Source of the DNA: Bryobacterales bacterium
GTDB lineage: Bacteria; Acidobacteriota; Terriglobia; Bryobacterales; Bryobacteraceae
Reading direction: 5' to 3'
Length of the DNA stretch: 43,653 bases
Assembly (NCBI GenBank): GCA_020852755.1
Contig: JADZAF010000200.1
Coordinates: 1 to 43,653 of the forward strand
A program made the position numbers and the translations under genes. The notes beneath the pieces were generated by a model. It did not search any database, was not told the DNA's origin, and saw nothing but the letters and a program-made list of their open reading frames with translations. This document shows, piece by piece, positions 1 to 43,653 of the stretch; position 1 is the stretch's first letter, and each line of letters opens with the position of its first letter.

Positions 1-38
1 ATTCGTTCTTCCACCGCGTTCCTCTCCTGCCAGGGCAT
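1..38 (-). CDS. Transposase, N-terminal fragment cut by the window edge
   Basis: Reading leftward from the ATG at 38, twelve codons give MPWQERNAVEER before the window ends. An N-terminus of the form MPW(K/Q)E..., followed by an acidic, helical stretch, is typical of IS481-type helix-turn-helix/DDE transposases. The catalytic domain would lie outside the window. The tandem repeats just upstream of this start (76-120) support the mobile-element reading. Twelve residues are too few to exclude another protein. Confidence 0.4.
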   Translation of the reverse strand, partial: MPWQERNAVEER

Positions 39-75
39 ATGCCCCAGTTTTGAGGTTCGCCACGCCGAATGAAAG

Positions 76-120
76 TGTTACCGATGTCGCCGGTCTGTTT
101 TGTTACCGATGTCGCCGGTC
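76..120. repeat. Two direct 20-bp repeats, IS end type
   Basis: TGTTACCGATGTCGCCGGTC occurs at 76-95 and again, without mismatch, at 101-120 (period 25, 5-bp spacer). The repeats lie between the transposase start at 38 and the host gene at 232, as expected for transposase-binding repeats in an IS end. The next stretch (about 121-160) looks like an interspersed sequence I associate with Solibacter-type genomes. That impression would need a genome search. Confidence 0.7.
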
Positions 121-216
121 CGTACCATTGTGAACCGCTCCCTGCGGTCGCGGCTCAGTATGCCGGGCGCTCCCCGGCTGAGCCGGCGATGTCCCCGGAG
201 GGCGGCCTCCGTCCTG

Positions 217-222
217 TATCAT
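217..222 (+). promoter_or_regulatory. Candidate -10 element (TATCAT) for the PQQ dehydrogenase
   Basis: TATCAT ends 9 nt before the ATG at 232. No convincing -35 is visible 16-18 bp upstream, and no Shine-Dalgarno sequence lies between this hexamer and the start. If it is a -10, transcription would start at or within a few bases of the ATG, giving a leaderless message. The same 9-nt spacing recurs at 39650-39655 and 41610-41615. Confidence 0.35.
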
Positions 223-231
223 GCGAAGTAG

Positions 232-2322
232 ATGACGAGAGGCGGCTGTATCTTCCTCCTGGGCTTCGCCCTTTTGATTCCCCGGCATGCTTCCGCCGGT
301 TCTCCCTATCGCGAGTGGAGCGCGTACGGAGGCGGTCCTGAAAACATACGCTACTCGAAGCTCGACCAGATCAACCGCGACAACGTAAGCCGCCTTCGAG
401 TGGCCTGGACTTACGATACCGGCGACGCGTTCAAAGGCTCGGAGATGCAGTGCAACCCGATCGTCGTGGACGGGGTATTGTTCGCCACCACCCCCAAATT
501 GCGGGTGATCGCGCTGGATGCCGCCACCGGCGCGCTGCGCTGGAGCTTTGATCCGTTCGAGGGAACGAAATCGGCCGGCAAGACGCGCAATCGCGGAGTC
601 ACCTACTGGCGGAACCGCATCTACTTCGCGGCGCGGCATTACCTGTACGCACTGGATGCCGGGACCGGGAAGCCGGCGGCGGAGTTCGGCGCCGGGGGCC
701 GCGTGGATCTGCGCAGCGGGCTGGGCCGCGATGTGGGAACGCTCACGATCTCGGCCACGACTCCGGGCGTGGTCTTCCGGGACCTGCTGGTGCTGGGCAG
801 CATCGTCAGCGAAGGTCTGCCCGCCGCGCCCGGGCACATCCGCGCCTTCGACCTGCGTACGGGCAAGCAGCGCTGGATCTTCCACACCATCCCGCATCCC
901 GGCGAGTTCGGCTACGACACCTGGCCGAAAGACGCCTGGCAGTACATCGGAGGCGCGAATTCCTGGGCCGGGCTGAGCGTGGACGAGAAGCGCGGCCTGG
1001 TATTCGCCCCCACCGGGTCGGCCGCTTTCGACTTCTACGGCGCCAACCGGGCGGGCGACAACCTGTTCGCCAATTCGCTGATCGCTCTGGAGGGAGCGAC
1101 CGGGAAACGGGTCTGGCACTTCCAGATGGTGAAGCACGACGTCTGGGATCGCGATCTGCCGGCTCCGCCCAGCCTGGTGACGGTCAAACGCGGCGGAAAG
1201 CCGGTGGAAGCGGTGGCGCAGATCACGAAGTCCGGTCACGTCTTCGTCTTCGACCGGCAGACCGGCGAGCCGCTCTTTCCAGTCGAGCACCGCGCCGTGC
1301 CGCCCTCCAGGGTGGACGGCGAGGCACTGGCCAGGATGCAGCCTTTCCCGCTGAAGCCGCCGGCGTTCGCCCGCCAGGTCTTCACCGAGGAGATGATCAC
1401 CAAACGCACGCCGGAAGCGCACCGGGCGGTGTTGCAGCGCTTTCGCGCTCTGCACAGCGGGGGACAGTTCACGCCGCCGGGCTTTGAAGGCACCGTGATC
1501 TTTCCCGGCTTCGACGGGGGCGGGGAGTGGGGCGGGGCGGCTTTCGACCCGGAATCGGGCCTGCTCTACGTGAACTCGAACGAGATGCCCTGGGTGCTGC
1601 GCCTGGTTGAGCGGCCGGCCCCCAGAAAGCTGAGCGGAAGCAGCCTGTACAAGGCGAATTGCGCGAGCTGCCACCGTGAAGATATGAAGGGCACGCCGCC
1701 GGAGTTTCCCAGCCTGACCGGGTTGAGAGGGAAGTATGCCGAACCGGAGATGGCGGGCTTGATCCGTAAGGGAGCAGGGCGCATGCCCGGCTTCGGCAAC
1801 CTGGAGAGCGCCGCCGTGGCGGCCATCGCGCGGTACGTGCTGTACGGTGAAGACACGGCGGTGGAGGGACGCCAGGCGCCTTCACCGATCGATCTGAAGT
1901 ACACCCACGACGGGTACAACAAGTTCCTCGATCCGGACGGCTATCCGGCGGTAGAGCCGCCCTGGGGCACGCTGAACGCCATCGATCTGAACCGCGGCGA
2001 GATCGCCTGGAAGATCCCGTTCGGAGAGTTTCCGGAACTGGCGGCCAAGGGTCTTCGTGACACCGGCACCGAGAACTACGGAGGGCCCGTGGTAACCGCC
2101 GGAGGTCTGCTCTTCATCGGAGCGACCAATCATGACAGGAAGTTCCACGCCTACGACAAGGCCACCGGCAAGCTGCTGTGGGAGACCACGCTGCCGTCGA
2201 GCGGCAACGCCACACCGGCGGTGTACGAGGTGAACGGGCGGCAATACGTGGTGATCGCGGCCGGGGGAGGGAAGTCGGGAGCGCCGTCGGGCGGGACATA
2301 CGTGGCGTTCTCGCTGCCGTAG
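232..2322 (+). CDS. PQQ-dependent dehydrogenase with inserted cytochrome c domain
   Basis: A 696-aa exported quinoprotein of the glucose/alcohol dehydrogenase superfamily. It begins with a signal peptide (hydrophobic stretch about residues 6-17, cleavage near HASA). A PQQ beta-propeller follows, opening with the family pattern [15 protein letters not shown] class I cytochrome c domain at about 470-545 has the haem motif C477-A-S-C480-H481 and a likely axial Met518 (RMPGF). The last propeller blades follow it ([27 protein letters not shown]). The family oxidises sugars or alcohols in the periplasm and passes electrons through haem c to the respiratory chain; the substrate cannot be read from sequence. 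The gene stands alone, converges on the SDR gene, and lies 111 bp from an IS end. No PQQ biosynthesis genes are in the window. Confidence 0.9.
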
Positions 2323-2349
2323 GCATCGCTCAGCGCAGAGGGAGCCGCA

Positions 2350-2370
2350 ACCAGGGGACCCGCGCCTGGT
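2350..2370. terminator. Small hairpin between convergent genes
   Basis: ACCAGG (2350-2355) and CCTGGT (2365-2370) form a 6-bp inverted repeat with a 9-nt loop, between the stop of the PQQ dehydrogenase (2322) and the end of the SDR gene (2374). There is no T tract on either strand, so a terminator role is only suggested by position. Confidence 0.25.
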
Positions 2371-2373
2371 GGT

Positions 2374-3150
2374 TCAGACGATGTCGGGACTGCCGAGCAC
2401 GTAGCCGCCGTCCATGCGAAGACAGGCGCCCGTCATATAGGACGAGTCGTCCGAAGCCAGGAAGACCACGCCGCGCGCCATCTCCTCCGGAGTGCCCAGG
2501 CGGCCCCACAGCAGCTTCCTGCCCTCCCGCTCGATGTACTCGTCGCCGAAGGCGATATGCTCGCCGGGCGTATCGATCCAGCCCGGCTCGATCCAGTTGA
2601 CCCTGATCCTGTGGGGCGCAAGCTCCAGCGCGATGGTGCGGGCGAGGTGATTGACGGCCGCCTTGGCCGCGTTGTAGGCCACCGCGTTGGCGTAGCCCCG
2701 CACCGCGTGCACCGAGCTGATGAAGACAATGGCGCCGCCTCCGCCCTGGCTGACCATCTGGCGGGCGGCCAACTGGGACAGGGTGAACCCCGCCCAGAAG
2801 ATGACCTCAAAGGTACGGCGCGCGTCCTCCAGGTCGTACTTCAGGAAGGGATTGCGAATGGAGAGGGCGGCGTTGTTCACCAGGATGTCCAGCCGGCCGA
2901 AGTGGCTCACGGCCTGCTCGACCAAGGCGGCATCGCGCTCGCGGTTGGCCACGTCGCCCTGGATGTACAGGTAGCGGCCTCCGCCTTCCTCGATCTTGCG
3001 GGTGACGGCGCAGGCCTCCGAGGGTGGTTTGAGATCGGCCATAACCACGGCTGCCCCGTTGGCCGCCAGTTCCACCGCGGTGGCGCCGCCGATGCCCCTT
3101 GCGGCCCCTGTGACGATCGCGACCTTCCCTTCCAGTTTGCGTGCGCTCAT
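2374..3150 (-). CDS. Short-chain dehydrogenase/reductase (SDR)
   Basis: A 258-aa classical SDR, a cytoplasmic NAD(P)-dependent oxidoreductase. The cofactor motif TGAARGIG is near residue 13. D37 at the end of beta-2 (VVMADLKPP) suggests NAD preference. NNAA follows the fourth strand, then the catalytic Ser (FISSVHAVRG) and Y-N-A-A-K (AYNAAKAAV). The C-terminal end is SYMTGACLRMDGGY, as in glucose 1-dehydrogenase/3-oxoacyl-ACP reductase-like members. The substrate is unknown. The frame stays open far upstream, but ATG 3150 matches the usual SDR N-terminus (KLEGKVAIVTG). A good extended -10 sits just upstream, leaving a leader of only about 8 nt with no visible Shine-Dalgarno sequence. Confidence 0.92.
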   Translation of the reverse strand: MSARKLEGKVAIVTGAARGIGGATAVELAANGAAVVMADLKPPSEACAVTRKIEEGGGRYLYIQGDVANRERDAALVEQAVSHFGRLDILVNNAALSIRNPFLKYDLEDARRTFEVIFWAGFTLSQLAARQMVSQGGGGAIVFISSVHAVRGYANAVAYNAAKAAVNHLARTIALELAPHRIRVNWIEPGWIDTPGEHIAFGDEYIEREGRKLLWGRLGTPEEMARGVVFLASDDSSYMTGACLRMDGGYVLGSPDIV

Positions 3151-3164
3151 GACGGTACACGCGG

Positions 3165-3173
3165 ATTTTAGCA
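3165..3173 (-). promoter_or_regulatory. Extended -10 promoter (TGCTAAAAT) for the SDR gene
   Basis: On the minus strand TGCTAAAAT (3173 to 3165) is a near-consensus extended -10. No clear -35 is seen, which an extended -10 can tolerate. Transcription would start near 3158, about 8 nt before the ATG at 3150, so the message would be almost leaderless. Confidence 0.45.
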
Positions 3174-3195
3174 GAATTGCGGCGGCTGCCCGGTT

Positions 3196-3231
3196 GCGGT
3201 GAAACCGCCCGGCCGTGGAGCGCATCGCTCC
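3196..3231. other. Two adjacent hairpins upstream of the gene at 3238
   Basis: GCGGT-GAA-ACCGC (3196-3208) and GGAGCG-CAT-CGCTCC (3217-3231) are two compact perfect inverted repeats in the 87-bp divergent spacer. The second ends 6 nt before the ATG at 3238. They could be operators, or they could form RNA structure that masks the ribosome binding site. Neither role is shown. Confidence 0.3.
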
Positions 3232-3237
3232 TTCAGG

Positions 3238-4575
3238 ATGTTTGCGGCGCGCCTTACTCTCCTGGCAGCGGCTGCCCTCTGCGTGTTGGGCGCGCAGTAT
3301 CCACCGCCCGTCTACCCGGGCGGCCAGGCGCGGCTTCCCATACCCAGGCCGGGGAAGAGCAAGGGAGACCGTCCTGAGAAGACGGCTCCCGTCCGGACGT
3401 ACGAAGGAACCGTCGAGAGCACGACGCCGGAGAAGCTGGTGGTAGCGACCGGGGATGGCCGAACCCTCGAGTTCACCTGCGACAAAGACACGAAGTACTT
3501 TCACGCAGGCGAGGAGGTCAAACGGGAATCTCTGGCGCGGGGAGCCCGGGTCAGTGTGGAGGGCCGCCAGAACAACGAGGGATTCCTGTTCGCAGTGAGC
3601 GTCCGCGTTGAAAAAGCGGCCCCGCGGAACGAAGCGGGCCCTGCCGCGGGCGAGCAGGAGGAAACCGCCACCGTAGTGAGGCCCAGCCCTTCGCGTACGC
3701 CGCGCGATCCGGATGACCCGGGTCCTCCGATACTCCAGCGCGGGAAACCGAAGCGGATCGGGACAGAGCAGGCGGAGGAAACCGTGGTGACCGCCTCCGG
3801 AGCCCCGCCCGCGCAAAGCGAAACGCGGGAGGACGAGCGCATCGTGAAGGCCCGCGAAGCAGCCGGGGGATTCACCGAGTCGCTCCCCAACTATATCGTG
3901 CAGCAGATGACCACGCGTTACTACACCGACTCGGTGAAAGCCGACTGGAAGGCTCAGGACATCCTGAGCGCCGAGGTGGTCTACGAAAACGGCAGGGAAA
4001 GCTACCGCAACATCCGCATCGACAACAAGCCCGTCAAGAAGCCGCTGGAGGCGGTGGGCGGCAGCGTGTCGCACGGCGAGTTCGGCAGCACGCTCGCGGA
4101 CCTGTTCTCACCGGGGACCCTGGCCCGCTTCAGCCGCCGGTCGCAATCGCGGGTGTCCGGACACCCCGCAATGAAATACGACTTCGAGGTGGCGCTGCCG
4201 CACTCGCACTGGCAGATTCGGTACGGCGGCCAGACCATCCGGCCCGCCTACCAGGGTTCGGTTTGGATCGCGCTCGAAGACGCGCGGGTTCTTCGGATCG
4301 AGATGCAGGCCAGGCAGCTGCCCGAAGACTATCCGCTGGACGCGATCGAATGGGTTGTGGAATACGGCAGCGTGCGAATCGGGCCCAACCAGTACCTGCT
4401 GCCGGTCGAAGCCGAGAACCTGGCCTGCCTGCGCGGCACTTCCAGGTGCACCCGGAACACCACCTTCTTCCCCAACTACCGGCGTTTTACGGCCGAGTCC
4501 CAGGTCTTCACGACCGACTCGACTATCGACTTCGGCGAGCAGGTTCCCGGAGAAACGAAGCCCGGCCCGAAATGA
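3238..4575 (+). CDS. Exported protein of unknown function, DUF5666-like N-terminal part
   Basis: A 445-aa protein with a signal peptide (MFAARLTLLAAAALCVLGA) and a proline-rich linker. About residues 45-115 form a small beta domain (TYEGTVESTTPEKLVV ... VSVEGRQNNEGFLFA) resembling DUF5666/OB-like carbohydrate or metal-binding modules. A charged disordered stretch follows. The last 250 residues begin at ESLPNYIVQQMTTRYY and are rich in beta strands, like a family of acidobacterial exported proteins with a lipoprotein-carrier-like fold. Two Cys late in the sequence (CLRGTSRC) could form a disulfide. ATG 3238 was chosen over the upstream frame start (3199) because it begins the signal peptide. 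The role is unknown; the domain calls are impressions from pattern. Confidence 0.75.
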   Translation: MFAARLTLLAAAALCVLGAQYPPPVYPGGQARLPIPRPGKSKGDRPEKTAPVRTYEGTVESTTPEKLVVATGDGRTLEFTCDKDTKYFHAGEEVKRESLARGARVSVEGRQNNEGFLFAVSVRVEKAAPRNEAGPAAGEQEETATVVRPSPSRTPRDPDDPGPPILQRGKPKRIGTEQAEETVVTASGAPPAQSETREDERIVKAREAAGGFTESLPNYIVQQMTTRYYTDSVKADWKAQDILSAEVVYENGRESYRNIRIDNKPVKKPLEAVGGSVSHGEFGSTLADLFSPGTLARFSRRSQSRVSGHPAMKYDFEVALPHSHWQIRYGGQTIRPAYQGSVWIALEDARVLRIEMQARQLPEDYPLDAIEWVVEYGSVRIGPNQYLLPVEAENLACLRGTSRCTRNTTFFPNYRRFTAESQVFTTDSTIDFGEQVPGETKPGPK

Positions 4576-4582
4576 GCCGGGC
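4560..4582. terminator. Hairpin at the junction of convergent genes
   Basis: GCCCGGC (4560-4566) and GCCGGGC (4576-4582) form a 7-bp GC stem with a 9-nt loop spanning the stop codon at 4575. It lies between converging genes, where a shared terminator is expected. It has no T tract. Confidence 0.3.
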
Positions 4583-4602
4583 CGCTATACTCCAGGCGTG
4601 TT

Positions 4603-5490
4603 TCAGCCTTCCAGACTGTCCAGGAAGTCTTTCACCGGCGGAGCAAGGGCGGCCAGCAGGTCCAGGTTCTGCCGCCGGCCGAGGTCCGAAACCAGGTAGG
4701 CCAGGTGGTCGCGTGTCTCGAACGCGGCGATCGCGAAGCGCTGGACTCCGCCTCCGTAAATGGCCAGGCCCGCCTCCGAAAGGACCGGGCGGAGGCCGTC
4801 CTTGTGGAAAGACTCTCCTTCGCCTTTACGCGTAATCACTAGAGAGATCAGTTTGGAATCGCCGCTCAGCGCCAGGTGCACGAACTTGCGGCCGTGATAG
4901 GAGCAGCGGTGAGCCATCATGACCCGGTACCGGGCGGGTACACGGTCATTGACCAGGGCGAGCAGGCCGGCATATTCCGAACCAAGCTGGGAGCGCATTT
5001 CCGGGATGCCCGGCGGTTCCTTCGGGAACTTCCGAAAGACGGTGCAGTGGACGTGATCGCGCAGGCCGACCCGCAGAATGCCGGAGACCTTCTCGGATAT
5101 GGCCTGTATGTAGGTTTCCTGGGATGCCGTGGTGACGCGCAGGTGGCCGAGCTGGTAGGCGATCCAGCCGCCCAGGCAGACCACCAGGGCGGCCGCCACG
5201 GGGACCAGGCGCCGCCAGCTCCACGGGGAGACGCCGCGGATTCCGTGCTCACGAAGCGTTCGCCGGACTTTTGCCTCCAAGTAAGGGCTGACGGGCTCGT
5301 TCTGAACCGCCTGCTTCAGCCGCCCGGTTATCCGGTTTCGGATCTCGAGTTCTCTCGCGCAGCGCGGACACTGCTCGAAGTGTTTCAGGATCTCGCCTTC
5401 CGGACTCGAGGGCGGTTCGTGCCCGACGTGGGTATCCAGAAACTCGAGGGCCCGCTCGCAGGCCGGTTCACGCTTGGACGCGGCGTTCAT
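4603..5490 (-). CDS. Membrane anti-sigma factor with zinc finger (zf-HC2)
   Basis: A 295-aa partner of the ECF sigma factor encoded immediately upstream. The cytoplasmic N-terminus has the zinc-binding anti-sigma signature C11 ... H37-x3-C41-x2-C44. One transmembrane helix spans about residues 95-114. The remaining 180 residues would be periplasmic and contain conserved-looking Cys/His sites (DHVHCTVF, AHRCSYHGRKFVHLAL). In this family the N-terminal domain holds the sigma factor at the membrane until an envelope signal acts on the outer part. The Cys/His pattern suggests a metal, haem or redox signal, which is inference. The start overlaps the sigma stop (ATGA, 5490-5487), so the pair is translationally coupled. 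Confidence 0.85.
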   Translation of the reverse strand: MNAASKREPACERALEFLDTHVGHEPPSSPEGEILKHFEQCPRCARELEIRNRITGRLKQAVQNEPVSPYLEAKVRRTLREHGIRGVSPWSWRRLVPVAAALVVCLGGWIAYQLGHLRVTTASQETYIQAISEKVSGILRVGLRDHVHCTVFRKFPKEPPGIPEMRSQLGSEYAGLLALVNDRVPARYRVMMAHRCSYHGRKFVHLALSGDSKLISLVITRKGEGESFHKDGLRPVLSEAGLAIYGGGVQRFAIAAFETRDHLAYLVSDLGRRQNLDLLAALAPPVKDFLDSLEG

Positions 5491-6095
5491 ACATTGATCC
5501 CTTTCCCGTACTCTTTGCCGAAACCGTAGGACTGTGCCACCCCGGCCAGGGAGGCCCGGAGCTGGCCCCTGGCCCGGCTCAGACGCGACATCACGGTGCC
5601 GATCGGAATGCCGAGAATGCCCGCGGCCTCCTTGTAGCTGAACTCTTCGATATCGACCAGCAGGATTACCGCCCGGAAATCGTGCGGCACCCGGTCGAGC
5701 GCGGCGAGTATGTCCTCGTCCGTCAGGGATTCGGCAGCTGGAGGCGGGGCGGCCAGCCGGGACGGGACGAAGTCCTCCGTCTCGCTGAACAGGCGCAGCC
5801 GGAACCATTTCCTCCGATAGTGCCGGACCTTGTGAAACAGGATCTTGTAGAGCCAGGCACGGCAGTTGGTCCCGGGTTCGAACCGGTGAAACGATTTCCA
5901 GGCCTCCAGAAAGACTTCCTGCACCACGTCCTCGGCCCGGCTGCGGTCGTGGAGCAGCCGGTTCGCGGCGCGCATGACTTCCGGGAGGTGCCGCATAGCC
6001 TCGGCTTCGAATTGCTGCGCGGCCAGATCGGAGGCCGGTTGGGCCTCTTGCGCCGCCGGACGCACCCAGTTCCCGGTTACAGTCGAAGCGCCCAT
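5487..6095 (-). CDS. ECF RNA polymerase sigma factor
   Basis: A 202-aa sigma-70 family ECF factor with region 2 (RAEDVVQEVFLEAWKSFHRF, then CRAWLYKILF) and region 4 (ALDRVPHDFRAVILLVDIEEF, helix-turn-helix IPIGTVMSRLSRARGQLR). It binds core RNA polymerase and directs it to alternative promoters. The membrane anti-sigma factor overlaps its stop codon, the usual arrangement. It lies 91 bp after the VOC gene on the same strand. That spacer contains a run of eight T on the sense strand and a CCGGG-AATAAA-CCCGG hairpin. Its closest visible relative in the window is the sigma factor at 15253-15822, which shares the EDVVQE...AWKSFHRF.PGTNCRAWL region. Confidence 0.92.
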   Translation of the reverse strand: MGASTVTGNWVRPAAQEAQPASDLAAQQFEAEAMRHLPEVMRAANRLLHDRSRAEDVVQEVFLEAWKSFHRFEPGTNCRAWLYKILFHKVRHYRRKWFRLRLFSETEDFVPSRLAAPPPAAESLTDEDILAALDRVPHDFRAVILLVDIEEFSYKEAAGILGIPIGTVMSRLSRARGQLRASLAGVAQSYGFGKEYGKGINV

Positions 6096-6186
6096 CGCAT
6101 TCAGAAATCCCGGATCGCACCGGGTTTATTCCCGGATCTCGAAAAAAAATCACGCCCTCGGTAAATAGCTGATAAACATGCCACTT

Positions 6187-7191
6187 TCACGGCTGAACGA
6201 TCTGGACGGCGTGGCCGTCCGGGTCGCGAACGATCAGGGCGCGGCGGTATCCCGGTGCGCTGTCGGGGGCCTCGACGATGCCGCCGGATACGAAGGCCGA
6301 GCGCGATTTTCGGAGGGCCCGGGCTGCCTCCTCCAGGCTGGCCGCCGGCAACCGGGTGTGCCAGTGGATGAGATCGTTCGGTTTGCTGCCGGCCGGATAC
6401 GGGCGGCCGTCCCGGGGCGCCAGGTATTCGAGGAGCTCCACACCCGGTCCGGCGGCGGCCCGCAGAGAGGTGATCCGCAGGCGGGCGCCGAAAACGTTGT
6501 TCAACCGTTCCTGTTCCGGGCCGTAGTTCTCGCTGCCGCCGGCCACTTTGAGCCCGAGGATGTCCCGGTAGAAGGCCAGGCCGGCCTCCGTATCGGACAC
6601 GACGATGGCGGTGTGGTCGATGCCGAGGAAGAGCTTGCCGGAGGGGCGATTCCATTTCGGGTCGCCCTTGCCGGGCGGGAAACTGAGGACCTCGAGGGGG
6701 TGGCCATCGGGGTCGCGGAAGTAGAAGGCCCGGATGCCTCCGGCCTGGGGGTTCCAGTCGGGCAGCCTCTGAGGTCCCGGCGAGGCGTGCGTCACCTTGT
6801 TCCGGCGCAGCCACTGGTAGGCCCGGTCCATGTCGCTCACGATGATGGCGATGTGCTGGAACCAGCGGTCATTGCTGCGTGAATCCACCGGCGCCGGCCT
6901 GCCTTTGGGCGCCAGGAACTCGGTCAGCTCGATGCATTCCTCGCCGAGGCGCAGGCGCGCGGTCCGGATGCGAAGCCCGAAGATACCATAGAGCCGCTCG
7001 TACGCTTCCCCGGCCGTTTCGTTTTCGGAGATCTTCTCGAAGGTCAGGACCTTGGTGTAGAAGTCCAGCGAACGGTCCAGGTCGGAAACCGTCAGGCCGA
7101 CAGAGTCGACCGCGGTCACCGGCGGCGGGCCGGCGGCCGCTCCCGCCGGCGCGGCCGCCAGCAGTAGGGTGAGGAGTGTGCGCCGCAGCAT
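6187..7191 (-). CDS. Exported protein with two VOC (glyoxalase-like) domains
   Basis: A 334-aa protein with a signal peptide (MLRRTLLTLLLAAAPAGAAA) and two vicinal-oxygen-chelate domains. Domain 1 is at about 25-180 (DSVGLTVSDLDRSLDFYTKVL; IAIIVSDMDRAYQWL; FYFRDPDGHPLEVL). Domain 2 is at about 185-334 (GIDHTAIVVSDTEAGLAFYRD; ALIVRDPDGHAVQIVQP). VOC proteins use a metal held by His/Glu to act on vicinal oxygens (glyoxalase, dioxygenase, isomerase); export is unusual for them. The ATG directly abuts the GMC oxidoreductase stop (7192-7194), so it is the last gene of the aquaporin-GMC-VOC operon. Its substrate may be an oxidation product of that enzyme, which is inference. Confidence 0.88.
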   Translation of the reverse strand: MLRRTLLTLLLAAAPAGAAAGPPPVTAVDSVGLTVSDLDRSLDFYTKVLTFEKISENETAGEAYERLYGIFGLRIRTARLRLGEECIELTEFLAPKGRPAPVDSRSNDRWFQHIAIIVSDMDRAYQWLRRNKVTHASPGPQRLPDWNPQAGGIRAFYFRDPDGHPLEVLSFPPGKGDPKWNRPSGKLFLGIDHTAIVVSDTEAGLAFYRDILGLKVAGGSENYGPEQERLNNVFGARLRITSLRAAAGPGVELLEYLAPRDGRPYPAGSKPNDLIHWHTRLPAASLEEAARALRKSRSAFVSGGIVEAPDSAPGYRRALIVRDPDGHAVQIVQP

Positions 7192-8760
7192 CTATCGCAT
7201 CCTTTCCTCGAGGTGATCGCCGACGCGCAGGGCGTTGGCCATGATGGTCAGGGCGGGGTTCACGGCGCCGCTGGACGGGAAGAAACTGCCGTCCACCACG
7301 TAGAGATTGTCCACTTCGTAAGCCCTGCAATTGCGGTCCAGGGGCGAAGTCCTGGAATCCGAGCCGAAGCGGATGGTCCCATTCTGGTGGGCCACGCCGG
7401 CCAGCGGAATGCGCTGCCCAGCGAAAAGATTGCGGGCGAAAAGCCCCACGTGACACTCATGGCCGTGGACTGGACAGCGAGTCTGTTGTTGCATCAGGTC
7501 CTTGAGGCGGGCGATGAGCCGCTGGTGACCCTCCTGGTTATTCGGCCGGTACGAGAGGACGACACTGCCGGCCTGGTCCAGCGTCACGCGGTTGTCGGGA
7601 TCGGGCAGGTCCTCGGACGTCAGCCAGAAATCGAGGGAGTGCCGGGCCATCAACTCCAGCGTGAACCCGGGGGCGATGGCGGGAGCGCCGGCCTTCAAGG
7701 TTTCGCCATCCAGTTTGCCCACGAACGAGATATGCCCCATCGGGTACGGCCACTCTTCTTCCCCAAAGTAGAAATCGTTGACGGAGAGCGTCTTCTGAAA
7801 GACGGTTGGATTGGGGCATTTCGAAATCGCCATGAGTACGGAATTGACGTGCCCCATGTAGTGCCGCCCCACGGCGCCGGAGCCGTTGGCGAGGCCGTTG
7901 GGGTGGCGGTTGTTGGCGGAGCGCAGCAGCAGGGCGGCGGAGTTGATGGCGCCGCAGGAGACCACCACGATGTCCGCGCCGTATTCTTCGCGCCGGCCGT
8001 CGCGCCGGACCAGGATGCGGGTGACCTCGCGGCCGGAGGGGCTGGTCTCCAGCCGTTCCACGAAGGCGCCGGTCAGCAGTTGCACGTTGGGGTGGCTCAG
8101 GGCCGGATCGACGGCCACGACCTGGGCGTCCGACTTGGCGTCCAGCAGGCACGGGAAACCGTCACAGGTGGCGCAGCGGATGCAGCGGCTGCGCGGGTTG
8201 GTTTCATCGAGCATCACCCCCAGGGGCGTGTGGAAAGGCCGCAGGCCGAGGCGGGCGAAGTCTTCGCTCAACTGCTGCATGCGCGGCTCGTGGCTGACCG
8301 GCGGGTGGCAGTAGGGCGCGCCGGCGGGCGGGTCGGTGGGATCCTCACCCCGGCAGCCGTGCACGTGGTAGAGATGCTCGGCGCGGCTGTAATAGGGCTC
8401 GAATTCCTCGTAGGAGACCGGCCAGGCCGGGGAAATGCCGCCGTGGTGGCGGAGTTGGCCGAAATCCTGTTGGCGCAGGCGGAACAGGGCGGCGCCGTAG
8501 AACTTGGTGTTCCCCCCGACGTAATAGTTGGTGTGCGGATGCAGGTCCTTGCCGTCCCGGTCGCGCCATACCTCGCGCGTCTGATAATGTCCCTCCAGGT
8601 TGACCACCCGGGGGTTCCAGTTGTCGGTGGACCGGGGCACGTAACCGCCCCGCTCCAGCAGCAGGATCTTCCTGCCGGTGGGCGCCAGCCGGCCGGCCAG
8701 CGTGCCGCCTCCGGCGCCCGTCCCGATGATGATCACGTCATAGCGATTGTTGGCCGGCAT
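7192..8760 (-). CDS. GMC-family FAD oxidoreductase
   Basis: A 522-aa glucose-methanol-choline family flavoenzyme. The FAD motif (DVIIIGTGAGGGTLAG) is at residues 8-23 and the second GMC signature region near VVVSCGAINSAALLLRSA. The C-terminal active-site block contains AHQNGTIRFG (likely catalytic His) and GAVNPALTIMANALRVG (Asn partner). A cysteine cluster (RCIRCATCDGFPC, about residues 192-204) may carry a metal or disulfides and is not part of the classical GMC core. The family oxidises alcohols or sugars; the substrate is unknown. ATG 8760 is preferred over ATG 8787 because GGGAGG lies 7 nt upstream. The gene overlaps the aquaporin by 23 bp and abuts the VOC gene. Confidence 0.9.
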   Translation of the reverse strand: MPANNRYDVIIIGTGAGGGTLAGRLAPTGRKILLLERGGYVPRSTDNWNPRVVNLEGHYQTREVWRDRDGKDLHPHTNYYVGGNTKFYGAALFRLRQQDFGQLRHHGGISPAWPVSYEEFEPYYSRAEHLYHVHGCRGEDPTDPPAGAPYCHPPVSHEPRMQQLSEDFARLGLRPFHTPLGVMLDETNPRSRCIRCATCDGFPCLLDAKSDAQVVAVDPALSHPNVQLLTGAFVERLETSPSGREVTRILVRRDGRREEYGADIVVVSCGAINSAALLLRSANNRHPNGLANGSGAVGRHYMGHVNSVLMAISKCPNPTVFQKTLSVNDFYFGEEEWPYPMGHISFVGKLDGETLKAGAPAIAPGFTLELMARHSLDFWLTSEDLPDPDNRVTLDQAGSVVLSYRPNNQEGHQRLIARLKDLMQQQTRCPVHGHECHVGLFARNLFAGQRIPLAGVAHQNGTIRFGSDSRTSPLDRNCRAYEVDNLYVVDGSFFPSSGAVNPALTIMANALRVGDHLEERMR

Positions 8761-9592
8761 GGGACTGCCTCCCTTTGGGCTTTCCATAGTCGCAGCGAAA
8801 AATGCAGCGCTGGTGGTTGTGGTGCAGTTTGGCGCACAGGACCGCGTGGGGCCCGCGCCGGAAGCGATAGAACAGTCCCGCCAGGATCATCCCAAGCGGA
8901 GGAGCGGTGAAGTAGACCCACAGGGCGGTCCACTCCCGCGCGGAGAAGGCGGACCCGAAGGTGCGCGCCGGGTTCATACTCATGCCCGAGAACGGAGCCT
9001 CCAGGGTGATGTACGCCGCCACCAGCAGTCCTGCGAACACGGGCGTGAAGCGTGCCAGGCGTCGCGAGTTGGTTGCCTGGAGCACTACCAGCATCAGCAG
9101 GAACGAGATCAGCGCCTCGGCCTGAAAAGCGGCGCCCGCGCCGCCGGGACCGGGAACGGTGACTACGTGGTTCACCGCGGAGTGACTCAGGGGAAGGCCG
9201 ATCAGTAAGGCCGCGGTCAGGACTCCGAGGATTCCTCCCAGAAACTGCGCGGCGATGTAGAAGGCTGCGTCCCAGGGTTCCACTTTGCCGAGCAGCCAGT
9301 AAGTGAGGGTTACGCTGGGGTTGAAGTGGCCTCCGGAACGCTGTCCCAGCGGGGAGTAAATGATTCCGATGGCCGTCAACCCCATGGCAGAGCCCATGAG
9401 CAGACGGCGGACCAGCGGGCTGTCAATGGACTGGTGGAGGACCGAGGACGGGTGCTCCAGCAGGACCGCGAAGACGCAGGCCGAGATCATGAACAGCGCC
9501 AGTTCGGATGCTTCCATCAAGTACTCCGGCCAGCGGCCGGCCAGGGCCTCGCGCGGCCCGCGGCGGGAGGCGGTGGTGATCGTGGTCTGCAT
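8738..9592 (-). CDS. MIP-family channel (aquaporin/glycerol facilitator)
   Basis: A 284-aa inner-membrane channel with about six transmembrane helices and both NPA-type boxes: GGHFNPSVTLTYW (first box NPS) and GMSMNPARTFGSAF (second box NPA). The family conducts water or small neutral solutes such as glycerol. After the last helix, a roughly 40-residue hydrophilic tail holds a Cys/His cluster (LCAKLHHNHQRCIFRC), unlike the short tails of E. coli AqpZ or GlpF. ATG 9592 fits the family N-terminus; the frame is open further upstream. It is the first gene of the operon, overlapping the GMC gene by 23 bp, so transport of a small alcohol or product linked to the oxidoreductase is plausible. A strong hairpin lies 15 bp upstream of the start. 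Confidence 0.92.
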   Translation of the reverse strand: MQTTITTASRRGPREALAGRWPEYLMEASELALFMISACVFAVLLEHPSSVLHQSIDSPLVRRLLMGSAMGLTAIGIIYSPLGQRSGGHFNPSVTLTYWLLGKVEPWDAAFYIAAQFLGGILGVLTAALLIGLPLSHSAVNHVVTVPGPGGAGAAFQAEALISFLLMLVVLQATNSRRLARFTPVFAGLLVAAYITLEAPFSGMSMNPARTFGSAFSAREWTALWVYFTAPPLGMILAGLFYRFRRGPHAVLCAKLHHNHQRCIFRCDYGKPKGRQSHAGQQSL

Positions 9593-9607
9593 GGGGGTCC
9601 AACGCTT

Positions 9608-9629
9608 AATGCCGGGTAGACCCGGCGTT
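9608..9629. promoter_or_regulatory. 10-bp hairpin or operator just upstream of the aquaporin start
   Basis: AATGCCGGGT (9608-9617) pairs with ACCCGGCGTT (9620-9629), one G-T pair, with only AG between. On the aquaporin strand it ends 15 nt before the ATG at 9592, where the Shine-Dalgarno signal is weak (GGA). It may be a repressor site or a leader hairpin controlling the operon. On the plus strand the trailing TTATT is too short for a confident terminator. Confidence 0.4.
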
Positions 9630-9752
9630 ATTCCGGCCGTGCTCCGCAAGGGCAAGTTCGGGTTTATTTAACCTGTCGCCGAAATCGACCCGGGGAATAG
9701 ATGCGCCGCCCCGCGGCATCTCAGCGTCAGAACAACTGAGGGGGGCGATGCC

Positions 9753-10373
9753 ATGGTTTACAGGTTTTACAGGGCGGTGCTGGTGGCGGCAGGGCTGGTG
9801 GGACAGGGCGCTCTGGCCCAGCGCCACGAGGTGGGATTGACTTTGGGGGCAGTGACGAGCAGTTCCCGCAACAGCCCGGCCGGGAGACTGGACCTGGGCT
9901 CGGGAGTGGCTTTGCAGGCGAACTACGGGTACCGGTTTCTGGAGAACCGCAAGGCGGCGCTGACCGGCGAGGTCCATTTCCTGGCCAATCCGCTGCGCGA
10001 CATCTCGTCGGCAAACGGCATGGCTACCCGCGACGTGGCGACCTTGTTTGTCCTGCCGGGCGTGCGCGTCAAGTTCCGGCCGGCGGCGCGGTTCTCGCCC
10101 TACGCAGCCGCCGGGGCCGGCTATGCGCTCTATGAACAAAGTCTCAGCCGGCTGGACGGCAGCATGAACCCGGCGCCCCGTTTTACGCACCGCGGGGCGA
10201 TCGGTTTCGGCGGCGGCGCGGATTTCAAGCTGTGGCGGTTCATCAGCGGCCGGTTCGAGATTCGGGATTTCTACACCGGCAATCCCAGCTTCAACGCTCC
10301 GGTTTCGGGCGGGCAGCACAACCTGGTGGCCGGTGGTGGTATTGTGCTCGGGTTCGGAGGAGGAGAGCGCTAA
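9753..10373 (+). CDS. Outer-membrane beta-barrel protein (OmpA/OprF-like barrel)
   Basis: A 206-aa exported protein. A signal peptide (cleavage near GALAQ) is followed by alternating amphipathic strands typical of a small eight-stranded barrel (VALQANYGYRFL, FSPYAAAGAGYALYEQ, AIGFGGGADFKLW, LVAGGGIVLGFGG). Such proteins are structural or adhesion components of the outer membrane; no specific role is evident. The start at 9753 has a strong GAGGGGGG ribosome site (9738-9745). The stop TAA shares its last A with the ATG of the YceI-like gene (TAATG, 10371-10375), so the two are coupled. Confidence 0.8.
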   Translation: MVYRFYRAVLVAAGLVGQGALAQRHEVGLTLGAVTSSSRNSPAGRLDLGSGVALQANYGYRFLENRKAALTGEVHFLANPLRDISSANGMATRDVATLFVLPGVRVKFRPAARFSPYAAAGAGYALYEQSLSRLDGSMNPAPRFTHRGAIGFGGGADFKLWRFISGRFEIRDFYTGNPSFNAPVSGGQHNLVAGGGIVLGFGGGER

Positions 10374-10990
10374 TGGAACGGTGTACCGCGCTGCTGCTGG
10401 CATGCGCCTGCCTGCTGCCGGCGGCTCCCAAGGCCTATGAGATCCGTCCGGCGGGCGGCAGCCGTTTCGCTCTCCAGGTCGAGAAGACCGGCTTGATGAG
10501 CGGCAGGAAGCACCTGTTCCTGTTCGAGCGATACCACGGGGCCGTGTTCTACGACGCGGCATCGCCGGAGCACTCGCGGGTGGAACTGACCGTGGAGGCC
10601 GCCAGCGCGGTCTGCCGGGACACCTGGGTCAGCGAGAAGGACCTGAAGAAGATCCAGGAGTACGCGCTCCACGACATGCTGGCCGCGGAGAAGTATCCGG
10701 AGCTGCGGTTCATCTCCACGGGAGTAAAGCGCAAGGATGGGAAGTCGTTCGAAGTGGAGGGCGACTTGACCATACGGGGCATCGCCAGGCCGGTGAACAT
10801 CTCCGTCACGGCGGAAGAAGGCGCGGACGGGCTGGCCGCGGTGTCGGGCAGGGCCATCGTCCGGATGAAAGACTACGGACTCAAGCCTCCGCGGGCGGCG
10901 CTGGGAACCATCGGGACGAAGAACGAGATGACGGTCGAGTTCCGCCTGCCGCTGGCGGGCCGGATGAATCTGACGGAGGTGAGGCCATGA
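10373..10990 (+). CDS. YceI-like exported protein
   Basis: A 205-aa protein with a signal peptide (hydrophobic stretch with two Cys, [13 protein letters not shown]) and the lipocalin-like YceI fold: [20 protein letters not shown] at the start, [20 protein letters not shown], and [14 protein letters not shown]. YceI proteins are periplasmic and bind isoprenoid-like lipids such as polyprenyl derivatives. Its stop overlaps the next gene (ATGA at 10987-10990). Coupling to an outer-membrane barrel upstream suggests an envelope role. Its connection with the glycosidase downstream is unexplained. Confidence 0.85.
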
Positions 10991-13599
10991 CGCGAGAGGA
11001 AGAGCGCCTTCGGGAAGCGCGCGAGCGCACGGCGCACTGGAAGCGGTGGGGACCCTACCTGAGCGAGCGCGCCTGGGGGACGGTGCGGGAGGACTATAGC
11101 GCGGAGGGCGTTGCCTGGGACTACCTGCCTCACGACCACGCCCGTTCCCGGGCCTATCGCTGGAACGAAGACGGGCTGGCCGGCATCTCGGACCGGCACG
11201 GGCTCATCTGCTTCGCCGTCGCCCTGTGGAACGGCCGCGATCCGATCCTGAAGGAGCGGCTGTTCGGGCTTACGGGCAACGAGGGGAATCACGGCGAGGA
11301 CGTCAAGGAGCAGTACTTCTACCTGGACAGCACGCCGACGCACTCCTACATGAAGTGCCTGTACAAGTACCCGCAAGCCGCCTTTCCGTACACCCTGCTG
11401 GTGGAGGAAAACCGCCGGCGCGGCAAGCACAGTCCGGAATACGAACTGGCCGACACCGGCGTGTTCCACGAAAACCGCTACTTCGACGTGTTCGTCGAGT
11501 ACGCCAAGGGCACGCCCGAGGACATCCGGATCCGGATCACGGCGGTGAACCGAGGCCCGGAGGCGGCTGTCCTGCACCTGCTGCCGACGGTGTGGTTCCG
11601 CAACACCTGGTCGTGGGGCAGGGACGATGGAAGGCCGGCCATGCGGCAGCCCTGCGACTGCGCCATCGAACTGGATCATCCCCGCTACGGAATCCGCCGG
11701 CTGTTCATGGAGGGATCGCCGGAGACGCTGTTCACCGAAAACGAGACCAACTACCGGCGCCTGCACGGCGGAGAGAACGGCTGCGCCAAGGACGGGATCA
11801 ATGATTACATCGTGCACGGGCGCCGGGAAGCGGTGAATCCACAGCGCGCGGGGACCAAGGCCGCGGCGCATTACGTGCTCAACCTGGGCGCCGGCGAAAG
11901 CGCGACCGTACGGTTGCGATTGACCGACGCAGCCTCGAATGACGAGGAATTCGATCGCATTTTCGCCGACCGGCAGCGGGAAGCCGACGAATTCTACGCC
12001 ACGGTGATTCCCCAACATCTCTCCGGGGACGCGAAGCACGTGATGCGGCAGGCGCTGGCCGGCCTGCTGTGGTCCAAGCAGTTCTACCATTACGTAATCG
12101 ACGAATGGCTGAAGGGTGATCCGGCCTTCCCGCCGCCTCCGCCGGAGCGGCTGCGGAGCCGCAACCACGAGTGGCCGCACCTCCACAATGCCGACGTCCT
12201 CTCCATGCCGGACAAGTGGGAGTATCCCTGGTACGCGGCCTGGGACCTGGCGTTTCACTGCGTGCCGCTGGCGCTGGTGGATTCCGACTTCGCCAAGGAG
12301 CAGCTCATCCTGATGCTGCGCGAGTGGTACATGCACCCGAACGGCCAGCTGCCGGCGTACGAGTGGGCGTTCGGAGACGTGAACCCTCCGGTGCATGCCT
12401 GGGCCGCCTGGCGGGTTTACAAGATCGAGAAGAAGCGGCGCGGGGTGGGCGACCGGGCTTTTCTGGCGCGGGTCTTCCAGAAGCTGCTGCTCAACTTCAC
12501 CTGGTGGGTCAACCGCAAGGACGCCGAGGGCCGCAACGTGTTCCAGGGAGGTTTCCTGGGCCTGGACAACATCGGCGTGTTCGACCGCAGCAAGCCTCTG
12601 CCGACCGGCGGGCACATCGAGCAGGCGGACGGCACCGGCTGGATGGCCATGTACTGCCTCAACCTGCTGGCCATCGCGTTGGAACTGGCGCGGGAGGACC
12701 CGGCCTACGAGGACCTGGCCAGCAAATTCTGGGAGCATTTTCTCTATATCGCCGACGCCATCAACCACCTGGGCGAGGATGGCGCGGGCATGTGGAACGA
12801 GCAGGACGGTTTCTTCTACGACGTGCTGCACATACCCGGCGGCGGCCGCCTGCCCTTGCGGGTTCGTTCCATGGTGGGGCTGATTCCGCTGTTCGCGGTG
12901 GAAACGCTGGAGCCGGACATCGTGGACCGGCTGCCCGGCTTCAAGCGGCGTCTGGAATGGTTCATCGACCACCGCCGCGACCTGACCCGCAATGTCGCCT
13001 GCATGCGGGTCCCGGGAGAAAGCGAGCGGCGGCTGCTCTCGATCGTGGACCCCGGCCAGTTGCGGCGCGTTCTGGCTACGCTGCTGGACGAGCGCGAGTT
13101 TCTCTCACCCTTCGGCATCCGGTCGCTTTCGGCCATCCACCGCGAACAACCCTACGTGCTGGCGGTGAACGGGTCGGAACACCGGGTGGCCTATGAGCCC
13201 GCCGAATCCACCACCGGGCTGTTCGGCGGGAATTCGAATTGGCGGGGGCCGGTGTGGTTTCCGGTCAACTACCTGATCATCGAATCGCTGCAGAAGTTCC
13301 ACCACTACCTGGGCGACGACTTTCGGGTGGAGTGTCCCTCGGGCTCGGGCCGCATGATGAGCCTGTGGGAGGTGGCGGCGGAGCTTTCGCACCGGCTGAC
13401 ACACATCTTCCTGATGGGGCCGGACGGACGCCGGCCGGTACACGGCTCGAATGAACTGTTCCGCGGCGACCCGCACTGGCGCGACCTGGTGCTGTTCTAC
13501 GAGTACTTCCACGGCGACGACGGGTCGGGCCTGGGCGCCGGCCATCAGACCGGGTGGACGGGCCTGGTGGCCAAACTGATGCAGCAGAGCGGAGAGTGA
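10987..13599 (+). CDS. Large glycosidase, GH63/MGH1-like (alpha/alpha toroid)
   Basis: An 870-aa protein of the bacterial glucosidase family related to GH63 (mannosyl-oligosaccharide glucosidase), with an MGH1-like catalytic barrel. Recognisable stretches are [19 protein letters not shown] in the N-terminal beta part, and in the toroid [58 protein letters not shown] and [14 protein letters not shown]. The acidic residues in the W-x(n)-D/E segments are the likely catalytic acid and base by family analogy. Family members remove terminal glucose or act on glucosylglycerate-type substrates. There is no signal peptide, so it is probably cytoplasmic, although the two coupled genes before it encode exported proteins. 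It starts inside the YceI stop (ATGA). Length is normal for the family. Confidence 0.85.
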
Positions 13600-13662
13600 G
13601 CGGCTCTTCCTGCCCGGCTCGGAGGAAGCGGCGGCGCCGGCCGCGCGACAACAAGCCGAACC

Positions 13663-13691
13663 TTGAATGGGGACCGGAGAATCGATAATAA
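13663..13691 (+). promoter_or_regulatory. Candidate promoter for msrPQ
   Basis: TTGAAT (13663-13668) and TAATAA (13686-13691) are separated by 17 bp; an alternative -10 is GATAAT at 13684-13689. Transcription would begin near 13697, immediately before or within the ribosome site GGAGGGG (13697-13703), so the leader would be very short. The rest of the 108-bp gap after the glycosidase shows nothing recognisable. Confidence 0.35.
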
Positions 13692-13707
13692 GGGAAGGAG
13701 GGGCAAA

Positions 13708-14631
13708 GTGCTGATCCGCAAGCCTGCCGGGATTCGTTACTCGGAGATCACTCCGCCCGGCGTGTACTGGAGCCGGCGGCGGTTTCTCGCGGTGGCGCCG
13801 GCGTCTCTGATTTTGGCCGGCCAGGCGCAGGCCGGAGCGAAGCTGAACGGGGTGATCCAGAGCCCGTTCAGCACCAGCGAGAAGCAAACGCCTTACAAGG
13901 ACGTCACGAGTTACAACAACTTTTATGAGTTCGGCACGGGCAAGGAGCAGCCGGCGGAACTCGCCAGGAACCTCAAGACAGTACCCTGGACGATCTCGGT
14001 GGAAGGGGCTGTCGCCAAGCCCAAGGTCTTCGATCTGGACGCGGTGATGAAGATGGCTCCGCTCGAAGAGCGCATCTACCGCCTGCGCTGCGTGGAGGGC
14101 TGGTCCATGGTGGTGCCGTGGATCGGCTTTCCGTTGAACGCGCTGATCCGGCAGGTGGAGCCGCTGTCCAAAGCGAAATTCGTCGCGTTCCAGAGCCTGC
14201 ACGACACCAGGCAGATGCCGGCGGCGAAGTGGGCGGGCATTCCGCTGCCTTACGTGGAAGGGCTGCGCATGGACGAGGCCCTGCATCCGCTGGCGATTCT
14301 GTGCGTGGGCTTGTACGGCGAGGTGCTTCCGAACCAGAACGGCGCGCCCGTCCGCCTGGTAGTGCCCTGGAAGTATGGGTTCAAGAGCATCAAATCGATT
14401 GTGAAGATCCGCTTCGTGGAGAAGCAGCCGCCCACCACCTGGAATCTCTCCAACGCGCGCGAGTACGGATTCTACTCGAATGTGAATCCGGAGGTGGACC
14501 ATCCGCGCTGGAGCCAGGCCAGCGAGCGGCGGCTGGGCGAGTTCTTCAAGCGCAAGACGCTGCTGTTCAACGGCTACGGAGACCAGGTGGCGCAACTCTA
14601 CGCCGGCATGGACCTGCGGAAGCATTACTGA
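13708..14631 (+). CDS. msrP: Protein-methionine-sulfoxide reductase catalytic subunit MsrP
   Basis: A 307-aa periplasmic molybdoenzyme of the sulfite-oxidase fold that reduces methionine sulfoxide in proteins. It has a Tat signal (SRRRFLAV, residues 22-29) and the MsrP N-terminus with the SEITP element. Cys128 ([14 protein letters not shown]) is the expected molybdenum ligand. The family core SLHDTRQMP and [16 protein letters not shown] are present. The start is GTG 13708, which has GGAGGGG 4 nt upstream and fits the family N-terminus ([14 protein letters not shown]); an in-frame codon at 13663 is open but fits neither. msrQ begins one base after its stop. The pair repairs oxidatively damaged envelope proteins, which links this locus to the sigma factors beside it. 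Confidence 0.95.
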
Positions 14632-14632
14632 C

Positions 14633-15280
14633 ATGCGCTGGATCAAGTCCCTGGTCTTTCTGGCCTGCCTGTCTCCGGCCGCGTGGCTGGTATGGAAGGG
14701 GCTGCGGCAGGACCTGGGCGCCAACCCGATCGAGTTCATCACCCACGCCACCGGTGACTGGACCCTGCGGCTCCTGGCGGTGACCCTGGCCGTCACGCCG
14801 CTGCGGAAGCTTTCCGGCCTGCACCCGCTGATCCGCTTGCGGCGCATGCTGGGGCTGTTTGCTTTCTTCTACGGCTGCCTGCATTTCCTGACCTACCTCT
14901 GGCTGGACAAGTTCTTCGATATGCCGGAGATCGTGAAGGACATCGGCAAGAGGCCGTTCATCACCGCCGGCTTCATCGCTTTCGTCCTGCTGGCGCCGCT
15001 GGCCGTCACGTCCACGAAGGGCTGGATCCGGCGATTGGGCGGGCGGCGGTGGCAGCGGCTGCACCGGCTGATTTACGTAAGCGCAATCGCCGGCGTGGTG
15101 CATTACTACTGGCTGGTGAAATCCGACATACGGAGTCCGCTGGCTTACGCGGCGGTCATCTTCCTGCTGCTGGGATTCCGCGCCGCGGTCTGGTGGCGCG
15201 GCAATGCAGGCACCGCCAGGGCACGGACCGGCCGGGTAGTTGCCGCGGCCGCTCAAGGCGCGGGCAGCGATCCGGAGTGA
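14633..15280 (+). CDS. msrQ: Haem-binding membrane subunit MsrQ
   Basis: A 215-aa inner-membrane b-haem protein of the ferric-reductase-like family. It passes electrons from the respiratory chain to MsrP. Several hydrophobic helices are visible. Likely haem-ligand histidines lie in GCLHFLTYLWLDKF, RLHRLIYVSAIAGVVHYYW and nearby. The ATG is one base beyond the msrP stop, the standard msrPQ arrangement. The last 28 bp overlap, tail to tail, the 3' end of the ECF sigma gene on the opposite strand (15253-15822). The C-terminal Ala/Arg-rich tail is longer than needed for the fold. Confidence 0.93.
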   Translation: MRWIKSLVFLACLSPAAWLVWKGLRQDLGANPIEFITHATGDWTLRLLAVTLAVTPLRKLSGLHPLIRLRRMLGLFAFFYGCLHFLTYLWLDKFFDMPEIVKDIGKRPFITAGFIAFVLLAPLAVTSTKGWIRRLGGRRWQRLHRLIYVSAIAGVVHYYWLVKSDIRSPLAYAAVIFLLLGFRAAVWWRGNAGTARARTGRVVAAAAQGAGSDPE

Positions 15281-15822
15281 CTGCCGGCGGCCTGGGAGCC
15301 CGCTGCGCGGATGCCGGCCGTGACCGCGCAGGCCGCCAGCCGGGCGCGCAGCAGCTGGCGGCCCCGGCTCAGGCGGGACATCACGGTGCCGATGGGGATC
15401 TCGAGCGTCTCCTGGATTTCCCTGTAGGAGAACTCCTGCACGTCGGCCAGCAGCACCACCTCGACAAACTGTCTCGGAATGCTTCGCAGCGCCGCGAGGA
15501 TCTCCTCGTCGGTCAGGTGCTCCGGCACGGTCGTTGGCGACGATAAGGCGCCTTCCAGTACGGCAGGCTCCTGGAAGACCAAGCGGCTGAGCCATTTTCG
15601 CCGGTGGTGGGAGATCACGTGGAACAGGATCCGGAACAGCCAGGCGCGGCAGTTGGTGCCGGGGGTGAAGCGATGGAAAGATTTCCAGGCTTGCAGATAC
15701 GTCTCCTGGACCACATCCTCGGCGTCGGAGCGATGGCCGAGGATGCAGGCGGCGGTCCGCTGCAGATCCTTCAGGTGAGGGAGAGCCACGGCTTCGAAAC
15801 TGTCCAGGTCCCCAGGCTGCAT
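15253..15822 (-). CDS. ECF sigma factor without an adjacent anti-sigma gene
   Basis: A 189-aa ECF sigma factor. Region 2 is DAEDVVQETYLQAWKSFHRF plus CRAWLFRILFHVISHHRRKW. Region 4 is ALRSIPRQFVEVVLLADVQE with helix-turn-helix IPIGTVMSRLSRGRQLL. The region 2 core is nearly the same as in the sigma factor at 5487-6095, so the two are paralogues. ATG 15822 gives the family length; the frame stays open upstream through sequence antisense to the fused sigma gene. No anti-sigma gene follows, because the stop lies inside msrQ on the other strand. A 132-bp spacer separates its start from the divergent fused gene. Convergence on msrQ and similarity to a regulated pair suggest an oxidative-stress role; this is inference. 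Confidence 0.9.
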   Translation of the reverse strand: MQPGDLDSFEAVALPHLKDLQRTAACILGHRSDAEDVVQETYLQAWKSFHRFTPGTNCRAWLFRILFHVISHHRRKWLSRLVFQEPAVLEGALSSPTTVPEHLTDEEILAALRSIPRQFVEVVLLADVQEFSYREIQETLEIPIGTVMSRLSRGRQLLRARLAACAVTAGIRAAGSQAAGSHSGSLPAP

Positions 15823-15883
15823 GGCTGGCTCGAAAACTGAATCTGTAGACGGCTTCCCGTGTCGAACGATGCAGAATTCACAG

Positions 15884-15920
15884 TCCCGGCATTGAAGCCC
15901 GGGAACGGCCCGGCTAGAAT
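15884..15920 (+). promoter_or_regulatory. Sigma-70 type promoter with overlapping inverted repeat
   Basis: TTGAAG (15892-15897) and TAGAAT (15915-15920) are 17 bp apart, a good housekeeping-type promoter for the fused sigma gene. The start point would be near 15927, which favours the ATG at 15955 over one at 15859. The inverted repeat TCCCGG (15884-15889) / CCGGGA (15899-15904) brackets the -35 and could be an operator. The GGGAAC within it also resembles an ECF -35 (GGAAC), but no matching ECF -10 was convincing. Confidence 0.5.
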
Positions 15921-15954
15921 CGAACCATTCCCCTTGGATTCCGCTGGAGGGCGG

Positions 15955-17727
15955 ATGAGCTATTTCGCCGAGGTCGGGCTGGGAACGGCTTTTGCGCCCT
16001 ACCGGGCCCTGGAGGCGCGCTACCGCCTTCTGCCGGGGATCTTCCGCGCGCAGAGCCTGCTGCCCCGGGCGATTGAAGCCGAGGCCGGGCTCGTCCTTGC
16101 CGTGCTTGGAGAAGCCGGTGTGCTTCCCCGGATTGCGCGCGAAGAGATCGTGCTGGCGGTTGCCGCGGCGTGCGGCGAGCCCTACTGGGTGGCGCTGGAA
16201 TGGCACGTGCTCCGCGGCTTGGGGGTGGCGGAGAGCGAACTGGAGCGTTTCACCGCCGGGCGGCATACCGGCATCGCCGCGCCCAGGGAATCGGCGCTGA
16301 TCGACTTCGCGTTGAAGCTGGCCTGCCGTCCGGACTGTGTGGGGAAAGCGGATATCGATTCCCTTCGCGGGTACGGCTGGGAGGATCCGGAAATCCTGGA
16401 GGCGGCAGTGACCACCGCCCTCGCGCGGGCGCTGTGCCTGCTGGCGGGCGGCACGGGAGTCCAGCCGGATGGCGAGCCGAAGCCCATCCCGGCGCGCCCG
16501 CCTTACTTCCCGGCAGAAGGGCCGGTGGTGGGCGAGGAGCCTCCCGGTCCCTACCTGGTCCTGCCGCCCGGGCGGCCGCCTGCGTTGGACTACTTCCAGG
16601 AAACCTTCGGCCTGGTGCCTAACCTGATTGCCGCCCAGGCGGGCCGCACCGACCTGTTGGACGCCCAGACCGGACTGATCAAGGCGGTGCTGGTTCCCGG
16701 CGATATCCTGTCGCGCTTGCAGAAGGAGTGCATCTTCATCGCCGTGGCAGCGGCCAACCTGAGCACCTATTGCGTGGCCGCGCACTGCCAGATCCTGCGA
16801 GGTTTGGGCGTGCCGCCGGCCGATGCGGACCAGATCGCGGTCAACCACCGGCTGGCGCCGTTGAGCGAGGCGGACAAGGGTCTGCTGGACTTCACGCTGG
16901 CGCTTCTGCGCCGGCCGCGCGGCACCGGCGCCGGGGAGATCGCGAGATTGCGCGATCTCGGTTTCAGCCCGGCTCAGATTCTGGAAGCGGTGGCCATGAC
17001 GGCTCTGACCACCTTCTTCAATACGCTGTCCCTGGCCCTCGGCGAGGCGCCCGATTTCCCGCCGCCGCGCGTTTTCAGGCCGCAGGAAGTGCATCGGTTC
17101 CCCTTGGCGGCGCGTCCCGTGATCGAGGCCGGCATGCCGCGGCCGGCCGATCCCGACGCGGAACTGGTGGCCCGGGTGCAGACAGGCGAAACGGACGCAT
17201 TCGAAGAACTGGTGCGGCGCCATACAAGGCGCATCTATCGCACCCTGGTGGGTGTCCTCGGCGATGCCGACGAAGCCCGGGACGCCATGCAGGAGACCTT
17301 TCTCAAGGCCTACCAGAACATAGGCGGTTTCCAGGGGCGTTCGAAGTTCATCACCTGGCTGATCAGCATTGCCACCCACGCGGGGATCGAGCGCCTGCGC
17401 GAGCGGCGGCCGGCCGAGAGTCTGGATGAGACCGGCGAGGACCGCCTGCTCACGGTGCAGGCGCGGACCTGGAGGGACAACCCCGAGGAAGCGTACTCGA
17501 GGGGAGAGATACGGGCGATCGTGGAACGGGGAGTGATGCGGCTGCCGACTCCGTACCGCCTGGCGGTCATGCTGCGGGATATTGAGCAGCTTTCCAACGA
17601 GGAGGCAGCCGCGGCTCTGAATCTCAGCGTTCCGGGATTCAAGGCCCGGGTTTTCCGCGGCCGCTGCCTGCTGCGCGAGACGCTCGCGCCGCACTTCACC
17701 CGGCGCGAGAAGGGGGCAGGGAGATGA
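15955..17727 (+). CDS. AhpD/CMD-like double domain fused to an ECF sigma factor
   Basis: A 590-aa single ORF. Residues about 1-180 and 200-380 are two copies of the helical AhpD/carboxymuconolactone-decarboxylase fold. Compare AAACGEPYWVALEWHVLRGLG (about 71-91) with AANLSTYCVAAHCQILRGLG. Residues about 400-590 are an ECF sigma factor: LVARVQTGETDAFEELVRRH, DAMQETFLKAYQNIGGF, then region 4 LPTPYRLAVMLRDIEQLS with a helix-turn-helix. The family's C-x2-C-x3-H redox centre is altered: copy 2 has S270-T-Y-C273-x3-H277-C278, and copy 1 has only C73 with W78 at the second Cys position. ATG 15955 has GGAGG 4 nt upstream and lies below a good promoter; ATG 15859 would lie above the start point. An internal GAGG/ATG at 17134 could make sigma alone. 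A zinc anti-sigma gene overlaps the stop. A thiol-sensing sigma factor is inferred. Confidence 0.88.
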   Translation: MSYFAEVGLGTAFAPYRALEARYRLLPGIFRAQSLLPRAIEAEAGLVLAVLGEAGVLPRIAREEIVLAVAAACGEPYWVALEWHVLRGLGVAESELERFTAGRHTGIAAPRESALIDFALKLACRPDCVGKADIDSLRGYGWEDPEILEAAVTTALARALCLLAGGTGVQPDGEPKPIPARPPYFPAEGPVVGEEPPGPYLVLPPGRPPALDYFQETFGLVPNLIAAQAGRTDLLDAQTGLIKAVLVPGDILSRLQKECIFIAVAAANLSTYCVAAHCQILRGLGVPPADADQIAVNHRLAPLSEADKGLLDFTLALLRRPRGTGAGEIARLRDLGFSPAQILEAVAMTALTTFFNTLSLALGEAPDFPPPRVFRPQEVHRFPLAARPVIEAGMPRPADPDAELVARVQTGETDAFEELVRRHTRRIYRTLVGVLGDADEARDAMQETFLKAYQNIGGFQGRSKFITWLISIATHAGIERLRERRPAESLDETGEDRLLTVQARTWRDNPEEAYSRGEIRAIVERGVMRLPTPYRLAVMLRDIEQLSNEEAAAALNLSVPGFKARVFRGRCLLRETLAPHFTRREKGAGR

Positions 17728-17957
17728 TCAGCTGCGAGCGGTTCATGGCGGAACTGGGCGAGTATCTGGAGGGCGATGCGGCCGCGGGGATCCGCCGGCA
17801 ACTCGAGGAGCACCTCTCGCACTGCCGCACCTGCTGGGTCACTTACGACTCAGTGCGCAAGACGCTTCGCATCGTCACCGACAGCGCGTGCTTCGATGTG
17901 AGCGAAGCACTATCCGAGTCGATTGTCGAGAGGGTGATGGCCCGGGTACGTCCGTGA
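17724..17957 (+). CDS. Soluble zinc-binding anti-sigma factor (ZAS type)
   Basis: A 77-aa protein carrying the complete zinc anti-sigma motif: C4, then 25 residues, then H30-x3-C34-x2-C37. There is no transmembrane helix, so it is cytoplasmic, like RsrA, in which oxidation of the zinc cysteines releases the sigma factor. A further Cys lies near residue 55 (SACF). The start overlaps the stop of the fused AhpD-sigma gene (ATGA, 17724-17727), so the two are made together and it is the likely partner of that sigma domain. About 180 bp with no recognised element separate it from the TPR gene. Confidence 0.85.
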   Translation: MISCERFMAELGEYLEGDAAAGIRRQLEEHLSHCRTCWVTYDSVRKTLRIVTDSACFDVSEALSESIVERVMARVRP

Positions 17958-18140
17958 GGCGGCTTCCCGGAGACTCCGCGCGGCAGATCTCCTTCAAATT
18001 TTGCAGGACGAATCCACACACGCTTCCGGTTTACACCTGTAGAACACCCGCGGGAGCGCGCTCGCGGCACGCGGAAACGGGGCGCCCGCTGCCGTCCTTC
18101 CTGGAATACAGCCGGGCCGGCGCGGCATGTACCGGGTGTT

Positions 18141-19220
18141 ATGAGACTCCAAACGGCGAAACAGATCGCGTGCAGCGCCTGTTGCCTGGCCGGGCTGGCC
18201 GCGCTGCACGCGGAGAGCGTGCCGCAATCGGAGATGGCCCGGGCGGCGGTGGCGCAGCAGCAGGGGAAATACCGGGAGGCGGAGGGATGCTACCGGCAGG
18301 CGGTGGCGCGGGTCGAGGCGGCGTCGGGACCGGAAGCCGCGGGCCTGATCGCGCCGCTCAGCGAACTCGGCCGGCTGTATCTCCGGCTGGGCAGTCCCGC
18401 GCGGGCGGAAGAACTTCACCGCAGGGCTCTGCGTATCGGCGAGCGAACGCTCGGGCCGCGCGACGCGCAGGTGGCCGCGCTCCTGAACAACCTGGGCGGC
18501 GCCTGTTACTACCGGGCCAAGTACGCAGAGGCCGAATCGCTGTACCTGCGGTCTCTGGCCATCCAGGAAGACATCCAGGCGGACGCTCCGAGCACGGCCA
18601 GCGTGCTGAACAATCTGGCGGCGCTGTATCATTCCACGGGCAGGTTCGCCGACGCGGAGATGCGCTACCGGAAAGCGCTGGAGTCGTTCGAGCGCCGGCT
18701 GGGACCGGAGAACCCGGAGGTTGCCGTGGTGCTGAACAACCTGGCCGGGCTCTACGTCCGCCGGAGCCGCTTCCTCAAGGCCGAGCCGCTGCTGCGCAGG
18801 TCCCTGGCGATCCACGAGAAAGCCTGGAGGCCGGATCATCCCAATCTCGTGCCGGGCCTCTGCACCCTGGCGGAGTTGTACCGGGACCTGGAGTATTACG
18901 AGAAAGCCGGGCCTCTCTTTGAACGGGCGCTCGCGATTCTGAGCCGCACAGTGGGTCTGGACCATCCCGAGGCGGCGCGCGCCGTGCACGGTCTGGCCGA
19001 CATCCATGCCCGCCAGGGCGACCTTGCAAAGGCGGAGGGCCTGCTGCTCCGCTCGCTGCGGACCTGGGAGAAGACTCTGGGAGCGCGGCACCCCAACGTG
19101 GCGGTGACGCTGCAGGATCTCGGCAGGCTGGCCCTGGTTCAAAAACGGCGTCACAAGGCGCAGGCGTTCCTCGAGCGCGCGACCGCGGCCGGGCAGGGAC
19201 TTCTGGAACAGGGGAGGTAG
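18141..19220 (+). CDS. Exported TPR-repeat protein (kinesin-light-chain type)
   Basis: A 359-aa protein with an N-terminal hydrophobic segment (IACSACCLAGLAALHA), probably a signal peptide. About seven 42-residue tetratricopeptide repeats follow, with the TPR_12/kinesin light chain pattern (HPNVAVTL.DLG.L, ALLNNLGGACYYRAKYAEAE, SVLNNLAALYHSTGRFADAE, VVLNNLAGLYVRRSRFLKAE). Such repeats form a superhelical protein-binding surface; the partner is unknown. The stop is 4 bp before the ECF sigma gene, so the two are probably co-transcribed. No clear ribosome site precedes ATG 18141. If the signal peptide is real, the protein acts outside the cytoplasm and could be an envelope sensor or target for the sigma factor beside it (inference). 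Confidence 0.85.
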   Translation: MRLQTAKQIACSACCLAGLAALHAESVPQSEMARAAVAQQQGKYREAEGCYRQAVARVEAASGPEAAGLIAPLSELGRLYLRLGSPARAEELHRRALRIGERTLGPRDAQVAALLNNLGGACYYRAKYAEAESLYLRSLAIQEDIQADAPSTASVLNNLAALYHSTGRFADAEMRYRKALESFERRLGPENPEVAVVLNNLAGLYVRRSRFLKAEPLLRRSLAIHEKAWRPDHPNLVPGLCTLAELYRDLEYYEKAGPLFERALAILSRTVGLDHPEAARAVHGLADIHARQGDLAKAEGLLLRSLRTWEKTLGARHPNVAVTLQDLGRLALVQKRRHKAQAFLERATAAGQGLLEQGR

Positions 19221-19224
19221 CGCC

Positions 19225-19878
19225 ATGCTGGCCCTGACACTGGAAACGCCGGCGGCATTCGGAAGCCGCAAAGAGACCATGGACGGTGATGCACGGCACG
19301 CCGACGAGGGCTTGCTGGTCCGCCGCATACGGAGCGGCGAGGAGGCTGCTTTTCGGGAACTGGTCGAACGCTACCAGTCGAGAATCTTCCGGGTGGTGTA
19401 CGGGATTCTCCGCAACCGCGAGGATGCAGAGGACCTGGCGCAGGAGGTATTCGCCAAGGTTTACTTCTCCATCCGGGGCTTCGACGGGCGCGGCTCGCTG
19501 TTCGGCTGGGTCTATCGCATCGCGCTCAACGAGTGCTACGGGCGCATGCGCAAGAAGCGGGTTGTCCTGGTCTTCGAAGGCGACGCCCGGAAGGGCGGAC
19601 CGGCCATGGACCTGCGAACGGCCGCCGACAGGCGTCCCGGCCAGGACCATACCGTGGCGGAGAGAGACTTCGTCAACAAGCTGCTGGCCCGGATCCCGGA
19701 TTTCGACCGCGTGCTGCTCCTGGGAAGAGAGGTGCAAGGCTTCTCGGTAAGCGAACTGGCGGAGATGACCGGGCTGAACGAGAACACGGTGAAGGTACGC
19801 CTGCTGCGCGTTCGCCGGAGGCTGGCCCGTCTGGCCGCCTGTTTCTCGCGACCGGCGGCGGCCGGATGCCGCCGCTGA
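19225..19878 (+). CDS. ECF sigma factor
   Basis: A 217-aa ECF sigma factor. Region 2 (AAFRELVERYQSRIFRVVYG, DAEDLAQEVFAKVYFSIRGF) is followed by a linker and region 4 (LLARIPDFDRVLLLGREVQG, helix-turn-helix MTGLNENTVKVRLLRVRRRL). ATG 19225 has GGGGAGG 7 nt upstream. A second in-frame ATG at 19279 begins the more conserved part. It is not closely similar to the paralogous pair at 5.5 and 15.3 kb. The TPR gene is 4 bp upstream and the BON gene 22 bp downstream. No zinc-finger anti-sigma is encoded beside it, so control may be through the TPR protein, by transcription, or by an unlinked factor. Confidence 0.92.
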   Translation: MLALTLETPAAFGSRKETMDGDARHADEGLLVRRIRSGEEAAFRELVERYQSRIFRVVYGILRNREDAEDLAQEVFAKVYFSIRGFDGRGSLFGWVYRIALNECYGRMRKKRVVLVFEGDARKGGPAMDLRTAADRRPGQDHTVAERDFVNKLLARIPDFDRVLLLGREVQGFSVSELAEMTGLNENTVKVRLLRVRRRLARLAACFSRPAAAGCRR

Positions 19879-19900
19879 GATTCCCACCTGAGGAGGACGT

Positions 19901-20419
19901 ATGAGACTGCAATCCGTGTTGTTGTTTGCGTCGCTGGCTGCCGCGGGCCTGAACGCGGCGGAAATGTCGCGCGGACAGGAGCGGTTGGAGAAAGAGGTAC
20001 GGCACGAACTGGTGATGCTGCCGTACTACGGCGTGTTCGACAACTTCGCGTTCAGGATCGAGGGGGACCAGGTGACGCTGCTCGGCCAGGTGACGCGGCC
20101 GACTTTGAAGACCGCCGCCGAACGCGTGGTGAAGGACATCGAAGGGGTGGAGGGCGTGGATAACCGCATCGAAGTGCTCCCGCTGTCGCCCAACGACGAC
20201 CGAATCCGCCTGGCGGCGTACCGCGCCATCTACGGACATGGCGCGTTGAACCGTTATGCCCTGATGGCGGTTCCCTCGATTCACATCATCGTGAAGAACG
20301 GCGATGTCACCCTGGAAGGAGTCGTGGCCCGGGAGGCCGACAGGAACATCGCCAACATCCAGGCCAACTCGGTGCCGGGAGTCTTCTCGGTCACCAACAA
20401 CCTGCGGGTGGAGAACTGA
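19901..20419 (+). CDS. Exported protein with two BON domains
   Basis: A 172-aa protein with a signal peptide (cleavage near GLNAA) and two BON domains. The first is at about 28-97 (RHELVMLPYYGVFDNFAFRI, VTLLGQVTRP, AERVVKDIEGVEGVDNRIEV). The second is at about 103-172 (VTLEGVVAREADRNIANIQA, VPGVFSVTNNLRV). BON domains are periplasmic and are thought to bind phospholipid; they occur in osmotic-shock (OsmY) and outer-membrane-integrity proteins. A good ribosome site (GAGGAGG) precedes the ATG. It is 22 bp after the sigma gene and 3 bp before the HExxH gene, so it is a probable member of that sigma factor's operon and regulon. Confidence 0.88.
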   Translation: MRLQSVLLFASLAAAGLNAAEMSRGQERLEKEVRHELVMLPYYGVFDNFAFRIEGDQVTLLGQVTRPTLKTAAERVVKDIEGVEGVDNRIEVLPLSPNDDRIRLAAYRAIYGHGALNRYALMAVPSIHIIVKNGDVTLEGVVAREADRNIANIQANSVPGVFSVTNNLRVEN

Positions 20420-20422
20420 GCC

Positions 20423-21028
20423 ATGCCCTACGGCTTCTTCCCAGTCGCGCTGGCGGCCCTGGCGGCCGCGGCGCTGCCCTCCCGGCCGGTCCTGGTGGAA
20501 TCGGCCGGCCAGACCACCGCGCTGGCTCGCAAGCTGGTGCTGGAGCGGATCGACGCCATCGCGCGCGAGGGGCATTGCAGCGCTCAGTTCGGCCAGGCCC
20601 GGATCGATCTGGACCGGGTCCGGCGGACGGCCCTGCGAACACGCTTCTACAACTCGCAGGGGCCGGAAGGGAACCTGCGCTTCAGCGAAGTTGTCGGCAA
20701 GGCCGCCTCGCCCGACGGGCGATTGCGGGAGCTGAGCCGCAGCCTTACGGCCGATGCCTTTGTGCTCGGCTACCAGGAGGGAAGCGGCTACGTACGCACG
20801 AAGCACGTAGTGCTCGGACGGGGATATTTCGAGCAGCCCGACTCGCGGGAGGGCAGCCTGCGCCCGACCACCGGGGAGGAAAAGCAGGCCCTGCTGCTGC
20901 ACGAGGTCCTGCACATCGCCCTGGACGTGGACGACGACGACCTCACCCGCCGCCGGCTCTGTCCCCTGCGCCTGCTGGCGTTCTGCCGGCGCGGGGCGGG
21001 CGGCTCCGAGGCGGCAGGCTCGGAATAA
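20423..21028 (+). CDS. Small exported protein with an HExxH motif
   Basis: A 201-aa protein I do not recognise as a named family. A hydrophobic N-terminus (FFPVALAALAAAALPS) looks like a signal peptide. Near residue 157 is LLLHEVLHIALDVDDDD. HEVLH is a zinc-metallopeptidase-type HExxH helix, followed by an acidic run that could provide further metal ligands. The middle (VRTKHVVLGRGYFEQP) is beta-like. The C-terminus has three Cys/Arg-rich segments (RLCPLRLLAFCRR). A secreted zinc protease or metal-binding protein is possible, but the third ligand cannot be named. It starts 3 bp after the BON stop and has no good ribosome site of its own, implying coupled translation. Confidence 0.7.
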   Translation: MPYGFFPVALAALAAAALPSRPVLVESAGQTTALARKLVLERIDAIAREGHCSAQFGQARIDLDRVRRTALRTRFYNSQGPEGNLRFSEVVGKAASPDGRLRELSRSLTADAFVLGYQEGSGYVRTKHVVLGRGYFEQPDSREGSLRPTTGEEKQALLLHEVLHIALDVDDDDLTRRRLCPLRLLAFCRRGAGGSEAAGSE

Positions 21029-21064
21029 CCGGGCCGGCCGCAGGCATTAGTGCAAGGGGGAGAT

Positions 21065-22168
21065 ATGAAAACAGTCGCGGTTTTTCCCGGCAGGCCCAAC
21101 AGCGTTCACCTGGCCGAGATGCCCAAGCCGTCGGTGGACGAAGTCCCCGACGGGCGGGGTGTCCTCGTCAAGGTGCTGCGGGTGGGAGTCGACGGGACCG
21201 ATAGGGAAATCAACGCGGCCGAATACGGGGCCGCGCCGGAGGGCTTTGACTTTCTGGTGATCGGGCACGAGAGCTTCGGCCGTGTGGTGGCCGTGGGGCC
21301 GAAGGTGGCCGAACTGGCGCCCGGCGACTACGTGGTCGCCATGGTGCGCCGCCCCGGCGCCAGCATTTACGACCGGATCGGACTGCAGGACATGACCACG
21401 GACGATGTCTACTTCGAGCGGGGCATCAACCTGCGCCACGGCTTTCTTGCCGAGTACTACGTGGACGATGCCGCCTACCTGGTGCGGATTCCGCCCGGGT
21501 TGAAGGAAGCCGGGGTGCTGCTGGAACCGTTCACGGTGGTGGAGAAAGGCATCGCCCAGGCCTACGAGATCCAGCGCCGGATGCGGGTCTGGCAGCCGCG
21601 CCGCGCAGCGGTGATGGGGGCGGGGACCATCGGGCTGCTGGCGGCCGCCGCCCTGCGGCTGCGCGGCCTGGAAGTGACCTGCTTCGCCCTGGCTCCCAAG
21701 CCGAACCTGAACGCGGAACTGGTCGAAGCGATTGGAGGGCGCTACCTCGCAACCGGAGAAGTGCCGATATCCGAAGGCGCCCTCCGGTTCGGGCCTTTCG
21801 ACCTGATCTTCGAAGCCACGGGCTTCTCTCCCGTAGTGTTCGACAGCATGCGGGCGCTGGCCAGGAACGGAGTGCTGGTGCTCTCCAGCGTGACCGGCGG
21901 CGACCGCAGAATCGAGGTGCCGGCCGACAGGATCAACCTCGAGTTCGTACTCGGCAATAAGGTGATGGTCGGGACCGTCAATGCGGCGCGGGAGCATTTC
22001 GAGGCCGGCGTCCGGGACATGGCGCAGGCCGAGGCGCAGTATCCGGGCTGGCTGAGCAGGCTGCTGACGGATCCCGTGAAGGGCCTGGCCAACTACTCCA
22101 CGCTCTTCTCGAAACTCGCGAATCCGAACGGCGCGATCAAGGTGTTCTGCGAGGTCGCGGACCTCTGA
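21065..22168 (+). CDS. Glucose 1-dehydrogenase, MDR family (archaeal type)
   Basis: A 367-aa NAD(P)-dependent, zinc-dependent medium-chain dehydrogenase that oxidises glucose to gluconolactone. Family marks are [10 protein letters not shown] (41-49), GHES (67-70), [12 protein letters not shown], the Rossmann motif [15 protein letters not shown] and the C-terminal [13 protein letters not shown]. The catalytic zinc site has Asp43 where most relatives have Cys (CGTD). The lobe that usually carries four structural-zinc Cys has none. Both traits match my memory of the Haloferax mediterranei enzyme. ATG 21065 is preferred over the in-frame GTG at 21050 because AAGGGGGA lies between them. With the PQQ enzyme at 232, two different glucose-oxidising routes may coexist. 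Confidence 0.85.
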
Positions 22169-22253
22169 GAGGGCCCGGCCAGCGGGTTGGAATACACCAG
22201 GACAGCCAAGGGATTATCGGGTAGGAATTTCCAAAAACAGGAGGGATTACAGC

Positions 22254-23102
22254 ATGAGGAAACGCAAACTGGCTATCGCATCCATGGCCGTGATCGCCGG
22301 CGGAATCGGGTGGTACCTGTTCCGGCCGGAGCGGCTGTTCATCAATCAGACGGTCAACGAGGGGCTGGCGGTGGCGGCGACCCGTTCCGCGCTGATGCCG
22401 GTCGCCTCCGGCCGCTTCCACGGCGTGGCGCACGAAGGCCGCGGCATGGCGACCATCTTCCAGGCTCCGGACGGAAAGCGCATCCTGCGCTTCACCGGTT
22501 TTGAAACGTCCAACGGGCCGGACGTTCAGGTGTACCTGGTTGCCGCGGCCGACGCCAACGACAACGAGACGGTGACGAAGGCGGGCTTCATTCACCTGGG
22601 AGCGCTGAAGGGCAACCGCGGCGATCAGAACTACGACATCCCCGACGGGGTGGACCTGGACAGGTACCGCGCCGCCACCATCTGGTGCCGCCGCTTCGGC
22701 GTGAACTTCGCCACAGCCCCCCTGGGGGAGCCCGGCAGCATGGCGCCGGAACCGGCTCCGGTCGCGCAAGGGCAGTTCCACGGCGTGGCCCATGAGGCAA
22801 AGGGAACCGCGACCATCTACCAGTTCCCCGGCGGCCGCCGCGTACTGCGCTTCACGCAGTTCGAAACATCGAACGGCCCCGATGTCCAGGTCTACCTGGT
22901 GGCGGCGCCCGATGCCAATGACAACGAGACGGTGACGAAGGCGGGCTTCCTTCACCTGGGAGCGCTGAAGGGCAACCGCGGCGACCAGAACTACGACATC
23001 CCGGCCGATGCCGATTTGAGCAAGTACCGGGCCGCCACTGTCTGGTGCCGCCGCTTCGGGGTGAATTTTGCGACGGCGCCTCTGATGCCGCACCCGCACT
23101 AG
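22254..23102 (+). CDS. Membrane-anchored protein with two DM13 domains
   Basis: A 282-aa protein: one N-terminal transmembrane or signal-anchor helix (residues about 6-23), a short linker, then two DM13 domains at 53-157 and 173-277. Each has the pattern GxFHGVAHE ... VYLVAA.DANDNETVTKAGF ... NYDIP ... YRAAT(I/V)WCRRFGVNFATAPL. The conserved Cys is in WCRRF. DM13 domains are thought to take part in redox or electron-transfer reactions at the cell surface. By eye the two copies are identical at about 87 of 105 residues, so the duplication is recent. GGAGGG precedes the ATG. The NDH-2-like flavoprotein follows after 68 bp, which would suit an electron-transfer role. Confidence 0.88.
   Translation: MRKRKLAIASMAVIAGGIGWYLFRPERLFINQTVNEGLAVAATRSALMPVASGRFHGVAHEGRGMATIFQAPDGKRILRFTGFETSNGPDVQVYLVAAADANDNETVTKAGFIHLGALKGNRGDQNYDIPDGVDLDRYRAATIWCRRFGVNFATAPLGEPGSMAPEPAPVAQGQFHGVAHEAKGTATIYQFPGGRRVLRFTQFETSNGPDVQVYLVAAPDANDNETVTKAGFLHLGALKGNRGDQNYDIPADADLSKYRAATVWCRRFGVNFATAPLMPHPH
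22410..23084 (+). repeat. Internal tandem duplication encoding the two DM13 domains
   Basis: The segments 22410-22724 and 22770-23084 encode the two domains with an offset of 360 bp. Their middle parts (22560-22643 and 22920-23003) differ at only about three bases, while flanking parts differ more. That gradient suggests gene conversion, or constraint on the core. Confidence 0.8.
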
Positions 23103-23170
23103 GCGGCGGCAGGCTTCCGGGCAGGCCCGCGCGGCCTGCCCTCGCGTTTCACTTTGAAGGGAGGCTGGCA

Positions 23171-24490
23171 ATGAACCGGAAGGTCATGATCCTCGGAGGC
23201 GGATTCGGCGGGCTGTACGCGGCCCTGCATCTGGAAAAGATCCTGGCGAAGGATCCGGAAGTGGAAGTGACGCTCGTGAACCGCGAGAACTTCTTCCTGT
23301 TTACGCCCATGCTGCACGAAGTGGCGGCCAGCGATCTGGATCTGACCACCATCGTCAACCCGGTTCGCAAGCTGCTCCGCCGAGTGAACTTCTTCGCCGG
23401 CGAAGTGGAGGGCATCGACCTGCCCGGGCGCCGCATCGTGGTTTCGCACGGTTTCGATCATCACCATCACGAGATGGAGTACGACCACCTGGTGCTGGCC
23501 CTGGGATCCATCACGAACTTCTACAACCTGCCGGGGCTGGCGGAGCGCGCCCTCACCATGAAATCCCTGGGCGACGCGATCGCATTGCGCAACCGCCTGA
23601 TTGCGCATCTGGAGGAGGCGGACACTGAGTGCGCGGCCCGCCTGCGCGAGCCGCTGCTGACGTTCGTGGTGGCCGGCGGCGGCTTCGCGGGAGTGGAAAC
23701 CATCGCCGGCATGAATGACTTTCTCCGCGTGGCCCTGCGGTTCTATCCGCACCTGAAGGAAGACATGCTCCGGGTGGTGCTGGTGCATCCCGGGCCCACC
23801 ATCCTGCCCGAACTAGGGGAGAAGCTCGGTTCGTACGCGCAAAGGAAACTGGCGGAGCGCAAGGTCGAGATCCGGGTGAACACCAAGGTCGCCGGGGTTT
23901 CGGAAGACGCCGTGGCGCTGAGCGACGGCAGCGTGATCCGGGCCGGGACGCTGGTCTGGACGGCCGGCACCTCGCCCAATCCGCTGCTCGCAACCCTGCC
24001 TTGCGTGAAGGAGCGGGGACGGCTGGTAGTAAACGAATACCTGGAGGTGCCGGACTGGCCCGGGGTGTGGGCGCTGGGGGATTGCGCCCGGGTGCCCGAC
24101 CGCGGAACCGGCATGGCCTGTCCGCCCACGGCCCAGCACGCGTTGCGCGAAGGCCGGACGGTAGCGCACAACATTACCGCCGCCATCCGCGGGGGGACGC
24201 CGAAGCCCTTCGCGTTTCAGACTCTCGGGCAACTGGCGGCCATCGGCCGGCGCACCGGTGTGGCCAACATCCTGGGCGTGAACTTTTCAGGCTTCGCCGC
24301 CTGGTGGTTGTGGAGAACCATCTATCTGAGCAAGCTGCCCCGGTTCGACAAGAAGCTGAGAGTGGCGCTCGACTGGACGCTCGACCTGCTGTTCTCCAAG
24401 GACCTGGTCCAGTTCATGACCTTCCGCGCCCCGGCGGCGTCGCACGCCGGGGAGGAGGCGCGGGGGACGCCGGTGGGCAGCGGGCGCTGA
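23171..24490 (+). CDS. NDH-2-like FAD/NAD-dependent oxidoreductase
   Basis: A 439-aa flavoprotein of the type II NADH dehydrogenase family. The FAD motif is ILGGGFGGLYAALHL (8-22). The NAD motif is FVVAGGGFAGVETIAGM (about 170-186). The C-terminal FAD contact is VWALGDCARV, followed by PPTAQHALREGRTVAHNI. The last 70 residues (FSGFAAWWLWRTIYLSKLPRFDKKLRVALDW) are amphipathic and probably hold the enzyme at the membrane. It would oxidise NADH and reduce quinone without pumping protons. ATG 23171 follows GGGAGG. A His-rich loop (FDHHHHEMEYDH) near residue 97 is unusual and could bind metal. Confidence 0.9.
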   Translation: MNRKVMILGGGFGGLYAALHLEKILAKDPEVEVTLVNRENFFLFTPMLHEVAASDLDLTTIVNPVRKLLRRVNFFAGEVEGIDLPGRRIVVSHGFDHHHHEMEYDHLVLALGSITNFYNLPGLAERALTMKSLGDAIALRNRLIAHLEEADTECAARLREPLLTFVVAGGGFAGVETIAGMNDFLRVALRFYPHLKEDMLRVVLVHPGPTILPELGEKLGSYAQRKLAERKVEIRVNTKVAGVSEDAVALSDGSVIRAGTLVWTAGTSPNPLLATLPCVKERGRLVVNEYLEVPDWPGVWALGDCARVPDRGTGMACPPTAQHALREGRTVAHNITAAIRGGTPKPFAFQTLGQLAAIGRRTGVANILGVNFSGFAAWWLWRTIYLSKLPRFDKKLRVALDWTLDLLFSKDLVQFMTFRAPAASHAGEEARGTPVGSGR

Positions 24491-24516
24491 CCAGACTGCT
24501 CGCGGAGCCGCGCGGC

Positions 24517-24981
24517 CTACATCTCGGCTTCCTGCTTTTCGAAGCCCTTCACCTTCACTCCGATGGGAAAGCCCTGGCGCACGCTCTGGGTCACGATACA
24601 GAAATCCTCGAACAGCCCCACACAGCGCAGGGCCTTCCCGGCTTCATCCTCGGGCAGGTTGGGGTCGATCTCCACTTCCATGCCGCCGATACGCAGGCGG
24701 CCCGCCTCATTGCGCACGATCTGCGTCCTGACCGACGTGCGCAGGCCCTCCAGGGGCACCCGTGCTTTGCGCGCGCAGAACAGCAGGCTGGCCGCGAGAC
24801 AGTTGCCCACCGCGGCGGCCAGGACCCGGGCGGGACTCGGCCCGCGGTCCTGCCCCAAGGGCGGCGGCTCGTCCAGCAGCAGCTCGGGGTGCTGCGGCTT
24901 GTCGAACTTCACAAGGAATTCGAAGTCCTTCACCTGGTCGATGGAGATGGTGAACTCATTCACTACCATTGCCGCGCTCAT
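24517..24981 (-). CDS. OsmC-family protein
   Basis: A 154-aa OsmC/Ohr-fold protein. The two family cysteines are in GNCLAASLLFC (first, about residue 60) and FEDFCIVTQSV (about 128), which suits thiol peroxidase chemistry on organic hydroperoxides. A further Cys sits 9 residues after the first. The N-terminal strand pattern (MVVNEFTISI, FEFLVKFDKP) is standard and the length is normal. It lies 15 bp after the O-methyltransferase, as the last gene of the MBL-purB-methyltransferase-OsmC series. It may be an Ohr-like or simple OsmC protein; the sequence alone does not settle which. Confidence 0.85.
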   Translation of the reverse strand: MSAAMVVNEFTISIDQVKDFEFLVKFDKPQHPELLLDEPPPLGQDRGPSPARVLAAAVGNCLAASLLFCARKARVPLEGLRTSVRTQIVRNEAGRLRIGGMEVEIDPNLPEDEAGKALRCVGLFEDFCIVTQSVRQGFPIGVKVKGFEKQEAEM

Positions 24982-24996
24982 AGTACCGGCTCCGCA

Positions 24997-25606
24997 TCAA
25001 AGCTTCAGACTCACGGTCACCCCGTCCCGGAGAGGGAGCAGGGTGGTGTAGAACTGGCTGGATTCGTACAGGCGGCGGTTGAATTCGACCACCGCCCGCG
25101 AAGTGGCGTCGGGCGGATCGAGCACCCGTTCGCTCCACAGCGTGTTATCGGTGACGAGCAGGCCGCCGCGCTTCAAGCGGGGCGGGACCGCCTCCAGCAC
25201 CGCCGGGTACATTTCCTTATCCACGTCGTTGAAGATCAGGTCGAACTCTCCGGGCGTACGCCCCAGCATGGCCAGGGCTTCCCCGACGTGCACCTGGACC
25301 TCGCTGGCCACTCCGGCGCGCTCGAAGTAACGCCGCGCCAGGCGCGCGTTTTCCTCGCTGTAGTCGGTGTAATGGATTTCGGATCCCGGTCCGGCCGCGC
25401 GAGCCAGCCAGATGGTGGAGTAGCCGATGGCCGATCCCAGCTCGAAAATCCGCCGTGCCCTGGTGATCATCACCAATTGGGCCAGCAGCCGGCCGACCGC
25501 CGGACCTACGATCGGCACGATATGCTGGGCGGCGGCGGCTTCCATATCGGCCAGGACTTCATCGCGGCGGGGGAGCAGGGAATTCAGGTAGCGGTCGATC
25601 TCGGGG

Positions 25607-25617
<11 letters not shown>
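24997..25617 (-). CDS. SAM-dependent O-methyltransferase, class I (COMT-like)
   Basis: A 206-aa methyltransferase of the O-methyltransferase family 3/catechol type. SAM motif I is FELGSAIGYSTIWLA. The acidic residue ending strand 2 is in HYTDYSEENARLA. The metal-binding Asp pair is in DLIFNDVDKEMYP, with another contact near LLVTDNTLW. It is expected to methylate hydroxyl groups of small aromatic compounds with a divalent metal. The start is GTG 25617 (V-I-V-N-P-E-I-D-R-Y-L), matching the family N-terminus; upstream frame sequence is antisense to nothing known and fits poorly. It overlaps the purB stop by 11 bp, so it is probably coupled to purB. Confidence 0.87.
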
Positions 25618-26920
<1,303 letters not shown>

Positions 26921-26924
26921 AAGG

Positions 26925-27695
26925 TTAGAATGTGAACGCCTCGGTGGCGTGCCGTTGCTGGGCGACCACCATTTTCGGCTCCAGTCCCCGCCGCGTCAAC
27001 ACCTCGGCAACCGACATGCGCACGATCTCGGGATGATTGTTGCTCTCGCTCAGGTGAGCCATGATCAGGGTGCAGGTCTCGGTGTCCAGATCCTCGGCCA
27101 GGAAGTCGCAGGCCATGGCGTTGGAGAGGTGGCCCATGCGGCTCATCACCCGCTGCTTGACCGACCAGGGATAGGGGCCCACCTTGAGCATGTCCAGGTC
27201 GTGATTGGCTTCCAGGACCAGCGCGTGAGCGCCGCGGAGCTGGTAGCGGATCGACTCCGTGATATAGCCGAGATCGGTCACCAGCGCGACCTTGATCCCT
27301 TGCGAGCGGAGGCAGAAGCCTACCGGGTCGGCCGCGTCGTGGGGCAGGGTGAAGCTGTCAATTTCGATATCGCCGACCGCGAAGCGGGAGCCGGCCTGGA
27401 AGATCTCCAGGTGGGGACGGTACTCGCCCCAGCCGACCGCCGCCGCCGTCGCCCCGGTCGCGAACACGGGAATCTTGAGCCGCCGGGCCACGGGCACCAG
27501 GCCGCCGACGTGGTCCGAATGCTCGTGGGTGATCAGAACCGCGTCGATCTTCTCGGGCCGCTCGCCGATTCCGGCCAGCCGCCGCTCCATCTCCTTGAAG
27601 CTCAAGCCGGCATCCACCAGCAGCCGCGTCTTCTCCGTGGCGACCCAGGCGCAATTCCCCGAACTTCCGCTGGCCAGCAGGCTGAGCTTGAGAAT
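26925..27695 (-). CDS. MBL-fold metallo-hydrolase (WalJ/YycJ type), apparent ATT start
   Basis: A 256-aa metallo-beta-lactamase-fold protein of the YycJ/WalJ group, probably a nuclease. The N-terminal strand LKLSLLASGSSGNCAWVAT is the family opening. The metal motif THEHSDH is near residue 60. Later ligands lie in FTLPHDAADPVGF and VLEANHDLDML, and the end has IMAHLSESNNHPE. The family N-terminus is present in frame, but no ATG, GTG or TTG precedes it below the promoter. The first usable codon is ATT at 27695, 5 nt after GGAGG (27705-27701). A start at GTG 27617 would cut off the first strands and the SGSSGN loop. ATC at 27698 is possible but too close to the ribosome site. It is first in the operon with purB. 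Confidence 0.82.
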   Translation of the reverse strand: MLKLSLLASGSSGNCAWVATEKTRLLVDAGLSFKEMERRLAGIGERPEKIDAVLITHEHSDHVGGLVPVARRLKIPVFATGATAAAVGWGEYRPHLEIFQAGSRFAVGDIEIDSFTLPHDAADPVGFCLRSQGIKVALVTDLGYITESIRYQLRGAHALVLEANHDLDMLKVGPYPWSVKQRVMSRMGHLSNAMACDFLAEDLDTETCTLIMAHLSESNNHPEIVRMSVAEVLTRRGLEPKMVVAQQRHATEAFTF

Positions 27696-27714
27696 GATTC
27701 CCTCCGGAACCTCC

Positions 27715-27744
27715 CTTGTAGCAGGAAAAGGCGGGGGTTCACAA
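27715..27744 (-). promoter_or_regulatory. Promoter of the MBL-purB-methyltransferase-OsmC operon
   Basis: On the minus strand TTGTGA (27744-27739) and TACAAG (27720-27715) are 18 bp apart, and TGC before the -10 makes it an extended type. The start point falls near 27708, just before GGAGG. This confines translation initiation to the ATC/ATT region and supports a non-standard start codon. The remaining spacer up to 27917 shows nothing else. Confidence 0.5.
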
Positions 27745-27917
27745 CCGCGTGTCGCATTCCGCGCGTTCGGGCCGGAAACGGGTGACCGCGCACACCATCC
27801 GCAAGCGGAGGGAGCGGCGGCACGCCAGGCGCTTCGTGGCCTCCACGGTCCGGGGAAGAGCGCGAAAGGCCGCGGCTCGGAAACCGCGCCCCTCCGCGCT
27901 TCACCACCTTCAGTGAG

Positions 27918-29252
27918 CTAGCCGCCGGCGGCGAGGGCTTCGCTGAACGGCGCCGGCTGGTAGACCGAGAGTATTTCGGCGATCATGGCCTCGCGCGATT
28001 CAAAACGGCTTTCCTCATAGCACCCCAGCGGGTTTTCCAGCACGTTCACCAGGCACTTGTTGCAGTAGGTGCAGGGTCTGGCGGGACCATCCAGGCCGGC
28101 CTCGAACGTCCGCACCAGGTCGTTGTTGGCTACAAGGGGACGGGCGATACTGACCGCGTCGCAAGCCCCGTCCCGGATCGCCTGCCGGATCGCCGAAGCG
28201 GTCTGGAAGCCGCCCGTGCAAATCACCGGGACCGAAACCGCCTGCTTGATCTTCCGGCTGTCGTCCAGATTGATGCCTTCGATGCGGTCGCCGCGCGCCC
28301 GGCTCCACATGAACTCCAGCAGCTTGGCGCCTCCCGGAGAGCGCAGAGCGAGGTAATTGGCCAGGCCCCGCGACCCGCTGGAGATCAGCGTATCGTAGGT
28401 CTTCACGGCTTCCTGGGCGGGGAAATCGCCGGGGGGGTTCCTGGGGTGGGGGAAAGAACTGCCGGTTGAAACGTGAATGGCATCCACTCCCGCTTCCTGC
28501 AGCCATTGCACGACCTGCACCGTGTCGTCCACCGTGTTCCCCGGAGGCTCGAAGAGCGTCATGGCGTTGTTGTACTCGGTAGCGCTGATCTTCACCTGCA
28601 AGTGAAAGTCCCGGCCCACCTCGTTACGGATGGCCTCCACTACTTCCAGCAGGAAGCGCGCGCGGGCGCGGAGCGGGCCTCCGTAGCCATCCGTGCGGTC
28701 GTTGATGGCCGAACTCAGAAACTGGGTGAACAGGTAGCCGTTGGCGGCGTGCAGTTCCACGCCGTCCAGCCCGGCCTGGCGGGCCCGGCGTGCCCCGGCC
28801 GCGAAATCGCGAACGGTCTGGCCGATCTGTTCCTCCGTCATGCGCTCGCATTCAAAGCCGTTGAGAGGCTCCGGCCGGTCGGTGGAACTCAGCCCCTTTT
28901 CAAATTCGATCCCGCCGATGTCCCGCTGGCGCCCTGCGTGGCTCAACTGCAAAATGAACTTGCAGTCGAATTCGTGGACCCGCCGGCCTAACTCCCTCCA
29001 GAAGGGAATGCGCTCATCCCGGTCGATGGTGGCGTAGTTGGGCATGATCCGGCCGCGTATGTTGACCGGGACGAAGGAGGAGACGATGGCGCCCACCCCT
29101 CCGCGGGCAAATTTCAACTCCCAGTTGATGCGGGTCTGGGTGCCCGATCCGTCATAGTTGTCGAACCGCCCGGAGATGTTGGAGCGAAGGATGCGGTTCT
29201 TGACGATCAGGTTGCGGAAACGCAAAGGTTCGAACAGCGCGTCCTCTGGCAT
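27918..29252 (-). CDS. NADH:flavin oxidoreductase, old yellow enzyme / dienoyl-CoA reductase type
   Basis: A 444-aa FMN enzyme with a TIM barrel (LFEPLRFRNLIVKNRILRSN at the start, ILQLSHAGRQ, DGVELHAANGYLFTQFLSSAIN, RTDGYGG, VPVICTGGF, DAVSIARPLVAN). At the C-terminus a cysteine cluster C-T-Y-C-N-K-C followed ten residues later by C (residues about 397-414) matches the 4Fe-4S site of 2,4-dienoyl-CoA reductase-like members. The second FAD/NAD domain of those enzymes is missing, so it is a barrel plus Fe-S protein. It would reduce an activated double bond with NAD(P)H. ATG 29252 follows AGAGGGG and starts the barrel; the frame is open to 29339 but without family match. It diverges from the glycosidase at 29353. 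Confidence 0.88.
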   Translation of the reverse strand: MPEDALFEPLRFRNLIVKNRILRSNISGRFDNYDGSGTQTRINWELKFARGGVGAIVSSFVPVNIRGRIMPNYATIDRDERIPFWRELGRRVHEFDCKFILQLSHAGRQRDIGGIEFEKGLSSTDRPEPLNGFECERMTEEQIGQTVRDFAAGARRARQAGLDGVELHAANGYLFTQFLSSAINDRTDGYGGPLRARARFLLEVVEAIRNEVGRDFHLQVKISATEYNNAMTLFEPPGNTVDDTVQVVQWLQEAGVDAIHVSTGSSFPHPRNPPGDFPAQEAVKTYDTLISSGSRGLANYLALRSPGGAKLLEFMWSRARGDRIEGINLDDSRKIKQAVSVPVICTGGFQTASAIRQAIRDGACDAVSIARPLVANNDLVRTFEAGLDGPARPCTYCNKCLVNVLENPLGCYEESRFESREAMIAEILSVYQPAPFSEALAAGG

Positions 29253-29299
29253 ATCTGGTCCCCTCTTTCGAAACCGGCGCTCTGCGCCGCGGTGTGTTG

Positions 29300-29327
29300 A
29301 TCTTACTACAAGCCGGAGGGCCGGTAA
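29300..29327 (-). promoter_or_regulatory. Promoter for the flavin oxidoreductase
   Basis: TTACCG (29327-29322) and TAAGAT (29305-29300) on the minus strand are 16 bp apart. The start point would be near 29293, with a 40-nt leader. On the plus strand, TAACAT (29325-29330) in the same spacer could be the -10 for the divergent gene at 29353. Confidence 0.4.
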
Positions 29328-29352
29328 CATGGGCGACAATGGGAGCCACCCT

Positions 29353-31644
29353 ATGCGCGCACTGCTGGTGTTCCTCGCCGCGGCAGGCCTGCTCGCTGCC
29401 GCCCCGCCCGTAGTCGAAGTTCGCGTCTACAAAGGCCGCCCCACGGTCTTCATCGACGGCAAGCCCGATGCGCTGCCCGGCTTCAACACCTTTGGCAAAG
29501 CGGCCTTCGACCGGTCGATGACCCTGGCCTATGGCAACAAGTTCAGCGCCTATTTCATCACTCCGGCCGTGCGGCCGGATGCCTGGCCGGAGACGCGGTT
29601 CTGGCGCGGCGACCGCATCACGGACACGCCCCAGGGGCCGCCCTGGCCCGGTCTGTTCGACCTGGATGAGCAGGCCGATCACGTTCTGCGGGGCGACCCT
29701 GATGGCTACCTGATCGTGCGTTTCGGCTTGTGGCCGCCGCCCTCCTGGCGGGACGCTCACCCCCAGGAGTACTTCATCAACGAAGAAGGCTCGCCGGGTC
29801 CGGCGCCTTCGCTGGCCTCGGACGTGTTTTACGATGCGGCCGACCGTTTCACCGCCGCCCTCATCCGCTACTGCGAGTCGCGGCCGTGGGCGAACCGCGT
29901 CATCGGCTACGCGAACTTCGGCGTTCAGGAGGGCACCCATCCGCCCCTGGCGCAGCACTGGCTCTTCGACCACGGTCCGCTCATGTCGGCCCGCTGGCGC
30001 CGGTTCCTGGAAGCGAAGTACGGCGCCATCGAGAAGCTCCGGGCGGCTTACGGCGACCGTGCGGCTACCTTCGGGAGTGTTCCGGTTCCCCGCGACAAGC
30101 TGCGCGGACCGGCTCCCGCCCTGGCCGGGCTTCTGTACTGGCAGAGCGCACGGGAGAACCAGCCGCTGCGCGACTACCTGGAACTGCAGCGCCAGTTGTT
30201 TCTCTCGCGGATGCGCTCGTCGGGCGAAGCCATGCACCGCGCCGCGGCCCGCAAGGTATTGTTCCTCCACGATGCCCTGAAGCAGACCATGCAGGGCTGG
30301 ACGAATTTCGGCTTTTTCAACTACCCGGGCGGAGGAGGCGGCGTTTCCTGGCCGTTGGCCTATCCCGAGTACCTGGCCGGTTCGGGCAGCATGGACGTTA
30401 TGTCGCTGTTCGGCGGCCGCGGTTTCGACGGGCTGATCACCCCGCACGACTACCAGGCCCGCGGCATCGGCGGCGTCTACGAACCCGAAGGCAGCGCGGA
30501 CTCCACCGTGCTGCGCGGCCGCTATTTCTACTGCGAGATGGACACGCGCACTTACGTGCGCACCAAGAACGAAATCGGGCTGGCGCGCAACGACCGCGAG
30601 TATGCCGCCAACACCTGGCGAAACCTGGCCACCGGATGGACGCGCGGGTTCAACTCGTACTGGATGGAGTTCGGCGCGGGCTGGTTCGATCCGCCCGGCA
30701 TCCGCAGTATCATCGGGCGCCAGGTGGCCGCCATCCGGGAGTCGATCGAATGGCCGCACGAAACCGTGCCGGGCATCGCGATGGTCCTGGACGATACGGC
30801 CGTGCTGGAGACCAACGGATCGGGTAACCTCCACAACGAGGCCGTGATGTGGGAGCAGAAGATGGGCATGGCGCGCTGCGGCGTGCCGCACAACATCTAC
30901 CTGCTGGAAGACCTGGCGTTGGACCACTTCCCGGCCCACAAGGTCTACTACTTCCCGAATCTCTACCGGGTGGATGCCGCCCGCCTGGACCTGCTGCGGC
31001 GCAAGGTCTTCCGTAATGGAAACGTGGTGGTCTGGGGTCCGGGGTCCGGGATCTCGGATGGCCGCAGCGTGGGAATCGAGTCCGCCGCGCGGCTGACCGG
31101 CTTCTCGTTCGAGATGCTTCCGGTGAACGCGCACCGGCGCATCCTGGTTTCGAATTTCGACCACCCGGTAACGCGGGGCCTGCGGGCGGACACAGTGATC
31201 GGCGGTCCGCTCTCCTACGGGCCGGTCCTGCTTCCCACGGACGGAGTGGAACTGGGCCTGGCGTGGGTGAAAGGCGGGTTCAACCATACGGGTCTGGCAG
31301 TGAAGGAATTCGGGAAGGGCGCGGCGGGCAACGGCACTTCGGGGCCGCGCGGGGAAGGGGATTACGCCGCCGTTTTCAGCATCGCGGCGAACCTGCCGGC
31401 CGACCTGTGGCGCGGTCTGGCCCGCTATGCCGGCGCTCACGTCTACAGCGAAACCAATGATGTTCTGCTGGCCGACCGCAGCGTAGTGGCCCTGCACTCG
31501 CTGCAGTCAGGAAAAAAGCGCATCGCGCTGCCGGGCAGGTTCCACGTGCGCGACGTGACCGGCGGCGGCGAGTACGCGCGGGAGGCTTCCGAGATTATCT
31601 TCGATTTGCACGCGCCCGAAACGCGGGTGTTCGTGGTGCAGTAA
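29353..31644 (+). CDS. Exported glycosidase, GH42 / beta-galactosidase-like
   Basis: A 763-aa protein with a signal peptide (MRALLVFLAAAGLLAAAPP). The first 450 residues look like a TIM-barrel glycosidase (VFIDGKPDALPGFNTFGK, RVIGYANFGVQEG, with acidic candidates E in GVQEG and in YCEMDTRT). The next 200 resemble the beta-galactosidase trimerisation (GATase-like) domain (GIAMVLDDTAVLE, VYYFPNLYRVDAARLDLLRR, GNVVVWGPGSG). A C-terminal beta domain follows (VVALHSLQSGKKRIALPG). This layout matches GH42-like proteins. The catalytic residues are not certain, so the substrate is unknown. ATG 29353 starts the signal peptide; an upstream ATG at 29329 is less likely. It is divergent from the flavin oxidoreductase and followed by 131 bp without a gene. 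Confidence 0.75.
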   Translation: MRALLVFLAAAGLLAAAPPVVEVRVYKGRPTVFIDGKPDALPGFNTFGKAAFDRSMTLAYGNKFSAYFITPAVRPDAWPETRFWRGDRITDTPQGPPWPGLFDLDEQADHVLRGDPDGYLIVRFGLWPPPSWRDAHPQEYFINEEGSPGPAPSLASDVFYDAADRFTAALIRYCESRPWANRVIGYANFGVQEGTHPPLAQHWLFDHGPLMSARWRRFLEAKYGAIEKLRAAYGDRAATFGSVPVPRDKLRGPAPALAGLLYWQSARENQPLRDYLELQRQLFLSRMRSSGEAMHRAAARKVLFLHDALKQTMQGWTNFGFFNYPGGGGGVSWPLAYPEYLAGSGSMDVMSLFGGRGFDGLITPHDYQARGIGGVYEPEGSADSTVLRGRYFYCEMDTRTYVRTKNEIGLARNDREYAANTWRNLATGWTRGFNSYWMEFGAGWFDPPGIRSIIGRQVAAIRESIEWPHETVPGIAMVLDDTAVLETNGSGNLHNEAVMWEQKMGMARCGVPHNIYLLEDLALDHFPAHKVYYFPNLYRVDAARLDLLRRKVFRNGNVVVWGPGSGISDGRSVGIESAARLTGFSFEMLPVNAHRRILVSNFDHPVTRGLRADTVIGGPLSYGPVLLPTDGVELGLAWVKGGFNHTGLAVKEFGKGAAGNGTSGPRGEGDYAAVFSIAANLPADLWRGLARYAGAHVYSETNDVLLADRSVVALHSLQSGKKRIALPGRFHVRDVTGGGEYAREASEIIFDLHAPETRVFVVQ

Positions 31645-31775
31645 GACAGGCGGCGGCAGGAACGCGCCACCACGCGCTTTCTCTACACGGCGACCATTGC
31701 TGCTTGCGATGATGGCCCGGCCGGAGACCAACGACTTTGAACCGGGCGGATGCGAAACAGCCTGCGACGCGCTGT

Positions 31776-32183
31776 TCAGTAGGGCTCGTACGCGGGCTTC
31801 TGCCGGAAGCGCAGCCAGCTTCCGACCGCGGCCAGGATGGATGCAAGCGTGAGATATACGGCGTTCATCAAAGCTCCCGCCCCGCCGAAGTAGTAGCCGG
31901 AGAAGATGTAGCCTCGCACCAGCATCGCCACTACCACCACGCTCCAGATGAAGAACAGCACCTTGAGTTTGCCGCGCACGGCCAGCAGCAGGCTGGCGAG
32001 CCCGAACAGAGCGGCGAAAAGAAGCCAGAACGTCAAGGCCTTGCCCTCCCAGGGAAGCAGATCGATCCGCAGGTTGTGCCTTCCATTGATGAGGGCGACC
32101 AGCGAAATACCCAACAGAAACAGGCCTAGACCGGCGTGGAACAAGTAACTGAAAATTCGCATGATGGCACCCACTAAACGCAC
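31776..32183 (-). CDS. Small integral membrane protein, unknown function
   Basis: A 135-aa protein with four predicted membrane helices (YLFHAGLGLFLLGISLVALI, ALTFWLLFAALFGLASLLLA, VLFFIWSVVVVAMLVRGYIF, ALMNAVYLTLASILAAVGSW). No catalytic motif is visible and I do not recognise the family. The start is GTG 32183, which has AGGAGGT 4 nt upstream; ATG 32162 is seven codons later and has no ribosome site. Its promoter overlaps that of the divergent URO-D-like gene. The stop lies 131 bp from the glycosidase stop in a convergent arrangement. Confidence 0.7.
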   Translation of the reverse strand: MRLVGAIMRIFSYLFHAGLGLFLLGISLVALINGRHNLRIDLLPWEGKALTFWLLFAALFGLASLLLAVRGKLKVLFFIWSVVVVAMLVRGYIFSGYYFGGAGALMNAVYLTLASILAAVGSWLRFRQKPAYEPY

Positions 32184-32210
32184 CTGTACCTCCTGAATTT
32201 CCGGCAAAAG

Positions 32211-32220
32211 TGCTATTGTA
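32211..32220. promoter_or_regulatory. Overlapping divergent -10 elements
   Basis: The plus strand reads TGCTATTGT (32211-32219), an extended -10 for the gene at 32249. The minus strand reads TACAAT (32220-32215), a -10 for the membrane protein starting at 32183. The hexamers occupy nearly the same bases on opposite strands, so the two promoters should exclude each other. No good -35 is seen for either. Confidence 0.4.
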
Positions 32221-32248
32221 GCAGGGTGCCGGAGGCCAGGGCGCGCCG

Positions 32249-33271
32249 ATGAACGGATACCAGAGGATCGCCGCGGCGCTGAAAGGGGAGCACCCCGACC
32301 GCGTCCCGGTCATGCTGCACAACTTCATGATGGCCGCGCGCGAGGCGGGCGTGTCCATGCGCGAGTTCCGCGGCGACCCCCAGGCCCTGGCGCGAAGCTT
32401 CATCCAGGCAGTCGAGACCTACGGGTATGACGGCATCCTGGTGGACATCGACACGGCCACGCTGGCCGGTGCACTGGGGGTTCCCGTCGATCTCCCCGAA
32501 GACGCGCCCGGCCGCACCACCGGCGGCCGGATCTCGAGCCTCGAAGAGGTAGATTGCCTGCCGCCCGTGGACGTGGGACGCTATCCCGTGATTCAGGTCT
32601 GGCTGGAAGGCGTGCGCCTGCTGCGCGGCTATTTCAAGGACGAGATCTACATTCGCGGCAACTGCGATCAGGCGCCCTACGATCTGGCCTGCCTGGTCCG
32701 CTCCATGGAGGATTGGATGCTGGACCTCATGGAGCCGGAAAAGCATGCCCTGGCCCGCCGGTTGATCGCGTATTGCGAAGACGGCACGCGCCAGTTCATC
32801 CGCCTGATGGCGGGGACCGGCGCGCACATGGTTTCGAACGGCGACAGCCTGGCCGGACCGGACATGGTCTCGCCCGCGCTTTACCGCGAGTTTGCCTTCC
32901 CGTCCGAACAGCGCATCGTGGATTTCGCTCATTCCACCGGGCTGCCCTACGTGCTGCATATCTGCGGGAAGACGGACCGCATTCTGGAGGAGATGATCGC
33001 CACCGGCGCCGACGGCCTGGAACTGGATTACAAGACCGACGCCCGGCTGGCCTGCGACAAGCTGAAGGGCCGGGCCGCCTTTCTCGGCAACATCGACCCC
33101 AACGCGGTGCTCGCCCTGGGTACGCCGGAACGGGTGGAGCGCAAGACGCGCGAGCTGCTTGGAATCTTCGCCGGAAACCCGCGCTTCATCCTGAACGCCG
33201 GCTGCGCCATGCCCGCCACCACGCCTCCGGAGAACCTCCGGGCCATGATCCGGGCGGCCCGCGAGTTCTGA
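32249..33271 (+). CDS. Uroporphyrinogen decarboxylase-fold protein, MtaA/methyltransferase-like
   Basis: A 340-aa TIM-barrel protein of the URO-D superfamily. It is closer to the cobalamin-linked methyltransferases (MtaA/MtbA type) than to HemE. It lacks the HemE N-terminal Arg cluster for porphyrin carboxylates and has a zinc-type motif LHICGKTDRIL (H-x-C, about residue 230) with ILNAGCAMPATTPPENL near the end. That is the His/Cys pattern used to activate a thiol for methyl transfer. SNGDSLAGPDMVSPALYREF is the usual substrate-side loop. The methyl donor and acceptor are unknown. No corrinoid protein is in the window. It is followed after 11 bp by the TIGR03435 gene. Confidence 0.85.
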   Translation: MNGYQRIAAALKGEHPDRVPVMLHNFMMAAREAGVSMREFRGDPQALARSFIQAVETYGYDGILVDIDTATLAGALGVPVDLPEDAPGRTTGGRISSLEEVDCLPPVDVGRYPVIQVWLEGVRLLRGYFKDEIYIRGNCDQAPYDLACLVRSMEDWMLDLMEPEKHALARRLIAYCEDGTRQFIRLMAGTGAHMVSNGDSLAGPDMVSPALYREFAFPSEQRIVDFAHSTGLPYVLHICGKTDRILEEMIATGADGLELDYKTDARLACDKLKGRAAFLGNIDPNAVLALGTPERVERKTRELLGIFAGNPRFILNAGCAMPATTPPENLRAMIRAAREF

Positions 33272-33282
33272 GGGGGCGCCGG

Positions 33283-35094
33283 TTGGGGACGTCGCGCGGC
33301 GCCGCGTGCTGGCTGCTGCCGTTCATGCTGTCCGCCGCGCTTGCCCAGACCCCGGCGGCCAGGATCTCGATCGAGCCGGCGGCCCCCGGAATGCCCCGGC
33401 GCACTCTTCTCGGGCAGGACCGTTTTATCGCTTCGGGCATTACCCTGGACCGCCTGATCGCTCACGCCTTTGAAACCGACCCCTGGAAGATCGTGGCGCC
33501 GGAGTGGTTCCAGCAAAGCCGCTACGACGTCCGCGCGGATCATGAACCGGGGGCCGGCTCCGCGGGACGGCGAGCCATCGGGCTGGGGCCGGACATCCGT
33601 CCGGCGCTGCGCGGCGCGCTGACCGGGAAGTTCTCGCTGGTGTACCACCATGAGACGCGCCAGGTGGAAGCCTGGGTGATGCGGCTGCCCGGCGCCGCCT
33701 CCGCGCGGCTGACACCCGCCAGCCCATCCGCCGACCGCGGGCCGGCGGTCTCCCAAGGCGGAACGTTCGTGCAACTGGCGTGCAAGCCCTGCCGTTTCCG
33801 GCACGCGGTGGATTCCCTGCGCAGGGTTCTGGGAGCTGAACTGAGCGACGAAACCGATCTGGGCGGGGTATTCGACTTCAGCGTGATGTGGAAGCGCGGC
33901 GATCCGGACTCGCTGATTGAGGCATGGCGCGAGGCCGCCGGGATTCAGCTCTCGCGCGAGTTCAGGCCGGCTGAAGTGCTGGTCATCGACAGCGCGATTC
34001 GCCCTGACCTCGAGCCGCCCCCACCCGCCGACGCCTGCGAAGCCGCTCCGGCCATCCGCGGCGCCCTGGATATGCTCCCGGCCATCGGCGACTACAGGCT
34101 CTCCTATGCGGAGCGCATGGGGCCGCGGCGGGATCTGGCGCGGCGCTATCCTTACGATCTCTTCGTGCAGATGCGGCTTCAGGAGACACTCGCCGCCATG
34201 CCTCACATGACGGAGGAGTGGGCCCGCGCGCTGGATAGCTATCACAAGTTAGAGAATCCTGTGCTACGAGACCTGTTAGTAGCGCGTCTGATCTTACCAT
34301 TGCAGAAAGTACAGTCCGAGAAGCTCTTACTTGGCATCACCGAGGGCACGGCGGAATGGCCCTGGGCGCAGCTCGCCCTGGCGGAGTGGAGCCGCCTTCA
34401 CTCACCGGGAGACACCGCCCGCCTGGAGGGCCACCTGCAAGCATTTCGCAGGCTTTGCCCCGAAAGCCTGGCCGCCCTGCGGTTTGCCCCCGCCGTCCGC
34501 AGCCCGGAGCTGAGCGCAGGGCTGGCCAGGGCGGCGGGCCCGGTTCTGTCCCGCCGGGTGGATGGGGAAGCGATTGCCGCTTATCCGCTCTACTGGGACG
34601 CGCTGCTGGCTGCGGATCCCGACGCTGCCCCCGCGCGTATCCGTGCGGATGTGGCGCGCCTGCGCTTCCTGAACCGGCTCGCCGATCCCGGCTGGCTGCA
34701 CACTTTGTGCCACGGCTACGGGCTGCTTCAGGATGCTGCCTCCTGTACGGCTCTGCAGGCGTTGGCGCCGCCGGCGCGGCGGCCGGCGGAGGTCGCTTCG
34801 GGAGACCGCCTGAAATCGAAGGAGACCGCCAAAGCCTACCTGGCTGCCATCGAGCGCCATCCGGACCTGGATGACGAAGCCCTTCCAGCCGCGCTTCAGG
34901 TCGCGGAGTACTATGTCCGGGCGGGCGCCGGCCGCGACTACGTCCGTGAACTGGTGGCACGCGGAATCGCGACGGCTGCCGGCCGCGAGGAGTTCCGGAG
35001 ACTGTCCGACGTTCCGGCCCACTCGGCCGCTGCCGAAGCCGCCATCGCAGCGGCGTACCGCCGCGGTAAGGCGCTCCTCGAATCACTCGACTGA
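33283..35094 (+). CDS. TIGR03435-type exported protein with long C-terminal extension
   Basis: A 603-aa protein. The start is TTG 33283, which has AGGGGG 6 nt upstream and begins a signal peptide (WLLPFMLSAALAQ); the same frame is open further upstream only as a shadow of the preceding gene. Residues about 25-240 show the soil-associated TIGR03435 pattern (ITLDRLIAHAFETDPWKIV, WFQQSRYDVRA, ETDLGGVFDFSVMW). The remaining 360 residues are mostly helical and I do not recognise them. A segment encoding about 30 residues (34231-34330) uses TTA, CTA, GTA and other A/T-ending codons, unlike the rest of the window. The function of TIGR03435 proteins is unknown. It is 11 bp after the URO-D-like gene and is probably co-transcribed with it. 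Confidence 0.8.
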   Translation: MGTSRGAACWLLPFMLSAALAQTPAARISIEPAAPGMPRRTLLGQDRFIASGITLDRLIAHAFETDPWKIVAPEWFQQSRYDVRADHEPGAGSAGRRAIGLGPDIRPALRGALTGKFSLVYHHETRQVEAWVMRLPGAASARLTPASPSADRGPAVSQGGTFVQLACKPCRFRHAVDSLRRVLGAELSDETDLGGVFDFSVMWKRGDPDSLIEAWREAAGIQLSREFRPAEVLVIDSAIRPDLEPPPPADACEAAPAIRGALDMLPAIGDYRLSYAERMGPRRDLARRYPYDLFVQMRLQETLAAMPHMTEEWARALDSYHKLENPVLRDLLVARLILPLQKVQSEKLLLGITEGTAEWPWAQLALAEWSRLHSPGDTARLEGHLQAFRRLCPESLAALRFAPAVRSPELSAGLARAAGPVLSRRVDGEAIAAYPLYWDALLAADPDAAPARIRADVARLRFLNRLADPGWLHTLCHGYGLLQDAASCTALQALAPPARRPAEVASGDRLKSKETAKAYLAAIERHPDLDDEALPAALQVAEYYVRAGAGRDYVRELVARGIATAAGREEFRRLSDVPAHSAAAEAAIAAAYRRGKALLESLD

Positions 35095-35130
35095 GCCAGT
35101 CTCTTCCACCGGCCCTCCGTCAGTTTCCGA

Positions 35131-35141
35131 TGACAGTGTCA
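35131..35141. promoter_or_regulatory. Perfect palindrome TGACAGTGTCA
   Basis: TGACA-G-TGTCA in the 164-bp spacer before the gene at 35259, about 118 bp upstream of its start. It resembles a dimeric repressor half-site pair. No other copy was noticed in the window. The rest of this spacer has no clear promoter. Confidence 0.3.
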
Positions 35142-35258
35142 GAAAAACCTGCTGAGTAGCGACAAGGCGGAATTATGCTTTTCAACGGGATGACATGGCC
35201 AGGGGACTGCTCACCAGATCCGGTTCTATGAGCATGCACAATCGAAGGGAGGCAAGTC

Positions 35259-36968
35259 ATGAGATGGTACTCAGTCCTGGTCCTGTTCTGCATGGTCCGT
35301 ATCGCGCCGAGCCAGTTTGACTCGCCCTGGATTACCGAGGGCCCGTTTAACGCTGCCAGTTACACGCCGGCGGAATGGCCGGGTTCGGGCGTGGCGCAAG
35401 GCTCGGTGTTCATCGTCAAGGGGTTCAACCTGGGCCCGTCCAGACTCGTCACCGCGTCCAGCTTTCCGCTGCAGGATGAACTCGGCGGCACCTCGCTGGA
35501 GGTAACTGTCGGTGAAACCAAGGTCAAACCGTACCTGATCTACTCCAGTTACGGGCAGGTCGCCGCGCTGCTGCCGTCCGGTACTCCGCCCGGCGAGGGA
35601 AGTCTGACCCTGTCCTACGGAGGCAAGACAACCTCGGCCGTTTCCATCCACGTGGTTCGCAACAGCTTCGGAATCTTCTCCGTGAACCAGGCGGGGACCG
35701 GTCCGGGCAGCATCCAGAACGTGAACTCGGAAACCGACCGGCCGGTGAACGCCCTTTTCCGGCCGGCACGGCAGAACCAGGCCGTGATCGTCTGGGGGAC
35801 GGGCCTGGGTCCTGTGACGGGCGACGAACAGGCCGGGCTTCTGGTCGGAGACCTGCCCTATGCCGTGGAAGTGTTCGTGGGCGGCCGACCCGCCAGCATT
35901 CTGTACAAGGGCCGGTCCGGCTGCTGCGCGGGGATCGACCAGATCGCCGTGGAGGTGCCGCAAGGCGTCGAAGGCTGCTACGTGCCTGTGGCTGTAAAAG
36001 TCGGAGACAGCGTGAGTAACTTCGTCACTATCGCCGTGGCCGCGGATGGGGCGGAATGCCGCGACCTGCCGGTGCTGCGAGCAGAGGACCTGGCCAGAGT
36101 GAAGCAGGGACAATCCCTGAACCTGGCTCGGCTGGAACTGATGCGGATCGAACTGGAAGTCGACACTGGAAGCATGTCTGCCGAAGCCGTGATGGAAGCG
36201 GGCTTCGGCGCCTTCGTGCGCTACCGTCCCTACGAACTTATGCGCGGCACGGATATCCAGTCTTACTGGCGGGCCGGAGCGCCGTCGCCCGGCTACTGCG
36301 CGGTAGTCCCCGCCACCTCCAACGAGGACGTGCCCCTTCCGCTTTACGAAGACCCTTACAGCAACGGGCCTGCCGCGCTACGGGCCGTCCGGCTGGACGC
36401 CGGCCCGCAACTGTACCTCTCCGGGAGGAACGGGATCAAGACCTTCACCCGCTCCAATGGCGCGTACTTCGGTTTCCTTGGGGGCCTGGATCCCTATGAG
36501 GAGCGGTTGTCCCCCACGTATCTCGATCCCGGAGAGTACGCACTTGACAACCGGGAAGGCGGAGCGGAGGTCGGCGCTTTCACGACTTCGCTCACCGTTC
36601 CGGAGCGGCCCGTTTGGCTCAACCGTCAAGACCTCCGCGAAGTTGACCGCTCCGCCGATCTGACCATCTCCTGGCGGAGTCCCAACCCCGAGAAGGAACA
36701 GGTGACGGTGTTCGCCCTGTCGGCTTCCGGGGAGAGCCTCCCCACCGCTCTGCTCTGCACTCAGGATGCGACGGCCGGGCAGATCACGGTCCCGGCCTGG
36801 ATGCTCTCCGCGATGCAGGTCAGTGAGACCTATGAGGGCCTTCCGCTGGGCGTCCTGGGAGTGATGAGTTCAACAGCCGGCCCGGGCTCTTTTTTCACGG
36901 CGCCGGGCATCGACGCCGGGGTAGTGCAGGTGGCGCAAGGGAGGGCCAGGTACCTGGCGTTCCGTTGA
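35259..36968 (+). CDS. Exported protein with TIGR03437 domain
   Basis: A 569-aa protein with a short signal peptide (WYSVLVLFCMVRIAPSQ). The N-terminal 250 residues match the TIGR03437 domain of Solibacter-type bacteria: GPFNAASYTP, SVFIVKGFNLGP, LGGTSLEVTVGETKVKPYL, YGQVAALLPSGTPPGEG, VWGTGLGPVTGDEQ, EVFVGGRPASILYKG, IAVEVPQGVEGCYVPVAVKV. This domain is usually C-terminal; here it is at the front. The other 320 residues are beta-rich and unrecognised, with an AFTTSLTVPERPVWL...ISWRSP segment like a fibronectin-type strand set. AAGGGAGG precedes ATG 35259. It is probably a cell-surface or secreted protein of unknown function. Confidence 0.85.
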   Translation: MRWYSVLVLFCMVRIAPSQFDSPWITEGPFNAASYTPAEWPGSGVAQGSVFIVKGFNLGPSRLVTASSFPLQDELGGTSLEVTVGETKVKPYLIYSSYGQVAALLPSGTPPGEGSLTLSYGGKTTSAVSIHVVRNSFGIFSVNQAGTGPGSIQNVNSETDRPVNALFRPARQNQAVIVWGTGLGPVTGDEQAGLLVGDLPYAVEVFVGGRPASILYKGRSGCCAGIDQIAVEVPQGVEGCYVPVAVKVGDSVSNFVTIAVAADGAECRDLPVLRAEDLARVKQGQSLNLARLELMRIELEVDTGSMSAEAVMEAGFGAFVRYRPYELMRGTDIQSYWRAGAPSPGYCAVVPATSNEDVPLPLYEDPYSNGPAALRAVRLDAGPQLYLSGRNGIKTFTRSNGAYFGFLGGLDPYEERLSPTYLDPGEYALDNREGGAEVGAFTTSLTVPERPVWLNRQDLREVDRSADLTISWRSPNPEKEQVTVFALSASGESLPTALLCTQDATAGQITVPAWMLSAMQVSETYEGLPLGVLGVMSSTAGPGSFFTAPGIDAGVVQVAQGRARYLAFR

Positions 36969-37047
36969 AAGGAACTCCCGGAAGGGACCTGAGGGAGGAG
37001 AGTGCCGGTGTGCAGATCGTCGCACCGGTCACCCGAGACGGGAACTC

Positions 37048-37075
37048 TTGAGCTCGGGAACATGAGAACTATGAT
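37048..37075 (+). promoter_or_regulatory. Promoter for the NxxGxxAF protein
   Basis: TTGAGC (37048-37053) and TATGAT (37070-37075) are 16 bp apart, giving a start near 37082 and a 36-nt leader with AAAGGAG before GTG 37118. The preceding part of the spacer also holds CCGGTG/CACCGG (about 37013-37036) and CCCGAG/CTCGGG inverted repeats, and GCAGG-GAAT-CCTGC falls inside the leader. Confidence 0.45.
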
Positions 37076-37117
37076 CCGGCAGGGAATCCTGCACCGGCCG
37101 ATGAAAGGAGAAATAAC

Positions 37118-38509
37118 GTGAAAAAGGAACTCACTCACAGTGCCACTCTCCTGCTGCTGCTCGGTTTAAGCGGGACCGTGGCCACCATCACGGAGGCGCA
37201 AACGCGATATACCATCGTTCAACTCGCCGAACTTTCGGGACCGGCGCCAGGCGGCGGTACCTTCGTTGACGGTTTCAAGTTCGGCGACATCAACAACCGG
37301 CGGGAAATGATGTTTGGCGCGGCCGTCCAAGGCGCCGGCGAAGGTGTCTTTACGATGAAAAAGGGCAGATCGGCCCAGATCGCCCTCTCCGGCCAGGCCG
37401 CGCCGGGTGGCGGCGCCTTCGGCGCCGGATTGCACGGCAACATCGCATCCAATGAGAACGGGGACGCGGCCTTCATTTTCTACCTGGATCCGTTTTCCTT
37501 TCCGATTGGGGCGAACGCCGGAGTGTACCGCGTGTCCGGGGCCACCGGCGCCCTTACGCCCGTTGTGGCGCCCGGGGTCACCCCGGCGCCCGGCGGCGGC
37601 GTGTTCCGTGGCGCCGGGGGCTTCGGCCTCAGCGTCAACAACCGCGGTGACCTGGCCTTTGCGGGAATCGTTCCGACCGAAGCAGGAATCCACCTGCCCG
37701 AAGAGCCGTATCTGGGGTTGGGTATGGGGATCTTCCTCGCCGACAAAGACGGCGCCATAGCCGGCCTCGTAGTTCCGGGCGACCCGGCGCCGGGCGGAGG
37801 CACATTCGATTTTGTCCGCGAGCCCTGGCTGAACGACGCCGGCGATGTGGCCTTCGCGGCGCACGTGGCGGGCGATCCTTGTCCCACATCCGGCACCCCT
37901 CAGGAGATATTCATCTTCTGCCCGGAGAATCTCTATGTCAGGAGCGCCGCCACCGGAGCGATCCGTTTGGTCGCCCGCCTGGGAGGACCGGCGCCCGGCG
38001 GCGGCATCTACGAGAACCTGTTTGCCCCGATCCTGAACAACCGCGGCGACATCGCTTTCATGCAGAGCGCAGTCTCCCCGGAAGGCTACGTCGTGGACGT
38101 GGGGGTCTTCCTCAGTTCCGGAGTCGAGACTATCGCCGTCGCCCGGCCCGGCGATTGGATGCCGGGGGGAGGGCGGATGGTGACCGCGGGTCCGTTCATC
38201 CTAACCTACGATCTCAACGAGCGCGGTGAGGTGAGCTTCGACGCCACCATCGATACGGACGACAATGCAGACGGCCTGCAGGACACGGGCCTGTATGTGT
38301 GGTCGAACCGCTCGCTGCATTTGGTGGCACGGAGCGGGACCGTCCTATCGGGTGTAGGCACCCTCGCCCACCTGATGCCCCCCTCGTGGGCAAGCCCGCC
38401 GATTATCCCGTTCAGCGGCGCCAAGAACAATGAACGCGGCGACCTGTTCTTTCAGGCTACGCTGACCGACGGCCGCGGTGTACTTCTGCTCGCCTCGCCG
38501 CGGCCTTAG
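37118..38509 (+). CDS. Exported NxxGxxAF-repeat protein
   Basis: A 463-aa protein with a signal peptide (ATLLLLLGLSGTVATITEAQ). It consists of repeats of about 65-75 residues, each with a P-A-P-G-G-G-x-F turn and an N-N-R-G-D-x-A-F strand: GPAPGGGTF, AAPGGGAF, PAPGGGVF...SVNNRGDLAF, PAPGGGTF...NDAGDVAF, PAPGGGIY...LNNRGDIAF, then ENERGEVSF-like and NNERGDLFF forms. This matches the NxxGxxAF repeat of surface proteins with a predicted propeller-like fold. Function is unknown and no C-terminal anchor is evident. The start is GTG 37118 with AAAGGAG 7 nt upstream. It sits between the TIGR03437 protein and a convergent lipoprotein gene. Confidence 0.87.
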   Translation: MKKELTHSATLLLLLGLSGTVATITEAQTRYTIVQLAELSGPAPGGGTFVDGFKFGDINNRREMMFGAAVQGAGEGVFTMKKGRSAQIALSGQAAPGGGAFGAGLHGNIASNENGDAAFIFYLDPFSFPIGANAGVYRVSGATGALTPVVAPGVTPAPGGGVFRGAGGFGLSVNNRGDLAFAGIVPTEAGIHLPEEPYLGLGMGIFLADKDGAIAGLVVPGDPAPGGGTFDFVREPWLNDAGDVAFAAHVAGDPCPTSGTPQEIFIFCPENLYVRSAATGAIRLVARLGGPAPGGGIYENLFAPILNNRGDIAFMQSAVSPEGYVVDVGVFLSSGVETIAVARPGDWMPGGGRMVTAGPFILTYDLNERGEVSFDATIDTDDNADGLQDTGLYVWSNRSLHLVARSGTVLSGVGTLAHLMPPSWASPPIIPFSGAKNNERGDLFFQATLTDGRGVLLLASPRP

Positions 38510-38545
38510 CGGACGCCTTTGCGCTCCGGTCGGGGCGCGGAGCGG

Positions 38546-38881
38546 TCAGCGCAAATCGTGTTTGCGTTCCCGGATGGCGGTGCCGAAGGACTTGCCCATC
38601 ACGGTCACGCCGCCCATCACCCGGCCCTTGACTTTGACCTTGGCGCCTTTGCTGGGCACCGCCCCGTTAGAGATGACGTAGATGCGGCCAGTGTCGTCTT
38701 CCACCTGGTAGACGCCCGCCACCAGCGCTCCGAATGAATTGGTGACCGTTCCGTCAACGCTGACGTTCCGCCGTTGGTAGTGCGCGGGATCGGCCAGGAT
38801 ATTTGCGATCCTGACGGAACCGCATCCGCTCAACAAACCGCCGGCCGCTACTGCCGCGATGAGCCCCACTCTGAGTTGCAT
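38546..38881 (-). CDS. Small lipoprotein with OB-like domain
   Basis: A 111-aa protein with a lipoprotein signal (LIAAVAAGGLLSGC, lipid Cys at residue 20). A small beta-rich domain follows (NVSVDGTVTNSFGA, AGVYQVEDDTGRIYVIS, GAKVKVKGRVMGG). The pattern VDGTV...VEDDTG.I.V...VKGRV resembles the OB-fold modules of bacterial nucleic-acid or ligand-binding lipoproteins. It should be anchored in the inner or outer membrane; the ligand is unknown. It converges on the NxxGxxAF gene with 36 bp between stops. The plus-strand readings of the same bases are shadows. Confidence 0.8.
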   Translation of the reverse strand: MQLRVGLIAAVAAGGLLSGCGSVRIANILADPAHYQRRNVSVDGTVTNSFGALVAGVYQVEDDTGRIYVISNGAVPSKGAKVKVKGRVMGGVTVMGKSFGTAIRERKHDLR

Positions 38882-39664
38882 ACCTACTCGTGAGACGCAT
38901 CGCAGCCTGGCGCGGGTTGCCGGAATGAGGCCGGACAGGATTTGCGCGCCGCCCTGGAAGGCAAGCCTCTGACCCTGGAAGGGGCGCGATGCAAGGTGAA
39001 CACGCCCGGACTTCGCAGTTCATGGGGAAATTTCCGCAGTGTCGGGTGTTTGCGCGATAAACGTGCCGTATTTCACATCCCGCCAGACCCAGGATGGGCG
39101 AAGAACCGGTCCAGCGGCAAGCCGGAGGCGCCCCAGGTAAGGAGGCCTGCCGCCTGGCGTGTCGTAAGGCACGCCAGTGTGCAACAGGTCCTTCTCGCGA
39201 ACCGCCGCAGCCCGACGCCGGCGCCGCACAGGGAATTCCTGTCTGAACGACGGTTTTCCACTCGAAAAGCGTGTCTTCCCTGGCGTCGAGTAGAACCGTT
39301 CTCAATATCAGCAGGCAGCGAGATCTCCACCTTGCGGCGGGTACGCGGAACAACCCTGGCTTCCAAGTGGGGCGCTCATCCACCCTTACAGTAGCGCCCT
39401 CGTTGCTCCCTACCCTGGCGGCGATCGTCCAGGAAGGGTAGTCGAATCCGCGCGTCTGCCGTCAACGAGAAGCAGCCCGGCCCAGCGGGCCGGACCGCTC
39501 GATTGCATGGTTCCCAGGGCATGGAACTACTTGTCCGGCCGTCGCCAGTCACCAGTGACCGGGGGGCCCGGCCTGGCACGGTTTATCCACGCTTCCTGTT
39601 CTAGAAGTACCTTTCTGCAGTTCACCCGTGTCATGCCGGCCGCGTAAGGTAGAATGGCGGCTCT
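38882..39664. other. Gene-free stretch with several strong hairpins
   Basis: 783 bp with no open frame that looks like a protein. It holds perfect inverted repeats: CTGGCGTG/CACGCCAG at 39154-39177 (8-bp stem, 8-nt loop); CTACCCT/AGGGTAG at 39410-39441; CCGGCCC/GGGCCGG at 39477-39493 (7-bp stem, 3-nt loop); and GTCAC/GTGAC at 39548-39559. The base composition is slightly less GC-rich and more even in its codon positions than the genes around it. It could be a structured non-coding RNA, a decayed gene or mobile element, or plain spacer. I recognise no tRNA or known RNA family. Confidence 0.5.
39650..39655 (+). promoter_or_regulatory. -10 element (TAGAAT) of the phosphatase gene
   Basis: TAGAAT ends 9 nt before the GTG at 39665; a weak -35 (GTGTCA, 39628-39633) lies 16 bp upstream. 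With no room for a ribosome site the message would be leaderless, as proposed for 232 and 41625. Confidence 0.45.
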
Positions 39665-41572
39665 GTGGGGATTGGGTATTCGGGTGATAGGGAGTGGTTT
39701 GGGCCGAGGCGCGCCTTCCGGCGGGCTGTCCTGGTCCTCTGCGCGGCGGCCAGTCTGGCCCCGGCCGCCACGCTGGTCCGGTTTCCCTACCTGCAGAACG
39801 CGAGTTCCCACGGTGTTGCCGTCTTGTGGGCCACCTCGGAGGCAGGGGCCGGGGCGGTCGAGTACTCCGCGGACGCGTCCTACTCTTCCCAGGCCAGCGC
39901 CCGGATGCGGCCGGTGACCACGTCCTCCGGTCAGACGGTCTACCAGTACCAGGCCGATCTGGCGGGTCTCACCCCGGGCCGGGAGTACTTTTACCGGGTT
40001 CGAGTGGACGGAGCGATCCTGGCAGAAGACCTGCGGCTCCGAACCGCCGGAACCGGTCCCTTTACCTTCCTGGCTTTCGCCGACAGCGGGACCGGCGGGG
40101 CGGACCAGAAGAAGTTGGCGGAACTCATGCTCTCCCGGGAGAACCCGGCCCTGGTGCTGCATGCGGGCGACCTGTCCCAGGAAAGCGGCACGCTCGAGCA
40201 ATTGGAAGCCGCCTACTTCGGCATCTACGCCCCGCTGATGAGTCGCGCGCCGTTCTTTCCCGCGCCGGGAAATCACGACTACTACACCGACCTCGCGGCG
40301 CCCTACCGCGCCGTCCACGCCGTGCCGGCTGCCGGGTCGCCGGACTGGGATGCCGGGCGTTATTACTCCTTCGACTGGGGCAATGTGCATTTCATTTCGC
40401 TGGATTCCAACCTGCTGGTGTTGCCCCAGGCCGCCGGGCGCATGCTGGCCTGGCTGGAAGCCGATCTGGCGCGGCAAAAGCGTTTCTGGAAGGTGGTCTA
40501 CTTCCACCATCCGCCTTACCCGAGCGGCCATCATTACAGCGATCCGATCAGCGCCGCGGTGCGGGAGAAGATCGTGCCGGTGCTGGACCGCTACCGTGTG
40601 CAGTTGGTGCTCAGCGGCCACGAACACGGTTACCAGCGCTCGCAGCCTTTGCGGGACGGCGTTCCCGCGGCATCGGGAGCGACGTACGTGATCACGGGCG
40701 GCGGCGGAGGAAACCTTCACCGGATCGGTCTTCACGGCAATGCCGCGGTGACAAAGGCGGCGCACCACTACTTGCGGGGCGAAGTGAACGGGGCGCGGAT
40801 GAGGATTACCGCGGTGGGGCTGGACGGGTCGGAGGTCGACAGCTTCACCCTATCGCCCGCGCCTGGAATCGCGCAGCGGGGCGTCGTGGACGCGGCCGCC
40901 TACGGGGCACGCCTATCGCCGGGCTCGCTGGTTTCCGTCTTCGGCGACAACCTGGGCAGCGACTACCATCCGGCCGAGCGGTTTCCGCTGCCGGAGGAAC
41001 TCGCGGGCGTCTCGGTGGCCTGGAACGGCAAGTTCATGCCGCTGCTGTTCGTTTCCGCGGGGCAGATCAACGCCCAATTGCCGTACGGTCAGGCGGGTCC
41101 CGGCGTGCTGCTGGTGAAGACCCAGAATGGCGAGGCGGAAATGCCGCTGACCCTGGCCGAGGCGGCGCCCGCCATCGCGCACGTGGAACGCGGCGGCCAG
41201 CGCATTCCGGCCATGGTACGGGCACGAAACTGGGCGCTGGTTACGGAGGCGTCGCCGGCCCGGCCGGGAGACGTGGTGACGATCTTCGCCACCGGGCTGG
41301 GACCGCTCGACCGGGATATCGCCGCCGGGCAGCGTGCTGACGCGGGACCCCTGCTGCGAGTCCGCTGGCCGGTCGAGGTTCACATCGGGGGAATCTCTGT
41401 AACGCCCCTGTTCGCCGGTCTCTCGCCGGGCTTCGCTGGATTGTACCAGGTGAACGTCGTGGTTCCCCAAGCTCTGCCCGGAGGGGTCCACTCTTTGCTG
41501 CTGGTCGTCAACCAGGTATCCGGCGTGTCCGTGCCCTTGCCGGTCGGCGCCGCGGAAACCGGCGGGCAGTAG
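39665..41572 (+). CDS. Purple-acid-phosphatase-like metallophosphoesterase with TIGR03437 domain
   Basis: A 635-aa exported protein. A signal peptide (FRRAVLVLCAAASLAPAAT) is followed by a fibronectin-like N-terminal domain (VRFPYLQNASSHGVAVLWAT, AGLTPGREYFYRVRVDG). The metallophosphatase core has the five usual motifs: FADSGTGG with Asp140, LHAGDLS, PGNHDYY, YFHHPPYPSGHH and LSGHEHGYQR. The last 240 residues are a TIGR03437 domain (VVDAAAYGARLSPGSLVSVF, AQLPYGQAGPGVLLV, VTIFATGLGPLDRD, GLYQVNVVVPQ). It should release phosphate from organic esters outside the cell. GTG 39665 is the only start before the signal peptide. Fusion of this enzyme to the Solibacter domain may anchor it to the surface (inference). 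Confidence 0.9.
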   Translation: MGIGYSGDREWFGPRRAFRRAVLVLCAAASLAPAATLVRFPYLQNASSHGVAVLWATSEAGAGAVEYSADASYSSQASARMRPVTTSSGQTVYQYQADLAGLTPGREYFYRVRVDGAILAEDLRLRTAGTGPFTFLAFADSGTGGADQKKLAELMLSRENPALVLHAGDLSQESGTLEQLEAAYFGIYAPLMSRAPFFPAPGNHDYYTDLAAPYRAVHAVPAAGSPDWDAGRYYSFDWGNVHFISLDSNLLVLPQAAGRMLAWLEADLARQKRFWKVVYFHHPPYPSGHHYSDPISAAVREKIVPVLDRYRVQLVLSGHEHGYQRSQPLRDGVPAASGATYVITGGGGGNLHRIGLHGNAAVTKAAHHYLRGEVNGARMRITAVGLDGSEVDSFTLSPAPGIAQRGVVDAAAYGARLSPGSLVSVFGDNLGSDYHPAERFPLPEELAGVSVAWNGKFMPLLFVSAGQINAQLPYGQAGPGVLLVKTQNGEAEMPLTLAEAAPAIAHVERGGQRIPAMVRARNWALVTEASPARPGDVVTIFATGLGPLDRDIAAGQRADAGPLLRVRWPVEVHIGGISVTPLFAGLSPGFAGLYQVNVVVPQALPGGVHSLLLVVNQVSGVSVPLPVGAAETGGQ

Positions 41573-41609
41573 CCCGCTTCATTCTTTCGCGCCATTCGCC
41601 CGTTTCGTC

Positions 41610-41615
41610 TATGAT
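41610..41615 (+). promoter_or_regulatory. -10 element (TATGAT) of the GH127 gene
   Basis: TATGAT ends 9 nt before the ATG at 41625, without a Shine-Dalgarno sequence in between. No clear -35 is visible. This fits the leaderless pattern of two other genes in the window. Confidence 0.4.
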
Positions 41616-41624
41616 CGTCTCATC

Positions 41625-43445
41625 ATGTTCCTGGCACTTCTGCTGGCCGCTCTCACGCCCGTCCTGGAGGCTCCCGCGGGGCTGGATATCAAGCTGGACG
41701 GCTTCGTGAATTCGCGCCTGAAGGCGAACCTGGAGAACTGGGAATTGCGGGCTCCGGCCTCGAACCCGGCGCTGGTGCAGATGTTCTACGATCGCGAGCG
41801 CGAGCCAGGCCGCAAGCTGCTGCCCTGGAGCGGAGAGTTCGCCGGCAAGTACCTGTGTTCCTCCATCCTGAGCTACCGCCTGCTGCGCGACCCGCGCCAG
41901 AAAGGCAATATCGGCCGGATTGTGAAGGACCTGATCGCCAGCCAGGGACCCGACGGCTACCTGGGCGTTTTTGACAAGGCCAACCGGCTGACAGGCAAGA
42001 ACTGGGACATCTGGAACCACTACTGGGCCATCCGCGCCCTGCTGCTGTACCACGAGGAGACCGGCTCGCAGGAGGCCCTGCGGGCGGCCACGCGCGCCGC
42101 GGACCTGATCCTCGAGACGTTCCTCAACCAGGGGCGCCACATGACCAATGACGGCAGCTTCGGCCAGATGAACTACGCGGTGATCCACGCTTTCACGCAA
42201 CTCTACCGGGGAACCTCGAATCCCCGGTATCTGGAGATGGCCCGGTGGATCGTGAAGGAGTGGGACCTGGAGGGCGCGGGGCAGTACATGAAGATGGCCC
42301 TGGCGGGCAAGGAGATGTTTGAGTTCCCCGGAAACCGCTGGGAGAGCCTGCACGATTTCCTGGGAATGTACGACATGCACCTGCTGACCGGCGAACAGCC
42401 CTTCCGCCAGGCCTTTACCCACATCTGGTACAGCATCCTCAAGGGAGACCGGCACAACACGGGCGGTTTCACTTCGGGAGAGAAGACCACCGGCAACCCC
42501 TACGATACCGGGGCGATCGAAACCTGCTGCACGGTGGCCTGGATCGACATGAGCATCGCCATGCTGAAGCTGACCGGTGATCCGCTGGTGGCCGACGAAA
42601 TCGAACTGGCCACGTTGAACGGCAACCTGGGCGGGCAGTCGCCTTCGGGAAGCTGGTGGACCTACAACACCCCCATGGACGGCGTGAAGGAAGCTTCCGC
42701 CCACAGCATCAATTTCCAGTGCCGGCCGGGAAGCCCGGAACTGAACTGCTGTTCGGTGAACGGCCCGCGCGGGCTCGGACTGATCTGGGAATGGGCCCTG
42801 CTGAACGGCGCGGAGGGATTGACGCTGAATTACTACGGGCCGGGCCGCTTCAAGGCCCGCACGCCGGGCGGGCAGGCGCTGGAGATCGTCCAGCAGACGC
42901 GCTATCCGGAAGACGGCAACATCGCGCTGCGGCTGGCGCTGCCGAGGCCCGAGAAGTTCGCCCTGCGTCTGCGGATTCCGTACTGGTCGCCGAAGACGCG
43001 GATCGCGCTCAACGGGACGGCCCTGCCGGCGGTGAAAGGCAGCTACTTCAAGCTCGACCGGGAATGGAAGAGCGGCGACGCGATTGACTTGCGCCTGGAC
43101 ATGTCGCTGCACTACTGGGCGGGGGAGAGGCAGATGGGAGGGCTGGCATCCATCTACCGGGGCCCGCTGCTGCTGGCTTTCGATCCGGTGTTCAACAGCA
43201 TGGATCCGCAGGAGGTTCCCGAGATCGACGCCCGGCAGATCGAGTACGGATACGAAACGCCCGTTCGTCCCATTCAACCCTGGCTGTTGCTCAAGCTGAA
43301 GGCGGCCAATGGAACCGAGGTGCGGCTCTGCGACTTCACCAGCGCCGGGGCCTACGGCAACCACTACCGTACGTGGCTTCCTGTGCGGCACCTGGACCCG
43401 CTGCCCTTCGACCGCACCCGGCCGGTTTGGAGCAACCGGCCCTGA
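41625..43445 (+). CDS. Exported glycosidase, GH127 (beta-L-arabinofuranosidase type)
   Basis: A 606-aa protein with a short signal sequence (MFLALLLAALTPVLEAP). The alpha/alpha toroid is that of GH127/DUF1680: SQGPDGYLGV, WDIWNHYWAIRALLLYHE, NGSF-type loops and ESLHDFLGMY. The zinc/thiolate active site of HypBA1-type enzymes is present: E286 (GGFTSGEK), C301/C302 (ETCCTVAW) and C375/C376 (NCCSVNGPRGL). The C-terminal part is beta-sandwich. Family members remove beta-L-arabinofuranose from plant glycans. The protein is shorter than Bifidobacterium HypBA1 by about 50 residues, mostly at the end. It follows the phosphatase by 52 bp with its own -10. Confidence 0.9.
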   Translation: MFLALLLAALTPVLEAPAGLDIKLDGFVNSRLKANLENWELRAPASNPALVQMFYDREREPGRKLLPWSGEFAGKYLCSSILSYRLLRDPRQKGNIGRIVKDLIASQGPDGYLGVFDKANRLTGKNWDIWNHYWAIRALLLYHEETGSQEALRAATRAADLILETFLNQGRHMTNDGSFGQMNYAVIHAFTQLYRGTSNPRYLEMARWIVKEWDLEGAGQYMKMALAGKEMFEFPGNRWESLHDFLGMYDMHLLTGEQPFRQAFTHIWYSILKGDRHNTGGFTSGEKTTGNPYDTGAIETCCTVAWIDMSIAMLKLTGDPLVADEIELATLNGNLGGQSPSGSWWTYNTPMDGVKEASAHSINFQCRPGSPELNCCSVNGPRGLGLIWEWALLNGAEGLTLNYYGPGRFKARTPGGQALEIVQQTRYPEDGNIALRLALPRPEKFALRLRIPYWSPKTRIALNGTALPAVKGSYFKLDREWKSGDAIDLRLDMSLHYWAGERQMGGLASIYRGPLLLAFDPVFNSMDPQEVPEIDARQIEYGYETPVRPIQPWLLLKLKAANGTEVRLCDFTSAGAYGNHYRTWLPVRHLDPLPFDRTRPVWSNRP

Positions 43446-43448
43446 CGA

Positions 43449-43500
43449 GGCTTCGGCTGCGGTTGTCGCGAAAGATCTGAGCCCCTCCGCAGCCTGAGCC
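43449..43500 (+). terminator. Stem-loop after the GH127 gene
   Basis: GGCT (43449-43452) plus GGCTGCGG (43455-43462) pair with CCGCAGCC (43487-43494) plus AGCC (43497-43500): an 8-bp perfect stem extended by 4 bp across a 2-nt mismatch, with a 24-nt loop. It starts 4 bp after the stop at 43445. There is no T tract, so it may act as a 3'-end structure rather than a classical terminator. Confidence 0.4.
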
Positions 43501-43583
43501 GGGTTGCAGGGCGGGGCAGAGGTTCACGCCCGCACTGCCACCCCTGCGCCCGTCCTCCATGCCGGAACTGCCGCGGCCGGTCC

Positions 43584-43653
43584 TTACCTCTTGCGGGCCG
43601 CCTCCTGCCAGCGCTGCCACTCCAGACCCGGGCGGTCCACCCGGAACCTGACC
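43584..43653 (-). CDS. C-terminal fragment of an unidentified protein
   Basis: Reading leftward from the window edge, 22 codons end in TAA at 43584-43586 (tail LEWQRWQEAARKR). The amphipathic, charged tail with Trp looks like a real protein end, but the fragment is too short to name. It converges on the GH127 gene with 138 bp between stops. Confidence 0.35.
   Translation of the reverse strand, partial: VRFRVDRPGLEWQRWQEAARKR

Follow-up and report, generated by a model that had tools for sequence, protein, structure and literature searches.

Control of many ECF sigma factors lies with membrane anti-sigma factors or with soluble zinc proteins; in RsrA, which pairs with SigR, the ligands follow the spacing C-x25-H-x3-C-x2-C. 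Human Sestrin2 is a leucine sensor with a tandem AhpD architecture, and its output is GATOR2.

ECF41, as described in the available text of its source, has a fused C-terminal regulatory domain, genes for CMD, oxidoreductase or epimerase proteins as neighbours and no obvious anti-sigma gene; the CMD proteins linked to it carry CxxC (PMC3426412). Known fused ECF factors bear SnoaL-like, YCII-related, zinc-finger or membrane extensions, according to the accessible portions of two papers (PMC8999054, PMC7730460). Bacterial tandem AhpD proteins, YciW among them, are presented in the accessible part of another source as fused AhpD-like dimers, in some of which one domain is devoid of its cysteines, and are likened there to sestrins (PMC11429811); the word 'sigma' is absent from the main text of that paper.

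The locus considered here encodes two CMD domains and an ECF sigma factor in one chain, followed by a gene for a predicted zinc anti-sigma factor (ZAS). Like ECF41 as the available text presents it, the system has a fused regulatory domain, CMD proteins in its neighbourhood and apparently one dedicated neighbouring target promoter; unlike the C-terminal extension of ECF41, the fused part lies at the N-terminus and consists of two CMD domains. As in SigR-RsrA and other ECF-ZAS pairs, the sigma gene overlaps the gene of a small soluble C-x25-H-x3-C-x2-C protein, but this partner falls below the RsrA equivalog cut-off and the sigma factor has an extra N-terminal half of ~390 residues. The system shares a fused AhpD-like dimer with YciW-type proteins and differs in the fusion to a sigma factor, which is not named in the accessible part of PMC11429811. 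The CMD-CMD-ECF plus ZAS arrangement is real and apparently undescribed; no description of a CMD-CMD-ECF fusion was found in the literature searched, as far as the available texts go, and the 2021 ECF re-classification, in which a group number may exist, lay beyond the reach of that search.

The fused protein and its family

The window, the whole 43,653-nt stretch analysed, lies on contig C200 of a 7.4-Mb, 398-contig genome. Its fused CMD-CMD-ECF gene (15955–17727, + strand) has an ATG start with GGAGG just 5' and lies in a frame (15859–17727, +; 622 aa) with zero internal stops. The Met encoded at 15955 is the start in several homologues and gives a protein of 590 aa. Pfam recognizes CMD, Sigma70_r2 and Sigma70_r4_2. 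CMD1 (residues 14–167; 15994–16455, +) has an AhpD fold and is without a Pfam match; CMD2 (residues 209–362; 16579–17040, +) is of the TIGR01926 'peroxidase-related enzyme' type. That model matches two stretches of the protein, the better at 245–398 of the 622-aa frame, with a score of 138.1 bits against a cut-off of 81.8 (93.4 bits for CMD2 by itself), and both CMD domains are visible in the predicted fold. Sigma region 2 (residues 402–483; 17158–17403, +) and region 4 (residues 516–581; 17500–17697, +) are found both by Pfam, above its cut-offs and with region 3 not listed, as in ECF sigma factors, and in the predicted fold, where the sigma part matches SigW and SigE structures. The sequence-only reading, which had seen a stop-free frame running through two AhpD-type domains into a full ECF factor, is thus borne out by the open frame, the Pfam and TIGR01926 matches and the predicted fold. 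The predicted structure has a pTM of 0.64 and a disordered linker (372–395) between the CMD pair and the sigma part, so contacts of the CMD domains with sigma or with the ZAS are not confidently predicted.

A full-length search returned 709 proteins at E≤1e-3 from 7991 scored. CMD, sigma2 and sigma4 occur together in all 120 matches listed of the 709, which, the window's own copy aside, are 44–67% identical over alignments spanning 90–96% of the query; the database search proposed earlier for the CMD-CMD-sigma architecture therefore found the fusion wherever a match is listed. Pfam detects Sigma70_r2 and Sigma70_r4_2 in 71 of 71 family members scanned. To judge from these sequences, this is a real fused family of over a hundred related proteins. 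A sequencing error or chimera joining two genes was considered and rejected, because the fusion recurs across the 120 listed homologues and in loci of many assemblies.

There are 22 distinct fused loci: the window (L001), L002 (the same as L036), L031–L035, L037–L050 and L207. All are from Acidobacteriota except L048, a 3.9-kb contig labelled Methylomirabilota whose fused locus is cut by the contig end. The full-length protein occurs in two of 61 relatives' genomes and, scattered, in at least three of 396 genomes of the phylum, a lower bound since that scan scored three candidates per genome. Among plasmids, 653 records had a match and none covered 80% of CMD2-sigma. In the sigma tree the 22 fused rows, three split rows (two of them identical) and the unfused L003 and L122 form one clade (100/99); with midpoint rooting a weakly supported branch (38/85) separates the fused sigma factors from the others. 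In the CMD tree, CMD1 (100/99) and the separately encoded, or free, CMD proteins (100/100) each form a clade and CMD2 is not resolved into one.

The predicted fold of the tandem CMD pair matches human Sestrin2 (PDB 5dj4, 5cuf, 5t0n) and shows the sestrin arrangement; the Foldseek and VIA lists speak only for the families that they display. The Pfam sestrin model PA26 matches one of 71 members, weakly (E 8e-4) and not the window protein, and a sequence search of solved structures at 1e-3 found no sestrin. The DDYDY hinge motif that replaces the C-domain active site in sestrins, in the accessible part of its source (PMC11429811), is absent from the window protein. Such an arrangement, seen here in a structural model, might arise from any fused AhpD-type homodimer and alone shows no sensing. 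Each CMD domain also has the fold of TIGR01926 enzymes (PDB 2prr, 3c1l, 2pfx, 6k40), but here two domains share a chain with a sigma factor and the CxxC of 2prr, 3c1l and 2pfx is absent.

That CxxC, as in NQCLYCVVAH, is found in solved TIGR01926 relatives. In CMD1 of the window Glu and Trp78 occupy the positions of the two CxxC cysteines; Y77 is kept, E82 stands in place of the His, and C73 lies nearby yet outside both CxxC positions. Among the 120 matches listed, CMD1 is the more degenerate domain, with Cys at the second position in 103 and the His in 97. CMD2 mostly reads N-L-N-T-Y-C-V-A-x-H-C in the same matches; its first CxxC position is Asn in 116 and Ser in four, as at S270 of the window, and the other window residues are conserved as E258 (120), Y272 (120), C273 (110), H277 (117) and C278 (105). 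Since CxxC is gone from both domains, these sequences exclude AhpD CxxC disulfide chemistry for the window protein. Of the AhpD-type redox sensing suggested by the sequence-only reading, the CxxC pair thus falls away, and a possible single-cysteine switch at C273 of CMD2 is what is left. Sestrin2 is the mirror case: in the available text of its source it is active as a one-cysteine alkylhydroperoxide reductase and retains the first Cys, the Tyr and the His, with Leu at the second Cys (PMC4674687), whereas fused CMD2 keeps the second Cys.

The zinc-site partner, free CMD genes and split operons

The predicted ZAS gene (17724–17957, +; 77 aa) overlaps the sigma gene by ATGA. Its product matches zf-HC2 (Pfam; 26.9 bits, cut-off 22.2), has the ligand spacing C4-x25-H30-x3-C34-x2-C37 and contains no hydrophobic segment that could be found. 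It had been called RsrA-like, a name that fits the zinc-ligand spacing only: the RsrA equivalog model (NCBIfam TIGR03988) gives 34.1 bits, below its cut-off of 62.5. The proposed pairing of a one-chain CMD-CMD-ECF protein with a soluble zinc-site partner is upheld by the missing hydrophobic segment and by relatives with the same arrangement. Whereas the available text reports no obvious anti-sigma gene for ECF41, the sigma gene here is directly followed, at 22 of 22 loci (21 fused loci and the split locus L051), by a small ORF with H-x3-C-x2-C. This ORF overlaps the sigma gene in 21 of them, the exception being L034, where the start codon is ambiguous; the fuller motif C-x24-27-H-x3-C-x2-C is present in all 22 and in L207. 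The four conserved residues look like zinc ligands, and an extra C56 of the window ZAS is common only to L038 and L040 among the 21 ZAS sequences listed. From gene order and motif, the 77-aa protein is likely the anti-sigma factor of the fused sigma.

Unfused sigma relatives have the same kind of zinc-site neighbour in 28 of 28 loci (L003–L030), which makes it look as though the ECF-ZAS pair came first and the CMD part was added to it. None of these 28 has a CMD gene beside the pair, within stretches of 2.5–3.7 kb, so a CMD part is not a prerequisite for control by a ZAS; nor is there a CMD gene within 12 kb (L003) or 5 kb (L122) of the unfused sigma genes of the same clade. Further ECF-ZAS pairs lie close to the fused operons of L033, L037 and L207. 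A different arrangement is seen in L041 (9667–11859), where a 730-aa ORF combines zf-HC2 with Sigma54_activat, the ZAS ORF running into a PAS-GAF-sigma54 activator; this reading frame suggests functional coupling between the ZAS and the activator downstream of it.

A separate CMD gene is present near 11 of the 22 fused loci: downstream of the fused operon in L002, L047 and L050, after a second ECF-ZAS pair in L033, and divergent in L038, L040, L041, L044, L045, L046 and L049. The active site of these free CMD proteins is NLSTYCVTAHCE in 11 of 11. Compared with the CxxC reported for ECF41-linked CMD proteins in the text available, free CMD thus has SxxC (11/11) and fused CMD2 N/S-xxC. A free-CMD profile at 1e-40 matches four of 396 genomes (G188, G213, G229 and that of the window). 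In G188, G213 and G229 free copies occur together with fused or split ECF genes, unlinked in G213. A free CMD is missing from the surroundings of the window's operon, and the one match at 1e-40 in that genome is the fused domain itself; weaker TIGR01926 matches occur. G229 and G188 each have a split operon, in which the gene of an unfused sigma factor precedes a ZAS gene and then a CMD gene; the active sites of these CMD proteins (NLNSYCVSAHSE, NLSSYCVARHSE) differ from those of the free ones. As the same parts are found fused and unfused, a functional link between CMD and the ECF-ZAS pair can be argued.

Fused CMD2 retains its active-site Cys in all 10 fused loci that lack a nearby free CMD and in five of the 11 that have one (Fisher p 0.012, kinship ignored). 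L048, being partial, is omitted from this test, and the L207 gene is taken as read in L120; the misframed L207 row would give 0.063. In the other six of the 11 the Cys is replaced or deleted, so C273 is not needed in every member; at least three separate loss events were counted, and four of the six loci are one clade. The fused domain persists without this Cys in L041, L045, L046, L047 and L049. The fused CMD2 of L050 (7992–9566) lacks the central active-site segment; next to this fused gene lies a free CMD gene whose motif is intact.

A promoter-like motif and the neighbouring genes

A candidate ECF-type promoter motif (15844–15881, − strand), reading leftward with a −35 element TGCATC (15873–15868), N15 and a −10 element CCGTC (15852–15848), ends 25 nt 5' of the ATG of a second, divergent ECF sigma gene, ECF2 (15253–15822, −; 189 aa; best NCBIfam model SigH_actino, below cut-off), its predicted target. 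The sequence-only reading had linked this ECF gene to the system, and the conserved motif before its ATG strengthens that link. The element was recognized by eye as GACGG-N15-GATGC, with small variation, in eight upstream regions, and a motif scan located it 3' of the ZAS gene in six more loci (14 in total). On the opposite strand it reads TTCTGCATC-YTT-N12-CCGTC-nnA, preceded by a short A/T-rich stretch. AAC and CGT are the ECF promoter signature in the available text of PMC3426412; the −10 element here carries CGT and AAC is absent. The classic ECF promoter G[AG]AAC-N14-20-CGT gave a single match (L039) in 20 upstream regions.

In all 14 loci the motif is directed outward, either from the start of the fused gene or beyond the ZAS gene, and for that reason autoregulation of the fused gene through it was dropped. 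Leave-one-out scores of the 14 sites range from 12.4 to 42.8 bits. Scored with a matrix built without it, the window site is the best place on both strands of the window (12.4 bits, the next 7.7) and the weakest of the 14; because places away from any operon score 11–17 bits in other loci (e.g., L047:14046, 17.1), it convinces by position rather than score. No strong motif is present in eight of the 22 fused loci (L048 lying outside this test); L033 and L034 have weak candidates.

An ORF of ≥100 aa begins 11–141 nt past the −10 element in 12 of the 14 motif loci. These predicted targets vary between lineages and encode another regulator in eight of 12 cases: ECF factors in the window (ECF2), L050, L044, L045 and L049, and a sigma54 activator in L038, L040 and L046. 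The remaining ones are a DM13 gene followed by DM13 and NDH2 genes (L031), NDH2 (L042), an alpha/beta hydrolase (L032) and an S8 protease-like protein, labelled by eye (L047). GACGG-N15-GATGCA, one mismatch being allowed, matches 230 places in the window's genome and 261 in the control, which gives no sign of a wider regulon there. An eight-base pattern has 40 matches over all loci, several of them copies of one site, versus 16–30 in five shuffles, so that the positions and not the total carry weight. A strict 29-base pattern has 17 matches in 14 genomes versus five in the control, 12 of the 17 being its source sites; the operons of the window and L047 are not matched. As the five matches elsewhere equal the control level, the output of the fused sigma looks like one dedicated neighbouring gene.

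Neighbours were compared between 23 fused or split loci (L031–L051, L206, L207) and 57 control ECF loci. DM13 genes are near seven of the 23 versus none of the 57 (Fisher 8e-5) and NDH2 genes near five versus none (Fisher 1.4e-3), a comparison confounded by lineage since the control loci are mostly from Granulicella/Edaphobacter relatives and other genera. The window encodes, 4.3 kb past the ZAS gene, a double DM13 'electron transfer' protein (22254–23102, +) and a type II NADH dehydrogenase-like flavoprotein with Pyr_redox_2 and NDH2_C (23168–24490, +), both of which recur near relatives' fused operons; at 1e-40 all other genes of its genome are ≤33% identical to this NDH2. MsrP and MsrQ (13663–15280, +) score above NCBIfam cut-offs and had been taken as a pointer to function, for which they prove weak: MsrP is near two of the 23 operons (66% identical in L036; 34%, weak, in L047) and MsrQ near none. 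DM13 and NDH2 are the better-supported neighbours.

An ADH gene recurs in two of the 23 loci and a GH63-like gene in three; the window's copy of the latter (10987–13599, +) encodes an 870-aa MGH1-like/GH63-like glycoside hydrolase with 73–77% identical relatives by the fused operons of L045, L047 and L049. TPR, OsmC and O-methyltransferase genes are each near none of the 23. A third ECF sigma gene (19225–19878, +) lies less than 2 kb from the fused one, 4 nt after a TPR-protein gene (18141–19220).

A proposed sestrin-like gate on an ECF-ZAS pair

The reading preferred here, with chances that are about evenly balanced, is that a sestrin-like CMD module gates an ECF-ZAS pair whose target is a single dedicated promoter. 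The ZAS would hold the fused sigma factor until the CMD pair senses a small molecule or a hydroperoxide and sigma is freed. The sensing site would most likely be the CMD2 pocket of the structural model (E258, Y272, C273, H277), and the sigma-ZAS contact might be gated by ligand, by analogy with the C-terminal domain of Sestrin2 and leucine, or by oxidation of one cysteine. Freed sigma would use the motif at 15844–15881 as a promoter for one neighbouring gene; in the window ECF2 would come first and, by conjecture, pass the signal to its own targets, possibly the DM13-NDH2 electron-transfer genes. The sequence-level basis of this mechanism is the architecture, its recurrence, the zinc-site gene, the loss of CxxC, the linkage to free CMD genes, the split operons and the conserved motif. 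A bolder version, in which a bacterial sestrin works in transcription and ligand sensing by the tandem CMD pseudo-dimer sets the hold of the ZAS on the attached sigma, is tentative and on balance improbable; the CMD2 pocket might then take an amino acid, an aromatic compound or an organic hydroperoxide. Unlike in Sestrin2-GATOR2, the output would be a sigma factor, sensor and sigma in a single chain forming an intracellular counterpart of that pair, with an ECF-to-ECF or ECF-to-sigma54 relay from one promoter.

The main rivals are a one-cysteine redox switch and an enzyme-sigma fusion without sensing. In the former, a hydroperoxide would oxidise C273 of CMD2, perhaps together with C278 or a zinc cysteine of the ZAS, and so release sigma. 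The frequent retention of C273 and C278 among the matches listed, alongside the proton-relay Glu, Tyr and His, speaks for such chemistry, as do the one-cysteine activity of Sestrin2 reported in the text available (PMC4674687) and the MsrP, MsrQ, OsmC, DM13 and NDH2 genes within the window. It is nevertheless judged unlikely: both domains lack CxxC, CMD1 of the window has Cys at neither position, the CMD2 Cys is gone from six of the 11 fused loci with a nearby free CMD, the conserved ZAS residues look committed to zinc and its C56 is shared with so few relatives.

A fusion without sensing, in which the CMD part is the operon's enzyme joined for co-expression and the ZAS alone senses, would suit the split ECF-ZAS-CMD operons, the ECF-ZAS pairs without an adjacent CMD gene and the association of active-site Cys with the absence of a free CMD. 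It is quite improbable, however, in view of the degenerate CMD1, which is retained in matches aligning over most of the query, and of the Cys-less CMD2 domains that persist; the fused copies would moreover be redundant where a free CMD with a conserved motif lies nearby, as in half of the loci. A very unlikely further possibility is that free CMD binds to the CMD domains of the fused protein, as AhpD-type proteins are known to form oligomers, so that sigma reads the amount of free or substrate-loaded enzyme. The linkage of free CMD genes, the fused or split ECF in all three of the 396 genomes with a free copy, and the loss of the fused Cys only where a free CMD is nearby fit such partner exchange, but the window lacks a nearby free CMD, and at 1e-40 no match other than the fused domain appears in its genome, so partner exchange cannot be a rule for all members.

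If the sestrin-like gate is true, a tandem AhpD module placed before sigma, with the ZAS kept, would be a second input to one sigma factor, and a metabolite or peroxide signal would pass directly into transcription. Because its promoter is dedicated, the system would be directly testable in vitro. It may offer a tractable bacterial system for how AhpD-fold enzymes turn into metabolite sensors; the accessible part of PMC11429811 poses this question in connection with how sestrins arose.
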